64,000 bases of DNA from Candidatus Poribacteria bacterium (GTDB lineage: Bacteria; Poribacteria; WGA-4E; PCPOR2b). The notes below the pieces were generated by a model. The model was not told the DNA's origin, did not search any database, and saw only the letters and a list, made by a program, of their open reading frames with translations. Below, in pieces: positions 1 through 64,000 of the stretch (positions within the stretch are counted from its first letter, which is position 1; each line of letters opens with the position of its first letter). The position numbers and the translations under genes were made by a program. The DNA lies in the NCBI GenBank assembly GCA_003635265.1, contig PYIZ01000034.1:1-64000 (forward strand), in the 5' to 3' direction.

Positions 1-48
1 GAGTTTCGAATCTGATAAGGGGTGAACGTGTTTTGCTGGTTTCATCAT
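1..48 (-). CDS. Partial N-terminus of an unidentified gene leaving the window
   Basis: On the minus strand two adjacent ATG codons (46-48 and 43-45) follow a good Shine-Dalgarno (GAGGAAGG) at 8-10 nt spacing. They open a frame that stays open to the window edge and reads MMKPAKHVHPLSDSKL. Only 16 residues are visible, so the family cannot be named. The call rests on the RBS, the start codon and an uninterrupted frame. Confidence 0.4.
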   Translation of the reverse strand, partial: MMKPAKHVHPLSDSKL

Positions 49-345
49 ATCCTTCCTCTTGAAGTCAAAGGGGCAACAAGAAGGATCTAATTTTCAACTA
101 GCATTGTCCAGAAATTAATCTGAAATCACTTAGTTGTTGAAAATCTATCAGAATCGGCAGGTCGAGATTCATATCTCGACACCAGATCGTCGATTTTGGA
201 AAATCGACCTACAACAATGATGCAATTTGCACAGGGATGAGAGTCTATTGGTTTGAATATGCCGGCTACTAGCAACTTGGGTTATTATTAAGAGAACGGT
301 GTTTAAGGATAAAAAACCGATTTGAGAACAGGGGAGGCATAGCAG
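49..345. other. Intergenic region with two hairpins
   Basis: About 300 bases without a convincing gene. It holds two neighbouring hairpins. At 161-180 an 8-bp stem (GTCGAGAT/ATCTCGAC) closes a TCAT loop; at 189-208 a 9-bp stem (GTCGATTTT/AAAATCGAC) closes a GG loop. The sequence from about 297 to 345, ending in a GGGGAGG ribosome site, recurs almost unchanged at 1366-1414 in front of the next gene. A short antisense frame at 169-372 has no coding support. Confidence 0.6.
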
Positions 346-1347
346 ATGCAACGAAGATACAGTCTTGTCCATTTGATTCTATGTGGTGTTGTCGGCTTGG
401 GTTTAATGCTGCTGACGCCAGATGTTGAGGTACAGGCACGGATTGCTTTCTCGTCTGATAGGGATGGGAACTCTGAAATCTACGTGATGGATGCCGATGG
501 GGGGAATCCTCAAAACCTCACCAATCATCCCGATAGTGACTTCCACCCCTCATGGTCACCCGACGGCAAATGGATTGCCTTCTTGTCTCGTAGGGATCAG
601 GTTCCCTTTAAACACGGTATAACTGCTGAAATCTACGTGATGGATGCCAGTGGGGGAAATCCTCAAAGACTCACTAACAATCCCCATGCTGATTATCACC
701 CCTCCTGGTCCCCTGACGGCAAACAGATTGTCTTCGCGTCTGTTAGGGATGGGAACACAGACATCTACGTGATAGACGTCGATGGGGAGAATGAACAGAG
801 ACTCACTAACAATCCCCTTTATGACTATTCACCTTCATGGTCGCCCGACAGTGAACGTATTGTCTTTACTGCTCGTAGGGATGGACACTTTAGAAAGGAC
901 TTCGACCTCACTACTGAAATCTACATGATGGACGCCGATGGGGGGAATCAACAGAGACTCACTGAAAATCGCAGGAATGACTATTCACCCTCCTGGTCCC
1001 CTGACGGCAAACGGATTGCCTTCTGGTCTGATAGGAAGGGGGACTTTGTAAACTATGAAATCTACGTGATGGATGCTGATGGGGGGAATCAACAAAGACT
1101 CACTGAAAATCGCCATGATGACTGGTTTCCCTCATGGTCACCCGACGGTGAACGGATTGCCTTCATGTCGGAGAGGGATGGGAACGATGAAATCTACGTG
1201 ATGGATGCTGATGGGGGGAATCAGAAAAATCTCACTAATCATCCCGAGAAAGACAATTTTCCTGTATGGTTTAACTCTCCTTTTTCGGTTTCTCCCGCAG
1301 GCAAAAAGTTTACAATGTGGGGACGGCTCAAACAGGTCAACCGATAA
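346..1347 (+). CDS. Exported TolB-like six-bladed beta-propeller protein (copy 1)
   Basis: A 333-residue protein with a Sec signal peptide (MQRRYSLVHLILCGVVG..., likely cleaved after VQA near residue 31). Six PD40/TolB-like blades follow, each with variants of IAFxSxRDG, EIYVMDADGGN, LTNxP and PSWSPDGK. Such propellers usually act in the periplasm or outside the cell as protein or ligand scaffolds; no enzymatic residues are visible. The C-terminus leaves the propeller and ends with PAGKKFTMWGRLKQ, a tail shared with the next gene. The ATG at 346 follows GGGGAGG. With the downstream neighbour it forms a tandem duplication. The specific role is unknown, and no tol/pal genes are nearby. Confidence 0.85.
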   Translation: MQRRYSLVHLILCGVVGLGLMLLTPDVEVQARIAFSSDRDGNSEIYVMDADGGNPQNLTNHPDSDFHPSWSPDGKWIAFLSRRDQVPFKHGITAEIYVMDASGGNPQRLTNNPHADYHPSWSPDGKQIVFASVRDGNTDIYVIDVDGENEQRLTNNPLYDYSPSWSPDSERIVFTARRDGHFRKDFDLTTEIYMMDADGGNQQRLTENRRNDYSPSWSPDGKRIAFWSDRKGDFVNYEIYVMDADGGNQQRLTENRHDDWFPSWSPDGERIAFMSERDGNDEIYVMDADGGNQKNLTNHPEKDNFPVWFNSPFSVSPAGKKFTMWGRLKQVNR

Positions 1348-1414
1348 CTACCATTATCAAGCAAACAGTGTTCAAGAATCATAAACCGATTTGAGAACAG
1401 AGGAGGAAGGGCAG

Positions 1415-2371
1415 ATGCACCCAAGAGACAATCTCGCACATTTCATTTTAGCTAGCGTTGTCGCCTTGGGTCTAACGCCGCTGATGGTATGCGTTGACGC
1501 GCAGGCACAGGCCCGGATTGCCTTCATGTCTGATAGGGATTGGAACTGGGAAATCTATGTGATGGACGCCGATGGGGGAAATCCCCGAAATCTTACTAAC
1601 AATCCTGGTGAAGATAAGAATCCCTCATGGTCGCCGGACGGTAAACGCATTGCCTTTACCGCCGATAGAAATGATAGGGAGTGGAACCAGCAAATCTACG
1701 TGATGGACGCCGATGGAGGGAATCAGCAAAACCTTTCTAACAACGACTCTGATGAATCGGATCCTTCATGGTCTCCGGACGGTAAACGCATTGCCTTCGT
1801 GGGGAACTTTGACATCCACGTGATGGATGCCGATGGAGGCAACCCCAGAAACCTCACCAATAGCCGTCAGAATGACTTTTCACCCTCATGGTCGCCGGAC
1901 AGCAAACGCATTGTCTTTGTTTCGCTTAGGGGTTTGAACAGCGAAATCTACGTGATGGACGCCGATGGGGATAACCAGCGAAACATCACTAACAATCCTG
2001 GTAGTGATAAGGATCCCTCATGGTCCCCTAACGGTAAGCGTATTGCTTTTTCGTCCACGAGGAATGGGGAACCCCATGACATCTATGTGATGGACGCCGA
2101 TGGGGGCAATCCGCGAAACATCACCAATCATCCCGATAGCGACTGGAATCCCTCATGGTCGCCGGACGGCAAGCGCATTGCTTTTGTGTCGAATAGGACG
2201 AAGGATTTGAATCCGGACATCTACGTGATGGACGACGATGGGGAGAATCTGCGAAACATCACCAATCATCTTGAGGATGATGATGCTCCTGCATGGTATA
2301 ACCCTGTTCTTTCAATTGCTCCCACAGGTAAGACCCTCACGATGTGGGGACGGCTCAAACAGGGCGACTGA
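1415..2371 (+). CDS. Exported TolB-like six-bladed beta-propeller protein (copy 2)
   Basis: Paralogue of the preceding gene: signal peptide (MHPRDNLAHFILASVVALG..., cleavage near AQA), six blades with EIYVMDADGGN-type strands and PSWSPDGKR repeats, and the same C-terminal tail (PTGKTLTMWGRLKQG). The frame opens upstream at a TTG (1391), but the ATG at 1415 is chosen because AGAGGAGG lies just before it and because copy 1 starts at the equivalent place. The leader is nearly identical to that of copy 1, so the duplication included the regulatory and RBS region. The third blade is short, about 28 residues. Probably a periplasmic or surface scaffold; the ligand is unknown. Confidence 0.85.
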   Translation: MHPRDNLAHFILASVVALGLTPLMVCVDAQAQARIAFMSDRDWNWEIYVMDADGGNPRNLTNNPGEDKNPSWSPDGKRIAFTADRNDREWNQQIYVMDADGGNQQNLSNNDSDESDPSWSPDGKRIAFVGNFDIHVMDADGGNPRNLTNSRQNDFSPSWSPDSKRIVFVSLRGLNSEIYVMDADGDNQRNITNNPGSDKDPSWSPNGKRIAFSSTRNGEPHDIYVMDADGGNPRNITNHPDSDWNPSWSPDGKRIAFVSNRTKDLNPDIYVMDDDGENLRNITNHLEDDDAPAWYNPVLSIAPTGKTLTMWGRLKQGD

Positions 2372-2399
2372 TAACTGCCATGATTGGGCAAACAGTGTT

Positions 2400-2419
2400 G
2401 TCGAGATATGAATCTCGAC
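2400..2419. repeat. Hairpin, inverted copy of the one at 161-180
   Basis: Stem GTCGAGAT/ATCTCGAC with loop ATGA; the whole is the reverse complement of the 161-180 hairpin (loop TCAT). It lies between two convergent genes, directly after AACAGTGTT, where the duplicated TolB unit breaks off. It may serve as a bidirectional transcription stop, but no T-tract follows; a dispersed intergenic repeat is more likely. Confidence 0.6.
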
Positions 2420-2462
2420 CTACACAAGCATAATTTGCCTGACAGAGTACTAGTATGCCGCC

Positions 2463-5400
2463 TCATCTGATTACTGCAATCTTGCCAGTCTTTTTCAGAT
2501 CTTCAAATTCCATCACATAGATATAAATCCCGCTCGTTACCTCCGTTGCCACATGATTGAGCAGCAACCATTCGGCACGACTCCCATCGGAGGTAGTGAC
2601 TGTCAATCTGTCAAGACGTTCTCCATTTGTGTTATAAATCTCAATCGTTGTGCCGGTAGGAAGTCGGTCAAACGTGATGGCACTCTTGTGAAATTCGTTG
2701 GGTCGAATCGGATTGGGGTACACTCTCGCTTGTGAAAAATCCTTAAAGTTATCGAAATCAGTTTCAGGCGGCACATCAAATGTCTGAGTCGCCTCCAGCA
2801 GGTCTATCGGATTTCGATCGGTATCTCGTACGTCCGAAACGGTGATTTCATAGGTGTGCCCGGGAACCAGATCTGCTGCTTGGAAGGTGAGGATGGCTCG
2901 CGTTCCCATCCGGTCGCGAATTACAGATATAGGATTCGTACCAGCCAATTGCTTCGGTTCTCTTAACAGATAGAGACGTGAACTACCTATGGAAGCCCCC
3001 ATCTGTTTGTCATAGGTAACAACGACTTGGTTGCGTTGGATGTACGCAGCCGCAATCAGTTTAGGCGGGGTGCGAGGAGTAACGGAAACCGGCTTGGACT
3101 GAGGTGATTCGACCCCCGCTTCATTCTTTGCCGAGACAGTGTACCAGTAGGTCATATCCTTCGTCACTTTCCGGTCAAGAAAGCCCACAAAATCCAAGTC
3201 CTTGGCGATTGCTTCGAAGTGCGAAGGAGCTTCATCTGGATCGCCAACTGCTCGATAGACAGTATAAGATACCGCTTCCTCTAGTGTCTCCCAGTCAATC
3301 CGAACTGCACGCGCACTGAGTGGGGTGGCAGATAGCCCATACGGCTGAATGTTCACAACGCTATTTGGGTCCCTCGCATGAACGTGCGTAAATGTAAGCA
3401 GGTTGACCTCACTGTTAAGATAGAGTTCACTAAAGTTGTCCTGATTCAGATCCGCTTGGAATAAGCGTGGTGTTTCCCAAACCTCGTGATACCAGATTGG
3501 AGCAAGGTCTGACGAGATATGATCCCCAGCCATTCCATCGATCCACTTGAACACATAAACGCTTGGATTCGCAAGTATCACCAGTTCATTCTGCAAGTCG
3601 CCATCAACATCGCCGATTGCGAGACTATTCCCTCTCAGGTTAAATGGTGTGATTGCCTGTGACCATATTGATTGGTAGCGCGAGGCGGCACTCGCCCCGG
3701 TTTGGGGATTGGTGCCTGCCGGTGGAAAAGCGGTGAATATATGATATTCCCAACGCGGTAGCATCGAAGGCAAGTATTCCTCCACGACGGTTCCACCGAC
3801 GACGAACTCAGGAATGCCATCTCCAGTGAGGTCACCCGCCGCAAGTTGATAGGCATTCTCAATATCCAGTTTCAGCCGCCATTTTTCAACCAATAGGTCG
3901 TCTCCAACAGATTCGTAGATAAAAAGATCGCCCTCACTATCTCCCACCATTAATTCTAAGACACCGTTCGCGTCGAAATCGCCAACTGCAAATTGTTCGC
4001 CAAAAGCATTGGAGCCTTCCGTCTCATTTTTGATGATGAGTATTTCATCGTAGCTGTCGTTACCGCGGTTTTCAAAAATACGGATATTGTCGTTAAAATT
4101 GTCTGCCCCGACAATCTCTTTCCTGCCATCGTTGTCCAGATCAACAATCTGTCCTGACGAGAGAAAGGTGGTTTCCCAGATAATCTTTTCCGGATAGCCG
4201 TTTTGCGTCAAACTTTCGAGAAGAAAGAGTTTCTCTCGCGTACCGGATAAAATCTCTAACAGCCCATCACCGTCGGTATCATCAACCGCAAATGGTTTAG
4301 CATTAATGGTCCCAGTATGTTGAAGTTGATAAATGCCAGCACCAGTCCGTTCATGGACTTCGATCCCTGAAGCAGCGTCGCCGGTGATTGGAAGTCCGAT
4401 AATTTCGAGCATACCGTCCCGATCCAGATCTGCAGTAACACTGCCTAGGTGCATCGGAGGAAGTGTAGTCGCGGTCTCAACGAATCCGTTTGGTGGGATG
4501 GATTTGTCAATAACCTCTGCGCGATAGAATTTTCCGCCGTTATCGTCGACCGTCTCTAACCCCACATCATTGCGAGAGGTAATGAACAGATCGTAACTCC
4601 CTGTATCAAGTGAAAGCGTGAAGAAATGTTCTCGGCTTGCGGAGTTTTCCTCAATCGGCCTGAAGGGAGCGGTGCCTTCACGAGCCCGTTGGTTCAATGT
4701 ATTGATTGTGAAGTCATCTGTTGCCCAGCTAACGACAGTACCATAGTCGCCCTTTGTAATCTGATTCTGTACCTTAACATTCTGTACCTGAGGTGGTGTT
4801 CGGTCTACCGAGACGACGACTTCATCGCGCAGAATTTTTCCCTCCACGCTATTGACCTCAAGACGAAGGGTGTAGATACCTTCTGCTATGGAGGAAGTTT
4901 CCCATACAAGTAGCGTTTCATTTATCTTCTGCTGTTGAGAAGGCGTATGGATAGGCTGAAATGCTGCAGGGACAGCCGACGGTCCGTATAGCAGTTGCCA
5001 TGAATCAAATTTCAATCCGCCAACGGTGCCAACGATTTCGATCTGATTTGATCCACCACTGTGAGCTTCTGGTGAAAGAATGTGTGCTTGTAGAGAACCG
5101 CTTGCCATCAAAGCCCGCGCTGCATTCAGATTGCCTGCACCGACGAGCTCGGGGCTTTCTGTAATCGAATCGGTGGTCGCAAGCAGAATCTGCCGGACCT
5201 CCTGATGCGTTAGGCTTGGACGCTTCGATATAATTAGCGCAGCAACCCCGGATACATGCGCGGTCGCCATTGACGTGCCAGAGAGAGGACGGTATCGATT
5301 GTTGATATGTGTGCTTACAATCACATTCCCCGGTGCACCGATGTCAATAGAAGCACCAAAGTTGGATTGGTAGAACTTTTGTTTGTGTTGTTCAGTTGCG

Positions 5401-6515
5401 GCGACGGAGATTACCTTGCGATAACCAGCGGGAAAAATGGAAGCACCTTCGGACGCATTTCCGGAGGCGGCGACCATCACGACTCCTCTTGCGTAGGCGT
5501 AATCTACAGCGTCACGGAGTACGAAGGAACGCTGGCGCCCGCCCCAACTCATATTGATAACCCGTGCGCCGTTGTCCACAGCATAGACAATTGCGGCGGA
5601 CGAACGGTCATCGCGTATACCCTCCACACCGGCACCTCGGATCGGCATCAATGTGCAGTTCCACGCGATGCCGGCAATACCGACATTGTTGTCTACCGCC
5701 GCTCCTATTATTCCTGTAACATGCGTTCCGTGCCCTGATTCATCGATTGGATCATTGTCGCCATTCTGCGACGTTCCACTCCCATCGTTACTAGGCGGCT
5801 CCGAAAAATCCCAGCCGCGCACATCGTCAATGTAACCGTTATTGTCATCGTCAACTCCGTTGTCGGGGATTTCATCAGCATTGACCCAAGTCTGTGAGGC
5901 AAGATCTTCGTGGGTATAATCAAAGCCTGTATCCACAACTGCGATGATAACTTTCGGATCACCCTTCTCAATTGTCCACGCCTCTGGCAGGCCGATCAGT
6001 GACAGATTCCACTGTTCCTCAAAGCGAGGATCGTTAGGGATAACTTCGGAGGCCTGTGTTTGGCGAATGTAATTGAATTCGCTCTCCTCAATCAACGGGT
6101 GTGCGGCGTAACCCGCTTTGATGGCATATAGATCAACAGGGATCTGAAAGCGTAGGAGATAGGTGCGTTTAAGGTTTGGATTGGCACCCGGGTGAGCAAC
6201 GTGTGGAAAGAGGGGATAGACTGATCGCGCCCCCATCTGATTGTGGAGTTTCTGTAATGATGACTTGGCATGAAGCCGTTCTAATTCGGCTTGCGCTTTG
6301 GGGGTCACGCGAATCAGGAGTTCTCCGGGTATGAATCGGGAACTGTCGGCGTTCGGAAGCGCAGATGCGCTCTGTGCACTAGTAGTTGTTGGCAGCAAAA
6401 GGATTAATGATGTCAGAAGTAGGATACGGACTGACGCTAGAGGCAGCGAGGCAGCGAGGTGGCGAGGTGGCGAGAAATTATTTGGATCTGTTGGGGGTGA
6501 AAAATGCGCTCTCAT
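2463..6515 (-). CDS. Secreted subtilisin-like (S8) protease with VCBS-type repeats and C-terminal sorting-like domain
   Basis: About 1350 residues (numbering here from a TTG at 6524; the ATG at 6515 is preferred). After a hydrophobic signal (VRILLLTSLILLL, then TSA) and an inhibitor-like propeptide (to about 180) comes an S8 domain with Asp198 in VVDTG, His265 in GHGTHVTG, Asn356 in ASGN and Ser418 in GTSMA. Residues about 560-1010 carry FG-GAP/VCBS-like units with Ca-binding DxDxDG motifs (DLDRDG, DTDGDG, DLDNDG, DFDANG, DLTGDG). A fibronectin type III stretch follows. The last 85 residues (YPNPIRPNE... to the C-terminus) resemble FlgD-like/T9SS type A sorting domains. Likely an extracellular protease. 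The 29 residues before the hydrophobic core are encoded partly by an 8-bp tandem repeat, so the start is uncertain. Confidence 0.85.
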   Translation of the reverse strand: MRAHFSPPTDPNNFSPPRHLAASLPLASVRILLLTSLILLLPTTTSAQSASALPNADSSRFIPGELLIRVTPKAQAELERLHAKSSLQKLHNQMGARSVYPLFPHVAHPGANPNLKRTYLLRFQIPVDLYAIKAGYAAHPLIEESEFNYIRQTQASEVIPNDPRFEEQWNLSLIGLPEAWTIEKGDPKVIIAVVDTGFDYTHEDLASQTWVNADEIPDNGVDDDNNGYIDDVRGWDFSEPPSNDGSGTSQNGDNDPIDESGHGTHVTGIIGAAVDNNVGIAGIAWNCTLMPIRGAGVEGIRDDRSSAAIVYAVDNGARVINMSWGGRQRSFVLRDAVDYAYARGVVMVAASGNASEGASIFPAGYRKVISVAATEQHKQKFYQSNFGASIDIGAPGNVIVSTHINNRYRPLSGTSMATAHVSGVAALIISKRPSLTHQEVRQILLATTDSITESPELVGAGNLNAARALMASGSLQAHILSPEAHSGGSNQIEIVGTVGGLKFDSWQLLYGPSAVPAAFQPIHTPSQQQKINETLLVWETSSIAEGIYTLRLEVNSVEGKILRDEVVVSVDRTPPQVQNVKVQNQITKGDYGTVVSWATDDFTINTLNQRAREGTAPFRPIEENSASREHFFTLSLDTGSYDLFITSRNDVGLETVDDNGGKFYRAEVIDKSIPPNGFVETATTLPPMHLGSVTADLDRDGMLEIIGLPITGDAASGIEVHERTGAGIYQLQHTGTINAKPFAVDDTDGDGLLEILSGTREKLFLLESLTQNGYPEKIIWETTFLSSGQIVDLDNDGRKEIVGADNFNDNIRIFENRGNDSYDEILIIKNETEGSNAFGEQFAVGDFDANGVLELMVGDSEGDLFIYESVGDDLLVEKWRLKLDIENAYQLAAGDLTGDGIPEFVVGGTVVEEYLPSMLPRWEYHIFTAFPPAGTNPQTGASAASRYQSIWSQAITPFNLRGNSLAIGDVDGDLQNELVILANPSVYVFKWIDGMAGDHISSDLAPIWYHEVWETPRLFQADLNQDNFSELYLNSEVNLLTFTHVHARDPNSVVNIQPYGLSATPLSARAVRIDWETLEEAVSYTVYRAVGDPDEAPSHFEAIAKDLDFVGFLDRKVTKDMTYWYTVSAKNEAGVESPQSKPVSVTPRTPPKLIAAAYIQRNQVVVTYDKQMGASIGSSRLYLLREPKQLAGTNPISVIRDRMGTRAILTFQAADLVPGHTYEITVSDVRDTDRNPIDLLEATQTFDVPPETDFDNFKDFSQARVYPNPIRPNEFHKSAITFDRLPTGTTIEIYNTNGERLDRLTVTTSDGSRAEWLLLNHVATEVTSGIYIYVMEFEDLKKTGKIAVIR
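6441..6474. repeat. 8-bp tandem repeat (GCGAGGTG/GCGAGGCA)
   Basis: Four consecutive imperfect units of GCGAGG followed by TG or CA. They sit inside the predicted N-terminal coding region of the subtilase on the minus strand and encode the Pro/Leu/Ala-rich stretch before the signal peptide core. Repeats of this kind are usually intergenic, so either the gene captured one or translation starts in an unusual place. Confidence 0.6.
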
Positions 6516-6545
6516 TTTCAACAATTACCTTTGATTAAATCAAGA

Positions 6546-6574
6546 TTTACATCCGGTTGACCAAGTGGTATAAT
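6546..6574 (+). promoter_or_regulatory. Sigma70-type promoter for purB
   Basis: TTTACA at 6546-6551 and TATAAT at 6569-6574 are separated by 17 bp, and the -10 is preceded by TGG (extended -10). The purB start codon lies 42 bp downstream of the -10. Seen in sequence only. Confidence 0.65.
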
Positions 6575-6616
6575 TTAACATATCATAGCAAAAATTGACA
6601 GGGAGATATACATACT

Positions 6617-8026
6617 ATGGAACTTTACGAAGCAGTGAGTCCTCTTGATTTCAGATATTACGGGGGCAGTGAGGCGGTTATGAAGAAACTACTGCCCTAC
6701 GTCTCGGAAGCCGCTTATGTCAAATATCAAGCCAAAGTCGAGGCTGCCTTAGTGCGGACCCTTGCCAAGCACGACATCTGCTCACATGAGATTGCAGATG
6801 AAGTTGAACGGGCATCAGACGAAGTGACAGCGGCAGAGGTTTACGAAGAGCAATCACGTATTCGACACAACATCCGTTCACTTGTAAATGTGATTCGACG
6901 GAAAATTTCTCCTGAAGCGCGTCCGTATGTTCACCTGTTTGCCACGTCCGCGGACATTCTTGATACCGCAACGGCATTGCGCTTTAAGGATTTGACCCAA
7001 AAGGTGGTTCTGCCAGATCTCATCGAACTTGAGAATAGGTTCATAGACCTCGCACGGGAGCACGCAGAAACAGTGCAGATTGGACGAACACATGGTCAAC
7101 ACGCAGAACCGATTACCTTTGGTTACGCCATCGCACTTTACGTCAGTCGGATTGGAAATCGGATCGAACTGATAGATCGGGCTAGTCAAAATCTACGCGG
7201 CCAATTTTCGGGTGCCGTGGGAGCGTTCAACGGACTTTCGCTGATAGTGGAGCAGCCGGAGCAGATGGAGGCAGATCTCCTAGCGGAACTTGGACTGAAA
7301 CCGTCGGATACACATACTTCGACGCAGTGTGTTGAACCTGAGTTTATCACCGATCTCGCTTACGCGATTACCTCTGCTTACACCATCCTTGCAAATTTCG
7401 CAGATGACATCCGTCATCTCTATCGTACAGAAATTGCTGAGATCAGCAAGCAGTATGATCCCCAATTAGTCGGCTCCTCCACAATGCCGCACAAGATCAA
7501 TCCCGAAACGTTTGAAACGGTGAAGGGGCTCTGGAAAGCGTTTGTGCCGCGCATGACCACAGTATTTATGGACCAGATTTTGGAGCACCAGCGCGACCTT
7601 ACCAACTCCGCATCAAGCCGTTTCCTGACGGAACTGTTCACGGCGTTCGATTATTCAATTTATCGTTTAATTCGGGCGTTAGGGGAGATGGATGTGAAGG
7701 TGGATAACATGGAGCGTAATCTTGAGGCAAGTGCTGGCGACACGGTGGCGGAGCCGATTTATCTTTTGATGGCGTATTACGGATTTCCTGACGCTTATGA
7801 CCACACCCGCAAACTTGTCGCTCAAGTACATCAGACGGGACAACAGTTGACGGACCTTCTGTGGGCGGATGAGACATTGCAACCGTTCCTCGAAAAACTC
7901 ACGCCAATACAGCGGGAAGCGCTCCGCGATCCAAAGAAATATGTCGGGGAATCTGTACAGCGGACGCATGCAACCTGCGATGAATGGGAAAAACGGGTAC
8001 AACAGATCTTGGTAACCTGTGGATAA
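6617..8026 (+). CDS. purB: Adenylosuccinate lyase
   Basis: 469 residues, normal for PurB. It should split SAICAR to AICAR plus fumarate and adenylosuccinate to AMP plus fumarate in cytosolic purine synthesis. Family signs are an N-terminal MELYEAVSPLDFRYYG, ATSADILDTA (about 109-118), the His-containing GRTHGQHAEP (156-165) and the fumarase/aspartase signature GSSTMPHKINPETFE (286-300) with the flexible-loop Ser at 287/288. The start follows GGGAG at good spacing and a consensus promoter. It is a single gene, not next to other pur genes, and nearly touches the convergent protease gene (6 bp between stop codons). Other lyases of the superfamily (argininosuccinate lyase, CMLE) fit less well. 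Confidence 0.9.
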   Translation: MELYEAVSPLDFRYYGGSEAVMKKLLPYVSEAAYVKYQAKVEAALVRTLAKHDICSHEIADEVERASDEVTAAEVYEEQSRIRHNIRSLVNVIRRKISPEARPYVHLFATSADILDTATALRFKDLTQKVVLPDLIELENRFIDLAREHAETVQIGRTHGQHAEPITFGYAIALYVSRIGNRIELIDRASQNLRGQFSGAVGAFNGLSLIVEQPEQMEADLLAELGLKPSDTHTSTQCVEPEFITDLAYAITSAYTILANFADDIRHLYRTEIAEISKQYDPQLVGSSTMPHKINPETFETVKGLWKAFVPRMTTVFMDQILEHQRDLTNSASSRFLTELFTAFDYSIYRLIRALGEMDVKVDNMERNLEASAGDTVAEPIYLLMAYYGFPDAYDHTRKLVAQVHQTGQQLTDLLWADETLQPFLEKLTPIQREALRDPKKYVGESVQRTHATCDEWEKRVQQILVTCG

Positions 8027-8032
8027 GGATGT

Positions 8033-10663
8033 TTAGAAGATAAACCCAAGCCCGATTTGCATGGTAGCGATGTCTTGGCTACCCAAGTGTAATTTGCCGT
8101 AGCCAACCCTTAGATTCAAACTAGGAGTTATGTAAACACGGGCTCCTATCTCGTAGTGGTAGAGATTTGTCGTGTCAAAATCCGATCGAAATTTAATCGA
8201 TCCTGTAGCGTCAATTGCGATTTTATCCCCCGGATAAAACTTCAAACCTGCACCAAGGACAGGTGTCCTGTGGGTAACCCAAGTGGCAGCCTCGTATTTT
8301 GCAGTACCACCTAGAAACATAACTGCAACATTACTATTTTCTAAAGCGGGTCCCCACTGGATCGTCGCGCTCACGTTTGTGTTATCTGGATGGGCAAAGT
8401 CGAGTTGTGCGCCTAACGTCGGCTGGTTCTTGCCCTCACGTAGGTAAGCGAGCCTGAATATTTTGTCTCCTTCCCAATCAAGGCTGGACGAGTTGCTTGA
8501 AGCAACACTTACCCATACCCCTTGGTACAGGGGATAGGTTGGAGACATTAGAGGGGGTCTTTGAGGCGAATCCCCTGGTATGGTTGGGCGAGGGTCCCGC
8601 GGTTCTACTTCTTCCAACTCCTTATGCGGTTCTGTTTCTGCTAGTTCCTCACGCGGTTTTGCTTCTTCTGGTTCCGCTTCCGGTTTAATTTCTACAGGTT
8701 CCGATTCTACCTCGCGTTCATCTCCTCCGTCGTCAGTTGCGGCTTCAATTTCTATCTGCCTCGATTCGGACTCGCCTTTGTTTCCTGCTTCATCAGTCGC
8801 AGTCAGATGATACCGGAGGTATCCAGCCTCGCTGGCTGTTATGTCTATGGTGTATATACCGGAGCCATCTTCCTCGGTAAGTGTTGGGCTGTTGGTCGGT
8901 GAGAAATGAACGCGAACCTCTTTGACAGAGTTATTATCTGTTACTTCTGCCCTGATGGTAATCTGTTGATTGACCGTGAATTTAGCACCTTCGGGTGGAT
9001 CCAAGAGGTTGATTGTTGGGGGCAAATCCTCAACGATGGCGATTTGATAATTATGATCTGGAGTTTCCGGTTGCCTGAATGTCAAATGACTCTCATATTC
9101 GATCTCAATGTAGTATTTAATCGAATTAACATGCTTTTGTGAAATCAAACCCACCTTGTAGATCCACGTTGATGATGTAGGTTGTTTGTCCCACAAACGC
9201 ATTTTCTGATTGTTCTGTTCTGATGGGTTCCCGTCTCTGTCGTAGGTTTTGTAGTGAATCGTAACCCGTTGGGGAGCTTGGGAGCTAATTAGATTCAATG
9301 TAAGTGGGATTATTTCGCCGACAGGTGCCGTTAAAGGAGAATCATGCTTTATGATGGGCGGTATCTCGAGATCTATCTCCTTATGGCGATTCGGTTCAAT
9401 TGTAACAGTTCTCTTTTTGGACCCTCCTGCATAAATTCCTTCCACAACGTAGTAACCCTTAAGTAGTCTGCGCTTGACGATTCCAATGCCTAACATTTTC
9501 CTATCAATGTTGTTTCCTTCAATCCAGATTTCTGTTTGTGGCAGTAAAGAAATTACGGTCAATTCGCCGGTTAATTTTCTATGCACTTCTTCAAGCAATC
9601 CACTAAAAATCGGGTGATCTTCCCCTATCCTTGGCGGTAATTTTTGGTCTGGATTATGACGAATTGAGTTTTCAAAATGCGCTCGCACTTTGTTATTACC
9701 TTCTCCAATTCCCCATTTTGAGCAGCCCAAGTAGAGATAGGCTTCTGCTTGCTGTTCTGAATCCTCAAGCTCTTGTATCACTGAACTTAGGACTTCACTA
9801 GCCTCGCTATATTTTGCCTGTTCATATAGCTTAATCCCTTTGTCAAGCATAGCACGACGGGGCTGGGATTTTGATGACCCGAGCTTTGTTGAATTAACTT
9901 GAGGCTTGGCTGGCTGAGGTTCAACAGGCGGTGGATTGACCGTCGGTTTGACCGGTTTTGGTTCTATGGGAGGTGGATCCAGTTTGGGCTTGACCGGTTT
10001 CGGTCGGATAGGTGTCGGAGTGAATGATATATTGGCGAGTGACTTGAGATAATTTACGGGTATCGCAAAATTGAGATTTTGTCCATCATGAAGAGTGGCG
10101 AATGAAACCCCTATCACTTCACCTGCCTCATTAAAGACGGGACCGCCACTACTTCCCTGAGAAATTGGCGCTGTCATCTGGAAAAGTTTATCGGTAGAAC
10201 CGCCACGAATCGCACTGATAATCCCCTCCGAGAATGAACTCTCTAATCCTTGTGGATTGCCCGCAACGTAAACTGCATCACCAATCTGAACAGTATCACT
10301 ATCACCAAGCGGAAGTGCAGGTGCGTCGATCCCTGCGGCTTTGATTATAGCCAGATCGCGTTCTTTATCACTGTCAAGGATTGTTTCAATAGGGTACCCC
10401 TCTTCCTTTCCAACCAACTTCGCAAATCCAATCCACATATTGTCGACAACGTGATGATTCGTTGCAATATGACCATTGCGGACGACAAATCCGCTACCTG
10501 TCCAACGGTTGCCTTTGGCATCTGTGAAACCCAAGTGTACCGTGGAATCCTCAGCGATTTTATATATTGTTTGGGAAGTCAGAGCAGCGACCGCAGTTGT
10601 CCCATAGAACAGCACAAGGCACCCAACCAAAAAACTTAGTAATAATTTTTCCCAACGTAGCAT
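8033..10663 (-). CDS. HtrA-type serine protease fused to TPR, PEGA, Ig-like and outer-membrane beta-barrel domains (module B)
   Basis: 876 residues from the ATG at 10663, preferred over an upstream GTG because AAAGGAG precedes it. Order: signal peptide (about 1-27); trypsin-like S1C domain with His71 (TNHHVV), Asp103 (RDLAII) and Ser172 (GSSGGP); a KPxKP/Pro-rich linker (about 217-255); TPR-like helices (about 275-360); a PEGA-like domain (about 366-435); two Ig/Big-like domains; an acidic Glu/Pro linker; and a C-terminal antiparallel beta region of about 150 residues ending GLGFIF, as in outer-membrane barrels. There is no PDZ domain. The inferred arrangement is a periplasmic protease anchored in the outer membrane. 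It follows the small PEGA-like gene by about 40 bp (two-gene operon) and is paralogous to the next module. Confidence 0.8.
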   Translation of the reverse strand: MLRWEKLLLSFLVGCLVLFYGTTAVAALTSQTIYKIAEDSTVHLGFTDAKGNRWTGSGFVVRNGHIATNHHVVDNMWIGFAKLVGKEEGYPIETILDSDKERDLAIIKAAGIDAPALPLGDSDTVQIGDAVYVAGNPQGLESSFSEGIISAIRGGSTDKLFQMTAPISQGSSGGPVFNEAGEVIGVSFATLHDGQNLNFAIPVNYLKSLANISFTPTPIRPKPVKPKLDPPPIEPKPVKPTVNPPPVEPQPAKPQVNSTKLGSSKSQPRRAMLDKGIKLYEQAKYSEASEVLSSVIQELEDSEQQAEAYLYLGCSKWGIGEGNNKVRAHFENSIRHNPDQKLPPRIGEDHPIFSGLLEEVHRKLTGELTVISLLPQTEIWIEGNNIDRKMLGIGIVKRRLLKGYYVVEGIYAGGSKKRTVTIEPNRHKEIDLEIPPIIKHDSPLTAPVGEIIPLTLNLISSQAPQRVTIHYKTYDRDGNPSEQNNQKMRLWDKQPTSSTWIYKVGLISQKHVNSIKYYIEIEYESHLTFRQPETPDHNYQIAIVEDLPPTINLLDPPEGAKFTVNQQITIRAEVTDNNSVKEVRVHFSPTNSPTLTEEDGSGIYTIDITASEAGYLRYHLTATDEAGNKGESESRQIEIEAATDDGGDEREVESEPVEIKPEAEPEEAKPREELAETEPHKELEEVEPRDPRPTIPGDSPQRPPLMSPTYPLYQGVWVSVASSNSSSLDWEGDKIFRLAYLREGKNQPTLGAQLDFAHPDNTNVSATIQWGPALENSNVAVMFLGGTAKYEAATWVTHRTPVLGAGLKFYPGDKIAIDATGSIKFRSDFDTTNLYHYEIGARVYITPSLNLRVGYGKLHLGSQDIATMQIGLGFIF

Positions 10664-10703
10664 AGAATTGTACTCCTTTATAGAAGCACACACTCAAATG
10701 CCA

Positions 10704-11069
10704 TTATTGGTTCAAAAAATCGTATGAGATTGTCTTCTCATCCGTCCATGCCTCGTAGGGAAAGCTCTTTTCTTTCTCCTCATAAACCAACTTGATTGTT
10801 GTGCCAACCGGGACTTTCAGACCGCCTCGTATCGGGGTAATGTTAGAAGTTTTTTGGCTGGGGTCAGGTGGTATAGCGAAATTTTGTGCCCGTGGTTCTA
10901 TGAAATCATCGCTTTCGGGTAGCTTAATAAACACTTTTGCCCACGGAATGGCGTTAATGGACACAGTTACAGGAGGAGGGGGTTTCCTGCGCCAAGATAT
11001 CAGGGTAATAATTGAACCAGCGACGACAATGACGATAGCAGTGGCAACAATTATAACCAATCTGTTCAT
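10704..11069 (-). CDS. Single-pass membrane protein with PEGA-like domain (module B)
   Basis: 121 residues: an N-terminal transmembrane helix or uncleaved anchor (MNRLVIIVATAIVIVVAGSI), a basic/Pro-rich stop (SWRRKPPPP), then a small beta domain starting VSINAIPWAKVFI that resembles PEGA domains. An AAGGAAAG site precedes the ATG. It is paralogous to the gene at 14969-15463 over its whole length apart from a shorter linker (the C-termini are SYDFLNQ and SHDFLNQ). It always precedes the protease/barrel gene, which suggests the two proteins work together, perhaps linking inner and outer membrane. Function otherwise unknown. Confidence 0.75.
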   Translation of the reverse strand: MNRLVIIVATAIVIVVAGSIITLISWRRKPPPPVTVSINAIPWAKVFIKLPESDDFIEPRAQNFAIPPDPSQKTSNITPIRGGLKVPVGTTIKLVYEEKEKSFPYEAWTDEKTISYDFLNQ

Positions 11070-11166
11070 ACCTAACTTTCCTTTACTGAGGGAGGGTTAG
11101 TGTTATAGAGAAATGGGTAGCACGTTTAGATAATGCCCACTAGGACGGACAGGAGAATAAGGACAA

Positions 11167-14100
11167 TCAGAAGGTATATCCGAGCCCAACCTGTATAGTG
11201 GAAACGTTTTGATTGTCTAAGAAGAATTGACCATATCCAGCCCTTAGGCTCAACTCGCGGGTTATGTAAAAACGGATTCCCACTTTGTAGTGATAGAGAT
11301 CCAAGGTGTCAGAACCCTGCCGAAGTTGAATTGAACCTGTGGCATCTATTACAATTCTGTCCCGCGGATAGAGTTTCATTCCCCCACCAAAGATGGGTGT
11401 AGTATGAGTTGGTTGATGGGAATCCTCGTACGCTGCGATGCCACCCAGCAACGTAAACGTAGCCTTGGTTTTTCCTGGAGGACGTGGGCCCCACTGAACC
11501 ATCGCGCTCATGTTCGTGTAGTCTGGAAGGAAAAAGTTCAGTTGTGCGCCTAGCGTTGATTGGTTTCTTCCTTCACGTAGATAAGCAAGCCCGAACATAT
11601 AACTCCCATCCCCAGCAAAGGTGGAAGCAGCCTCTGCAGAAACGATTGCCCATATCCCTTGATGGGTTGGAGAGGCTGGAGCCGCTGAAGTTATTATTGG
11701 CGGGTCTGGTTTTCCTTGAGGTGGTCTGGGCGGATCTACTGGTGGGGTTGGACTTTCGGTGGGTTCTTCTTGTTCTCCCTGTGATGTTTCTTCCGTCTTA
11801 ATTTCTATCCGTCTCGATTCCGACTCACTTGTGTTGCCCGCTTCATCAGTCACGATCAGATAATACCGGAGGGATCCGCTGACTGTTATTCTTGCGGCAT
11901 ATACATCCGAGGATTTTTCTTGAGACATTTTCTGCCTACTGCCCGATGAAAAATGAACGTGAACTGCTTTGATGGCGTGGCTAGCTCTTACTTTCGCTCT
12001 GATGGTAATTTTTTGATCGCGCTTGAATTTCGCACCGTCGGGTGGATATAGCACAAAGATTGTCGGAGGTTTCTGATCAACAACAGGAATTTGATAATAA
12101 CGAGATTCAGTGCTTGGATATTTGAACACCAATTGACTCTCATATTCGATCTCAATGCAGTATTCAATCGAACCCATGTGGTTTCGTGCGGGTAAATCTA
12201 CCTTGTAGACCCACGTCGATGACGCGGATTGCTGCCCCCACAAACTCATCTCCTGATTGTTCTGTTCTAATTGGTTGTTGTCTCTGTCGTAGGTTTTGTA
12301 GTGGATTTTAACCTGTTGGGGACTTTTAGTGCTGATTAGATCCAAAGTAAGTGGTATTCTTTCGCCGACGGATATTTTTGGAGGAGGATCATGCTCCACA
12401 GTAGGTGGTATTCCAAGATTTAGTTCCTTATGGCGATCAGATTCAATCGTAACAATTATCCTTTTGGGCCCTCTTTCATAAATTCCTTCCACAGTGTAGT
12501 CGCCTGTAAGTAGTCTGCGCTTGACGATTCCAGTGCCCAACATTTTCCTTTCAACTTCGTTTCCTTCAATCCAGATCTCCGTTTCCGGTAGCAAAGAGAT
12601 TACGGTCAATTCACCTGTTAATTCTTTGCGCACTTCCTCGATTAACTCAGCAAAAATTGGGTGATCTTTCCCTAACCTTGGCGGCAATTCTTGATCTGGA
12701 TTGTGGCGAATTGATTCTTGGAATTGCTCTCTCACTTTGTCATTGCCTTCACCGATTCCCCTTTTTGAACCTCCCAGATAAAGACAGGCTTCTGCTCGCT
12801 GTTTCGGATTTTTAAGCTCTCGTACGGCTGTGCTTAAAGCTTTGATTGCCTCACTGTATCTTGCCTGTTCATATAACTTAATCCCTTTTTCAAAATTTTC
12901 TTGAGATGTAATTCTTATTTCTATATGCCGATATTCCGACCTGCTTTCGTTGCCTTCCTCATCAGTTGCAGTCAGATGATACTGGAGGGTTATGATATTT
13001 GCGAATGTGATAGGTATGGTATATATGTCCGAAGAACCTTTTGCAGTAAGTTTGTAACTTTGTGGATCGTTAAACCGTGAGGAGATATGGATGTGGACAT
13101 CTTTGATAGCCGTATTGTCTGTTACCTCTGCTCTAAAGATAACTTCTTGATTGGCACCAAATGTTGCATCAGGAGGAGGATACAGTAGGGATATTTTTGG
13201 CGGTCTCCCATCGACGATAGAGATTTCATAGTGACGAGATTGCTCGCTTGGCTGTCTGAATATCGAGTTATTCTGATATTCAACCGTAATGTAGTATTCA
13301 ATCGAACCGACCTGTTTCTGCGCGGGTAAATCCACCTTGTAGGCCCGCGTCGATGATGCGGATTGCTGGTCCCCTAAACGCATCTTCTGATTGTTCTGTT
13401 CTAATTTGTTGCCGTTTCTGTCGTAGGTTTTGTAGTGGATTGTAACCTGTTGGGGAGCTTGGGAACTGATTAGATCTAACGTAAGCGGAATTATTTCGCC
13501 GATGGATATTTTTGAAGGAGCATCATGTTTTACGATGGGGCGAGCAAATGGTGGATCAACCTTGGGTTTGACGGGCGGTGTCGGAGGGGTTGGCATCAGT
13601 GCCTTGAGATAATTTACTGGAATCGCAAAATTGAGATTCTGCCCATCAAGAACAGTTGCGAATGAAATCCCTATCACCTCACCTTTTTTATTGCAAACGG
13701 GACCGCCGCTACTACCCTGAGAAATCGGGGCTGTCATCTGAAAAAATTTGAGGGGGAGGCGATCTCTAGATTGTCGGATGGCACTTATGTGACCAGGAAC
13801 GACTGTGCCTTCCAATCCCTGTGGATTACCTGCAACATAGATTGTATCCATGACTTCAACCGTGTCGCTGTCACCAAGGGGGAGTGCGGGTGCGTTGATC
13901 CCTGCGACTTTTATTATTGCCAAGTCCCGCTCTTTATCACCGGCAAGAATCGCTTCGATAGGGTATATCTCTTCCTTTCCAACTAACCTCACGCCTCCAA
14001 CTGACATATTATCGATAACGTGATAGTTGGTCGCTATCTGGTCATCATCGACGACGAATCCGCTACCCGTCCAACTCTCGCCTTCGGCATCTCTCACACT

Positions 14101-14928
14101 CAAGTGCACCGTAGAACCTAAGGCAGTTTTGGCAATCTCTTGGGGAGCCGGAGTTGGTTTCGGTTCGGTAGGTGGTGGGGCGGCTTGGGGCTTGGTTGGT
14201 TTCGGTTTGACAGGAGGGGGATCGATCTTGGGTTTGACGGGTTTCGGCTTGACCGGTGGAGGGGGCGTTGGCATTAGTGCCTTGAGATAATTTACTGGAA
14301 TCGCAAAATTGAGATTTTGTCCATCACGAAGAGTTGCAACTGAAACTCCTATTACTTCGCCTTTTTGATTGAGGACGGGACCTCCACTACTTCCTTGAGA
14401 AATCGGGGCTGTCATCTGGAATAGTTTGTCGTCAGTGGAATCGCCCCGAATTGCACTAATAATACCATCTGAGAATGTGCCTTCCAATCCCTGTGGATTG
14501 CCCGCCACATAGATCTTCTCACCAATTTGAACTGCATCACTGTCGCCAAGGGTGAGTGCAGGCACCTCAATATCTGTACCTTTTCCTTCGCTGACTTTTA
14601 TTATTGCGAGATCTTTCTTCTTATCAAAGCTAACGACATCCTCAATAGCGTATATATCGTCCTTTCCAACCAACTTCGCGCCTCTGATTGTATATTCATT
14701 TAAGATATCTTCGATAACGTGATAGTTAGTTGCAATTTGGTTGGGACCAACGAAGAACCCGCTACCAGTGCTTCCACCCTTGGCACGTATGATGCCCAAG
14801 TGCACCGTAGAACCTAAAGCGATTTTGGCAATTTCTTGGGAAGTCGGGACAGCTACCACAGTTGTTCCGTAGAACAATACAAGCCCCCAAACCATAAAAC
14901 TCAGTAATAATTGTTGCCTGCGTTGCAT
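11167..14928 (-). CDS. Tandem HtrA-type protease domains fused to Ig-like, TPR, PEGA and outer-membrane beta-barrel domains (module A)
   Basis: 1253 residues from the ATG at 14928 (AAGGA upstream; an in-frame GTG at 14958 is less likely). A signal peptide is followed by two complete S1C protease domains: His70/Asp106/Ser181 and His303/Asp335/Ser407, each with TNYHVI, DLAIIK and GSSGGP. Each ends NFAIPVNYLKALMP and a Pro/Lys-rich linker. Then come Ig-like domains, TPR-like helices (KGIKLYEQARYSEA...), a PEGA-like domain, further Ig-like domains, a Pro-rich linker and a C-terminal barrel-like region ending GLGYTF. No PDZ is seen. It is a longer paralogue of the 8033-10663 protein. Likely an outer-membrane-anchored periplasmic protease; substrate unknown. 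Confidence 0.8.
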   Translation of the reverse strand: MQRRQQLLLSFMVWGLVLFYGTTVVAVPTSQEIAKIALGSTVHLGIIRAKGGSTGSGFFVGPNQIATNYHVIEDILNEYTIRGAKLVGKDDIYAIEDVVSFDKKKDLAIIKVSEGKGTDIEVPALTLGDSDAVQIGEKIYVAGNPQGLEGTFSDGIISAIRGDSTDDKLFQMTAPISQGSSGGPVLNQKGEVIGVSVATLRDGQNLNFAIPVNYLKALMPTPPPPVKPKPVKPKIDPPPVKPKPTKPQAAPPPTEPKPTPAPQEIAKTALGSTVHLSVRDAEGESWTGSGFVVDDDQIATNYHVIDNMSVGGVRLVGKEEIYPIEAILAGDKERDLAIIKVAGINAPALPLGDSDTVEVMDTIYVAGNPQGLEGTVVPGHISAIRQSRDRLPLKFFQMTAPISQGSSGGPVCNKKGEVIGISFATVLDGQNLNFAIPVNYLKALMPTPPTPPVKPKVDPPFARPIVKHDAPSKISIGEIIPLTLDLISSQAPQQVTIHYKTYDRNGNKLEQNNQKMRLGDQQSASSTRAYKVDLPAQKQVGSIEYYITVEYQNNSIFRQPSEQSRHYEISIVDGRPPKISLLYPPPDATFGANQEVIFRAEVTDNTAIKDVHIHISSRFNDPQSYKLTAKGSSDIYTIPITFANIITLQYHLTATDEEGNESRSEYRHIEIRITSQENFEKGIKLYEQARYSEAIKALSTAVRELKNPKQRAEACLYLGGSKRGIGEGNDKVREQFQESIRHNPDQELPPRLGKDHPIFAELIEEVRKELTGELTVISLLPETEIWIEGNEVERKMLGTGIVKRRLLTGDYTVEGIYERGPKRIIVTIESDRHKELNLGIPPTVEHDPPPKISVGERIPLTLDLISTKSPQQVKIHYKTYDRDNNQLEQNNQEMSLWGQQSASSTWVYKVDLPARNHMGSIEYCIEIEYESQLVFKYPSTESRYYQIPVVDQKPPTIFVLYPPDGAKFKRDQKITIRAKVRASHAIKAVHVHFSSGSRQKMSQEKSSDVYAARITVSGSLRYYLIVTDEAGNTSESESRRIEIKTEETSQGEQEEPTESPTPPVDPPRPPQGKPDPPIITSAAPASPTHQGIWAIVSAEAASTFAGDGSYMFGLAYLREGRNQSTLGAQLNFFLPDYTNMSAMVQWGPRPPGKTKATFTLLGGIAAYEDSHQPTHTTPIFGGGMKLYPRDRIVIDATGSIQLRQGSDTLDLYHYKVGIRFYITRELSLRAGYGQFFLDNQNVSTIQVGLGYTF

Positions 14929-14968
14929 AAAACTGTATCCTTGTACAGAAGTCCACACTTAAATGTTA

Positions 14969-15463
14969 TTATTGATTCAAGAAATCATGCGAAATTGTCT
15001 TTCCATCTTTCCATTTCTCGTAAAGAAAGATTTTCTCTTTGTCACGGTACATCAACTTAATTGCTGTCCCACTCGGGACTTTCAGATCGCCTGGTATCGG
15101 AGTAACGTTAGATTCTTTTTGGTTGGGTTTAGGGGGTATCGTGAAATCTCGTGGCCGTGGCTCTATGAAATAATCGTTTTCAGGGAACTTTATGAAAACT
15201 CTCGCCCACGGTATAGCGTTAATGGAGACCGACACAGTTTCGGCTTCAGTTCTAGTTACAGATTGTGTTGGTCGGGCGGGTTGAGCTCTTTGAGGCTTTC
15301 TAGGTCGACTAGGTCGTGGGGAACGGTCGTCGATCTCCGGGATCTTCTGAGGTCGAGGGGGTCGCGGGGGATCCGTTTCCCAAGGTGCTATAGAAATTAT
15401 CAAACCAGCGATGACAATAACGATAGCAGTGGCGACAACTATAACCGATCTGGTCATACCCAA
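14969..15463 (-). CDS. Single-pass membrane protein with PEGA-like domain (module A)
   Basis: 164 residues: an N-terminal membrane helix (SVIVVATAIVIVIAGLIISI), a Pro/Arg-rich linker (about 28-70, rich in RPRKP-type motifs) and a beta domain beginning VSINAIPWARVFI as in its paralogue at 10704. It is separated by about 40 bp from the downstream tandem-protease gene and by about 140 bp from a consensus promoter, so it is the first gene of a two-gene operon. The Pro-rich linker could span the cell wall. PEGA-like assignment is from pattern only; partner and function are inferred from the conserved gene pair. Confidence 0.75.
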   Translation of the reverse strand: MGMTRSVIVVATAIVIVIAGLIISIAPWETDPPRPPRPQKIPEIDDRSPRPSRPRKPQRAQPARPTQSVTRTEAETVSVSINAIPWARVFIKFPENDYFIEPRPRDFTIPPKPNQKESNVTPIPGDLKVPSGTAIKLMYRDKEKIFLYEKWKDGKTISHDFLNQ

Positions 15464-15605
15464 CTTTCCTTTACTGATCGCGGTTTGGTGTTATGGAGGA
15501 ATGGGTAGTGCGTTTAGATAACATAACACTCCCTAAGAAGGACCACGACTATCACACATCTTGATTTATTTTCTAGTAACTTTAAAGAGCGTTAGTCCGG
15601 TAAAA

Positions 15606-15635
15606 ATTATAGCACCCTTGCCAAACGAGTGTCAA
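15606..15635 (-). promoter_or_regulatory. Sigma70-type promoter of the protease/PEGA operon
   Basis: On the minus strand TTGACA (15630-15635) and TATAAT (15606-15611) are spaced by 18 bp with an extended TGC before the -10. It reads towards the gene starting at 15463. Confidence 0.7.
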
Positions 15636-15689
15636 TTGATTACCCCTATTTTTCCGATAGATCGCAATAGCATCCGTTAGGCGAATCAT

Positions 15690-15697
15690 GCTATAAT
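15690..15697 (+). promoter_or_regulatory. Extended -10 element for the MetE-like gene
   Basis: TGCTATAAT at the end of a GAATCATGCTATAATAT stretch; no good -35 is visible at 17 bp. The same arrangement (GAATCGTGCTATAATAT) occurs at 18904-18920, so extended -10 promoters may be usual here. Confidence 0.5.
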
Positions 15698-15773
15698 ATT
15701 TTCGACATAGATAAACAGGGATAATCAGGAAAACATATCACAAACAGGAAATGTATAGGAAGGGAAAACAGCG

Positions 15774-16838
15774 ATGTCAAACACACCATTTCCCACAACT
15801 GTCATCGGCAGCCTGCCCCGATCTGCGTGGGTGCGAGAGTTAATCCTTGACCGAAAGGACGGAAAAATATCCGAAGAAGAAACAGACCGCTTGCTGGACC
15901 CAGCGATTGAATCAGCGTTGCGTCTGCAAGAACGAGCGGGGTTGGATGAGGTCACTGATGGCGAATGGCGTAGGGAAAGTTACGTCAAGGTCTTTGCTGA
16001 CCGTGTGCGCGGTTTTCGCGCGGATCTCAATCCTAGCGGTGGATTGCCCTACCCGGCGGTGGTCGAACCGATTGAACATTACCGCCCCTTAGTGGTTGAT
16101 GAAATCCGCTATATCCGGGGACGCACTCAGCGGCGTATCAAAGCGACCCTACCTGCCCCCTACATTATTGGTCGACGGATGTGGCATCCCAAACATTCAA
16201 AAGCTGCCTACCCCACCCGTGAGCAGTTGATGGCCGATTGCGTGCCGATTCTGCGACAGGAAATTGAACTCCTCCGTGAAGCGGGTGCAGACACGGTGCA
16301 ACTCGATGAGCCGTGGCTGAGTACGATGGTGGATCCAGACTTTCGAGAACGGGAGGGCGTTACTAATGTCCAATATGAGATGGACCAGTGTGTCGATTTT
16401 ATTAACCAAACGCTGGACGGAATCGAAGGTGTTGATACAGGGATGCATCTATGCCACGCGCACTTCGATCACAAACACGGGACAGAGGGACCCTATGACT
16501 TAATCATGCCTGCGCTGGCGAGGGTTCGGGTTGGCACAATTTCGATGGAATATGCTACCCCTGTCGCGGGCGGTTTAGCCTCGCTCGCTCAATTTCCGGA
16601 GAATGTACGGTTGGGGCTTGGGTGCATTGATCACTGTGATCGGCAGGTAGAAACGCCAGAAGAGGTGATAGCCCGCGTGGAGGAAGCTATGCGTTATGTG
16701 GACAAAGAGCGCATTACCTTGCATCCAGATTGTGGTTTTTCACCATCGGTTCAAAATCCCATGGATCTAGACGAAGCGTACTTGAAGCTAAAGGCGATGT
16801 GTCAGGCAGCAAAGCTGCTCCGCGAAAAATACGCCTGA
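15774..16838 (+). CDS. MetE C-terminal-domain-like methyltransferase (cobalamin-independent methionine synthase family)
   Basis: 354 residues, corresponding to the catalytic C-terminal half of MetE; the N-terminal half is absent, as in archaeal and other stand-alone MetE-like proteins. Zinc ligands are visible: His225 and Cys227 (MHLC), Glu259 (SMEYA) and Cys320 (HPDCGF). Other family landmarks are IGSLPR (11-16), TDGEWRR (61-67), QLDEPW (176-181) and CIDH (284-287). It likely transfers a methyl group to a thiol such as homocysteine, but the methyl donor is unknown because the folate-binding N-terminal half is missing. Start chosen at the ATG after AGGAAGGG. It is followed 27 bp later by an M19-like gene. 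Confidence 0.8.
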   Translation: MSNTPFPTTVIGSLPRSAWVRELILDRKDGKISEEETDRLLDPAIESALRLQERAGLDEVTDGEWRRESYVKVFADRVRGFRADLNPSGGLPYPAVVEPIEHYRPLVVDEIRYIRGRTQRRIKATLPAPYIIGRRMWHPKHSKAAYPTREQLMADCVPILRQEIELLREAGADTVQLDEPWLSTMVDPDFREREGVTNVQYEMDQCVDFINQTLDGIEGVDTGMHLCHAHFDHKHGTEGPYDLIMPALARVRVGTISMEYATPVAGGLASLAQFPENVRLGLGCIDHCDRQVETPEEVIARVEEAMRYVDKERITLHPDCGFSPSVQNPMDLDEAYLKLKAMCQAAKLLREKYA

Positions 16839-16865
16839 GATTGATTACCCTGAAGGGAGACTGAA

Positions 16866-17888
16866 ATGACAACACCGACGGCAGATGCTGCAAAGCAACT
16901 GTACAAAGAAGCCATTGTGATAGATTGCCTAAATGTGAGCAATTGGGAGAGTCCCGCTGTGTTCCAGAGTTTACACGCTGGGGGAGTGACTGCGATCAAC
17001 GCCACTGTTGCGACGTGGGAAAATTATCAGGAGACTTTGGACAATATCGCTGCTTGGTTTCGCCGGTTTAGGGAGTACAACGACATCCTTGTACAGGTAA
17101 AGACCATAGACGAACTCCTCCAAGCCAAGCAGAACGGTAAGGTCGGTATAATTTTCGGTTCTCAGAACGCTTCTCCCATTGAGAACGACCTCGATCGACT
17201 CGCGCTCTTTCATGCGCTGGGAATGCGGGTCATCCAAGTGACCTATCACGAGCGAAATCTATTGGGCAATGGCTGCTGGGAACGTAGGGACGAAGGTTTG
17301 AGCAATTTTGGTGTTGATGCTGTCCGTGAGATGAATGCGCTGGGTATCCTGATTGACCTTTCCCATGTCGGCGATCGTACCACATTGGAGGCAATAGAAC
17401 AATCGGAGAAACCTGTGGCGATTACCCATGCGAACGCCCGCTCCTATTTCAATCATCCCCGAAACAAGACGGACGATGCGCTGAAATTGTTGAAAGAACG
17501 GAATGGCGTAATCGGTGCCACCTCTATAACCTCCTTTTTACCCACCCAATTTGAATCCACGCTAGAGGACTATGTGGATGCGATAGATGACATGGTGGAA
17601 CGGGTGGGGATTGACCATGTAGGTGTTGGGACAGACTTTACACAGGATCAGCCGACCTCGTTCTGGGAATATATCGGCGCGCAACAGGGGACAAAATATC
17701 CGTCTACCTTTGTAAATCCAGAGGTGCGCTACGATCAGTTGCCGATGTCCCCCAAGGGGTTTGAAACGCCCGACAAGTTTCCAGACTTGGGAGCCGCCCT
17801 CCTAAAACGGGGCTACAAACCGGACGAAGTTACCAAAATTCTCGGTAGAAACTGGCTCCGACTGTTTCGGGAGGTTTGGGTAGAGTAA
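16866..17888 (+). CDS. M19 (renal dipeptidase)-family protein with degraded metal site
   Basis: 340 residues with the M19 TIM-barrel pattern: IDLSHV with His167, ITHANAR with His188 and GVGTDF with Asp257 are in place. However, the N-terminal HxD pair of the canonical DGHNDLP motif is replaced by DCLNV (20-24), and the Glu of the usual EG motif is missing (GIIFGSQN, 94-101). Canonical dipeptidases use these residues to hold two zinc ions, so this member may bind one metal, act on another substrate or be non-catalytic. The ATG follows GGGAG. It lies close behind the MetE-like gene, so the two may be co-transcribed. Family assignment is fairly safe; dipeptidase activity is doubtful. Confidence 0.75.
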   Translation: MTTPTADAAKQLYKEAIVIDCLNVSNWESPAVFQSLHAGGVTAINATVATWENYQETLDNIAAWFRRFREYNDILVQVKTIDELLQAKQNGKVGIIFGSQNASPIENDLDRLALFHALGMRVIQVTYHERNLLGNGCWERRDEGLSNFGVDAVREMNALGILIDLSHVGDRTTLEAIEQSEKPVAITHANARSYFNHPRNKTDDALKLLKERNGVIGATSITSFLPTQFESTLEDYVDAIDDMVERVGIDHVGVGTDFTQDQPTSFWEYIGAQQGTKYPSTFVNPEVRYDQLPMSPKGFETPDKFPDLGAALLKRGYKPDEVTKILGRNWLRLFREVWVE

Positions 17889-17957
17889 AATGCGAAGAGA
17901 AACCGAGTTTTTTCGGAAAAACTCGGTTTCTTTGCACTCTTTCTTAACATGAATCAA
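17889..17957. repeat. MITE-like palindromic repeat, copy 1 (possible terminator)
   Basis: A 15-bp perfect stem (AGAAACCGAGTTTTT at 17898-17912 with its complement at 17917-17931) closes a TCGG loop. The flanks extend the symmetry (TGCGAAG/TTTGCA). The tail CTTAACATGAATCAA is also present in the copies at 32158 and 57405. It lies directly after a stop codon and could act as a terminator, but the shared flanks show a dispersed element. Confidence 0.7.
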
Positions 17958-17973
17958 TGGAAAAGGAACGCCA

Positions 17974-18873
17974 ATGGAATCAAGTCAGGGCATATATCAG
18001 GATAGCGAAGGAATTTCGTTTGCCGACATCGCGCTGCGTCATCAGGATGGACGGTCGTTGGGATCCGTTCGGGTTCGGACAGCCGGACATACACACACGG
18101 GTGTTGCCAGTTTTGTCGTTGCAGAGGAAGGGCTAGAGCTTGTCTACGAGGACGGATCATGGGATTGTCGGGAGTGGCAGTGGTGGAAGGACCACGGACG
18201 CGGAGATGAAAAGTGGCCCCGACTCGTCCCTGCGACTTCCGGTTATGAAGAGCGCGAGAACGAAATCTGCGTCACAAGTCAATACACATGCGATAACATC
18301 CAGACCTACCAAGAGTGGTTTTTCCAACCTCAAGATCGCGATGATGTACTCACATACAACTGTCGGCAGACAATCCAGAATTGTGGCTCTATAGATTTCG
18401 TTGAGTATGCCCAATTTTTTGCCTGCTATACCGAGACTAACAGGGAGAAAAGTCAATTCTATTGGTCGGCGGATAAACAGTTCAAGAGTTTTGAAAACGT
18501 CGGCGGAAGACATCTGGACGCTTACATCGTTGCTCCCGGATCAACCTTTGAACAATTTGGATTGATCCCACACGCGCTGAGGGGCGGCGGTAAAGTTGCT
18601 GATACTTGGTATCAGCCGGTGTTGGTCGGTCATCCGAGCCCGAACGGCTGGCGGCATATCGTTTTCACCGAGCCTGCTGCGACAGCCGCGCTTGCTTCCG
18701 GAATGGGTGGCATTGCGATGGATTACATTGCCTATCCGGGAGAGGGGGTTTTCAAGTGTGGAGAATCCTTTTCTATTCGTATCAGGCACCATATCATCAA
18801 AATGCCCGACTCCATTCAGGTGGATTTTATTGAGGAACTTTGGGAGGTATTTGCGAGAGATCTTATTGGTTAA
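17974..18873 (+). CDS. Conserved-looking protein of unknown function
   Basis: 299 residues, soluble, no signal peptide. I do not recognise the family. The composition is normal for a folded protein, rich in aromatics and Trp (for example REWQWWKDHGRG near 72-83), with several predicted beta strands, which would suit a beta-sandwich or mutarotase-like fold, but no diagnostic motif is visible. The ATG at 17974 follows AAAGGAA. It stands between the M19-like gene and the PhyH dioxygenase on the same strand. Reading frame length, RBS and codon use support a real gene. Confidence 0.65.
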   Translation: MESSQGIYQDSEGISFADIALRHQDGRSLGSVRVRTAGHTHTGVASFVVAEEGLELVYEDGSWDCREWQWWKDHGRGDEKWPRLVPATSGYEERENEICVTSQYTCDNIQTYQEWFFQPQDRDDVLTYNCRQTIQNCGSIDFVEYAQFFACYTETNREKSQFYWSADKQFKSFENVGGRHLDAYIVAPGSTFEQFGLIPHALRGGGKVADTWYQPVLVGHPSPNGWRHIVFTEPAATAALASGMGGIAMDYIAYPGEGVFKCGESFSIRIRHHIIKMPDSIQVDFIEELWEVFARDLIG

Positions 18874-18911
18874 GATCGGGTGCTTATGTATAGATCTGTC
18901 GATAGAATCGT

Positions 18912-18919
18912 GCTATAAT
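18912..18919 (+). promoter_or_regulatory. Extended -10 element for the PhyH gene
   Basis: TGCTATAAT, about 75 bp before the start codon at 18994; it resembles the element at 15690. No clear -35 is seen. Confidence 0.45.
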
Positions 18920-18993
18920 ATCATCCAGTTTGATGTGACTCATTCTCCTCTAAGAACCCCGCCTGCTAGTGGATATCAAAACGGAGAAAACCG

Positions 18994-20121
18994 ATGGAAA
19001 CAAGCCTTGATGAACAGAAAGAGCAACTCATGCGGGAGGGATATGTTATTGTGCGCAACATCATCCCACCCGATGAATTAGAACAACTGCGTGACAGTGT
19101 CGATACCATTATCGACAGAGCGCCCCCTTCAAGCCGAGTAATGGTGACCGAATGGGTTGACAAACAGACTGCCAATGCTGTGGAGTTCTATTTCGACGAC
19201 CGCACCCTTGGCTTCACCCGCAAACTGATGGACGCACCCAATGTCGCCCCACAAGGGATGTGGGTATTGTGTCATTCAGGAACAGGTTGGCACCGTGACA
19301 TCCATCCAATTGATATGGCACCGCTTGATGGATTGCAAGAAGATATTCGACTCAACGGCCCACCTTATCTCCAATGGAATCTTCCACTCTATGATGATGG
19401 TTACTTACACGTAATCCCCCGCAGCCATTTGCGGCGCAATACCGAAGCAGAAAGCAAATTGGAGCGCCGTATGGGGGTTGTTCCGCTGCCGGGCGAGATT
19501 ACCGTAGACCTCAAAGCTGGCGATGGGCTCGTCTACATCAACGGCATCCTGCATAGTGCCACTCCAAACGGCGATGATAAACGGCGGACGCTTCACTTTG
19601 GATACCAATCATTTGGTGCCGACGGCTTTGTGCATTTTTTCCTCCCTGCCACAATGGGTGTGGACTTCGTGGAACATTTGTCGCCGGAGGCAGCTGAGAT
19701 GTGTTACCATTTTGAATCACTCCACGCGAAACGGCATAACGACATCGCATTCACACTCCGCGCTATCCTTGAGAAAGATGCACGTGCCTTTAAAGAAGGA
19801 TTGCACCAGATTCACCGCAGCGAGCATGCCCGGCTGACTACCTTAGTGGTTCTGTCAAAGATTGTCTACATGGTTCGCCAATACAAAGATTCTGAGTCAG
19901 AGGAATCTAGCGACAGTCCCTGCTTCCAACGCATGGCAGACCGTTTTACCCGCGATGAACTGGAACAACTCTGGCAGCGATTCTCCCTCCTCGATGGCAA
20001 ACTGCAATCGGACACGGAGCAATACGAACCGCTGTTTCAGAGTGGTCCGATGAAGTATTTCTTTTATGAGATGCCTCAAGATTTCGGCGTTGATGATTTC
20101 ATCGCTAGTTGGAATGCGTGA
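18994..20121 (+). CDS. Phytanoyl-CoA dioxygenase (PhyH) family protein
   Basis: 375 residues of the Fe(II)/2-oxoglutarate dioxygenase superfamily. The iron-binding facial triad is His100 and Asp102 (WHRDIHPID) with His187 (ILHSATPNG), and Arg198 (KRRTLHFGY) should hold the 2-oxoglutarate carboxylate. A double-stranded beta-helix region runs from about 85 to 205; residues 210-375 form a mainly helical extension of unknown role. The substrate cannot be told from sequence; family members hydroxylate fatty acyl-CoA, ectoine, quorum signals or natural products. The ATG follows GGAG. Abundance of PhyH proteins is a known trait of Poribacteria and some other marine symbionts. Confidence 0.85.
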   Translation: METSLDEQKEQLMREGYVIVRNIIPPDELEQLRDSVDTIIDRAPPSSRVMVTEWVDKQTANAVEFYFDDRTLGFTRKLMDAPNVAPQGMWVLCHSGTGWHRDIHPIDMAPLDGLQEDIRLNGPPYLQWNLPLYDDGYLHVIPRSHLRRNTEAESKLERRMGVVPLPGEITVDLKAGDGLVYINGILHSATPNGDDKRRTLHFGYQSFGADGFVHFFLPATMGVDFVEHLSPEAAEMCYHFESLHAKRHNDIAFTLRAILEKDARAFKEGLHQIHRSEHARLTTLVVLSKIVYMVRQYKDSESEESSDSPCFQRMADRFTRDELEQLWQRFSLLDGKLQSDTEQYEPLFQSGPMKYFFYEMPQDFGVDDFIASWNA

Positions 20122-20191
20122 AAACCGTCAGCCGATTGAGGCGTTTAGTACACTATTTCGGTGGACATAAAACTCAGTAAAGGAGCCCATC

Positions 20192-21130
20192 ATGTCTCAA
20201 CGTCTGGTTTACTTCAACGGGGAATTTATCCCTGAACTGGAAGCACGCATCTCCATCTTCGACTCTGCGCTGATGTTCGGCGATATGGTTTTTGAGGTGA
20301 CCCGTTCCTTTAACCAGAAACCCTTCCGCCTGCGCGAACACCTAGATCGGCTCTATGGATCGATCCGCTACGCAGAGATTGATTGCGGTCTCACCATAGA
20401 CGAGATGGAAGCCGCCACCTATGAAACCATTGAGCGGAACTTGCCTGCTCTTGATGGCTTGGACTTTCAGATTATGCACGATGTGACCCGTGGGGGGTTG
20501 TCACTTTACGATAGCCTCATCAAAGAGGGTGCCTCCCCCATCGTGTCCATCAACGTCATTCCACTTATCCGTCACATCGGTAATCAGGCGGATAAGTATG
20601 ACACCGGATCGCACTTTGTTATCACGCCGCAGCAATCGGTGCCTTCGCGTTATATCGATCCCAAGGCGAAAAACCGGAGTCGTATCTTCTACAAGATCGC
20701 TGAATTGCACGCGAGCAAGCTGGAGGAGGGCGCGATGGCGCTGCTGACCGACGAACACGGTTTTATCACTGAGGGAACGGGCAACAACTTCTTCATAGCG
20801 CGGGATGGCGAGATTTTCACTTCGAAACCGAACGATATTCTGCGTGGGGTTTCGCGTCACGCCTGTATGGACCTTGCCTCCTCGCTCGGCATTCCTGTCC
20901 ACGAAGCCGATATCGAACCCTACGATGTCCGGGAAGCGGATGAGGCATGGTGGACGAGTACCACCATCTGTATGATGCCGGTCACCCGTTTTAACTTCCA
21001 GCCAATCGGCGACGGAAAGCCCGGTCCCATCTATCTGCGACTGCTCGACGCTTGGTCGAAAGAGGTCGGCGTGAATATACCCGCCCAAGCCCGTGAATAC
21101 GCAGAACTGGCGAAAACATGGACACCGTAA
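20192..21130 (+). CDS. Class IV PLP aminotransferase (branched-chain / D-amino-acid aminotransferase family)
   Basis: 312 residues, typical length. Landmarks: YFNGEFIPE (7-15), a SALMFGDMVFE segment (25-35), the probable PLP lysine Lys158 in IDPKAKNRSR, Glu194 in ITEGTGNN and the phosphate-binding region DILRGVSRHA. Fold-type IV enzymes move amino groups between branched-chain or D-amino acids and 2-oxo acids, and a few act as aminodeoxychorismate lyases; the subfamily is not resolved here. The ATG follows AAAGGAG. It stands alone about 70 bp after the PhyH gene. Confidence 0.8.
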   Translation: MSQRLVYFNGEFIPELEARISIFDSALMFGDMVFEVTRSFNQKPFRLREHLDRLYGSIRYAEIDCGLTIDEMEAATYETIERNLPALDGLDFQIMHDVTRGGLSLYDSLIKEGASPIVSINVIPLIRHIGNQADKYDTGSHFVITPQQSVPSRYIDPKAKNRSRIFYKIAELHASKLEEGAMALLTDEHGFITEGTGNNFFIARDGEIFTSKPNDILRGVSRHACMDLASSLGIPVHEADIEPYDVREADEAWWTSTTICMMPVTRFNFQPIGDGKPGPIYLRLLDAWSKEVGVNIPAQAREYAELAKTWTP

Positions 21131-21310
21131 TCCCATTTTTTGAAATCTTTTTGATGTAGAGAGAAATATGCACCGGGATAAAATCTTTGCACATTTGTAG
21201 GGTCTATTCGGATAAGCCGAGAAGGGGCACTGTCTACCGCCTGTTTTGAGAGGTCGCATTGACCCAAAAAAACAAATCACTAGATGCTGAATGGGAGGGA
21301 TTTGACTACC

Positions 21311-21670
21311 ATGAAAAAGGTTTTTACCGTGCAAGAAGTCGCTAAATTTTTGCACGTTGCTCATGCGACAATTTACGCGGAGTTGAAGCGTGGGAAACTA
21401 CCACACAGCCGCGTCGGTCGGAAGTACCTCATTACCAGGCAGAATCTCGAAGAATACCTCTCGGCGGAGGTTGTTCAAGAACTGCTGAATGTAGAAAATG
21501 AAGCAGTAATGCAAAAAAACGATGCTGCTTGGCTTGATATAATTGCTGAGGATATGGCAGAAGGTATTGCCGCTGCAGAAGAGAATGTTCCCGTTGATGA
21601 ATTTTCTGCTTGGTACAAACTAATGGAAGATGCTGTCAAACCTTTGGAAATGAGCCATGATGAGTCCTAG
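21311..21670 (+). CDS. Excisionase-type helix-turn-helix protein, likely antitoxin of the adjacent MazF/PemK toxin
   Basis: 119 residues from the ATG at 21311 (AGGGA upstream; the frame opens at 21284). The N-terminal 50 residues form a MerR/excisionase (HTH_17) DNA-binding domain: FTVQEVAKFLHVAHATIYAELKRG..., then LPHSRVGRKYLI and LEEYLSAE. The acidic C-terminal part (VQELLNVENEAV... to MSHDES) would suit toxin neutralisation. The stop codon overlaps the toxin gene by 14 bp, a typical antitoxin-toxin arrangement with translational coupling. It probably also represses its own promoter. PemK partners are more often AbrB or ribbon-helix-helix proteins, so this pairing is notable. Confidence 0.75.
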   Translation: MKKVFTVQEVAKFLHVAHATIYAELKRGKLPHSRVGRKYLITRQNLEEYLSAEVVQELLNVENEAVMQKNDAAWLDIIAEDMAEGIAAAEENVPVDEFSAWYKLMEDAVKPLEMSHDES

Positions 21671-22073
21671 CGTTCAATTCAATATCGGTGAGATTCTTTG
21701 GGTTGATCTTCCACAGCGGATTCCACCGGGACATGAGCAGCTTGGACGACGACCTGTTATTGTCGTCGGAATTCCTCAACTCGTGCAACCGGTTCCGTAT
21801 CGTATGTTTCTCGTTGTACCACTAACCCGTACTCGATTCCAGGGTCCTCTGTTTCCGCTGATTCCAGCTGATATAGGTGGACTCCCCGCCGACAGCACGG
21901 CATTGATTTATCAGGTCGGTGCGATTGATGCCCGGCGAGTTGTTGGAAGTTTAGGCAATCTATCGAGTGCAGAGATGGCTCCAATTTGGACGGGACTGAG
22001 GTTAATGTTTGGATTTCGTGAGGATGTTGAGTATGACAATGACCAAGATAACGATACCATTGAAGTATCGTAA
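21657..22073 (+). CDS. PemK/MazF-family mRNA interferase toxin
   Basis: 138 residues (an adjacent ATG at 21660 gives 137). PemK/MazF landmarks: IGEILWVDLP (10-19), QLGRRPVIVVG (32-42; the Arg-Pro-Val strand typical of the family), MFLVVPLTRTR, and a C-terminal VGAIDARRVVGSLGNLS. These toxins cleave single-stranded mRNA at short sites. The start codon lies inside the end of the upstream HTH gene, supporting a two-gene toxin-antitoxin operon. No transposase or attachment site is visible nearby. Confidence 0.85.
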   Translation: MMSPSVQFNIGEILWVDLPQRIPPGHEQLGRRPVIVVGIPQLVQPVPYRMFLVVPLTRTRFQGPLFPLIPADIGGLPADSTALIYQVGAIDARRVVGSLGNLSSAEMAPIWTGLRLMFGFREDVEYDNDQDNDTIEVS

Positions 22074-22150
22074 TTTCGTCAATATTCAAGCTTCCTAAAA
22101 CCTTGATCCATAGGTCTTATCTTTGAAATATCTTCAAGGAGAATATCATA

Positions 22151-22981
22151 GTGGCAAAATTGAACAATACAATGAATACTCCCGGATCAGCAGAAGGACC
22201 GGGACGACTCTTAAAGCGTCGATTGCGAAATGGCGATGTCCTTGTCGGGGGTATGGTCGCCGAGCACCTCCGTCCATCGTTGGTCAAGTTGTACGTGCAG
22301 GCGGGTTTCGATTTTATGTATATCGAGTACGAGCACGGCTTCTTTGAGATGACTACATTTGCGGACTCGGTCCTATGTGCCCGTGACAACAATCTCCCTG
22401 TCATCGCCAAGACACCACAACTGGAACGCGCCGAGGTCGCAAAACTGCTGGAGTGTGGGGTCGTCGGAATTCAGCTGCCTCGTACAGAGACACGAGCGGA
22501 GGTCGAAATGCTTCGCAGCTACCTCAAGTTTCCACCAGCCGGCACGCGAGCGGTCGCACCCGGATATGGCAATAGCAGCTACGTTCAACCCGCCGACTGG
22601 AAAACGTGGATGACCGAGCAGGATGAAGAAACAACGCTGGTTGTTCATATCGAAACCCGACGTGCTTACGAAAACGCCGAAGAAATTATCAGTACACCGG
22701 GGGTGGATATGGTCTACGTCGGTCCGGGTGATTTTTCCATCGAGATGGGACACCCCGGTGAATATGATCATCCGGGGGTGACGGATCCAATGGGAGAAAT
22801 TCTCGAAATCTGCAAGAAGCACGGTGTTTACTTCGGCACAACCGCATCTAACGCAAGTGCAGCACAGGAATGGGCGGGGCGCGGGGCACAATTCTTTGAA
22901 ACGGCAGATGAACTCGCTTTCATCCATGAGGCAGCATCGAATCTGGTGAATGAGTACCGGCAGTTTACTCAGAATGGCTAA
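22151..22981 (+). CDS. HpcH/HpaI-family aldolase (copy 1)
   Basis: 276 residues, class II pyruvate aldolase family of the 2,4-dihydroxyhept-2-enedioate / 2-keto-3-deoxysugar type. Visible motifs are VLVGGMV near residue 30, FMYIEYEHGFFEM (His analogous to the catalytic His of HpaI), GVVGIQLPR, IETRRAYENAEE (metal-binding Glu) and VYVGPGDFS (metal-binding Asp). It would cleave a 2-oxo-hydroxy acid to pyruvate and an aldehyde. The start is GTG at 22151, preceded by AAGGAG. It is followed by a gene of unknown type and an M28 peptidase on the same strand. A second family member lies at 46841. Confidence 0.85.
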   Translation: MAKLNNTMNTPGSAEGPGRLLKRRLRNGDVLVGGMVAEHLRPSLVKLYVQAGFDFMYIEYEHGFFEMTTFADSVLCARDNNLPVIAKTPQLERAEVAKLLECGVVGIQLPRTETRAEVEMLRSYLKFPPAGTRAVAPGYGNSSYVQPADWKTWMTEQDEETTLVVHIETRRAYENAEEIISTPGVDMVYVGPGDFSIEMGHPGEYDHPGVTDPMGEILEICKKHGVYFGTTASNASAAQEWAGRGAQFFETADELAFIHEAASNLVNEYRQFTQNG

Positions 22982-23049
22982 TCGTTGTTAACCTCCTGTA
23001 TAGGAAACTATATATAGCGAGCCACCTAATTACGGAAGGACATCAACCG

Positions 23050-24282
23050 ATGGAAATCCACCCGGAGCATACTTGGGGACATACCCTCCCATTTGGGGAA
23101 GAGTATTATCAAAACGCAGTCAAGTTATTGCGGGAGATTCGTGATGATGCGGGAATTATGGCTGAAGTTGCGGCGAAGGCAGCTGATGCCATCCGAGCCG
23201 GCAACAAGGTCTACGCCAACATAACGACGGGACACATGCCGACATACGAGTTGGTGAATGACCGTGAGGGCAATCCGGCACAGTTTGAGTTTACCGGAGC
23301 GGATACCTGTACACCGGAACAATTCGCTGCGATGCGAGCGGGCGATGTGCTTCTCACCAACCATGTCAGCGAAGCGGTGCGCGATGCTCGTGATGCCGGT
23401 GTATATGTCGCCGTGTTCACTACCTGCTACGTCAATAACCGAGACACGCCTCCGGGCAAGGTAGTGCCGAACCCCCATGATTGGGTGCCAGAAGATGTAG
23501 CGTCGCGCGTGATTGACTCGCATATTCCGTGGCATCAGGGGTTGGTACGTGCACCGGAAATTCCAGAGATGGAAATCTGCCCCGGATCAGCAAACGGCTC
23601 ATGTGCAATTCACTGGATGATTACCGCCGAGGTTGCCTATGCACTGGCAACCGACGGTTCACCGACAGGGGCAATTGGTCGTCAGTATGTGGATACCCTT
23701 TTAGAACGACTTATTGACGTTCACACTCAAGATCTGGATCACATCAACGAAATTGCGATAGTAATAGCGAAACGCATCATCGGCGGTGGACATTACTACG
23801 TGCGAAGCCGTAACGAGGGGATCCAGAGTGAGGCAAATGGGGTTGCCCAAGGGCTGATGATGTGCAACGCCTTTGAGCCACGTCCCGCGAGCGAGGGCGG
23901 TGATAAGGATGTTTTTCTGATTGCTGCAGTCAGTGCGAACGATCCGCAAGAGCTTGCTTGGGCGGACGAATCCCGAGCCAACGGTAACTATCTTGTTGGT
24001 ATCGGTCCCTCCAATAATGATGGGTTGCGCGCTCGTTGCGATGTCTACTTCGACGATCGCTGCGATGAGGTAGCTGGTGTTATCTCCATTCCGGGTCGTC
24101 CCGATAAGGTTTGCCCTGCCACCGGCATTCTCAACAACATTATCATGTACATGCTCACAGCCCAGTTTGTCGATGAGATGTGCCGCCGTGGTGCTGTTCC
24201 TTTCTTCTTTATGGGAGCCTACCGTGACGGCAGTGATTATAACAGTGTGATGCGTCCCTTCTGTTTGGAACGTGGGTATTAG
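23050..24282 (+). CDS. Protein of unknown function, possibly SIS (sugar isomerase)-like
   Basis: 410 residues, soluble. Residues about 35-130 (AADAIRAGNKVYANITTGHMPTYEL, then LLTNHVSEAVRDARDAGVYVAVFTTCY) have the alternating helix/strand pattern and Gly/His/Thr-rich loop of SIS domains. A second alpha/beta half follows, with GSANGSCAIHW near 180 and a Gly-rich region near 235 (IIGGGHYYVRSRNEG). It may therefore be a two-SIS-domain phosphosugar-binding protein, but the match is weak and no catalytic residue is claimed. RBS GGAAGGA precedes the ATG. Position between an aldolase and an M28 peptidase suggests carbohydrate metabolism. Confidence 0.6.
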   Translation: MEIHPEHTWGHTLPFGEEYYQNAVKLLREIRDDAGIMAEVAAKAADAIRAGNKVYANITTGHMPTYELVNDREGNPAQFEFTGADTCTPEQFAAMRAGDVLLTNHVSEAVRDARDAGVYVAVFTTCYVNNRDTPPGKVVPNPHDWVPEDVASRVIDSHIPWHQGLVRAPEIPEMEICPGSANGSCAIHWMITAEVAYALATDGSPTGAIGRQYVDTLLERLIDVHTQDLDHINEIAIVIAKRIIGGGHYYVRSRNEGIQSEANGVAQGLMMCNAFEPRPASEGGDKDVFLIAAVSANDPQELAWADESRANGNYLVGIGPSNNDGLRARCDVYFDDRCDEVAGVISIPGRPDKVCPATGILNNIIMYMLTAQFVDEMCRRGAVPFFFMGAYRDGSDYNSVMRPFCLERGY

Positions 24283-24344
24283 CGCACAGATGTTTAAGCA
24301 AAGCGAAATCCCAAAGCAATTCATGCCATAGGAGATCGGCTCAA

Positions 24345-25772
24345 ATGCCCAATAAACAAGTTGAAGTGGATGGTGGCGAAGCAAAAGCGTTCGACAAATT
24401 TCTCGCTGGAGAAATATTCACATCTACTGACATTCAGATGAATCTCGAAATTCTCTGTGATGACTTGGGCAGCCGGTTCGCAGGGACACCGACGGAGGCG
24501 GAAGCCGCACAATTTCTGCGAGCTACGCTGGAGCGATACCGACTCAAAGATGTCCACAGCGAAGCGTTTGAATATAACGGTTGGACGCGCGGCATCGCTA
24601 AATTGACCGTTACCTCCCCTTGGCAGAGAGACCTATCATGCCTGTCAATGCCGATGTCGCCGGCAGGAAGGTGCAGCGGCAAAATCATCGATCTTGGGAT
24701 GGGCTCACCCGAAACCTTTGACACCTTACAGGCTGAACTGAAAGGCAACATTGCACTCGTCAATATTGCAAACCCGATTTCAGCGGGTCGCTGGGTTCAT
24801 CGCACGGAAAAATATAACAGATCCATCCTCGCAGGTGCCCAAGCATTTATTTTCGTCTCAAATGTGGATGGCTATGGTCCGATTACCGGTGCGTTAGGGT
24901 TTAATCGATGGGGTTTGATACCCGGTATTATGATTTCCAAGGAAACGGGGACATTGCTCCAACGAGCGATACGCAGGAGCGGTTCTGTCGAAGCCGAAAT
25001 CGAAACCACTGATACCCTTGCCAAGAAAACGTCGTGGAATATCATTGGAGATGTGAAAGGCGGCATGGAGCATGAGGATATGGTCGTCATCGGTGTTCAC
25101 TACGATGGCCACGATATATCCCAAGGTGCGGAAGATCCGGCGTCGGGATTGGTAGCAGGTTTGGAAGTCGCACGGGTCATGGGCATCTACACTGACAGAC
25201 TGAAGCGGAATGTTCGCTTTATCCTTTTTGGTGTTGAAGAGCTTGGACTCATCGGCGCACATGCCTATGTCAACAGCCACCCAAAGGATATCGAAAAGAC
25301 GCGATTCATGTTCAATTTGGATTCAGCAGGAGGTGGCGGACGAAAAGGGCTGATGGTTTATGGACCGGACACAAGGACTTATTTCCGCACGATGGGGCAG
25401 CAGATGAATGAGAATCTCATGGTAGACTTCGATGCCTCTCCGTTGCGTGAACCCGACCATCTTTCTTCCGATCACTATCCTTTCATGGCAAAGGGGGTTG
25501 CGTGCGGATTCATCAGAGATCCATATAGCTATACTTGGCCGGGGTTCTACCATACCGCACATGATACAGTGGATAAAGTCGATCCTCTTAAAGTGAAGGA
25601 GGCTGCATTTTTGTGCGCTCGCTTGGCTTGGAGAATCGCTAATGACGATAATTGGTCGTTCAAACAGATGAGTGAGACGGAATCGGCGGAACAGGGCATA
25701 ACACCAGAGGTAAACGAAGTCCAACGGATTGAAAACGCTGTTGATGTGCTCCAACAGCAAACCCAACAATAA
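24345..25772 (+). CDS. M28-family metallopeptidase with PA-like insert
   Basis: 475 residues. The zinc-site pattern of M28 peptidases is complete: His252 (VHYDGH), Asp264 (GAEDPASG), Glu298/Glu299 (GVEELGLIGA), Asp326 (NLDSAGG) and His377 (SSDHYPF). Residues about 105-225 resemble a PA domain. No signal peptide is seen, so it is probably cytoplasmic. Likely an aminopeptidase; specificity unknown. The ATG follows AGGAG, and the next gene starts 28 bp later, which suggests co-transcription. Confidence 0.85.
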   Translation: MPNKQVEVDGGEAKAFDKFLAGEIFTSTDIQMNLEILCDDLGSRFAGTPTEAEAAQFLRATLERYRLKDVHSEAFEYNGWTRGIAKLTVTSPWQRDLSCLSMPMSPAGRCSGKIIDLGMGSPETFDTLQAELKGNIALVNIANPISAGRWVHRTEKYNRSILAGAQAFIFVSNVDGYGPITGALGFNRWGLIPGIMISKETGTLLQRAIRRSGSVEAEIETTDTLAKKTSWNIIGDVKGGMEHEDMVVIGVHYDGHDISQGAEDPASGLVAGLEVARVMGIYTDRLKRNVRFILFGVEELGLIGAHAYVNSHPKDIEKTRFMFNLDSAGGGGRKGLMVYGPDTRTYFRTMGQQMNENLMVDFDASPLREPDHLSSDHYPFMAKGVACGFIRDPYSYTWPGFYHTAHDTVDKVDPLKVKEAAFLCARLAWRIANDDNWSFKQMSETESAEQGITPEVNEVQRIENAVDVLQQQTQQ

Positions 25773-25799
25773 ACGAAAAGTCTGGAGAAAGCGTCCTTG

Positions 25800-26693
25800 A
25801 TGTTCGACAATTTCACGAAAACCCGAATCAAAGCCAACGGTGTCTATATCAATCTCGTGCATGGTGGGGTTGGCCCACCTCTGTTGTTATTGCACGGGTA
25901 TCCACAGACCCATGTTGAGTGGCATAAGATCGCCTCCAAACTCGCGGAGCATTACACCGTCGTTGCCCCGGATCTGCGCGGTTATGGTGATAGCGAAAAG
26001 CCTCCTGCTCAAGAAGGCGATTTAAGCGTCTACTGTAAACGCACAACCGCACAAGATCAGGTTGAGGTAATGGAAACACTCGGCTTTGAATCGTTCCATG
26101 TCGTTGGTCACGATCGCGGGGCGCGTGTCGGTCATCGCATGGCACTTGACCATCCGGAACGGGTGAGAACCTTCACATCACTTGACGTTGTACCCTCGCA
26201 AGCAGCTTTCGATCATATGGACAGCCAGCTCTCCTTTGCTTGGTTCCATTGGCACCTAATGCGCCAACCGTCGCCGCTGCCGGAAACCTTAATTGGTAAC
26301 AGCGCTAAAGCCTATCTGGACTTCCTGCTTGAGCGATGGACTGCGATTGACGGCTCAATCACAGATGAGGCGTACACAGAATATCTCCGCTGCTTCAATG
26401 ACCCTGAAACTATCCGCGCCACCTGCCTAGATTACCGGGGTATCGAGCTTGACCTGCAGCACGACGAAGCCGATCGTGGTCGCAAGCTCACCTGTCCTGT
26501 GCTGTTGCTCTGGGGCAGCAACATGGCAAAGCGTCCGGGTTGGCAGACCGGTGCTAACCTAGATATGCTCACTGTCTGGCGGGAACGGGCTGTTGATGTG
26601 CGCGGTAAACCCCTTGACTGTGGCCATTTTTTACCCGAAGAACTGCCGGAAGAAACGACAGCTGAATTGCTAGCGTTCCTCTCCGCTCACTAA
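25800..26693 (+). CDS. Alpha/beta hydrolase, fluoroacetate (haloacetate) dehalogenase-like
   Basis: 297 residues from the ATG at 25800 (GGAG upstream; a TTG three bases earlier is ignored). Oxyanion motif LHGYPQT (31-37), nucleophile Asp105 in [10 protein letters not shown] with Arg106 and Arg109, acid Asp129 (SLDVVP), His150-Trp151 in FHWH, Tyr212 and catalytic His276 (CGHFLPEE). This set matches fluoroacetate dehalogenase (Asp110, Arg111, Arg114, Asp134, His155, Trp156, Tyr219, His280 in the Rhodopseudomonas enzyme) nearly position for position. The inferred reaction is hydrolytic removal of halogen from a 2-haloacid. Plain epoxide hydrolases lack the Arg pair and His-Trp halide site. It follows the M28 gene by 28 bp. 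Confidence 0.8.
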
Positions 26694-26712
26694 AACCCAA
26701 TCCAAATTTGAA

Positions 26713-27459
26713 GTGACCACCGTATCTTCCGATCCCACATCTTCCGAGAATTCACCCTCCGCGCTAGTGCGATTAGATCGCTTGAGCAAAGCCTACAGTG
26801 AAGCAGGTCAAAACCGGATTGTGCTAAACCAAGTAAGTCAAGAATTTTATGAGGGCGAGTTTGTCTGTTTGTTGGGTAAATCTGGTAGTGGGAAGAGCAC
26901 ATTACTCAATCTGATCTCTGGTATCGATGCTCCCAGTAGCGGTCATGTATTTATTCAAGCAGATGGACAAGAAGTCGATTTGACTCGCCTGAACGAACAC
27001 AAGCGAACCCTCTTCCGTCGCCGCCACATCGGAATTATCTTCCAGTTTTTCAACCTCATTCCGACCTTAACGGTATTGGAGAATGTGCGCCTGCCACTTG
27101 ATCTTACACATAGTTCCGAATCCCAAAGGGAGGGACAAACTCGTGCAGAGGTGCTGCTAGAGCAGGTTGGGCTTGGTGAACGGTTTAATACCTATCCCGA
27201 TAAACTGAGTGGAGGCGAACAACAGCGCGTTGCGATAGCCCGTGCGCTCGTTCATAATCCTCTGATGCTGCTCGCTGATGAACCGACCGGCAATTTGGAC
27301 ACAGAAATAGGGGCAACTGTTCTGTCGCTGCTGCTAGAAATGATTCGAGGCACCGGCAAACTGTTGTTGATGGCGACGCACGCACCAGAGATTGCAAACC
27401 ATGCGGATCGGTTGCTGTACATCACCGATGGCGCACTAGTTAACGATGCCGTACAATAA
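26713..27459 (+). CDS. ABC transporter ATP-binding protein (LolD/MacB/YbbA type)
   Basis: 248 residues with Walker [10 protein letters not shown] (55-63), Q-loop Gln111, signature LSGGEQQR (165-172), Walker [12 protein letters not shown] (186-196) and a switch His (ATHAPE). The start is GTG at 26713, chosen because no ATG is available before the conserved domain; its RBS is weak, so coupling to the upstream gene (19 bp away) is possible. It pairs with the large FtsX-type permease that starts 137 bp downstream. Such systems release lipoproteins, lipids or hydrophobic substrates from the inner membrane; the substrate is not known. Confidence 0.85.
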
Positions 27460-27596
27460 CCTTTGGTGCGTAGGGAACAACGATCGTTGTTCCGTACTGA
27501 GGATGTCGTTTCCACATCGGTCAAAAGTTCATTAGTACATGAGTTCACTAGTTCATTTAATGGACCGATTTCACGTTTCACGTTTCACGCTTCACT
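27460..27596. repeat. Intergenic repeat region inside the ABC operon
   Basis: 137 bases between the ATPase and permease genes. It holds a perfect 20-bp palindrome (27474-27493, GGAACAACGATCGTTGTTCC), GTTCATTAGT-type repeats (about 27527-27560) and a TTTCACG repeat (27569-27596). The last two, and the leading CCTTTGGTGC, recur near 34806-34980; GTTCATTAGT also recurs near 55345. No Shine-Dalgarno sits before the permease ATG, which directly follows the repeat. Confidence 0.65.
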
Positions 27597-30155
27597 ATGC
27601 AATTATCAATAACTCTCGCTTGGCGTCATGCGTGGCGTCGTCCCGCCCAAAGCATATTCTTCGTCATCGGAGTGGGATTGGGCGTTGCGATGATTGTCGC
27701 AATAGACCTCGCGAACGGTGCTGCCAACCGTGCCTTTACAATCAGTACAGAAGCTGTAGCAGGTAAAGCCACTCACCAGATTGTTGGCGGTCCTAGCAGG
27801 CTGGAGGAGAGCATTTATGTTGCATTGCGGCAGCAGTTGGGCTATCGACTCAGCGCACCAATAGTGGAAGGCTACGTTGTTGCGGAAGAACTTGATATGC
27901 AGCCAATGCGTCTATTGGGCGTAGATAGTTTTGCTGAATCACCCTTCCGGAATTATCTGGACGACGAGAACACTAGCTTGGGGGATAACAATGGATTTAC
28001 CACTTTTATTGTTCAACCGAATACTATCTTGCTCAGTGCGGTACTTGCCAATCAGTATAATCTCAATGTAGGCGATTTCATTCACATACAGGTGGGCGGT
28101 CATCGTCAAACTTTGCAGATTGTGTCTGTGCTGAAATCAGATAGCAAAAATCAACAGCGTGGACTTGATGGATTGTTGATTACTGACATCGGAACTGCAC
28201 AAGAGGTGTTGGGTAAAGTGGGCACCCTTGATCGAATTGATCTAATTATTCCGGAAGGCATACTGGAAGAGGTAACTCTCCAGCGTATCACCGCTATTCT
28301 TCCCCCGGGCGCGCGGATTGAACAACCAACGAACTCGTCAGTAGAAGAAATGACAGCTGCCTTCCGATTGAACCTGACAGCCCTCAGCATGCTCGCTCTG
28401 GCAGTCGGGATGCTCTTGATTTATAACACAGTCGTCTTCAGCGTGGTGCAGCAGCGATCGGTTCTCGGCAGCCTTCGTGCATTGGGGATGACACGGAATC
28501 AAATTTTCTCCATAATTCTATCCGAGGCGGGATTGCTAGGGGTTATAGGCACCGCTCTCGGACTTGGCTTGGGGTATCTGCTAGGGCATGGTGCGATCCA
28601 GATGGTTACGACCAACATCAATGATCTTTTTTTTGTTGTCACTGTGCGCCGAATCGACTTCCCACCGTTGACGTTGCTCAAAGGGGCTGTCATTGGCATT
28701 GCCGCAGCGTTAATTGCTGCCGCACTCCCCGCGTATGAAGCAACCAATGTGCGTCCGGCCTCTGCGCTCAGACGCAGCAATATCGAAGAACGGGTGCGTA
28801 ACGCGTTATATTGGGTAAGCGGAGTTGGCGTGGGGATATTGCTGTTAGGCACCCTCCTTCTGATTCCCGAATGGCATCTGATTATTACATTTATTGGTAT
28901 TTTCGGCATCATTATCGGTATTAGCCTGCTGACGCCTGCCCTGACTTTAGGAGTAATGCGTATTTTGTTAGGATTGATCAGATTTCTAGGGGAATCCGTT
29001 AGCCCTTTAATTCGGCTGGCGATTCGGGACATCACGCGCTCGTTGAGTCGCACCTCTGTCGCCATTGCTGCGCTGATGGTTGCCGTTAGCGTGATTGTCG
29101 GTGTCGGTCTGATGATCAGCAGTTTTCGGCTGACTGTTGAACGGTGGTTGACAGATCTGTTGCAGGCGGATATTTTCGTCTCGGCACCAAGTCTAATTTC
29201 TGATCAGACGACCGCCCCACTTCCACCAAGTGTGGTGGAAAAACTGGCGACATTTCCCGATATTGCACAGATCGCAACGAGCCGGTTAGTAGAGGTCAGT
29301 GCCGGTGATTTGGGGATTATTCAACTTATTGCTGTTAGCATGGATATCGCCGGTGAAAAACGGCATTACAAGACCGCGGTAGGAGACCTATCTACCACTT
29401 GGGCAGCTTTAGAAGCGGGTGGACTCATTATCAACGAACCGATGTCGAATCGGTTCAAGCTTGGGATTGGTGACGAGGTAACATTGCTTACGGACCGAGG
29501 AGAACAGCGATTTCCAATTGTAGCTATCGCTTATGATTTTGATGTCCAGTCCGGCGCACTTATTGACGATGCTGTGTATCGTACATATTGGGACGACGTT
29601 CATCTGTCATCGGCTGCGCTCTTTGTGGAAAACGGAGTTAATGTGGATGCCAAGATTAATGAATTGCGGGCAGCGTTCGCCGGTGAGGCTGAGTTGGTGA
29701 TTCGCTCTAGCCGGGCTCTTCGGGAACACTCGCTTGCCATTTTCGATCGTAGTTTTAGTATAACAGTTGCGCTGCAAATGCTCGCCACGCTTGTGGCTTT
29801 CATAGGTATACTGAGTGCGTTGATGAGTCTGCAGCTGGAACGGCGTCGAGAAATCGGAACGTTGCGCGCTGTTGGCATGACACGCCGTCAGTTATGGCGG
29901 TTGACACTGGTGGAAACGGGTTTGATGGGAACGACTGCGGGGATCATCGCCATGCCGACCGGTTATGTTCTTGCCCTAATTCTCATCTATATTGTCAACC
30001 TTCGCTCATTCGGTTGGACGCTGCAGATGTACCTACAACCGGTTTATTTCCTGCAAGCCCTAGTAGTTGCGTTGGTCGCAGCGTTACTAGCGGGGGTCTA
30101 CCCTGCTTGGCGCGTAGGCAGAATGCAGCCAGCAGATGCGTTAAGGGAGGAGTAA
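27597..30155 (+). CDS. Large FtsX-family ABC permease (YbbP/LolC-E-like)
   Basis: 852 residues. The N-terminus MQLSITLAWRHAWRRPAQS plus a first membrane helix (IFFVIGVGLGVAMIVAI), a periplasmic MacB-type domain to about 255, an FtsX block of three helices (about 260-385), a further hydrophobic pair (about 405-455), a second start-like helix (SVAIAALMVAVSVIVGVGLMI, near 495), a second periplasmic domain and a C-terminal FtsX block (about 725-852) ending PADALREE. This doubled layout is that of YbbP-like permeases. It should work with the ATPase encoded just upstream. No RBS is visible before the ATG, possibly because the repeat was inserted there. Confidence 0.85.
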   Translation: MQLSITLAWRHAWRRPAQSIFFVIGVGLGVAMIVAIDLANGAANRAFTISTEAVAGKATHQIVGGPSRLEESIYVALRQQLGYRLSAPIVEGYVVAEELDMQPMRLLGVDSFAESPFRNYLDDENTSLGDNNGFTTFIVQPNTILLSAVLANQYNLNVGDFIHIQVGGHRQTLQIVSVLKSDSKNQQRGLDGLLITDIGTAQEVLGKVGTLDRIDLIIPEGILEEVTLQRITAILPPGARIEQPTNSSVEEMTAAFRLNLTALSMLALAVGMLLIYNTVVFSVVQQRSVLGSLRALGMTRNQIFSIILSEAGLLGVIGTALGLGLGYLLGHGAIQMVTTNINDLFFVVTVRRIDFPPLTLLKGAVIGIAAALIAAALPAYEATNVRPASALRRSNIEERVRNALYWVSGVGVGILLLGTLLLIPEWHLIITFIGIFGIIIGISLLTPALTLGVMRILLGLIRFLGESVSPLIRLAIRDITRSLSRTSVAIAALMVAVSVIVGVGLMISSFRLTVERWLTDLLQADIFVSAPSLISDQTTAPLPPSVVEKLATFPDIAQIATSRLVEVSAGDLGIIQLIAVSMDIAGEKRHYKTAVGDLSTTWAALEAGGLIINEPMSNRFKLGIGDEVTLLTDRGEQRFPIVAIAYDFDVQSGALIDDAVYRTYWDDVHLSSAALFVENGVNVDAKINELRAAFAGEAELVIRSSRALREHSLAIFDRSFSITVALQMLATLVAFIGILSALMSLQLERRREIGTLRAVGMTRRQLWRLTLVETGLMGTTAGIIAMPTGYVLALILIYIVNLRSFGWTLQMYLQPVYFLQALVVALVAALLAGVYPAWRVGRMQPADALREE

Positions 30156-30167
30156 TTCAATATAGCT

Positions 30168-31034
30168 ATGCACGTATCTGACATCATAAACGTCCTCCGC
30201 CCATCCGACTGGATAACAGTTATTTATCTCGTCATCACTGGCGTGCTCGCTTGCATCTTTCACAAAAATTTGCGATGGTGGGGTCTTTATGTAGTGTGTC
30301 GTATAGGGGCTATATGTGGTCTTTTGTGGTTGGCTATCAGCCCCGAAGAGTCTCTCCTGTTACCGCTACAAGTATTGCGCGATTGGTATCCGATTGCGAC
30401 GATTTTGATCTTCTATTTAGAGATACCGCCGCTGGTACAGATGATGCAGCAAAGGTATTTCGATGATCCAGTTATAGAATGGGAGGACCGGCTATTCAAT
30501 GGACAACCGAGCATTTATCTCAGTGCGCGCTTCCCATCAAAGTGGCTTTCGGAGCTTTTACATCTGTGTTATTTCAGCTACTACCCCATTGTTTTCGGGC
30601 TTGTCACCGTGCTTTACCTCCAAGGCAGGCATGAAGCATTTCACGAAGTCGTTTTTGGGGAGATACTGACCTTCAATTTATGTCTCATCTGGTATATCTT
30701 TATGCCGGTCATGGGACCGTATTACAAGTTTGAAAAAATTAGAGGACCGCTCGCTGAAGGGCATGTTTTCAAACTGGTACACATGATCCTTTCTATGGCA
30801 TCATCTAAAGGCACGGCGTTCCCAAGTTCCCACTGTGCAATCGGTGTGATTGTAGTCCTCTATGCTGCCCGTTATGACCCGGTTACTTTTGCGATCATGT
30901 GCCCATTTGGGGTGGGATTGGTTATCGGAACAGTCTACGCCCGGATGCATTACGCAGTTGATGCCATCCTCGGAACAGTCTTGGCAGTTGTTGTCTTTGG
31001 GGCTGCGCCGCACCTCTATCGTTTATTGTTGTAA
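30168..31034 (+). CDS. PAP2-superfamily membrane protein (Aur1/Ipt1-like)
   Basis: 288 residues with about six transmembrane helices. The phosphatase motifs are PSSH (219-222, in AFPSSHCAIG) and RxHYxxD (Arg259, His261, Asp265, in ARMHYAVDAILG). The usual first KxxxxxxRP motif is not clear, as in the inositolphosphotransferase-like branch of the superfamily. Likely acts on a lipid phosphate or transfers a phospho-head group at the membrane. The ATG at 30168 lies 12 bp after the permease stop, with GGGAGGAG inside the end of that gene, so translation is probably coupled. Confidence 0.8.
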   Translation: MHVSDIINVLRPSDWITVIYLVITGVLACIFHKNLRWWGLYVVCRIGAICGLLWLAISPEESLLLPLQVLRDWYPIATILIFYLEIPPLVQMMQQRYFDDPVIEWEDRLFNGQPSIYLSARFPSKWLSELLHLCYFSYYPIVFGLVTVLYLQGRHEAFHEVVFGEILTFNLCLIWYIFMPVMGPYYKFEKIRGPLAEGHVFKLVHMILSMASSKGTAFPSSHCAIGVIVVLYAARYDPVTFAIMCPFGVGLVIGTVYARMHYAVDAILGTVLAVVVFGAAPHLYRLLL

Positions 31035-31059
31035 CACTCGCGTGAAGTGGAAAAAGGAC

Positions 31060-31088
31060 TTGCTTTCCAAACGAAGTTGGTGTATGCT
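31060..31088 (+). promoter_or_regulatory. Possible sigma70 promoter for the FAH-family gene
   Basis: TTGCTT (31060-31065) and TATGCT (31083-31088) at 17-bp spacing, 60 bp before the start codon. Confidence 0.4.
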
Positions 31089-31147
31089 AAAAAAAATCAT
31101 AATTCAGGTTTATAAATCATTTTAATTTTTGCAGAGGGAGAACAAGC

Positions 31148-32149
31148 ATGAGACTTATACAATTTTATCAACCGGGTCAAGGCAAGCGTGTTGGGGTTGT
31201 AACACGGAGCGACGTTGTTACAGATATAGCAAGCGACGGAGATCGTGGTTTACTCAGTCGATCGGTTGAACCGGACGATATTGTGATTGATGTCACGAGC
31301 GATGAATCGCCGGGCGTATTAGAATTAATCGAACTCTCCTACACGGAGGGGGTGAGCATGGGAATTCTGCTTGCCGATATCCAAGAGCGTGTGTCGGGTG
31401 CAACGAGTCATGGACCATTACCGGGACAAGCTGATGAAGACAAACTTAAATTTGCCACGCTCGACGTGCCACCAAGCCCGGAGGTGCCGCACCTCTTATC
31501 TCCCCTTGATTCGCCAGAAGTGTGGGGTTGTGGCGTAACCTATAAACGCAGCGCGGATATGCGGGATGATGACAGCGAGCAAGATATATATAGCCGCGTC
31601 TACAACGCAGACCGCCCTGAGATTTTCTTCAAGGCAACGCCAGCCCGGTGCGTGGGACCAAACGGCTTCATCGGTATCCGAAGCGACTCCATACTTACAG
31701 CCACCGAACCGGAGATAGCATACGTCCTCGGCGAGGATGGGGAGATTGTTGGTTACACTCTCTGCAACGATGTGTCTGCATGGGACATTGAACGGGACAA
31801 TCCCCTCTACCTGCCGCAGTCGAAAGTTTTTTATGGGTGTTGTGCACTCGGTCCGATGTTCGTGACTGCCTCCGAAGTTGATGATCCCTATAACCTAAAC
31901 ATCAAATGCACGGTTATCCGAGGCGAGAAAGCGATTTATGAAGGTGGGGTGAATACCTCTCAAATTAATTGGAAGTTTGAGGAGCTGACCGAATTCCTTT
32001 GTCGAGATAATCCTGTTCCAATTGGAACGGTTGTCTCCACCGGCACCGGCATCATCGTGCCGAACGACCTGCCGTTGGCACCCGGTGATATTGTGGAGAT
32101 TGAGGCGGATGGGTTGGGCAAGCTCTCTAATCCTGTTAAACAGCTGTAG
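31148..32149 (+). CDS. Fumarylacetoacetate hydrolase (FAH)-family protein
   Basis: 333 residues. The C-terminal FAH domain (about 105-333) has the metal-binding ExE of TATEPEIAYVL, NDVSAWD (Asp) and the closing PGDIVEIEADGLGKLSNPV typical of the family; an N-terminal domain of about 100 residues precedes it. FAH proteins hydrolyse C-C bonds of acylpyruvates or dehydrate 2-keto-3-deoxy sugar acids; members of this length with LSNPV or LRNPV ends are often in sugar-acid catabolism. Exact substrate unknown. RBS GGGAG. It ends just before a repeat. Confidence 0.8.
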   Translation: MRLIQFYQPGQGKRVGVVTRSDVVTDIASDGDRGLLSRSVEPDDIVIDVTSDESPGVLELIELSYTEGVSMGILLADIQERVSGATSHGPLPGQADEDKLKFATLDVPPSPEVPHLLSPLDSPEVWGCGVTYKRSADMRDDDSEQDIYSRVYNADRPEIFFKATPARCVGPNGFIGIRSDSILTATEPEIAYVLGEDGEIVGYTLCNDVSAWDIERDNPLYLPQSKVFYGCCALGPMFVTASEVDDPYNLNIKCTVIRGEKAIYEGGVNTSQINWKFEELTEFLCRDNPVPIGTVVSTGTGIIVPNDLPLAPGDIVEIEADGLGKLSNPVKQL

Positions 32150-32157
32150 AGATCCGC

Positions 32158-32260
32158 AAAATGCGAAGAGAAACCGAGTTTTTTTGCCGACTCGTCGTGC
32201 ATCCCGAGAATCGGGACTTCAAAACTCGGTTTCTTTGCACTATTTCTTAACATGAGCCAA
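32158..32260. repeat. MITE-like palindromic repeat, copy 2
   Basis: Arms TGCGAAGAGAAACCGAGTTT (from 32162) and its complement ending at 32239 flank a 38-bp centre that contains its own small palindrome (CCCGAGAATCGGG). The tail CTTAACATGAGCCAA matches copy 1. The centre is, in reverse complement, related to the centre of copy 3. The ATG in the tail creates a spurious start for the next gene. Confidence 0.7.
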
Positions 32261-32308
32261 GCACAGAAAGCTAGGGAAAATCCAAGTCTCACAGAAAAGG
32301 AGCACACC

Positions 32309-32662
32309 GTGGAACTCGTAGATACCTTTGAATTTATTAGCCCGGAAACGATTCGGATCAAAGGCACACGAGTTGGCATCGAAGTTGTGATCGAAAAATT
32401 TCTTGAAGGTGCCAGTCCAGAGGAGATTCAGCGACACCATCCACATCTGACCTTTAAGCAGATCTATGCAACGATTACCTACTATCTGTTTAACCAAGAA
32501 CGGGTTGATGCTTACATCAAAGCCGGGCACAAACGAGTCGAGGATGCTTACGAAAAACAGTGCCAAAATCCCTCGTCGGGTGTGAAGCGACTCATGAAAA
32601 TTAAAGAACAACGTGAGGCTTCAGGGCTGCAATCCCGTGAAGAAATATCTGTTTGTCTCTAG
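32309..32662 (+). CDS. DUF433 protein
   Basis: 117 residues. The core FEFISPETIRIKGTRVGIEVVIEKFLEGASPEEIQRHHPHL is typical of DUF433, a small winged-helix family with antitoxin-like members (VapB45 type). A longer frame opens at an ATG at 32252, but that ATG lies in the conserved tail of the preceding repeat, whereas the GTG at 32309 has AAAAGGAG at proper spacing; hence the chosen start. No PIN-type toxin gene follows, so it is either solitary or acts with a distant partner. Confidence 0.75.
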   Translation: MELVDTFEFISPETIRIKGTRVGIEVVIEKFLEGASPEEIQRHHPHLTFKQIYATITYYLFNQERVDAYIKAGHKRVEDAYEKQCQNPSSGVKRLMKIKEQREASGLQSREEISVCL

Positions 32663-32743
32663 ATTGTTGCCATAATGATTTTTATCTCCACCTCACAAAT
32701 TCGCCCACCCAAAAAAGGAACTGACAACGAAAGGACGTTGCCC

Positions 32744-33532
32744 ATGAATCCCCGATACATTACACCAATTCTCACGTTCCTAATATTCCTTCTCGCAGGT
32801 CCAATAGTCGCATCAATTCCTGCGCGTTCCATTAAAGATCTAACCGAACTGATAAAGCAGAATCCACTAGGTGCTAGTGCCTACTTCGATCGCGGGCAGA
32901 TCTATCTGGAAGAAGGCGATCATGACGGGGCCATTAAAGACTTTACCAAAGTTATAGCCCTAAAACCTGATTTCTCCGAAGCCTACCTCAAGCGCGGGCA
33001 GGCTTACACTGAGAAACGAGATTATAAGAAAGCCGTTGTAGACTTTACCAAATTGGTAGAGTTGAAGCCGGACGATGCCCATGCCTACGCCCTGCGAGGA
33101 AGGGCTTACTTCAAGAAAGCCAGTTTCTACCGCGCCGTTTTCGATTTGACCGATGCAATAGCGCTAAAGCCCGATTATACCGATGCCTATGCTTGGCGCG
33201 GACAAGCTTACCAGCTAAGAGGTAGTAAAGGCGACGAAGACAGTGCCCTTGTTGATTTTAACAAAGCGTTAGAACTCGAACCGAACCGTGCTGAGGCCTA
33301 TGTCGGGCGGGGAAGATTTTACTTATTCATGGGCGAACATGACAAAGCCATTGCTGATTTGACCCAAGGGATACAACTAAAGCCTGATGATTTCAGCACC
33401 CTCCTTGCCTATCAGTATCGTGCGTTGGCTTATGCCTTCAAAGGTGACATGAAAAGCGCTGCGGCGGACCGTGCTAAAGAAGCAGAAGCGCTCCAAAAAA
33501 TGCTCAAGAACGCACGAAAAAACAAAGACTGA
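32744..33532 (+). CDS. Exported tetratricopeptide-repeat protein
   Basis: 262 residues from the ATG at 32744 (GAAAGGA upstream; the frame opens at 32675). A signal peptide (MNPRYITPILTFLIFLLAG, cleavage near VAS) is followed by at least five TPR units of 34 residues with the pattern AYFDRGQIYLEEGDHDGAI...FTKVIALKPD. The fifth unit has a short insert (LRGSKGDEDSA). It is probably a periplasmic scaffold; partners are unknown. No operon link is obvious, although DUF433 ends 81 bp upstream. Confidence 0.85.
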   Translation: MNPRYITPILTFLIFLLAGPIVASIPARSIKDLTELIKQNPLGASAYFDRGQIYLEEGDHDGAIKDFTKVIALKPDFSEAYLKRGQAYTEKRDYKKAVVDFTKLVELKPDDAHAYALRGRAYFKKASFYRAVFDLTDAIALKPDYTDAYAWRGQAYQLRGSKGDEDSALVDFNKALELEPNRAEAYVGRGRFYLFMGEHDKAIADLTQGIQLKPDDFSTLLAYQYRALAYAFKGDMKSAAADRAKEAEALQKMLKNARKNKD

Positions 33533-33675
33533 AAATGCTGCTCCCCACGACACTGATGATGATCCTACTATGCAGTACGAGCAGAATCAGATAGCAATCC
33601 CCCATCCGAATAGGATCATCGCGACACCCCCTGAAAACTTCAACTAGTATTCGATAGAAAACAGGAGATAAACCG

Positions 33676-34788
33676 ATGTCAACCCCCAACCTTGATGTGT
33701 TTATCGGCATCCCCAAAGAGGAAATTGATACTCCAGCGCTGCTGATCGATGTGGATATCATGGAAGCCAATATCCAGAAGATGGCAGACTATTTCAAAAC
33801 CGTCAATGCAGACCTCCGTCCGCATGTCAAAACGCATAAGACCCCGATTATCGCTCATAAACAGATAGAGGCGGGTGCGATCGGTATGACCTGTGCCAAA
33901 CTCGGTGAGGCGGAAGCGATGATCCATGCGGGTATCCGCGATGTATTGATTGCCAATCAGATTGTCGGGAAGCAGAAGATTGCGCGTCTGATTAACCTAG
34001 CCAAACACTCCGAGATTATGGTCGCTGTTGATGATCCGGATAACGTCGATCAGCTCTCTGCGGCTGCGGAGGCGAAGGGTACTACGCTGCGCGTGCTTAT
34101 CGAAGTTAATTCCGGCATGAATCGCTGTGGGACGGAACCAGGGCAACCGACGCTAGATCTGGCGCGTCACATCCTACAATCGAAGGCGCTCAAGTTTGAA
34201 GGGATAATGGGATATGAAGGGCATACCGTCATCACGCCGACTTTCGCCGAACGCAAACGTTTAACAGGCGAATCCGTTGAGATGCTGATTGGAGCCAAAC
34301 ACTTTCTCGAACAGAACGGCGTTCCCGTCAAGATTGTGAGCGGTGGTGGCACAGGCACCTATGCAATCACCGGCGCTTACCCAGAGATGACGGAAATTCA
34401 GGCGGGGTCTTACGTCTTTATCGATTCAAGTTATCGGGGGGTCGAAGGTATCGGCGAGGCGTTTGGATGTGCCCTAACCATGCTGACAACCGTTGTAAGT
34501 CGCCCACATCCGACGCGCGTCATCGTTGATGCGGGAGCAAAGGTGTTGACAAGCGACTCCGGCACACCGCAGCCGGTGGGGATTGAGGGATTAGAGATGC
34601 GAGGGTTGTCGGAGGAGCACGGGAATCTGACGGCAGATCCAAGCGTTGCACTCAAGCCCGGCGATACGATTGAACTCTTACCCACGCATTGCTGCACAAC
34701 AGTGAATCTCCATGATCGCTATTATGCGGTTCGCAACGGAATTGTCGAGGATGTTTGGGAAATCGCTGCAAGGGGAAAATCGCAGTAA
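33676..34788 (+). CDS. D-threonine aldolase / D-serine dehydratase (DSD1)-like PLP enzyme
   Basis: 370 residues, fold type III (alanine racemase N-terminal TIM barrel plus a C-terminal DSD1-like beta domain). Lys52 in RPHVKTHKT should bind PLP; a metal-binding His338-x-Cys340 (THCCTTVNLHD) is the DSD1 signature. Other landmarks are DTPALLID (18-25) and GGGTGTYA. It probably cleaves D-threonine-like 3-hydroxy-D-amino acids or deaminates D-serine. The ATG follows CAGGAG. It may act in D-amino-acid catabolism, which suits the nearby class IV aminotransferase, but the genes are 12 kb apart. Confidence 0.85.
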   Translation: MSTPNLDVFIGIPKEEIDTPALLIDVDIMEANIQKMADYFKTVNADLRPHVKTHKTPIIAHKQIEAGAIGMTCAKLGEAEAMIHAGIRDVLIANQIVGKQKIARLINLAKHSEIMVAVDDPDNVDQLSAAAEAKGTTLRVLIEVNSGMNRCGTEPGQPTLDLARHILQSKALKFEGIMGYEGHTVITPTFAERKRLTGESVEMLIGAKHFLEQNGVPVKIVSGGGTGTYAITGAYPEMTEIQAGSYVFIDSSYRGVEGIGEAFGCALTMLTTVVSRPHPTRVIVDAGAKVLTSDSGTPQPVGIEGLEMRGLSEEHGNLTADPSVALKPGDTIELLPTHCCTTVNLHDRYYAVRNGIVEDVWEIAARGKSQ

Positions 34789-34805
34789 ACCAATAAAGTA
34801 GTAAC

Positions 34806-34980
34806 CTTTGGTGCTAATTAGTGAATCTGCCCTTTCCGCGTCGTCCAATCTGAAAATCCCCGATGAATCAGGACAGGCGCGATTTATCGGAGAGTTCATT
34901 AGTTCATTGCGGCATAATGAGAAAAATGAGACGATTCAGTTGTCCGTTTTTCGATTTTCACGTTTCACGCGTCACGTTTC
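34806..34980. repeat. Intergenic repeat region related to 27460-27596
   Basis: Contains CCTTTGGTGC (about 34806), GTTCATTAGTTCATTG (about 34894) and TTTTCACGTTTCACGCGTCACG (about 34957, given here in two overlapping halves of the same stretch), all with counterparts in the 27460-27596 region. It separates convergent genes. No coding support. Confidence 0.6.
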
Positions 34981-35761
34981 ATTCCTTGAATATATCGGAC
35001 GTTATCCCAAGCACACGGCGACGCGGCAATAGCCGAGACAAGTTTGCTAGCAGATAGTTGACACCCCTGCCCGGAATCACATAATTACGTCCCTTCAAAA
35101 AGGCTTTCAAACCCTCCTCTACCACTGTTTCAGGAGTCTCCGCTCTAGTCATCCGTGTTACGTCAGCGTTGGCAACGTCAGCGAAATTGGTGGCTGTGTT
35201 ACCGGGACAGAGTGCTAGTACCGTCAAGCCATGTTCGTGATATTCTCCCCACAGTGATTCCGAGAAGCCGAGGACAAATGCCTTCGTGGCACTGTAGGTG
35301 GCGAGATAAGGAATGGGCTGAAACGCTGCCGTTGACGCAACGTTGATAACGCCGCCATCCTTCTTCTTCAACATTTCAGGCAGAAAAAGATGGGTTAAAC
35401 CCACCAACGCCTTGATATTGAGGTTCAACATATCTTGATAGCTTTGATAATCGTACTCTAGGAAAGGTCCACACTTTCCGAAGCCGGCGTTATTTATCAG
35501 CACATCGACTGAGAGCGATGCGGATTGAATCTGCGTCCACAATTGCTGAGGAGTGTCCGGAAGGCTGAGATCCCCAGAAAATACATGAACTTGGATTGCG
35601 TGTTTTTCCGATAACTCCATGGCAAGTTGATGGAGTTTATCCTCCGAGCGTGCCGTCAAGATTAAATTAGCACCACGATCTGCAAGGTTACGGGCAAACG
35701 CTTCACCGATGCCGGACGAGGCACCTGTGACCAAGACCGTCGCGCCTTTGAAAGATTTCAT
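34979..35761 (-). CDS. Short-chain dehydrogenase/reductase
   Basis: 260 residues from the ATG at 35761 (AAGGAAATAGGG upstream; an upstream in-frame start at 35809 overlaps the previous gene and is less likely). Classical SDR motifs: cofactor loop TGASSGIG (12-19), NNAG (90-93), Ser143, and Tyr156-x3-Lys160 in YSATK. Arg38 after strand 2 (ILTARS) suggests NADP(H). It resembles DltE/YqjQ-type oxidoreductases; substrate unknown. It starts 25 bp after the stop of the 2-hydroxyacid dehydrogenase gene and is probably in the same operon. Confidence 0.85.
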   Translation of the reverse strand: MKSFKGATVLVTGASSGIGEAFARNLADRGANLILTARSEDKLHQLAMELSEKHAIQVHVFSGDLSLPDTPQQLWTQIQSASLSVDVLINNAGFGKCGPFLEYDYQSYQDMLNLNIKALVGLTHLFLPEMLKKKDGGVINVASTAAFQPIPYLATYSATKAFVLGFSESLWGEYHEHGLTVLALCPGNTATNFADVANADVTRMTRAETPETVVEEGLKAFLKGRNYVIPGRGVNYLLANLSRLLPRRRVLGITSDIFKE

Positions 35762-35786
35762 CCCTATTTCCTTGAACTGATTATTT

Positions 35787-36794
35787 TTATTGCGCGAGTG
35801 CTGTTGCACGAAGTATCGGGCTGCTCAAGACTTCTGGGTTGACCACCGATTCGGGCATCTGTCCCGTTAAGACCCTTGCGACCTCTGCCGCCGCTGTTAC
35901 CTCAAGGTCATAGGTAGACTCCTCAGAGATAAACGCGGCGTGTGGTGTCACGACAGCGTTTTCCAACCCAAGCAGCGGCTCATCTGGCTGCGGCGGTTCC
36001 TCTGCCAAAACATCCAACCCTGCTCCAGCGATTTCTCCCGTCGTAAGTGCATCATAGAGGGCACCGGTGTCAATAATCCCGCCGCGTGAGGTATTGAGAA
36101 CATAGGCTGTCGGTTTCATTCGACGGAACGCTTCCGCATTCAGTAGATCCTGTGTTTCAGGGTTCAGCGGTGCATGGATGGTGATAAAATCGGATTCCGC
36201 TAGTAGTTCCGGGATTTTCACCAACGTCACCCCATGTTCGGCTGCAATTTGCTCGGTGGCTCGCGGTGAATAAATCAAGACCTCCAAGCCGAACGCCTTC
36301 GCTTTTGGCACAATTGCCCTTCCGATTTTGCCGAATCCAATGATGCCTAGCTTTTGCCCACGAATCCGACGCATGGAAGGTCCCACATCTCGTGTCCAAC
36401 TTCCACTCTTAACGGTTCGATCGAGCAGGCTAATTTTCCGAGCGCATGACAGCAGCAGTGCCATCGTGTGATCAGAGACCTCGTCAATGCAGTAGGCAGG
36501 GACATTCGTTACAACCATGCCGAGAGCGGTTGCTGTCTCCACGTCAATGTTATCTAGACCGATTCCGCATCGACCGATAACCTTGCATTGTTGGGCAGCT
36601 TCGACAACTGCTGTGGTCACATGGAGCCAACAGGTAAGGATGCCGTCAACTTCAGATGCCAGATCGATAAACTCTTCCTCCGTTCCACTCTCCGCAACGA
36701 TTAGTTCTGCACCAATCTCCTCTAAGACCTTTCGCTCCGGTTCAACGGAGGGCCAAGCATAATCCGTCATCATCACTTTATATTTATAAGACAT
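35787..36794 (-). CDS. D-isomer-specific 2-hydroxyacid dehydrogenase
   Basis: 335 residues. NAD-binding GFGKIG (153-158) and catalytic Arg237 (NTSRGG), Glu266 (LAEEPP) and His285 (TPHAAF) are all present. NSxGxGxDNID-like GIGLDNIDV sits near 77-85. The family includes phosphoglycerate dehydrogenase, glyoxylate reductase and CtBP-like enzymes; with no ACT domain this is unlikely to be a standard SerA. RBS AAGGA. First gene of a probable two-gene minus-strand operon with the SDR. Confidence 0.85.
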   Translation of the reverse strand: MSYKYKVMMTDYAWPSVEPERKVLEEIGAELIVAESGTEEEFIDLASEVDGILTCWLHVTTAVVEAAQQCKVIGRCGIGLDNIDVETATALGMVVTNVPAYCIDEVSDHTMALLLSCARKISLLDRTVKSGSWTRDVGPSMRRIRGQKLGIIGFGKIGRAIVPKAKAFGLEVLIYSPRATEQIAAEHGVTLVKIPELLAESDFITIHAPLNPETQDLLNAEAFRRMKPTAYVLNTSRGGIIDTGALYDALTTGEIAGAGLDVLAEEPPQPDEPLLGLENAVVTPHAAFISEESTYDLEVTAAAEVARVLTGQMPESVVNPEVLSSPILRATALAQ

Positions 36795-36857
36795 AATGGC
36801 AGATCCTTTCTTGCATATAATCTATTTTTCTCTAAAATAAACGCTTTGCTAGGTTAG

Positions 36858-36886
36858 ATTATACTATAACACAAGTACGACAGGAA
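36858..36886 (-). promoter_or_regulatory. Possible promoter of the 2-hydroxyacid dehydrogenase operon
   Basis: Minus-strand TATAAT (36858-36863) with TTCCTG (36881-36886) at 17 bp. The -35 is poor. Confidence 0.4.
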
Positions 36887-36917
36887 AACAATCGTGAGGA
36901 GGCACAATTCTATTCTC

Positions 36918-36946
36918 TTGAAATGGTTCTGGTTTTGTGGTATTAT
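36918..36946 (+). promoter_or_regulatory. Sigma70-type promoter for the gene at 36994
   Basis: TTGAAA (36918-36923) and TATTAT (36941-36946) at 17-bp spacing, 47 bp before the ATG. Confidence 0.55.
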
Positions 36947-36993
36947 GCTGAAAATTGGCAATATCAATCAATAATTTACCAAGGAGGTTTATC

Positions 36994-37779
36994 ATGGGAA
37001 ATTCAGTGGTTCTACCTGATGATTTCGGAAATTACCTCACCATCGAAAACGCGCCACAGCGGTTTACAGAAGCGTCAGAAGTAGCCCAAAAAGTCACGGC
37101 GGCGGGGGTTGAATTGCATCCTAATTTGGATCACGCGGCAATTTTTTGTGACCCACCGTATATTGTCGCGGGACCGTTGAAACAACTCGGCTATGTCTCC
37201 GGCTGGGATGCTCGTTGCTATCCCTCGCCGGTAGATGAGTGCGACTACATCAACGTTTCGGCAAGATTGCCAGAGGATAGCACAGAGCGAGGCAACGGTT
37301 GGTTCGATTATGTGGCGGTTGTCCATCCTGTTGACGATCAAGCGTTGAATCATATGCTGAGTCAGGGTTACGGCAATCCGTTCATCCACCATTTGACATG
37401 GGGGATTGTTCCACCGGAACGTGCTAGCGCGAGCGATTTCGATTACGCAGGCGCAGTTGTGCGTTTTATGATCGGCACTCGAACGGTGATCGCAGATGCC
37501 ATAGGCGACGAACCCGGAACGCTGATTATTGCATTGCCGCAAGAGGTGATAGATCACCCCGATTTTGCTGATGCACTCCCGACATGGGTTGATGGGTTAG
37601 ACGCAGATCAGTATCAGGTCGAGTCGATGCAGGGCGGCGGATTTCTAATTCAGTTTTTTGTCCTGACGGGTGGAAGAATTGAAGTCGCACTGCGATCTGG
37701 GACAACCCAAACGTTTAACCCCAAGAGCGTCGACAAGATCTCCAAAGATGAAATCAGTGCGATCCAAGATGATGGATAA
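36994..37779 (+). CDS. Protein of unknown function
   Basis: 261 residues from the ATG at 36994, which has AAGGAGG directly upstream (the frame opens earlier at 36955). No signal peptide or membrane helix. I do not recognise the family. Segments such as NPFIHHLTWGIVPPERA near 130 and an opening with VVLPDDFGNYL are faintly reminiscent of VOC/glyoxalase-type folds but not diagnostic. It lies 19 bp ahead of the ThuA gene with a good RBS between them, so the two are probably co-transcribed. Confidence 0.65.
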   Translation: MGNSVVLPDDFGNYLTIENAPQRFTEASEVAQKVTAAGVELHPNLDHAAIFCDPPYIVAGPLKQLGYVSGWDARCYPSPVDECDYINVSARLPEDSTERGNGWFDYVAVVHPVDDQALNHMLSQGYGNPFIHHLTWGIVPPERASASDFDYAGAVVRFMIGTRTVIADAIGDEPGTLIIALPQEVIDHPDFADALPTWVDGLDADQYQVESMQGGGFLIQFFVLTGGRIEVALRSGTTQTFNPKSVDKISKDEISAIQDDG

Positions 37780-37798
37780 ACAGTAAAGGAACGACTAT

Positions 37799-38524
37799 AT
37801 GAGCAAACCAGTTCGAGTAACAGTATGGAATGAATATCGCCACGAAAAGACCAATGAGCAAATCGGGGCGATCTACCCCGATGGTATGCACAACGCAATT
37901 GGAAATTATCTTAAAAAACAACCGGGATTTGAGGTGCACACAGCGACATTGGATGAGCCGGAACATGGGTTGACGGAAGCGGTCCTTTCCGAAACGGATG
38001 TTTTAATCTGGTGGGGACACGGCGCACATGGAGAGGTAACGGACGAAGTTGTTGACAGAATGCACGTCCGTATTCTCGATGGCATGGGCTTAATCTGCCT
38101 GCACTCGTCACACTACTCCAAGATCTTTACCAAACTGATGGGGACATCGTGCAGCCTTAAATGGCGCGAATCAGGTGAGAAGGAGCGGCTCTGGGTCATA
38201 GAGCATGGACACCCAATCGTGGAAGGAATTGGCGAGTATTTCGAGATTGAACACGCCGAGATGTACGGTGAACCTTTCGATATTCCTGAACCGGATACGC
38301 TGATTTTTGTCAGCTGGTTCCCCGGCGGTGAAGTGTTCCGTAGCGGCTGTTGCTATCTCCGTGGCAAGGGCAAGATATTTTATTTCCGTCCCGGACACGA
38401 AACCTACCCAATCTATCACAATCCGGACGTGCTACGCGTTATTGCTAATGCAGCGGGTTGGGCTGCACCGGTAGATGGACCACAACCTGTTTTTGGGAAC
38501 GCACAACCGATAGAAAAGCTATAG
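37799..38524 (+). CDS. ThuA-domain protein
   Basis: 241 residues covering one ThuA (trehalose utilisation) domain, a class I glutamine-amidotransferase-like fold: [12 protein letters not shown] at the N-terminus, [11 protein letters not shown] (67-77), [12 protein letters not shown] (99-110), and the C-terminal [13 protein letters not shown]. ThuA proteins take part in trehalose/disaccharide catabolism, but most members are untested. RBS AAAGGA. It follows a gene of unknown function and converges on the TIGR03032 gene, 4 bp away. Confidence 0.8.
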
Positions 38525-38528
38525 CGGA

Positions 38529-39521
38529 TTAGGATGAAGGGGTAGTGTCGATGGCTGACCGCTCCGTTAAAACCTGCACATCATAAATCTCCTCAACACC
38601 TGTCTCATATCTGAGGTGTTCAACGATACATCCTTCAGATAGAGACACAACCACAATACCACTGAACACCGCTTGTTCGGAGATTGGCAGCGCTGCGAAA
38701 GTCGAACTGGTCTTTCGCAGCTTCGACAATCCCACGAACAGATAATCGCCACAACGTGCCATGCCACGCACGAAGCCGGGCAACTGTGCAACCACCTCGT
38801 ACCCCCCCGTTTCGGGTTCGGCACACACTAACTCTCCGGTCCCTGAGAGCAACAGATAAAGTTTCCCATCATATACCCGCGGAGAGTGCGGCATCGGCAA
38901 CCCCTCCACGACAATCTCCCCGCTGAAGACATCCATCACTATCCCACCCGATACTTTGTTCTCACGCCACCCCTCAAAGGTGTCCACTTCTCCAAACGCT
39001 GTTACATACTCAGGTCGACCGTCCACCATCGCCATGCTGTTCAAATGGCAACGATCTTCTGGTGCTATATCGCTGACGAATGGGGGACGCCATTGGGACT
39101 CGAAGTCAGAACTTTCGTCTGTCAAAGCCATGGATGAAAGGAGGGTGTTGATCGCCCACAATCCGTCCTTTCCCCAAGCAAGGTCATGCGTGTCGACCTC
39201 TCCGCTAAAGTAGGTTTTCTCCTGCACATAGGTGCCTGCTGTTCCAATCACAGACTCAGTAGATTCTTCCGCTGAAGTATTAGCGAGCACCACTACTTCC
39301 TCCCGCGTAGCCACCGCAATCCGCTGATCGGCAACCGCCAGTCCCATCGGTCTGGGAAAGTCCAAGGCGTGCTGCTCAATCTTTTCCGGACTGGTGGCAC
39401 GGATAAAGACAACCTTACCCGCTTGGTAGGTGCTAAACACTAGTGTGCAGCCCAACTCCCAGAGCAGTTTGGGTAAGGTCGGCGAATGCGTGTAATGGAA
39501 TGAAGCTAACAAAGCATTCAT
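38529..39521 (-). CDS. TIGR03032-family beta-propeller protein
   Basis: 330 residues. The opening FHYTHSPTLPKLLWELGCTLVFSTYQAGKVVFI and motifs DTHDLAWGKDGLWAINTLLSS and CHLNSMAMVDGRPEYVTAFGE (each quoted in part) match the TIGR03032/DUF4915 family, seen with glycan or surface-polysaccharide genes. Probably a six-bladed propeller; biochemical role unknown. No signal peptide. RBS AGGTG. Last gene of the minus-strand run starting with the TPP enzyme. Confidence 0.75.
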   Translation of the reverse strand: MNALLASFHYTHSPTLPKLLWELGCTLVFSTYQAGKVVFIRATSPEKIEQHALDFPRPMGLAVADQRIAVATREEVVVLANTSAEESTESVIGTAGTYVQEKTYFSGEVDTHDLAWGKDGLWAINTLLSSMALTDESSDFESQWRPPFVSDIAPEDRCHLNSMAMVDGRPEYVTAFGEVDTFEGWRENKVSGGIVMDVFSGEIVVEGLPMPHSPRVYDGKLYLLLSGTGELVCAEPETGGYEVVAQLPGFVRGMARCGDYLFVGLSKLRKTSSTFAALPISEQAVFSGIVVVSLSEGCIVEHLRYETGVEEIYDVQVLTERSAIDTTPSS

Positions 39522-39567
39522 GAGATTTCACCTCTGTTGCTTGACATCGCTACGATGGTTACTTGTT

Positions 39568-41631
39568 TCAATGAAGTGACGAACTTTCAATGAGGACAGG
39601 AGTTTGGTCGGGCGTCAGTGAAATGCAGTCCTTAACTTCATGCAAAGTTACACTTTGGAGAGTTATCTTGGATAATTGGTAGATCTTCAGGGGTTCGTCC
39701 TCCCTCACCCCTATATACGATTCTATATTGATCGCTTCGCTTGCTGTGGATTCTGATCCATTGTGTATAAGCAGTGTATAGGTCGACGTATCAGTCGAAA
39801 GTTGTAAAGCCTTCAAGTCATTTATCTGTCCCAGTCGAAGTGGGTGCTCTGAAACCTTCATTGATCGGCTATACATAATTGTGTTCAGAGATTGTAGGGC
39901 GCGACTTGCGGAGCGTGGATTGCAAAGGGTATCCAGAAGCCCATGCGTCACATCCATTGTACGGTCAAGATCACTGAAGGGTTCAAAATAGATGCGGCTG
40001 CCCGGCATTGTCGCACTCAAAAACAGTGCTTCCGCCGCTAAATTTGCGTTGATCTGGTCATTCGTCGCTGAGAATTCAAGGCTGATATCTATATTAGAAA
40101 TCTGGCTCAAGGGTGTTATTTCCGCGATGCCCTGAATCTGATCGCACAGCGGTTGATTAGTATCCAACTTGCAGATGGCCCTATCAATTACAACGTCATT
40201 TTCCACCAAAAATTGATTAAGAGGTGGGATTTCCTGAGGAGTGTATCCAAGACGAAAGCGGGGAAACTGTTTTCCTGAAGTTTCCTCTCTGCAAACAATC
40301 GATGACAATGCAATAGACACACCAAACCGCTCCTGAAGCACTTTGATGACCTCAATACATTTTTCCGACGGGTAAAGCGTTCCAGCCATCTGGATTTCCA
40401 GACCATCAATTCTTGGGCAAATCTGGGACATCGAACCTAAGATATCAAGTTCCTCCGAGAAAATGATAACGGCATTAAGCTTCACTCCCTCTTTGCGCAA
40501 GATTTCCAAACGTCTCCGCTGAAAGGTATCTAGGAAATCCGTAAGTGGCACCCGGAGGTATCCAACTCCCATCTCCATGCACGCAAGCAGTGGATAGTCA
40601 TTTCTCACCTTCTCCCGTATCGCAGCGGGCCAAGCACGTGGAATTTCGGCAGTCGTTGATAGCGGCTGACTCAGCGTGATGCCGAGTGGGGAGTGAGGCA
40701 GTGTCCCGCTCACCCGTGTGATGAGCCGTTCTTCCGCATTTGGTGAAAGCTTTTCCACCCCGGCGGTCCGAATAAAATGAATGTCCGTGCTTTCCGATCT
40801 CACTCTCATCAGGTAAAATCCAAATTTTGGCACATCATTTCGTCCTCGTTCAGGCGGTGGCGAACCGGCAAACAGGCAGGAAAATCCCGGGCGGGTAAAA
40901 ACAGGGGATGCTAAAACCGCGTATCGCGTATCCGCTAGGTGATCAAAGAAGGCGAAGTGCACGTGCCCAGCGATGAGCATTTCGACCTTATAAACCCGTA
41001 TCAGATCCAGCAGCCAAGCCCTTGCGGGATTTGCCAGATTATCGTAATGTCCCATCGACGGTTCGGTTTCACCGAACAGATAGGGTGGCATGTGTAGGAG
41101 GACGAAAAGACGTTTCTTTGCATGTTCAGCCAAGTCCTTCTCCACCCATGCCTCTTGTTCAGCAGCATCAGGGAGAGTGCCATTCATGATCTGCGAATTG
41201 AGCACCACAAGATGGCAATCCCCCTGATCAAAGCTATACCACGACTTCCCAAACCTCCGATGATACCAATCCAACACCTCCCGACTGACATGGGAAGCGG
41301 GCGCGGTGGGATCGGGCTTATCGCCGATGTCATGATTTCCCACAACGTAGTAAGGCTCAAGACCGCACGCTCGCACCTGTTCAAGCGATTCCTCCATTGA
41401 TTTGTAAAATCGCTCTAAATTGTCGGGATATTCCTGAACCATATCTCCGTTGTGCACAACGAACGCAGGCGCAAGTGTCGCCGCCATGCACAAGGCTACT
41501 TCTCGGCGGGCAGATTGCTTCCGACGGTTCTCAAATTCAAGAGATGCGCCGCCCGGATCGAGCATGTAGTGGGAATCGGAAATGATAACAAACTCAAAGA
41601 GCGCCTTGGGTAAAAAGGATTTGTGAAACAT
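39568..41631 (-). CDS. Calcineurin-like metallophosphoesterase with long C-terminal domain
   Basis: 687 residues. Residues 1-270 carry the metallophosphoesterase motifs in order: SDSHY (Asp19, His21), NGDMV (Asp63), GNHD (Asn99-Asp101), LLHMPP (His180) and AGHVHF (His223, His225). The other 400 residues are soluble and contain strand/helix alternation with acidic ends (VIIFSEELDILGSM, IDGLEIQMAG), which suggests a second TIM-barrel-like domain; no family recognised. No signal peptide and only a weak RBS. It follows the TonB receptor gene by 47 bp, so it likely belongs to that operon. Confidence 0.8.
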   Translation of the reverse strand: MFHKSFLPKALFEFVIISDSHYMLDPGGASLEFENRRKQSARREVALCMAATLAPAFVVHNGDMVQEYPDNLERFYKSMEESLEQVRACGLEPYYVVGNHDIGDKPDPTAPASHVSREVLDWYHRRFGKSWYSFDQGDCHLVVLNSQIMNGTLPDAAEQEAWVEKDLAEHAKKRLFVLLHMPPYLFGETEPSMGHYDNLANPARAWLLDLIRVYKVEMLIAGHVHFAFFDHLADTRYAVLASPVFTRPGFSCLFAGSPPPERGRNDVPKFGFYLMRVRSESTDIHFIRTAGVEKLSPNAEERLITRVSGTLPHSPLGITLSQPLSTTAEIPRAWPAAIREKVRNDYPLLACMEMGVGYLRVPLTDFLDTFQRRRLEILRKEGVKLNAVIIFSEELDILGSMSQICPRIDGLEIQMAGTLYPSEKCIEVIKVLQERFGVSIALSSIVCREETSGKQFPRFRLGYTPQEIPPLNQFLVENDVVIDRAICKLDTNQPLCDQIQGIAEITPLSQISNIDISLEFSATNDQINANLAAEALFLSATMPGSRIYFEPFSDLDRTMDVTHGLLDTLCNPRSASRALQSLNTIMYSRSMKVSEHPLRLGQINDLKALQLSTDTSTYTLLIHNGSESTASEAINIESYIGVREDEPLKIYQLSKITLQSVTLHEVKDCISLTPDQTPVLIESSSLH

Positions 41632-41678
41632 CTCTTACATCCAAGATTCAGAGGATTGAAGGAATACCGTGGTGCCCC

Positions 41679-43913
41679 TCAAAAACGTCGCACCACTTCC
41701 AGCCCCCAAAACTGGGGTTCATTGACAAAGCTCGTTAGGTTGTTGAAGTCGATGCCACCGGTGGGAGACGTATCGTTAAGTATGTTGCGACCTATGATTG
41801 CTACCTCTGTGTTGCCGTATGGCAACAAACAGGCAAGCCGGAGTCCGCCCTCTAAGAGCGAATCATCGGCATATTCTACAGAGTCGTAGAGAAAGAACCG
41901 CACACGGCTGCGATACGCCCAATCTGTAGAGGCGATGAGGCGCATACCCGCCGGCAGATCAACCGCATAGCGCAGTGTCACATCTGCAATCCACCTCGGA
42001 GCTTGCGGCAAGCCATTACCATCAATGGAAAAAGTGCCGTCAGCAGCACCGGGTGGGTCAAGAACAGCACACGGTGCGCCGCAACCCTGTATAGCCAAAT
42101 TCGGATCGTCAATACGCGTTTGGTTGTAACTGAGCCCCGCTGTAACCGCTAGCGCTGTGGTCGGTGCGACAACCAATTCCGCTTCAACGCCGCGTCCGAT
42201 GGTGCTCTCAGCGTTCACCAATCGGTTAAAATTGGTCTCTCCGCCCACCGCAGTGAGCTGCTGATCCTGCATAAAATACTGGAACGCGGCCAGATCCAAG
42301 TGCAGCCGTTGTCCCAACAGGCGCAACTTTGTGCCGCCTTCAACAGAAAGAATAGTCTCTGTATCCGCTACCGTGACCTCATCGCCAAACAACAATCGTC
42401 CTTGAATACTGGGAGCACGAAATCCACGCGCTGCGCGGACATATGTCTGTACACTCGGTGCGATCTTATAGCGCAGGCTCAGATCCCCGCTCAATACCGT
42501 GGCTTCCGGGGTCTCGTGGATGGGACCGATGGCCCCCGCCTCGGTGACAGCGGGGGCTTCGATCCGCCACGCTGTATAGTCCTTCGTATCATTAGACAAT
42601 CGTATGCCAGCGCCTAGTTCCAAATCTTCAACTAATCGAAGGGTCATCGCCGCAAATGCCGCCCGCGCAATGGCTAGTTGCTCTTGACGTACCTTCCCAT
42701 CCTGAGCACCCTCAGCAAAGGTATTGTAGTTGAAATCTTCCATCTCGACAAATTCACGGAAATAGTACAAACCAAACTGATAGGCGAAACGATACCGTCC
42801 GGTACTCACAAGACGGAGTTCTTGACTGAATTGACGAAGCGCAGGAATGCCGGACGCGGTTTCGGAAGGAAATGGGATTACGCCGGGACCGCTTGGCAGA
42901 CTGAACGCAGCACCGTATCCACCGTCAATGTCTCCACGCGAAAAGGTGGTGAGCCGCTCCAATCCTGTCAGCGAAACCAGTTGGAAGTCCCCGATGTCAT
43001 AACGGACTTCCGCCGCCAACCCCTGTGTACTCAAGGTCTGCTCATTGCGCCCGTCGTGTGCGATGCGCTCTCGGTCAAAATCCGACACCAAATCCCCCTG
43101 ACCCTCCGATAGGGTATTGGCGCGAAACAGACGCGCGGTGCCATCAAGATCGCGGGCATGTAACTTGACCCATGCTTCCAGTTCCGGGGTGGGTGTCCAC
43201 AAAAACTGCAAGCGTCCGGCTATGTCCCGATGCCCGCCGAGGGCATTTTCCTCGCCTGTGTGTTCGTTATCTATCCAATCGCCTCGCTGCTGAACAAGCA
43301 GTGAAAGTCTCGCCGCGAGCACAGATGGAACAACCGGACCAGACCACGCCCCCTCAAAATTACTGCTGTTGAACCGTCCGTAGCTCAACCGACCATATCC
43401 TTCCGATGTCTGCGTAGGACGCGCTGATTCAAATTTGACAGCTCCTGCGGGGGTATTGCGTCCAAACAGTGTACCTTGCGGACCTCGCAGCACTTCAATC
43501 CGATCCAGATCAAAGGCAGGGAACCCTTTCAGCAAAGCGTTTTCCAGCACAATTCCGTCGTAGAGAACGGAAACGGGCTGTGAGGCATTGAGGTCAAAGT
43601 CTGTATTGCCTAGGCCGCGGATATAAAAGCGGGGAAAGACACGCCCAAACGAGGATTCCATCTGCAAACTAGGCGTACGATTCGACAAAAATCGCACATC
43701 CATGCCAGATGAGCGCAGGGCGTCGGATTTTTCGCCTTGCAGCGTCGAAATAGAGAGCGGCACGTCAAAAGACCGCTGCTCGCGCTTTTGGGCTGTAACC
43801 ACAACCTCTTCGAGCATCACAACCTCTTCGACTTCCTCATCGGCAACAACTGTGAAGGATATAAGCAACACCGTCAAGAAAGCCAAAGCACACCACTGCT
43901 TACCAAAACTCAT
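41679..43913 (-). CDS. TonB-dependent outer-membrane receptor
   Basis: 744 residues from the ATG at 43913 (GGGGGC upstream; the frame opens at 44051 inside the previous gene). Signal peptide MSFGKQWCALAFLTVLLISFT (quoted to 20: MSFGKQWCALAFLTVLLISF), then EVVVTAQKREQ, a plug domain with IRGLGNTDF, VLYDGIV and RIEVLRGPQGTLFGRNTPAG (about 80-160), and a 22-strand-type barrel ending EVVRRF with a terminal Phe. It resembles iron-complex/siderophore receptors, but carbohydrate or cobalamin uptake is possible. The neighbouring TPP enzyme and phosphoesterase give no clear substrate. No TonB/ExbBD genes in the window. Confidence 0.85.
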   Translation of the reverse strand: MSFGKQWCALAFLTVLLISFTVVADEEVEEVVMLEEVVVTAQKREQRSFDVPLSISTLQGEKSDALRSSGMDVRFLSNRTPSLQMESSFGRVFPRFYIRGLGNTDFDLNASQPVSVLYDGIVLENALLKGFPAFDLDRIEVLRGPQGTLFGRNTPAGAVKFESARPTQTSEGYGRLSYGRFNSSNFEGAWSGPVVPSVLAARLSLLVQQRGDWIDNEHTGEENALGGHRDIAGRLQFLWTPTPELEAWVKLHARDLDGTARLFRANTLSEGQGDLVSDFDRERIAHDGRNEQTLSTQGLAAEVRYDIGDFQLVSLTGLERLTTFSRGDIDGGYGAAFSLPSGPGVIPFPSETASGIPALRQFSQELRLVSTGRYRFAYQFGLYYFREFVEMEDFNYNTFAEGAQDGKVRQEQLAIARAAFAAMTLRLVEDLELGAGIRLSNDTKDYTAWRIEAPAVTEAGAIGPIHETPEATVLSGDLSLRYKIAPSVQTYVRAARGFRAPSIQGRLLFGDEVTVADTETILSVEGGTKLRLLGQRLHLDLAAFQYFMQDQQLTAVGGETNFNRLVNAESTIGRGVEAELVVAPTTALAVTAGLSYNQTRIDDPNLAIQGCGAPCAVLDPPGAADGTFSIDGNGLPQAPRWIADVTLRYAVDLPAGMRLIASTDWAYRSRVRFFLYDSVEYADDSLLEGGLRLACLLPYGNTEVAIIGRNILNDTSPTGGIDFNNLTSFVNEPQFWGLEVVRRF

Positions 43914-43947
43914 ATTTTGCCCCCTAGACAAAATGCGGCAATCTTTT

Positions 43948-45681
43948 CTACATCTGCCAACCTTGATGCCATTCGGACTCATGTCCAATCCCTTCTCGCG
44001 CCACAACAACATCAAGCAGATACGGTCGATTTTCTTTGAGGATACAATCAATTCCCCGCTTGAGTGCCGCCTCTAGTTCTGACGGATCAGTGACCCGTTC
44101 GCCATCCACCCCTTGAGATCGAGCGAGTCCAGCATAATCGATCGACGGTCCTCCGAGGAAGAGTCCGGGGTACTTGCCTTCCCGTACCATCTGACTGTCC
44201 GGCATTTCCCGTGCCCAGTTTATACGTACCACCTGATAGCTATCGTTGTTGGAAACAACTGTTAATACAGGGGTCTTGTAGCGAGCCATAGACCAGAATC
44301 CCGCCGCACTATAGGTAAGCGAGCCGTCGCCGATGCTAAGAACGACAGGTCTTTCGTCTCCAATCCCAATCTTCGCGCCAACTGCACCGCCGACTGCCCA
44401 ACCGAGCGAGCCACCACCGCCACCGAATCGCCACATCTGCTGATGTCCAAACGGCAGCAATGTTGTGCGGGCAGTCGGATTTTCGCCAATGATTATCGAG
44501 TCTTTTGGCAGGAGCGTCGCCATCTGTGCCTCAAGCAGACTGGGGTGAATAACTTCGTCGTCCGCATGTTCCCGTACCACCGCCTCCTCACGCTCCAACA
44601 GGAGTTTTGCGTAGGTTGAGACCTTGGCGCGTTGGTTGCGCCACAACTCAATGGTATCAACCCCGTACATACCGGATATTGCGTCACAAAGGGCAGGTAG
44701 GGTATCCTTTAGGTTGCATTGGGCAGCCAGATCGAGTGGATAGTGCCGTCCCATCAACGTTGGGTTGGGACCAATCTGCATCACAGTCGGTTCCTCCGCA
44801 GATCCATGCAGTCCTCGACAGCCGACCATGAACAGGAGATCGGGTTGCAGCCCTGTTACTTCGGAGAATCCCTTTTCCACTGGATAGCCGCCGCAGGACA
44901 GCGGATGATGCGTCGGGAAGTTTGCACTGGTTGCTCGGCTACTGAAAACCGGTGCACCGAGCAACTCTGCCAATTGCACTGCTTCGTCTTGTGCGTTCTG
45001 GTTCCAGACATCATCGCCGAACATCAATGCGGGACAACCACACTCACCAAGTTTTCGAGCAATCGCTTCAATTGTTTGGGGGCGTGCCGCTCCGGGACCT
45101 TCAATCTGATACCCGGCACCTTCTCCGATCTCCGCCTCAAGTCCTTCCTGCTGGAACAGATTCGCGTTTACCGAGATAAAAACTGGTCCCGTTGGTGGGT
45201 TCGTCGCCTCCCGCATCGCCCTCGCTGTTGCAACCGTAAGCGCCTCCGGCTGATAGCTCACTTGATAGGCACAACGCGCCTCTTTGGTCACGCCGCGCAT
45301 CAGTTCTGCCTGACTCAGTCCGGGGAAGGGTGTTAAGCCCCGGAAATCCTGGACCTCCATTGTCCAATCTCCAGCGATAACGACTACCGCCGAGCCAGCC
45401 ATCTGGGCGTTGTAGAGTTGCCCCGCCATCTGAAGGGAGCCGCCGGTCACGTGGGCAATAGCTACGCCTACCTTGCCGCTGGTGCGGGAGTATCCATCCG
45501 CCATGGCGGAGACCAGTCCCTCATGTTTTGCCATGGCAATCCTTAAATCCCCGTCTTCCGCAACCGCTGCAAAGAGTCCTGTTTCTGCTGAACCGGGGTT
45601 AGTAAAGAGATATTCGACCCCGCATTCCTTGAGCATCTTGACTAGGATCATTCCGCCTGTACCGCTAATTTTTTGTCGCAT
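43948..45681 (-). CDS. Thiamine-diphosphate-dependent enzyme (acetolactate synthase / benzoylformate decarboxylase family)
   Basis: 577 residues in the standard three-domain layout: Pyr domain with the cofactor-activating Glu54 (AKHEG), a central domain, and a PP domain with the ThDP motif GDGS (451-454) to Asn478-Asn479 (VSNND). It lacks the marks of a true IlvB and sits without a regulatory subunit gene, so a decarboxylase or carboligase of a 2-oxo acid is more likely. RBS GGAGG. First gene of a four-gene minus-strand run (TonB receptor 34 bp downstream). Confidence 0.85.
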   Translation of the reverse strand: MRQKISGTGGMILVKMLKECGVEYLFTNPGSAETGLFAAVAEDGDLRIAMAKHEGLVSAMADGYSRTSGKVGVAIAHVTGGSLQMAGQLYNAQMAGSAVVVIAGDWTMEVQDFRGLTPFPGLSQAELMRGVTKEARCAYQVSYQPEALTVATARAMREATNPPTGPVFISVNANLFQQEGLEAEIGEGAGYQIEGPGAARPQTIEAIARKLGECGCPALMFGDDVWNQNAQDEAVQLAELLGAPVFSSRATSANFPTHHPLSCGGYPVEKGFSEVTGLQPDLLFMVGCRGLHGSAEEPTVMQIGPNPTLMGRHYPLDLAAQCNLKDTLPALCDAISGMYGVDTIELWRNQRAKVSTYAKLLLEREEAVVREHADDEVIHPSLLEAQMATLLPKDSIIIGENPTARTTLLPFGHQQMWRFGGGGGSLGWAVGGAVGAKIGIGDERPVVLSIGDGSLTYSAAGFWSMARYKTPVLTVVSNNDSYQVVRINWAREMPDSQMVREGKYPGLFLGGPSIDYAGLARSQGVDGERVTDPSELEAALKRGIDCILKENRPYLLDVVVAREGIGHESEWHQGWQM

Positions 45682-45735
45682 TGAATCCTCCGGTGTGTAT
45701 GAAAATAGGTTTATGATTCGGCTTTAGTTTCGGGT

Positions 45736-45764
45736 ATCATAGCAAAGTCCATTCAATTCCGCAA
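45736..45764 (-). promoter_or_regulatory. Possible promoter of the TPP enzyme operon
   Basis: Minus-strand TATGAT (45736-45741) preceded by TTGC, with TTGCGG (45759-45764) at 17 bp. Moderate fit. Confidence 0.4.
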
Positions 45765-45936
45765 CGAAAAAGTCGTCCGTTCCATAGAGAGCTTTCCGGC
45801 ATAAAATACACCGAACAAATTTTAATCCCTTTTCGCTGCAATAATCAGTTATAATGGAAGGCATCTCAATTAATCTAATCGTCAATCTTTTTTAGGCTTG
45901 GAAGAACTTTTCAATTTGGTAAGGAGTTCATCAGAC

Positions 45937-46788
45937 ATGAAATTAATTCTTAGCAGGAAGGGATTTGATTCGCAGTCGGGCGGTTGTCCCAGTCCTATTT
46001 TCCCTGACGGTACACTTTACTCTCTACCGATACCTTATGACCCGTCCGAAATTACCTACGGAGATCTATGGCATGGTGACACAAATATCGGAGAAATGGT
46101 CGAAGATCTTACCGACAAAAACATTAAGCGAGATCGCTATGCCCATTTAGATCCAGATATCAATTATGCAGCTTACCCGCGTCAGGAAGGTTGGCGCCCC
46201 TTGTTTGGTCAATCGGGCGCTGCCCAAGGTCATCTAGGCAACCAAGGCGTACGCATCGGAGATCTGTTCCTATTTTTCGGTCTCTTCCAGGAGATTGAGA
46301 AAACTTCTAGCGGGTGGCGCTTCGTCAAAGATGCGCCTAGGCAACATATCCTGTGGGGTTGGCTTCAGATTGGGGAAATTCACAAGGTCGATGAACTAGC
46401 GAAAGATGAGCTTCCATGGTCGCGCTACCATCCACACAGGCATCCCTCACGAAAAAGAGTTTCTCGCAACACGCTGTATGTTGCGTCCGACAGGTTAAAC
46501 TTGGATTCTAGCCTCGAAAGCGCAGGCTGTTTTACGAAGTTTCACGAACAGCTAGTGCTCACGAATCCAATGGGGTCAGGGGTAACAGATTGGCGATTGC
46601 CTCGGTGTTTTAATCCTGATAATGGCAAGACACCATTAAGCTATCATGGGAATTGTAACTGGAAATCTAAGGATGAATACGTTTATCTGCAGCGCAGTGG
46701 ACCCGGACAGGAATTTGTCTTGGATCTAGATCAATACCCAAGTGTAACAGATTGGCTCGTGGAATCTATCTTTACTCATGACCGCTGA
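45937..46788 (+). CDS. Nmad3-like protein (nucleotide modification associated domain)
   Basis: 283 residues from the ATG at 45937 (AAGGAG upstream; the frame opens at 45898). The start MKLILSRKGFDSQSGG, then PSPIFPDGTLYSLPIP, HLDPDINYA and QGHLGNQGVRIGDLFLFFG match what I recall of Nmad3, a domain first noted in gene clusters predicted to modify DNA or nucleotides. C-terminal segments HPHRHPSRK and GNCNWKSKDEYVYLQRSGPGQEF are consistent. Biochemical role is unproven. Here the gene stands alone, with a TATAAT at 45850-45855 upstream and no methylase, glycosyltransferase or phage gene beside it. Confidence 0.65.
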   Translation: MKLILSRKGFDSQSGGCPSPIFPDGTLYSLPIPYDPSEITYGDLWHGDTNIGEMVEDLTDKNIKRDRYAHLDPDINYAAYPRQEGWRPLFGQSGAAQGHLGNQGVRIGDLFLFFGLFQEIEKTSSGWRFVKDAPRQHILWGWLQIGEIHKVDELAKDELPWSRYHPHRHPSRKRVSRNTLYVASDRLNLDSSLESAGCFTKFHEQLVLTNPMGSGVTDWRLPRCFNPDNGKTPLSYHGNCNWKSKDEYVYLQRSGPGQEFVLDLDQYPSVTDWLVESIFTHDR

Positions 46789-46840
46789 ACTTGCGAAATT
46801 CACATCTACTGTACGGTCAAAATTATGAACGAGGAGAAAT

Positions 46841-47623
46841 ATGAGAAATAGCAAAACCCTGAAGAAAATCCACCAAAACCGATGCGCGCGTGTGTGTGGC
46901 TTGGGACACTACCTGCCGTTCTTTGTGCGTTATGCTGCCCATTTTGGCTACGATGTCATTTGGCTGGACCTGGAGCACCGGGCGATGACCGATCGTGAGG
47001 TGCAAAGCCTGTTAGGCTTATGCTATCACAACGATATAGACTGCATGGTGCGACCTCCCACTCAGGAACGGACGCGGCTCTATCGCTACTTTGAAGATGG
47101 CGCGACCGGTTTGATGATGCCGTTGATCTCAGATGCGGAGGAAGCCCAGCACATTGTGAACGCTGTGAAATTTCCGCCTGTGGGCAATCGTGGCATGGAC
47201 GGCGCAGGTCTGGATGGCGATTTCGGTCTTGGGGTGTGGCGTCCGGACAGCACCTATACCGATGACGCCAATCGAGAGACTTTCATCACGGTTCAAATCG
47301 AGACGCCGAAGGCACTTGAGAACGTCGAAGAGATCGCGGCGGTACAGGGAGTAGATGCACTCTTTGTTGGTCCGGGAGATCTTGGACTACGCCTGAGCCA
47401 TTGTGAAGGTGAGGAGAAGATTAGCCTTGATGAAGCCATCGCCCACGTCGCTGATGTAGCCAGAAGACATGGCATAGCTTGGGGTATTCCCGCTGGGACA
47501 CCTGAACTGATTAAACAGTACCGCGCAATGGGAGCGCAGTTGCTGGCTTACGGCGGAGATTTCTCATTGACGGCTGTGTTAGAACGCAGTAACCAAGATT
47601 TTGACGAAGCACTAGGAGAGTGA
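46841..47623 (+). CDS. HpcH/HpaI-family aldolase (copy 2)
   Basis: 260 residues. Motifs: VIWLDLEHRAM (His analogous to the HpaI catalytic base), GATGLMMPLI, a metal-binding Glu in VQIETPKALENVEE and Asp in FVGPGDLGLR. A retro-aldol enzyme for 2-oxo-hydroxy acids yielding pyruvate. RBS GAGGAG. It is followed by a Gfo/Idh/MocA dehydrogenase, so the pair may belong to sugar-acid catabolism. Sequence differs clearly from the 22151 copy; they are distant paralogues. Confidence 0.85.
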   Translation: MRNSKTLKKIHQNRCARVCGLGHYLPFFVRYAAHFGYDVIWLDLEHRAMTDREVQSLLGLCYHNDIDCMVRPPTQERTRLYRYFEDGATGLMMPLISDAEEAQHIVNAVKFPPVGNRGMDGAGLDGDFGLGVWRPDSTYTDDANRETFITVQIETPKALENVEEIAAVQGVDALFVGPGDLGLRLSHCEGEEKISLDEAIAHVADVARRHGIAWGIPAGTPELIKQYRAMGAQLLAYGGDFSLTAVLERSNQDFDEALGE

Positions 47624-47710
47624 TTTATGGTGGCCCTTAGAATTACTGAGACACTCTAAATCCGGTGCGGTTAGGAAACCGCACCTACCGGGGACGAAAA
47701 GGAGGCAATC

Positions 47711-48784
47711 ATGGCTATACCGACAATTCATGTGGGCTGTACCCACTTCGCGCGTGGACGGCTTCAGGCGTTAGTCAACTGCAAGGGATTTTATCCTGTC
47801 GCCTGTGTGGATATCAACCTCGACGCAGCGCAAGAAGGGCTAGAATCTTTGGAGGGCGATCTACCTGAAGGACTTGGTAACCGGATTTATACAACAATTA
47901 CCGAAGCGCGGGAGAGACATCATGCGGAGGTGTGCCTCATCTACGCTTCAACGCCGGTGCACGCAAAGCTAGTCGTCGAAAGTCTGAATCTTGGGCTGCA
48001 TACGCTTTGTGTCAAACCGATTGCGACAACGCCGGATGAGTTTCGGGAAATTATCAGAGTTCGCAAGGCACATCCCGATCTGATGCTAGTACAAGGACAG
48101 AATAAACGCTGGAATCCCGCCGCTTCCAAGATGCGCGAATGGCTGCGCGGATCGGATGGGATCGGCGAAATGCTTGGCGGAGAGTGTCGATTCTGGATTC
48201 GGCAAAATCTCTGGCGAGCGGACAACTCACTCTACCCGGACGCTTACGTTGAAGGGATCTTCTTTCACGCTGCCACAGCGCATCAACTCGATCAACTCGT
48301 CGCCGCGAAAGGACTTCCGAGGTATGTGACAGCATGTGTCCACCAACGGGAAGATCATGAAATTGCGCGGACCGGCGTTTGGGGAACAGCCGGGGGTCAG
48401 GCACTTCTGGAATACCCAAACGGTGCGCCTTTCTGCTATACGGGAACAAACGCCTCCCATGCAAACCCATTTGGTTGGAGCGGTCACTGGACATTTCATG
48501 GGGAAAATGGAGATATTCGACGGGATGCGGGGCATCTCCAACTCTTCCGTAAGGGGGAATGTGTCGAAGATTGCCAACTTCAAGACCTCCATCCCGGACT
48601 CATTGAAGATGATCGTCTTCAGTTCGATGCTTTCGCTGATGCCCTCTCCACCGGCAAAAATCAGGAGTGGTTACAGGAAACCACATTGGGAACGTGGATA
48701 TTGATGGAGGCGTGTAACAGGTCAGCGCGGACGGGAACTCGTGTAGATGTCGAACGCTTGCGTGCGGAGTTGATGGATCTTTAG
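47711..48784 (+). CDS. Gfo/Idh/MocA-family oxidoreductase
   Basis: 357 residues: N-terminal Rossmann fold (VGCTHFARGRLQAL, then ACVDINLDAA near 30-40), the family Lys in LCVKPIATTPDEF (about 97-109), and the C-terminal alpha/beta domain with FHAATAHQLDQL (His as potential catalytic residue). NAD(P)-dependent oxidation of a sugar, inositol or sugar derivative is expected; substrate unknown. The ATG follows GGAGG. Probably acts with the upstream aldolase; it ends 39 bp before a convergent gene. Confidence 0.85.
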   Translation: MAIPTIHVGCTHFARGRLQALVNCKGFYPVACVDINLDAAQEGLESLEGDLPEGLGNRIYTTITEARERHHAEVCLIYASTPVHAKLVVESLNLGLHTLCVKPIATTPDEFREIIRVRKAHPDLMLVQGQNKRWNPAASKMREWLRGSDGIGEMLGGECRFWIRQNLWRADNSLYPDAYVEGIFFHAATAHQLDQLVAAKGLPRYVTACVHQREDHEIARTGVWGTAGGQALLEYPNGAPFCYTGTNASHANPFGWSGHWTFHGENGDIRRDAGHLQLFRKGECVEDCQLQDLHPGLIEDDRLQFDAFADALSTGKNQEWLQETTLGTWILMEACNRSARTGTRVDVERLRAELMDL

Positions 48785-48823
48785 CGGGAATTCTTGTCGT
48801 CCCCTGTTGGATCTTCAAGCGAC

Positions 48824-49861
48824 TCACACCAGCGATATCGAAGCGAGGTAAACATTGGAACCGTGATTATCCCCCGGCGCGTATTCGTGGGATGAGTAGT
48901 ACGCGATAAGCACCTGGTTGTCACTGATGGGAAGAATCCCGCCGTAGCCGGTGTCTCCGCCACTAGGAAGGACTGTATGCAGACGAATATCGCCGTCCTC
49001 GTATAAGAACACCCCAGTTCTGAGTTGGCTCTGGTCGTGGTCGCTGAACTTATCGTTGAAGCGATTCTCTGTGGCGCGGACACCTTCATTGGCGAAACTT
49101 CTACCGGTGACGATAACATGCTCGCCGACTCTGGCGATGGCTGAACCGTAGCAACGGGATTCGCGGGAAAGGGTGCGTTCCCACTGATCATAAGGTGGTT
49201 CTGAGGTGGAGAGCAGAGCACAGTGTCCCCGTGCTCGTGTGACCGCTAACAGGCGGCCATCGTCAAAGAAACAGAGGGATGTTTCGCTGGGCGCCGGTGT
49301 GCCAAAGTAGATACCTGTTGTATCGTAATACGCTGGTTCCTCCGACCCGTGGACGATCTCCGTGACCCATTCCCATCGTTCGCCGTCAACCGAAGTAAGG
49401 AGATCAACTGAATTGTGGTTTCCGAGCGGTGCATGTCCAACTGTATCACATGCCACGTAATAGCGCCCCTCAAACTCAGTTGGATGCCAAAAGTCGTGAT
49501 CTCTGAGAAAGCATCTCTTCGGTCCCGCCCAAGTCGTTCCGTCCGTCGTCCACGTTACCACCTGCTGAGATGGAAAACCGAAGTCGGAATCTCCTATGCC
49601 TTCCTTCACCCCATACAACAGTAGTTTGTCACCGACAGGGAGCAAGTTCGGGTCTATTGTCTTTCTTCCAATGGCAATCTGGGAGGTCCAATTCTCTAGG
49701 TCAGTGGAAGCACATATCCTGATTTGAGAGTCCTCGGTTCCGTGACCTGTTCCATCAACGAAACAGATATAGTATACCCCTTTCCATTGCACCATGTTTC
49801 CAACGTGCCAGCCTCTACCGTTACTATAAACCGTTTTCACCCAATTCACGTCTATTTTCAT
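48824..49861 (-). CDS. Sialidase / GH43-like beta-propeller protein
   Basis: 345 residues, soluble with no signal peptide. Repeated blade motifs such as ASTDLENWTSQIAIG, WTTDGTTWAG and LTSVDGERWEWV (Asp-box-like S-x-D-x-x-x-W) indicate a five- or six-bladed propeller of the sialidase/GH43/GH32 type. Catalytic acids are not certain from inspection (candidates Asp35 and Glu43 near VDGTGHGTEDSQ). Likely binds or cleaves a glycan, in line with the neighbouring aldolase and Gfo/Idh genes. RBS is weak. Confidence 0.7.
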   Translation of the reverse strand: MKIDVNWVKTVYSNGRGWHVGNMVQWKGVYYICFVDGTGHGTEDSQIRICASTDLENWTSQIAIGRKTIDPNLLPVGDKLLLYGVKEGIGDSDFGFPSQQVVTWTTDGTTWAGPKRCFLRDHDFWHPTEFEGRYYVACDTVGHAPLGNHNSVDLLTSVDGERWEWVTEIVHGSEEPAYYDTTGIYFGTPAPSETSLCFFDDGRLLAVTRARGHCALLSTSEPPYDQWERTLSRESRCYGSAIARVGEHVIVTGRSFANEGVRATENRFNDKFSDHDQSQLRTGVFLYEDGDIRLHTVLPSGGDTGYGGILPISDNQVLIAYYSSHEYAPGDNHGSNVYLASISLV

Positions 49862-50173
49862 GATTAGTTTCTCTCTGTAATTCGGGTGTGTTGATATTTC
49901 GTTGTGTGACTTCCGGAAATCCTGTAATCAGGGGACTATTTTGCCCAAAAGCCGGCGATTATTCTAAATCGCCTCAAGCTGCTTTGGATCCCAATCTTAT
50001 CGGAAGCACATTTGGATTGGCTTCATACGTCGAATGTCAGCAGAGCCTAGTAACTCAAGTTACACATTGCCACTTATTGACAACTTGAGGGTTGGATTCT
50101 ATTTGACAAAAGCCCTTTCGTCGCATACAATAAATAGGCACTTGATTATAATTCAAAAGGAGGTGTAACCCAA
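49862..50173. other. Intergenic region with two hairpins and a promoter
   Basis: 312 bases. A 7-bp hairpin (GGCGATT/AATCGCC, 49954-49973) and a longer-loop 8-bp inverted repeat (CTCAAGTT at 50054-50061, AACTTGAG at 50082-50089) precede the promoter at 50103-50131. The inverted repeat just upstream of the -35 could be an operator. No gene is supported here. Confidence 0.55.
50103..50131 (+). promoter_or_regulatory. Consensus sigma70 promoter of the HMA selenoprotein gene
   Basis: TTGACA (50103-50108) and TACAAT (50126-50131) at exactly 17 bp, about 43 bp before the ATG. One of the best promoter matches in the window, suggesting strong expression. Confidence 0.75.
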
Positions 50174-50557
50174 ATGCGAATATTAAAACTGACACTAATT
50201 TGCTGCGTCGCAATTCTACTTGCTATCGGCTGTGCTTCAGAGAAACAGATGGAAAAGGCGGCTGAAACAGCAGCCCCCGCAGCGACAGAAACTGAAACTG
50301 CTGCAAGTACCGATATGTCTGAAGCAGCACCGGCGGCTCACGAACAGATTACGTTAAACGTTGATGGGATGACGTGAGGTGGGTGTGTAGCCCAAGTGCG
50401 GTCCGCACTTACAAAGGTTCCCGGCGTGATTAGTGCCGATGTTTCGCAAGCAGATGGTACAGCCATCGTTAAGCTCGAAAAAGGCAAAGCCACTGGTGTC
50501 CAATTGGCCGATGCTGTTACAAAAGCAGGTTTCGACGCGAAAGAAGCAACAAATTAG
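50174..50557 (+). CDS. Predicted selenoprotein: HMA metal-binding lipoprotein with in-frame TGA (Sec68)
   Basis: 127 residues if TGA at 50375-50377 is read through. Residues 1-20 form a lipoprotein signal (LLAIGC lipobox, lipidated Cys20), 21-58 an Ala/Thr/Glu-rich linker, and about 59-127 a heavy-metal-associated (MerP/CopZ-type) domain. The motif, normally GMTCxxC, reads GMT-TGA-GGC, so selenocysteine would replace the first metal-binding Cys. After the TGA the frame stays open for 59 codons with clear HMA features (VRSALTKVPGV, ATGVQLADAVTKAGFDA) and ends at TAG. A SECIS-like hairpin starts 16 nt after the TGA. RBS AAAGGAGGTG. The protein would sit in the periplasm, tethered to a membrane, binding Hg, Cu or another soft metal. 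The alternative is a nonsense mutation in a Cys codon. Confidence 0.8.
50394..50410 (+). promoter_or_regulatory. Bacterial SECIS-like hairpin
   Basis: AAGTGCGGTCCGCACTT folds into a perfect 7-bp stem whose apical part is GGTCC, placing GGU (50400-50402) at the tip, as in E. coli fdhF. The GGU lies 22 nt after the TGA, within the 16-37 nt range usual for bacterial SECIS. It would recruit SelB with Sec-tRNA. Confidence 0.7.
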
Positions 50558-50580
50558 TCAATTCCTACGGTCATAACCTG

Positions 50581-50620
50581 AACGGAAGGTGTCGAATTAA
50601 TGAACTGATACCTTCCGTTT
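50581..50620 (+). terminator. Rho-independent terminator-like hairpin after the selenoprotein gene
   Basis: AACGGAAGGT (50581-50590) pairs with ACCTTCCGTT (50610-50619), 10 bp, with a 19-nt loop and a short T run. Placed between two convergent genes. The T-tract is brief, so efficiency is uncertain. Confidence 0.55.
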
Positions 50621-50686
50621 CCCCACTTCTTGCTTCCTACCCCTACAACATCACTCGGTGATTCCTCAATGAAATCTACCATCGAA

Positions 50687-52531
50687 TCACTGCATTCCTC
50701 CCATTTGCTGCAGGCTGATAATCATAACGATGATTTCCCTAAAATCCCCAAGCGAGATAAATAGTTCTCCTGCAACTCCCTGATCTCGATTTTGGCTGGC
50801 AATACCGATGCTGTAGGTTTCAGGAATGTTCACCAAAAACATCTGGACCATGCCGATGTTCGGATCCATTTGCGCGAAAATCTGTACTAGATTCTTGACC
50901 GCAGTGATAGGTGAAAGCGCAAAGAACATATTGTTTTTCAAAGTCAATGCGCCGGTCAGTTTGGCGTAGCCTGCCCCTTGATCAAACCCCGCCCCCATAC
51001 CTGCCATTCGGTCTATGGTGTTTTTGACTGGTTGGGCGTTACCCGCCATTGCGTAGAGCATTTTTCCACCATTGATAGCATAGTAGATATTCCACTGCTC
51101 TGGTGCAACACCTTCCATTCCAGGCGGAAGTTCAGCGAAAAGGGCGTCGATATTTGGCATAATGTAACTTTTAATCTCCACGCCGTTATATATCTCAGAA
51201 GGACCTGCAGACACATCACTGTACATGCCAGCGATTTCCTGCGTGCCGCCCATCGCTTGCATCAGGCCCATGGTCGCTCCCAAATATTCGGTGAAATCAT
51301 TCTCCATGTAGGCTTTAACCCGAGCTTCGTCGGTCACATCATAGATGTAGAAAAAGTCAGGCATCAGGCTACTTCCAAAATTAAGGGAAAAAGCGAACTC
51401 ATCTCCCAAGCCTGCGTAGAAACCTTTCGCGGCTTCAGTCAGTGCCGCGGTTGCTTCCTCAATCTTCGCCGTATCCGCGTTCGAACCCGAAGGGATAATT
51501 AACTGCATCATTGCCTGCGTAAGCTCAATGAGCATCTCCTTCTGAAATTGCATTTCGCCGTTGAGAAACGCATTTTGAGGCAGGTGTTTGAGGTGTGTCA
51601 ACTCCCCGGGCATTTGACTAATATATGTTTGAATTTCGCTATCCCCTTTAAATTTGAGGAATGGGGAAATCTGGAGGTCGGTACCGTTGAGCTGCACGGT
51701 AAGACTCAAGGTTTTTGATTGATCCAGCAACCATAGACCGCCGTCAATTACACTCTCAGCCTGCCCTAAGCCGCTACTGAGTTCTGGATCCGTTTCGGCA
51801 CTTGCCTTCATGTCTGTCTTTAACTCTTCCGCTTTTTCGGTCAGCGTGGGACGGAGGGCATCCGCAATCGCATCCATTGCAAAATAAGCAACCACATCAT
51901 TTGTGCCAGACGTGGTATCCAGTTTGAGCGATTGGAAGTCGGTGGTGTCCGCAATTGAGGGCATTGCTTTTTTCTGAGTATCAATGACCTTCTCGCAGAC
52001 CGCCGCTGAACCTGAATAGACCATCACATCGTCCATCAGAACAAATGCCCCCTCTTCACCCGTAGTATAATACGTTACACCGTTATGGGTGAAAGAGCTA
52101 CTGCCTTCCGCTTCCATTTCGATTAGCTGTTTAACGCTGTCCGCATCTTTAACGTGAACCGCAGCAGAATACATCAACGGATTCACACCGGAGAGAAACA
52201 CGGCGAAGTTTCTCTGCAGATCCAAACCGAGTTCCTCCAATTCTTCCAGCGTCTCAAAACCTGCGCCAAAGGTCTCAGCTAATATCTGAGCGGGCACTTC
52301 TTGCGGTGGATCTGTAGGAATCAGTTCTGCCATAAGTGCGTTAATTTCGTCATTGAGTCCTAGTAAGCTGGGTATGTAAATCACCCCAACGGTGTCTTGG
52401 GGGATGATATTCAAAACACTGTCAGGCGCAACATCGGGAGCCGCCATTATTTCTTTCCCGCTGTAACTGAACACCATCATACTAGTCAGCAAGATTAGAG
52501 TTAGGGTAATTAAACGACAGGACACTTTCAT
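50687..52531 (-). CDS. Exported protein of unknown function (DUF3352-like)
   Basis: 614 residues with a Sec signal peptide (MKVSCRLITLTLILLTSMMV; cleavage near residue 30, before APDVAPDSV). The mature part begins VLNIIPQDTVGVIYIPSL and has AAVHVKDADSVKQLI and GVTYYTTGEEGAFVLMDD motifs that resemble DUF3352-type proteins (predicted exported solute or stress proteins of unknown role). Long helical insertions follow. No catalytic motif seen. RBS AAGGAG. Convergent with the selenoprotein gene; no operon. Confidence 0.7.
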   Translation of the reverse strand: MKVSCRLITLTLILLTSMMVFSYSGKEIMAAPDVAPDSVLNIIPQDTVGVIYIPSLLGLNDEINALMAELIPTDPPQEVPAQILAETFGAGFETLEELEELGLDLQRNFAVFLSGVNPLMYSAAVHVKDADSVKQLIEMEAEGSSSFTHNGVTYYTTGEEGAFVLMDDVMVYSGSAAVCEKVIDTQKKAMPSIADTTDFQSLKLDTTSGTNDVVAYFAMDAIADALRPTLTEKAEELKTDMKASAETDPELSSGLGQAESVIDGGLWLLDQSKTLSLTVQLNGTDLQISPFLKFKGDSEIQTYISQMPGELTHLKHLPQNAFLNGEMQFQKEMLIELTQAMMQLIIPSGSNADTAKIEEATAALTEAAKGFYAGLGDEFAFSLNFGSSLMPDFFYIYDVTDEARVKAYMENDFTEYLGATMGLMQAMGGTQEIAGMYSDVSAGPSEIYNGVEIKSYIMPNIDALFAELPPGMEGVAPEQWNIYYAINGGKMLYAMAGNAQPVKNTIDRMAGMGAGFDQGAGYAKLTGALTLKNNMFFALSPITAVKNLVQIFAQMDPNIGMVQMFLVNIPETYSIGIASQNRDQGVAGELFISLGDFREIIVMIISLQQMGGMQ

Positions 52532-52617
52532 AATTTACTTCTCCTTTGTAAAGGTAAGTTGGTAGGTATATAGAACGGATTTTAGCACCGTGCTGTATTA
52601 CGATTGATTTGAGAAAT

Positions 52618-52824
52618 TTACACAGTAAATCCATCAATGCACATTAACCTGTTTCGGTCAACATTGCAAAGGTTTTGATGAATTTCTTTAAGTATTACTG
52701 TTATGCCGTTATCCAAGATAACCCGCGCTGCCTCGATTGGCGATATCTGGTTGGGACTCCGACCAAGATTTCTGGATTGGAGTTTCAGTCGATCTAGATC
52801 AGTTATTCCTCTTTGTCGCTTCAA
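52618..52824 (-). pseudogene. Short fragment resembling the N-terminus of an M16 (insulinase-type) peptidase
   Basis: A 68-codon frame starting inside the 3' end of the DUF4432 gene contains AARVILDNGITVILKEIHQN, which looks like the first strand pair of M16 peptidases. The expected continuation (APVV... and the HxxEH motif) is absent, and the frame ends with unrelated sequence. It may be the remnant of a truncated peptidase gene, or a chance match. No signal peptide and no good RBS. Confidence 0.3.
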
Positions 52825-53893
52825 TCTTTTCTGCTAGACTCTCAATCGCTGTGTTGGAAGTCAGAACACCGATTTCAACTTCATAATGTCTGCGCCCACC
52901 CGGTTCCAGAAATTCGAGCGTCCCTCGTTCTCTTTCCTTTGATCTTCCATCGACCCAGCAGTTTGCCGGTTCCAAGCCAATAACATAGAGACCCTCACCG
53001 TTCATTTTCCACTGAACGAATCTGGGAAGCTGCGTTTTGTGGTATCTCACGTACAGTCCAAGCCCTTGTCCATCATTGAAGGACCGATTGACCAGAGCAA
53101 CATAGATATGGTTATCCTCATCCGCTTCCATCTCATGGTAATACACCTCTTCACGAAAATCGGCTGTAGGAGCTTCGCACCGCGCATGGTCGCTCAATTT
53201 TCCCGCCGCGTGTTCATCCATTGGGGTTACTTGCGACGAAGGAGCAATCAGCTCGGAACCTTCGGCAACGATTGGAAACCCGGGGTTGATATGGAATAGG
53301 TACATGTGCGGTGTATCCTGATAGCCAAGATTCTCAACAATATCTTCGATATGGAGCTTCGTTGCGCCAAGTTCTGTCCAAATACGACGGGTTCGACAGA
53401 GGTTTTCGCCATAAACCGTTGTTTCTGTCACCTTGCCTTGCGCCCACATAATATACCGGTCTCCCTCCCAACGGCTATCAATCCACATATTCTGGGCAGG
53501 GATATAAGAGACACGACCATGTAAGCCGAGCGATTCTTCTTCATCAGTATCCGGCTCGCCAAGGTAGGTCATGCCGCAGGTGGTTAGTAATCCACCAAAG
53601 AATCCACGCAGCCAACCATTCCCTTCCGGTTCATAATAGGTTGGTGCGACATCACCGGTGCTGGAACGCCAGCACAGCGGAATGCCGTTGTATTCCGCAT
53701 AAGAGATGTCCAAGCCACGGTCCGGCAGGACGGAAAAATTTAATCCGGAGCCGGTTCGAAAATCAACACCAGTCACTCCTTTTTCAGATCCGGTCGCTAA
53801 TTCATATTGCTTCACGCCAGCAATTTGGGAGATGTCCCCGACATGTCGAAGCAGTTGTAGGCGATGGTACTCCGCGCCATATAAGTTGATCAC
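52799..53893 (-). CDS. DUF4432 (galactose-mutarotase-like) protein
   Basis: 364 residues. GSGLNFSVLPDRGLDI near 48-63, FFGGLLTTCGM and LHGRVSYIPA are typical of DUF4432, an aldose 1-epimerase-like (beta-supersandwich) family; members are thought to bind or epimerise sugars. Possible catalytic His/Glu are in LFHINPGFPI and NCWVDGRSKER. The start is GTG at 53893, with AAAGGAGGGA at good spacing and no alternative ATG upstream. Probably not linked to the ABC permease gene, whose stop codon lies 85 bp upstream. Confidence 0.8.
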   Translation of the reverse strand: MINLYGAEYHRLQLLRHVGDISQIAGVKQYELATGSEKGVTGVDFRTGSGLNFSVLPDRGLDISYAEYNGIPLCWRSSTGDVAPTYYEPEGNGWLRGFFGGLLTTCGMTYLGEPDTDEEESLGLHGRVSYIPAQNMWIDSRWEGDRYIMWAQGKVTETTVYGENLCRTRRIWTELGATKLHIEDIVENLGYQDTPHMYLFHINPGFPIVAEGSELIAPSSQVTPMDEHAAGKLSDHARCEAPTADFREEVYYHEMEADEDNHIYVALVNRSFNDGQGLGLYVRYHKTQLPRFVQWKMNGEGLYVIGLEPANCWVDGRSKERERGTLEFLEPGGRRHYEVEIGVLTSNTAIESLAEKIEATKRNN

Positions 53894-53977
53894 ATTTATC
53901 CCTCCTTTTATACCGAGTTTTTCTAATTTCCATCAACTTAACTCCACCTCTGTGGTGGTTTTTTCTCTATAGCAACT

Positions 53978-55222
53978 TTACTCGTGCCGCAAGGCTTCGG
54001 TCGGCATCAACCGCGCTGCCTTATAGGCAGGAAGAATGCCAAAAACTACACCAATCAACATAGAAGAACCGAAAGCAACAGCTGCTGCCCATAGCGATAC
54101 CACTGCGGGCCATTCCGTCTCTTTAATGAGAAATGTTGTAACTCCCCATGCGACCCCAAAAGTGATAAATCCACTAATGAGAATCCCAATCAGTCCTCCG
54201 GAAACACTCAGCACAACTGATTCAATTAAAAACTGCTGCAGAATATCTCGGTGTCGCGCGCCAACGGCTTTGCGCAGCCCAATTTCTCGCGTACGTTCCG
54301 TAACGGAAACGAGCATGATATTCATGATACCGATGCCGCCGACCAATAAGGAAATACTCGCGACACCGCCAAGCAGAATTTTAAGGACCTGACTGACTTT
54401 CCCAACCTGTTCCAATACCGCCTTTGCGGTGTAAAATTGAAAGTGTTCTTCGGAACCGTGTCGGCGGCGTAGGGTAATCATCACTTCCGCTAGCGCCTGA
54501 TCCACTTTTTCAAAACTCTCCGCTTTCATCCATAACTCAAATCCCCGCTTCTGATCGCCGATGAAACGGGTCCACATCGTCGTAAACGGAACAATCAACT
54601 TTCTATCCCAACCTTCCGTCGCCATTCTGTCGCCTTTCTCTTCCATCACTCCGACGACGGTAAACCGCTGTCTACCAATCTTCAATTCTTGACCGATTGG
54701 ATCCGTTTTGCCAAATAGATCCCTTTGGACCTCCGATCCAATTACACATATCGACTCGTTCCGATCCAAATCCTCTTGTTGGATAAAACGCCCGGATTGG
54801 ACATACCAATTGTGCACCTCTTGATAAAGCGGCGTAACACCTTCAAAGCGGAAATGTTTTGTCTCCCCTTTGTACGATATAGGTCGCGCCATTGTATCAA
54901 TCTCCCCCGTGATGCTTTTGATCGAAGGACAAGCCATCGTAATCGCATCAATGTCTTCGTATTCGAGATATACCGGGGCTTTATTATTGATCCATGTGCC
55001 ATCCTCCCTCTGAATCCAGCGAGGACGGAAACAGATAATTAGATCGGATCCGCCCATTCGTTCAAACTCCGCTAAGACTAAAAACTTTGCTCCATCACCA
55101 ATCGAAACCATGCCGACAACTGCAGAGATACCAATGATAATACCGAGCATCGTCAGCAGCGATCGGAGTTTATTCCGTCTCAGGGCAGCCAACCCAATGA
55201 GTAAACTTTGTATGATTTGCAT
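53978..55222 (-). CDS. MacB-type ABC transporter permease (FtsX family)
   Basis: 414 residues: N-terminal helix (LRRNKLRSLLTMLGIIIGISAVVGMVSIG, given here in short as LRRNKLRSLLTMLGIIIG), a periplasmic MacB-PCD domain (about 45-265), then three C-terminal helices (near 290, 335 and 380) and the ending YKAARLMPTEALRHE. No ATPase gene is adjacent on either side, so the partner is encoded elsewhere or shared. MacB permeases move peptides or hydrophobic molecules in mechanotransmission with the periplasm. RBS AGGAG. Confidence 0.85.
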   Translation of the reverse strand: MQIIQSLLIGLAALRRNKLRSLLTMLGIIIGISAVVGMVSIGDGAKFLVLAEFERMGGSDLIICFRPRWIQREDGTWINNKAPVYLEYEDIDAITMACPSIKSITGEIDTMARPISYKGETKHFRFEGVTPLYQEVHNWYVQSGRFIQQEDLDRNESICVIGSEVQRDLFGKTDPIGQELKIGRQRFTVVGVMEEKGDRMATEGWDRKLIVPFTTMWTRFIGDQKRGFELWMKAESFEKVDQALAEVMITLRRRHGSEEHFQFYTAKAVLEQVGKVSQVLKILLGGVASISLLVGGIGIMNIMLVSVTERTREIGLRKAVGARHRDILQQFLIESVVLSVSGGLIGILISGFITFGVAWGVTTFLIKETEWPAVVSLWAAAVAFGSSMLIGVVFGILPAYKAARLMPTEALRHE

Positions 55223-55427
55223 TCAATTCTCCTGTATCTTTCGAGGTCACCTCAATTCATACATTGAGACGGAATTTAGTGGGCAAGGATTAATACCCAC
55301 CATTCGATCGAAGAGTAAAACGTAATGCGTAGCTTGGGGCATTAGTTCATTAGTATATTGGTTCATTCATGAACCAACCCACAGCAGAGGTTACTGCGGT
55401 TATCGGCAGCAACAGTACTACTTAAAA

Positions 55428-55436
55428 ATTATAGCA
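55428..55436 (-). promoter_or_regulatory. Extended -10 of the MacB-like permease gene
   Basis: Minus-strand TGCTATAAT (55428-55436). The candidate -35 is poor. Confidence 0.45.
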
Positions 55437-55468
55437 CGATTTACAGAGGACTGGAACAAGATTCTTAA

Positions 55469-55497
55469 TTGACACTGCCTCGAATTTTTGGTAAAAT
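55469..55497 (+). promoter_or_regulatory. Consensus sigma70 promoter of the VOC gene
   Basis: TTGACA (55469-55474) and TAAAAT (55492-55497) at 17-bp spacing, 57 bp before the ATG. Confidence 0.65.
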
Positions 55498-55554
55498 GCT
55501 CGGAGGTAGTGAACACCTCAGTCACCTAACGACGTGCAACCTTGAGGAGGCGAC

Positions 55555-56019
55555 ATGAAAGTTACCGGCGCGCACCATACCAGTTATACTGTTTCTAATC
55601 TTGAACGTTCGCTTGAGTTCTATGTTGGGCTGCTCGGCTGCGAGGTGATCTGGCAGCGCGAAAACCGCGATCAATACTTCCGCGATATTGTAGGTTATCC
55701 CGAAAGCGTTGCGAAGATGGCAATGTTGAGTATTCCCGGTTCTACCCACGCCATCGAGTTGATTGAGTACGTCGTTCCGCGCGGTGTCTCCGCCGATGTT
55801 CGCACCAAAAATGTGGGCAGTTCACATATCGCATTTCTAGTTGATGATCTACGGGCAGCGTATGAAGAGTTGTCCGCTGCGGGAGTAAAGTTCCGTTCAC
55901 CGCCTGTCGCGATTACGGCAGGTGCGAATAAAGGTGCTTGGGCGATTTACATGATAGATCCAGATGGAATCACGATGGAGTTCTTCCAACCACCAAAAAC
56001 AGAAGCGAAGTCAGAATAA
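55555..56019 (+). CDS. VOC-superfamily (glyoxalase-like) protein
   Basis: 154 residues with two beta-alpha-beta-beta-beta modules. Metal ligands appear as His in GAHHTSYTV (7 or 8), Glu in HAIELIEY, His in SSHIAFLVDD (about 89) and Glu in GITMEFFQP (about 143), the set used by methylmalonyl-CoA epimerase, dioxygenases and glyoxalase I. The exact reaction is open. RBS GGAGG. It is 26 bp upstream of a class III aminotransferase gene, likely co-transcribed from the promoter at 55469. Confidence 0.85.
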   Translation: MKVTGAHHTSYTVSNLERSLEFYVGLLGCEVIWQRENRDQYFRDIVGYPESVAKMAMLSIPGSTHAIELIEYVVPRGVSADVRTKNVGSSHIAFLVDDLRAAYEELSAAGVKFRSPPVAITAGANKGAWAIYMIDPDGITMEFFQPPKTEAKSE

Positions 56020-56045
56020 AAGTCAGCAGCAAATAAGGGGGTAGT

Positions 56046-57386
56046 ATGGACAAGCAAGCATTGCAAAATTCGCTGGATAGTTTAATCACAGAATATGTGG
56101 CTAACAATCCGCGTTCAGGGGAGATGTTTGAACGGGCAAAGGAATCGTTGCCGGGCGGTAACACCCGCACCGGTGCGTATATGTCTCCCTTTCCGATTTA
56201 TATAGAGCGTGGCGAAGGCGTTTATTTCTACGACTTAGATGGTCACCGCTTATTGGATTTTGTCAACAACAATACAGCTTTGATTCTGGGTCACGCTCAT
56301 CCTGCGACAGTGGAAGCACTTCAGGACCGTGTAGCTAAAGGGACAGCGTTCTCTCGACCGACAGCCCTTGAAGTCGAAATGGCGGAGCTGCTGCGAGAAC
56401 GGGTGCCATCCTTGGAACGGATTCGCTTCTGTAGCTCTGGAACTGAGGCAGTGCTGAACGCATTGAGAGTCGCTAGGGCTTTTACCGGCAAACGTAAAAT
56501 TGCCAGATTTGAAGGGGCATATCACGGTGTGGGTGAGTACGCCCTCGTTAGCTACGTTCCCCCGTTGGGACCGGAGTTGGGACCTGCCGATCGCCCTCGA
56601 TCAGTCCCATCGACAGCAGGACTTTCACCAGCTGTCCTTGAAGAGATAATAGTTCTACCGTTTAACGACGCGGAGGCTTGTGCAGAAATCATAAACGAAA
56701 ATGCGGAGGATTTGGCAGCTGTCATTGTAGATCCGCTGGCAACCGGTGCGGGCACGTGTATCCCGGTAGACGGTTTCCTGACACGCCTAAGAGAACTTAC
56801 AACGCAGATAGGTGCGCTGTTGGTTTTTGATGAGATTATCAGCTTCAGGGCTTCCCCCGGTGGCGCACAGGAACTTTACGGCGTGAGACCTGATTTGACG
56901 TGCATGGCAAAAGTCATTGCAGGTGGAACGGCGGGGGCTGCCTTCGGTGGACGCGCCGATGTGATGGAATTGTACAGTCCCCTATCCGGAGCGAAGATTC
57001 CTCAGTCGGGAACTTACAACGCAAATCCCATCGCTACGGTCGCCGGACTCGTGACGCTCCAAACAATGACGCCGGAGGCATACGACAAAATAGGTGCCCT
57101 GACACGACAGTTGGGAGAGAAATTGGACTCTGTGTTTGCCGAGGTAGGAGTTGAAGCCCAAGTCACTGTGGTCGGCTCACTTTTCCGTGTCCACTTTTTA
57201 CCTCGTCCTCCACGGAACTATCGAGAAGCCGCCCAAGATGATAAGCTATTGCAGGATTATCTTTTCTTCTGGCTCTTGAACCATGGGATTCATTGGACGA
57301 GCGGTGGCAATGTGTCACTCCCGATGACGGAGGAGCATATCGACAGATTGGTGTCCGAAGTTCGGAATGCCTTCCAACAGTTCTGA
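56046..57386 (+). CDS. Class III PLP aminotransferase (glutamate-1-semialdehyde aminomutase-like)
   Basis: 446 residues. SSGTEA (130-135, PLP phosphate site), Asp262-Glu263 (VFDEII) and the PLP lysine Lys289 (CMAKVIAGG) are in place, with RTGAYMSPFPI near the N-terminus. Close to GSA aminomutases, but the pairing with a VOC gene and no other heme genes nearby argues against certain heme synthesis; omega-amino acid or amino-sugar transamination is possible. RBS GGGGG. Ends ahead of a MITE-like repeat. Confidence 0.8.
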   Translation: MDKQALQNSLDSLITEYVANNPRSGEMFERAKESLPGGNTRTGAYMSPFPIYIERGEGVYFYDLDGHRLLDFVNNNTALILGHAHPATVEALQDRVAKGTAFSRPTALEVEMAELLRERVPSLERIRFCSSGTEAVLNALRVARAFTGKRKIARFEGAYHGVGEYALVSYVPPLGPELGPADRPRSVPSTAGLSPAVLEEIIVLPFNDAEACAEIINENAEDLAAVIVDPLATGAGTCIPVDGFLTRLRELTTQIGALLVFDEIISFRASPGGAQELYGVRPDLTCMAKVIAGGTAGAAFGGRADVMELYSPLSGAKIPQSGTYNANPIATVAGLVTLQTMTPEAYDKIGALTRQLGEKLDSVFAEVGVEAQVTVVGSLFRVHFLPRPPRNYREAAQDDKLLQDYLFFWLLNHGIHWTSGGNVSLPMTEEHIDRLVSEVRNAFQQF

Positions 57387-57404
57387 ACCACGAAAATATA
57401 GGAC

Positions 57405-57527
57405 TGGCTCATGTCAAAAGCAAGTGCAAGATAAAAAAAGAAACCGAGTTTTCAAGTCCCGCGTAGCGTGGATGCTCGGAACGGCAAAAAACTCGGTTTC
57501 TGTTGCACGATCTATTAATATGAGTCA
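57405..57527. repeat. MITE-like palindromic repeat, copy 3 (most complete)
   Basis: About 123 bp with imperfect terminal inverted repeats of some 40 bp: TGGCTCATGTCAAAAGCAAG (left, from 57405) against the complement of the right end (...TATTAATATGAGTCA). The inner arms GAAACCGAGTTTT and AAAAACTCGGTTTC match copies 1 and 2. The 35-bp centre is related to the copy 2 centre in reversed orientation. Confidence 0.7.
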
Positions 57528-57577
57528 AGAATGAAATGTGAATCTTCGTTGGTTTTCACCCAACAGAGATCCACGCT

Positions 57578-58819
57578 TTACGCCACATATTTTCGGACAG
57601 CAATGGATGTGTTGTGTCCACCAAATCCGAAGGCATTGGACAGTGCGACCTGAATATTTGCGGATCGCCCTTGATTTGGCACACAGTCCAAATCACATTC
57701 CGGATCGGGGTTTTCGTAATTGATGGTGGGTGGAATATAGTCGTTTTCCATTGCACACAAGGTGGCAATCAACTCGACTGCTCCGGCAGCACCAAGCAGG
57801 TGACCTATCATAGATTTTGTCGCACTCATGGGGAGACGGTTGGCGTGGTCTCCAAAGAGCGACTTAACAGCCAATGTTTCAGCGATGTCACCTGACGGTG
57901 TTGAGGTGCCGTGGGCATTGATATAATCAACATCCTCCGGTGCAATTCCGCCATCCTTGAGCGCCAATTCCATTGACTTGGCAGCACCCTCTCCGTTTTC
58001 ACTCGGGTGCACCATGTCATACGCATCAGCACTCATCCCGTAGCCAACAATCTCGCCATAGATAGGCGCGTTGCGTTTTAACGCGTGTGAGAGGGATTCC
58101 AAAACTAACACACCTGCCCCCTCGCCCATCACAAACCCGTCGCGCTCTTGATCGAATGGGCGGCTTGCCCGCTGTGGTTCGTTATTGCGCGTAGACATTG
58201 CACGCATGGCACAGAAGCCAGCAAAACTCAACGGGGTGATTGCGTCTTCTGAACCGCCGGTAAACATCACATCGGCATCGCCACGCTGGATAATCTTGAA
58301 CGATTCCCCAATTGCGTTGTTTGCGGTTGCACAGGCGGTAACAGATGCAAAATTGGGTCCCTTGAGCTTCAAATGAATCGAGATCTGCCCAGCAGCCATG
58401 TTGATGATCTCGTGAGGCACAAAAAACGGGCTGACCCTTCTCGGTCCTTTTTCCATCAAGATTCGGTGATTTTCTTCCAGAATGCTGATACCACCAATTC
58501 CGGATCCGACGCCGACGCCAACGCGGTAAGGATCTATCGAAGACAGATCGAGATCTGCATTCTGTTGGGCTTGGATGGCCGATACCAGTGCATATTGGAT
58601 GAATAAAGGCAAACGCGCCACAGCCTTCCGTGGAAGATAATCCTCCGGTGCGAACCCTTTGATCTCGCCCCCAATTTGGGTGCGAAAATCTTCCGGATCA
58701 AAATGTGTAACACGATCAATACCGCTTTTGCCTACCGCAATTGATTCCCAAAATTCATCTTTGGTATTGCCTACAGAACAGACAACTCCCATTCCAGTGA
58801 CAACGACTCGATTCCCCAC
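57578..58819 (-). CDS. fabF: 3-oxoacyl-ACP synthase II
   Basis: 413 residues, standard FabF length. Catalytic Cys163 ([11 protein letters not shown]), His303 ([11 protein letters not shown]) and His340 ([10 protein letters not shown]), with Lys335, and the closing GFGGHN of condensing enzymes. It elongates acyl-ACP with malonyl-ACP in cytosolic fatty acid synthesis. It follows the acpP gene by 255 bp on the same strand; the gap holds an IS-end-like palindrome, so it may have its own promoter. RBS AGAGGTA-type, weak. Confidence 0.9.
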
Positions 58820-59074
58820 GAATATACCTCTTTCGCTTTAGAAATATAGGAATAAATTGGTGGAAAGGAAATGTGTGCTATTGCATAACCAAAGGTTGAT
58901 AGCACACCCTCCCCAGATAATAAGCAGAAACCGTCTACCAGATCGGTATCTACAACGCTCTAATTGAGCAAATTTGACATACTCCCAAACCTAAAGGATT
59001 GGGATTCTTATCCCGATTTATCGGGACTCCGAGAATCGGAGCGCGCCCCTTCCCAATAGAGTCGAATTGTAACT
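58820..59074. repeat. acpP-fabF gap with IS200/IS605-like end and palindromes
   Basis: 255 bases without a gene. At about 58976-59014 the sequence TTGACATACTCCCAAACCTA followed by AAGGATTGGGATTCTTA forms a hairpin (TCCCAAACC.../GGATTGGGA) of the type found at the right end of IS200/IS605-family elements. It is followed by TCCCGATTTATCGGGA and CTCCGAGAATCGGAG palindromes. The core CCGAGAATCGG is shared with the centre of the 32158 repeat. No transposase or TnpB gene is nearby. The hairpins could also act as a terminator for acpP. Confidence 0.5.
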
Positions 59075-59308
59075 TTAGATATTTTCAGCTAGGTAATCAA
59101 GTGCTTGCTGCACAGTGCGAATCTTTTCGGCCTCACTGTCTGGAATTTCAATATCAAACTCCTCTTCAAGCGCCATGATCAGTTCCACTGTATCTAACGA
59201 ATCAGCACCCAAATCATCCATAAATGAGGCATCAGGTTTAACCTGCTCCTCGTCAATCTGTAACTGATCTGCAATCATCTTGACAATTCGATCTTGGTCT
59301 AGTGCCAT
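59075..59308 (-). CDS. acpP: Acyl carrier protein
   Basis: 77 residues, acidic. The 4'-phosphopantetheine site is Ser37 in [12 protein letters not shown]; helix pattern and length are those of AcpP. It carries growing acyl chains for FabD, FabH, FabG and FabF encoded beside it. RBS GGAGG, 46 bp downstream of fabG. Confidence 0.95.
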
Positions 59309-59354
59309 TGATTTATTATCCTCCTAAGTTATGAAAAATTGTTTATCGATTTAC

Positions 59355-60095
59355 TCACATAAACATACCGCCATCAACTTGGATGGCTTGCCCTGTGATG
59401 TATCGGGCGGCATCTGACGCCAAAAACAGAGCAGTTTCTGCAACATCTTCTGGTGTACCGAAACTGCCCGCTGGAATCATCTCTAACATTTTTTGTTGAT
59501 CTGCTTCCGATATTTTTTCTGTCATATCGGTTGTGATAAAACCGGGGGTGATTGCATTGACAGTGATACCACGGATGCCAACCTCTTTTGCAACAGATTT
59601 TGTCAAACCAATCATCCCGGCTTTAGAGGCTGCATAGTTCGCTTGTCCAGCATTTCCTACGATTCCTACAACCGATGAGATATTAATGATTCGTCCACTT
59701 CTTTGGCGCATCATCGGACGGGTAACGGCACGCATGCAGTACGTCGTTCCCGTGAGATTGGTCTGTATGACCGCATCCCAGTCCTCATCCTTCATCCGCA
59801 TAAACAAGGTATCGCGGGTAATTCCTGCATTATTTACGAGAATATCAACACGGGTAAATTCCTGCAGCGTTGAATCCACGAGCGCCTCTACATCGGCTTT
59901 GTTGGAAATATCGGCTTGTGTCGATTTTGCGTTTCCCCCATCACTAGAGAGGGATTCAGCGATAGCAGCAACTGATTCTGCGGAGCGCGAACAGAGCATC
60001 ACACTTGCACCTTCCTGACAAAACTTTCGGGCAATCCCTTCCCCGATCCCACGCGATGCACCAGTAACAATTGCTACTTTGTCTTTAAGTGTCAT
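59355..60095 (-). CDS. fabG: 3-oxoacyl-ACP reductase
   Basis: 246 residues, classical SDR: TGASRGIG (11-18), NNAG (88-91), Asn113, Ser141 (INISSVVG), Tyr154 and Lys158 (YAASK), ending TGQAIQVDGGMFM. It reduces 3-oxoacyl-ACP with NADPH. It starts 4 bp after fabD ends, with AAAGG inside the fabD end, so translation is coupled. Confidence 0.9.
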   Translation of the reverse strand: MTLKDKVAIVTGASRGIGEGIARKFCQEGASVMLCSRSAESVAAIAESLSSDGGNAKSTQADISNKADVEALVDSTLQEFTRVDILVNNAGITRDTLFMRMKDEDWDAVIQTNLTGTTYCMRAVTRPMMRQRSGRIINISSVVGIVGNAGQANYAASKAGMIGLTKSVAKEVGIRGITVNAITPGFITTDMTEKISEADQQKMLEMIPAGSFGTPEDVAETALFLASDAARYITGQAIQVDGGMFM

Positions 60096-60099
60096 TTAA

Positions 60100-61056
60100 T
60101 CAACCTTTATACGCTATATCCCTTACTTTGTCAAGGCTTTTGGCATCTTCGACATTCAAGCAAATCGCCTCTGGAAGGGTACGACGTACCATCCCAGAAA
60201 GCACCGTCCCGGGTCCTACCTCCACAAAGTGTGAGATACCGATAGCCCCAATAGTCCGTGTTGACTTCTCCCACTGAACGGCAGAGGTTACTTGTGCTAT
60301 CAACAATCGGCGAACTTCGCTCGCAGTTTGAACAAAGTCACCCGTCACATTAGCTGCCACGTGAATACTTGGATCGTTGAACTGGAAATCGTTGATTACA
60401 CCTTGAAGTTGCTCTTGTGCCGGTGCCATTAAGGCAGAATGAAACGCACCGCTCACTTCAAGCTGGAGGCAACGTCTAGCACCTGCCTCCTTTGCGCTAT
60501 CCATGACCCGTTCAACAGCGGCAGTATCACCAGAAACAATCAGTTGCCCGGGACAGTTGTAATTTCCAATTTGAACCACACCGGCAGACGATGCGGCTTC
60601 GCAGAGATCCTGTAATGTTGCTTCATCCAATCCCAGAATTGCAGCCATTGTGCAATCTTGTCGCTGGGAAGCTTCTGCCATAACTTGCGCCCGATACTCG
60701 ACCAACTTCAGCGCATCCGAGAAGGTCAGTACGTTCGCTGCAACAAGGGCGGAATACTCCCCGAGGCTATGACCGGCAACAGCTTTCGGCACAATCCCGT
60801 GTTCGTCCAAGACTCGCAACGCTGCAACACTACATGTCAGAATCGCTAGTTGTGTATTTTCCGTCTGTTTCAGTGCTTCTGCGGGTCCTTCAAAGCAGAG
60901 CTGGCTTAACTTCCGATTCAGGACCGCGTCCGCCTCGTCAAAGGTCGCACGAGCTGCGGCATACTCTTGGGAAAGCTCCAAACCCATTCCCACTTTTTGA
61001 GATCCCTGACCGGGGAAGGTGAAAGCAGATGCGGCTTTTAGCAAGGACTCGATCAT
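60100..61056 (-). CDS. fabD: Malonyl-CoA:ACP transacylase
   Basis: 318 residues. GQGSQ (16-20), catalytic Ser97 in GHSLGE and His206 in GAFHSALM define FabD. It transfers malonyl from CoA to ACP. It begins 31 bp after fabH ends, in the minus-strand fab operon. RBS is weak, hinting at read-through from fabH. Confidence 0.9.
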   Translation of the reverse strand: MIESLLKAASAFTFPGQGSQKVGMGLELSQEYAAARATFDEADAVLNRKLSQLCFEGPAEALKQTENTQLAILTCSVAALRVLDEHGIVPKAVAGHSLGEYSALVAANVLTFSDALKLVEYRAQVMAEASQRQDCTMAAILGLDEATLQDLCEAASSAGVVQIGNYNCPGQLIVSGDTAAVERVMDSAKEAGARRCLQLEVSGAFHSALMAPAQEQLQGVINDFQFNDPSIHVAANVTGDFVQTASEVRRLLIAQVTSAVQWEKSTRTIGAIGISHFVEVGPGTVLSGMVRRTLPEAICLNVEDAKSLDKVRDIAYKG

Positions 61057-61087
61057 ATCAGATATGAAACATAGATCTCTAATTCGT

Positions 61088-62077
61088 TTAGAGCTTAATC
61101 AGGGTACTTCCCCAAGTCAGTCCGGCACCGAATGTCACCAGTAATACTAAATCGCCCGGTTTAACCCGTCCGGACCGGAGGGCTTCATCAAGAGCAACGA
61201 TTGTAGTCGCGGCGGAGGTATTTCCGTACTTATCAACATTAATATACACTTTTTCGGGATCAATCCCAATCCGCTCGCCGACAGCTTCGATGATGCGGAT
61301 ATTTGCCTGATGTGGGATTAGCAGATCGATGTCATCAACCGTTAATCCCGCCATGTCTAATGCACGTTGAGCAGCTTCTGGCATAATGCGAGTACCGAGT
61401 TTGAACACCTCTCGTCCACGCATTTTGATTGAATGCATTCTGTTATCAATGGTCTCATAGCTTGCCGGTAGGCGAGTACCACCGGCGGGCATCCCAAGCA
61501 GATCTGTATCGGCATAATCACCATCGGATCCAATATATGATGCGAGAATTCCTTTGTCCTCATCTGTTCCTTGAACGATTGCAGCGCCTGCTGCATCTCC
61601 GAACAAAACGCAGGTATTCCGGTCTTCCCAATCGAGAATTTTATTGAAAACCTCTCCACCGACGACTAGAATTGTTTGATAACGTCCGGATTGAATCATA
61701 CCGTCGGCAAGATCGAGTCCATAAATGAACCCTGCACACGCTGCTGAGAGATCAAAAGCACAGGCATTTTTGGCACCAATACCTTGCTGCACATAACACG
61801 CTGTTGAAGGAAAAAAGGTATCGGGGGTTGCCGTGCCCACAATGACCATCTCAACATCAAGTGGATCAATATCAGCGGCTTTAATGGCTTGGCGACCAGC
61901 TCGAACACATAAATCCGAGGTTGCCATATCGGGATCGGCGATACGCCGCTCGACAATGCCAGTTCGCTGACGAATCCACTCATCGCTAGTATCAACGAGT
62001 TTTTCTAGGTCCAAGTTTGTTAAAATGTCCTCCGGCAGGTATGAACCTGTGCCGGTAATTGCCGCATGTCGAGCCAT
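61088..62077 (-). CDS. fabH: 3-oxoacyl-ACP synthase III
   Basis: 329 residues, normal for FabH. Cys114 (SAACAGF), His256 (LIPHQANIR) and Asn286 (YGNTSAA) form the catalytic triad. It starts fatty acid synthesis by joining acetyl-CoA (or branched acyl-CoA) and malonyl-ACP. RBS AAAGGA. It follows rpmF by 68 bp; the plsX gene usually found here is missing. Confidence 0.9.
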   Translation of the reverse strand: MARHAAITGTGSYLPEDILTNLDLEKLVDTSDEWIRQRTGIVERRIADPDMATSDLCVRAGRQAIKAADIDPLDVEMVIVGTATPDTFFPSTACYVQQGIGAKNACAFDLSAACAGFIYGLDLADGMIQSGRYQTILVVGGEVFNKILDWEDRNTCVLFGDAAGAAIVQGTDEDKGILASYIGSDGDYADTDLLGMPAGGTRLPASYETIDNRMHSIKMRGREVFKLGTRIMPEAAQRALDMAGLTVDDIDLLIPHQANIRIIEAVGERIGIDPEKVYINVDKYGNTSAATTIVALDEALRSGRVKPGDLVLLVTFGAGLTWGSTLIKL

Positions 62078-62145
62078 TATGATAGCATCCTTTTTGACTT
62101 CAGCCGTTATTCAATTCCACAATTGAAGCGGATTATAGTATCAGA

Positions 62146-62331
62146 TTAAACTTCTTCAGCCGTTTTCACCACAACCCGCCCGTTATAGTATCCACAGCTC
62201 GGACAAACACGATGAGATAGAGTTGTTTCGGAACAGTGGGAACATGTTGAAACAAATTTCTCCCCAAGTGCATGGTGGCTTCGTCGCATCCGTTTTTTTG
62301 ATTTTGAAGTTCGACGCTTTGGATGTGCCAT
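62146..62331 (-). CDS. rpmF: Ribosomal protein bL32
   Basis: 61 residues. N-terminal MAHPKRRTSKSKKRMRRSHH and a zinc ribbon with CSHC and CPSC define bL32 of the four-Cys type. RBS AAGGAG. It lies between DUF177 and fabH, the common bacterial arrangement. Confidence 0.95.
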   Translation of the reverse strand: MAHPKRRTSKSKKRMRRSHHALGEKFVSTCSHCSETTLSHRVCPSCGYYNGRVVVKTAEEV

Positions 62332-62380
62332 AGGTCATCTCCTTATTACCATAGAATTGTGTATTTTAGAATCAAAGAAA

Positions 62381-62926
62381 TCAATTTTCAAGCGCGCGGT
62401 CAGACGGATCTAATAAATCCGCCAAAGCAGCAAATGGAGAGGAACTCTCTTCGGCGATTTCACAACCACAGTCAACGGCGTTGAGGTTTGCTCCACATTG
62501 CGGACAGAGTCCCTTGCATTCCTCCGAACAGAGGGGCCAATTGGGAATTTCAAGTATGAGGCTCTGCCGGACTTCCTCGGATAAATCAACTGTATCCCCT
62601 AAGTAGTATCGCTCGCCGGTATCCGCTTGCCATGGGTCTGAAAGGGTAGCCGCGTCTGTTGGATAAAATTGGACTTCAATCTCCCCCAAAACAGTCGTTG
62701 CAAACGGCTCAACACAGCAACGACACTCGACCTCAACCGACGCTGAAAAACTCCCTTTCACGTAAACATCTTCCACACGGCGTGAGAGTTCGAGATTCCC
62801 GTGAATATCTTCGACAAACTGTGCTTCTTCTAGCGCTAAGTCAATTTCCGCCGCAGGAACCCAAACCTCGTGTCGTGTGATTTGGTTGTCAGAGATGTCT
62901 CTAACAATAAATTCGAGCGTTTTCAC
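62381..62926 (-). CDS. DUF177 protein (YceD family)
   Basis: 181 residues. The C-terminal [17 protein letters not shown] and CGCE cysteine cluster with the preceding [11 protein letters not shown] marks DUF177/YceD, a family always near rpmF and thought to aid rRNA or ribosome metabolism. A second CRCC motif lies at about 88. The start is GTG at 62926, overlapping the lysC stop by 4 bases (GTGA), so it is coupled to lysC. It leads to rpmF 50 bp downstream. Confidence 0.85.
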
Positions 62927-64000
62927 GAAGAAGTGCCTCCGAGTTCAAATCGATCGTGAATTGTACGTACAGCACGTTCCGTTTCACGCTCATCAATCAC
63001 ACAAGAAATTGTGATTTCCGAAGAACTGATCATCTGAATGTTGATATTTGCATCAGCAAGGGCTTGGAACATTCGCGCCGCGATACCCACATGGCTCTTC
63101 ATCCCAATTCCGACTAACGACACCTGTGCAATGTTTTTGTCCGGACTAACGCTGGCGAAACCAATTTCGCTTTTGAGTCCTTCGATAATCTTGATTGTTG
63201 CTTGCAGGTCCTTCTCAGTAACTGTAAACGATATATCGGCTGTACCCTTCGGATTTGTCGTCTGGATGACCATATCAATACTGATGTGAGCATCGGCAAC
63301 TGCCTGAAAAATACGCGCCGCGATTCCCGGTGTGTCTGGCACACCGAGCAACGATACCTTTGCCTGATCTTTATCCGACGTCACCGCACTGACGACAACT
63401 TCTTCTATCATCTCGTCTTCCTTTACCACCATTGTGCCTTCGGCTTCACTAAAGCTAGAGCGAACGCAAAGATGAACATCAAACTTCTTCGCAAGTTCTA
63501 CACATCGGGAATGCAACACCCTCGCACCAAGCCTCGCCATCTCAAGCATTTCATCATGGGTAATCTGATTGTGCTTACGGGCATTCGGAACAACACGTGG
63601 GTCTGCCGTGTAAACACCTTCTACATCGGTATAAATGTCACAACGATCAGCATCCAACGTTGCAGCGATGGCAACGGCAGTTGTATCGGAGGCACCCCGC
63701 CCAAGGGTGGTGATCTCGTTATCAATCGTTACACCCTGAAAACCCGCCAGTATAACAATCCTTCCACGTTCAAGTTCCGACAAGATGCGCTCTTTGTTGA
63801 TGCTCTGAATTCGTGCATTGCTATAAAAGCCACTGGTGATGATGCCAACCTGCGTACCTGTGAGGGAGATTGCTTGGTGCCCAAGCTCGGAAACCGCCAT
63901 CGCTAACAGAGCAATCGAAACCTGTTCACCGGTAGACAGCAGCATGTCGAGTTCCCGTTCAGGGGGATCTATTGAGATTTCATGGGCAAGACGAATTAGG
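62923..64000 (-). CDS. lysC: Aspartokinase, 5' end outside the window
   Basis: 359 codons are visible; the frame is open past the window edge ([18 protein letters not shown] precedes the internal Met at 63945), so the start is missing. Conserved [15 protein letters not shown], the [14 protein letters not shown] nucleotide-binding stretch and [12 protein letters not shown] are aspartokinase signatures. Two C-terminal ACT domains ([17 protein letters not shown] and [19 protein letters not shown], given as starting points) suggest feedback control by lysine/threonine. It phosphorylates aspartate at the head of the lysine, threonine and methionine pathway. It overlaps DUF177 by 4 bases. Confidence 0.9.

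Follow-up and report, generated by a model that had tools for sequence, protein, structure and literature searches.

The question raised by this locus is whether a TGA codon at 50375-50377 of the window (the whole stretch of Candidatus Poribacteria DNA that was analysed, 64,000 nucleotides) ends a lipoprotein gene prematurely or is read as selenocysteine (Sec) within a longer one. The codon is an ordinary stop in this DNA, as an earlier note on the sequence had held, because 19 of the 43 ATG-initiated open reading frames of at least 200 aa in the window end in TGA, those at 2371, 16838 and 20121 included. That note had also drawn attention to a lipoprotein frame broken by this TGA at the first Cys of the GMTCxxC motif of HMA domains and followed by 59 further codons of HMA character. 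A 59-codon open frame would by itself be little evidence of anything; the case for Sec is built from the domain, the codon, the RNA that follows it and the decoding machinery of the genome.

The interrupted frame and its product

The frame opens with an ATG at 50174, meets the TGA at 50375-50377 and closes 59 codons later with a TAG at 50555-50557. Read through, it is a forward-strand gene (50174-50557), delineated by sequence, Pfam and homologues, for a predicted lipoprotein of 127 residues in which the TGA specifies Sec68 (U68). A Shine-Dalgarno sequence, AAAGGAGG, is present at 50156-50163 (+) with the ATG 10 nt further on. Upstream of this a sigma-70-like match (TTGACA-17-TACAAT, 11/12) at 50103-50131 (+) is only suggestive as a promoter of the gene, one such match having been found where 1.2 were expected from shuffled sequence. 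The first 60 nucleotides of the gene (50174-50233) encode a signal peptide and a lipobox, LAIG-Cys20, whose Cys is invariant in 35 aligned homologues; a lipobox Cys following a signal peptide is what is expected of a lipoprotein. The HMA domain (PF00403) occupies 50351-50536, residues 60-121 of the read-through protein, with an E-value of 9.4e-13 and a score of 48.8 bits against a gathering cut-off of 24.8. Its predicted structure has the beta-alpha-beta-beta-alpha-beta order of a ferredoxin-like fold, so that score and fold agree in placing it among HMA domains. Alignment shows that the TGA substitutes for the first Cys of GMTCGGC, giving GMT-U-G-G-C, and that the second ligand, Cys71 (50384-50386), is invariant in the 35 homologues. 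Both parts of the earlier description of the frame were thus borne out, the first by the lipobox and the alignment and the second by the Pfam match. Downstream of the gene is a strong inverted repeat (50580-50620; 15 pairs, -21 kcal/mol by fold computation), perhaps a terminator common to this gene and the convergent gene at 50687-52531 (-). A scan for consensus terminators did not pick up this repeat and a scan of the whole window against Rfam returned no match.

Evidence that the TGA is recoded

The genome from which the window derives is a draft assembly, 88% complete and in 53 contigs. In profile searches SelA (599 bits, cut-off 268) was found adjoining SelB (373 bits, cut-off 242), and a tRNA-Sec with anticodon TCA (UCA) lies directly 3' of these genes to form a single selA-selB-tRNA-Sec cluster. 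SelD (locus L190) carries an in-frame TGA of its own at the usual UxxK site (TCG-U-AAK) with a hairpin after it, and is predicted from this sequence to be itself a selenoprotein. The check on Sec machinery proposed in the earlier note therefore came out positive, with the complete set (SelA, SelB, SelD and tRNA-Sec) that a bacterial selenoprotein calls for, and the presence of SelA, SelB and tRNA-Sec together with a TGA-bearing SelD independently supports UGA recoding in this genome.

A search of 85 genomes of the phylum Poribacteria gave matches to the HMA gene in 78. Among 152 related HMA sites from the phylum the codon at the first ligand is TGA in 144, TGT in five and TGC in three, so that, as in other bacterial selenoproteins, an in-frame TGA aligns with Cys of homologues; this was the comparison that the earlier note had called for. 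The nearest named relatives, Candidatus Poribacteria assemblies at 61-84% identity, all have TGA at this codon, and TGA is still found there in homologues down to about 40-50% identity. It is present in all six genomes of the window's genus, and dN is lower than dS on either side. Values downstream of the TGA are roughly 0.02-0.14 for dN and 0.05-0.5 for dS, and those upstream are much alike; both parts of the gene are under purifying selection. The residues invariant in the 35 aligned homologues are M1, C20 of the lipobox, U68, C71, V75, L79, G84, V85, L111 and A122, and the best conserved portion of the protein is the domain that follows the TGA. Chance can be excluded, because homology flanks the TGA on both sides and the codon is kept at nearly all sites. 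At one further locus (L137:1306, +) a CAG to TAG change inside the hairpin described below places a TAG nine codons past the TGA, and this copy is a pseudogene or carries an assembly error.

The bacterial SECIS element (bSECIS) that the earlier note had proposed to look for is represented by a hairpin, AGTGCG-GTC-CGCACT, at 50395-50409 (+), which starts 20 nt downstream. When the T of TGA is numbered 1, positions 21-26 pair with 30-35 and the loop comprises 27-29, with an apical G at 27. The published bSECIS model (PMC13188914) calls for a 3-9 nt loop that has G at its first or second position, a distance of 16-37 nt from the UGA and an MFE of -7.5 or lower; the window hairpin agrees with it in distance, loop length, loop G and MFE. 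The core pairs 22-25/31-34 are standard in all 141 ungapped TGA sites and G27 is invariant. With 124 distinct sequences taken together, pairing holds in 98.3% of cells; sliding the partners against each other brings it to no more than 54%. Both sides have changed in two stem pairs, one from A-U to G-C (in the window's genus and others) and one from G-C to A-U, the latter compensatory change entailing Ala to Val in the protein. Covariation in the hairpin exceeds that in all 500 shuffles, a control that is inflated by the relatedness of the sequences. Where the stem encodes Ala the codon is always GCA, whereas in more distal parts of these genes GCA accounts for 21% of Ala codons. From +3 to +48, but not beyond, the MFE is lower (mean z -1.3) than that of synonymous shuffles. 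In Cys paralogues with nearly the same peptide, pairs 23/33, 25/31 and 26/30 drop to 50%, 62% and 38% respectively: the stem decays in these copies despite an almost identical peptide.

On these grounds the UGA at 50375 is almost certainly decoded as Sec, and the reading of the whole as a lipid-anchored HMA selenoprotein is very probable. That TGA is a normal stop in the window does speak for a pseudogene, a sequencing error or read-through by some other tRNA, but the recurrence of this codon across tens of separate genomes, the conserved SECIS, purifying selection past the TGA and the Sec machinery of the genome leave this group of explanations with hardly any probability. A base error is excluded because many separate genomes agree on the codon, and an interrupted pseudogene, the other alternative raised in the earlier note, does not hold for a TGA kept to such low identity with selection acting after it. 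A different possibility is that the UGA acts as a selenium-dependent switch, translation mostly ending with a 67-residue lipopeptide and going on into the HMA domain only when selenium is plentiful. Termination competes with Sec insertion at UGA, a matter of textbook knowledge that lends the idea some sense, and purifying selection also acts on the stretch upstream of the TGA; the switch is nonetheless improbable, given that conservation is highest in the domain downstream of that codon and that other members of the family have Cys versions without any stop.

Relatives and known systems

The sites in the phylum fall into several classes. Short lipoproteins, often in tandem pairs, make up one (class a). 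Another (class b) is an exported protein of about 530 aa that combines PSCyt1, WD40 repeats and a C-terminal HMA domain; it has Sec in most genera read (L173-L187 and L189), and Cys forms occur at three loci (L170-L172) from the window's own family. Tandem HMA arrays form class c: an exported protein at L144:2156-3373 (+) has five HMA domains with TGA at the first ligand in four and TGT in the last, and so is predicted from its sequence to contain four Sec, while L165:1067-2062 (+), in a 5.0-Mb contig, has four domains with TGA in three and TGT in the last. Finally, in class d (L132, L138) the HMA-Sec domain precedes a long extension. UxxxC replaces UxxC in three Poribacteria genomes of one family (L140, L146 and L150), and the hairpin is moved by one codon too.

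Outside the phylum, 6 of 392 genomes sampled around a relative from a Planctomycetota assembly have TGA at the ligand in short HMA proteins (L243-L248), most with a signal or lipobox, which suggests that proteins of this kind are not restricted to Poribacteria. L246 has two in tandem; its hairpin core is that of the window (AAGTGCGGTCCGCACT), with a different best fold for the longer stretch. The second TGA gene of L246 (-) likewise has a longer spacing, UGAAC. The 369 genomes around a relative from a MAG titled Deltaproteobacteria gave mostly Cys proteins and, among the matches listed, the sole one with a TGA in frame has TGC at the ligand.

Sec in HMA and metal-transport proteins is already known from the NF041115 family, a UxxC P-type ATPase, MerP in ocean metagenomes and NF045683. 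NF041115, a UxxU metal-binding (seleno)protein listed as a putative mercuric reductase, shares with the window protein an HMA-like domain and Sec in the ligand motif, but it has two Sec (UxxU) rather than UxxC and its 74-position model lacks the lipoprotein linker; with 57.3 bits against a cut-off of 95 the window protein falls outside the family. MerP is a soluble periplasmic protein belonging to mer operons, whereas the window protein is a lipobox lipoprotein, which scores 51.6 bits against the MerP model TIGR02052 (cut-off 92.55) and so is not a member. Both are exported HMA proteins, and a Sec variant of MerP is on record in two marine GOS sequences, which agrees with the mention in the earlier note of Sec in mercury-transport-related proteins from marine metagenomes. 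The fold and GMTCxxC motif are also held in common with CopZ (NF047957) and other Atx1-like copper chaperones. CopZ and its kin are cytosolic and Cys-based, whereas the window protein is predicted to be an envelope lipoprotein with Sec; its 62 bits to NF047957, its best NCBIfam score, are below the cut-off of 85 and exclude it from that family. NF045683 (MerT/CopZ fusion-like) and the UxxC E1-E2 P-type ATPase selenoproteins also place Sec in metal transport, the ATPase likewise as UxxC, but they are membrane transport proteins unlike the window lipoprotein (38.7 bits to NF045683, cut-off 375). A deep-Sep paper does not mention HMA, heavy metal or Poribacteria. What appears to be new is a family of UxxC HMA lipoproteins that lies below every NCBIfam cut-off and was not found in the accessible portion of the table of the 2026 selenoprotein catalogue (PMC13188914), together with relatives predicted from sequence to include the cytochrome/WD40/HMA-Sec protein and tandem HMA arrays with three or four Sec.

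The role of the Sec residue

The structure predicted by AlphaFold2 is an HMA fold with pLDDT above 90 over the domain and a disordered linker before it. Foldseek matched the predicted fold to MerP, CopZ and copper-ATPase domains (the best matches mostly at TMt 0.88-0.93), and sequence matches in the PDB are mostly to copper proteins. Only two other HMA domains were found in the window's genome, both in one 884-aa frame that is presumably a copper ATPase. The neighbouring genes, read from partly annotated loci, are kept between relatives but generic, with no metal system or resistance gene recognised among them; the genes flanking the selenoprotein gene in the window, at 50687-52531 (-) and 48824-49861 (-), have no Pfam match. 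A counterpart of the former adjoins the selenoprotein gene in relatives L192-L195 too. A mercury-operon setting was also looked for: in the window's genome no mer operon was recognised, MerA gave only matches below the cut-off and MerT gave none, this last absence being unproven as the control genomes were also blank for MerT. The emphasis placed on mercury by the earlier note thus lacks specific support. We hold with moderate confidence, from the modelled fold, that the protein would be an envelope soft-metal binder with Cu(I) favoured over Hg(II).

The sequence of events envisaged is that the ribosome would read the UGA at 50375 as Sec by way of SelB, tRNA-Sec(UCA) and the in-frame bSECIS, and that the protein would be exported, lipidated at Cys20 and retained in the envelope, as the invariant lipobox suggests. 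Sec68 and Cys71 of the HMA domain could then hold a soft metal ion, more likely Cu(I) than Hg(II), in two-coordinate fashion through selenolate and thiolate, and the protein might act at the membrane as scavenger or chaperone. Metal binding in the envelope, for which fold and motif argue, is somewhat the likelier outcome. The main rival to it is a redox role, in which the UxxC pair would be the centre of a selenenylsulfide reductase or oxidase built on an HMA scaffold rather than a metal ligand. The envelope is oxidising and a Sec-Cys pair could do redox chemistry there; one relative couples HMA-Sec with the PSCyt1 haem domain, and a few relatives have UxxxC, a spacing that would be unusual for a metal site with two ligands. 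Many UxxC selenoproteins are moreover homologous to thiol oxidoreductases, according to the 2026 catalogue (PMC13188914). The predicted fold is however that of an HMA domain and not of thioredoxin, and GMT and the remaining HMA signature are retained, so that a redox centre is a possible but rather unlikely reading.

Returning to the metal-binding reading, it is an even call whether the lipoproteins, the PSCyt1-WD40-HMA protein and the exported tandem arrays of Poribacteria, with three or four Sec and a last domain with Cys, together form one class of envelope HMA selenoproteins whose metal ligand is a selenolate instead of a thiolate. If so, Sec would be a metal-binding residue here and not a catalytic redox residue. 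To our knowledge redox catalysis explains most known Sec residues. The four Sec of an array of the L144 type would also exceed the upper range in the 2026 catalogue, which gives two to three Sec for a small subset of families and one for the others (PMC13188914). Such a family is easily overlooked in standard annotation because gene callers halt at TGA. With Sec at a metal ligand throughout a phylum that also has natural Cys paralogues, the family allows a test of whether Sec is selected for soft-metal affinity. Comparison of these Sec and Cys paralogues, the latter with a decaying SECIS, also offers a clean natural experiment on the constraint that such an element imposes inside coding sequence.
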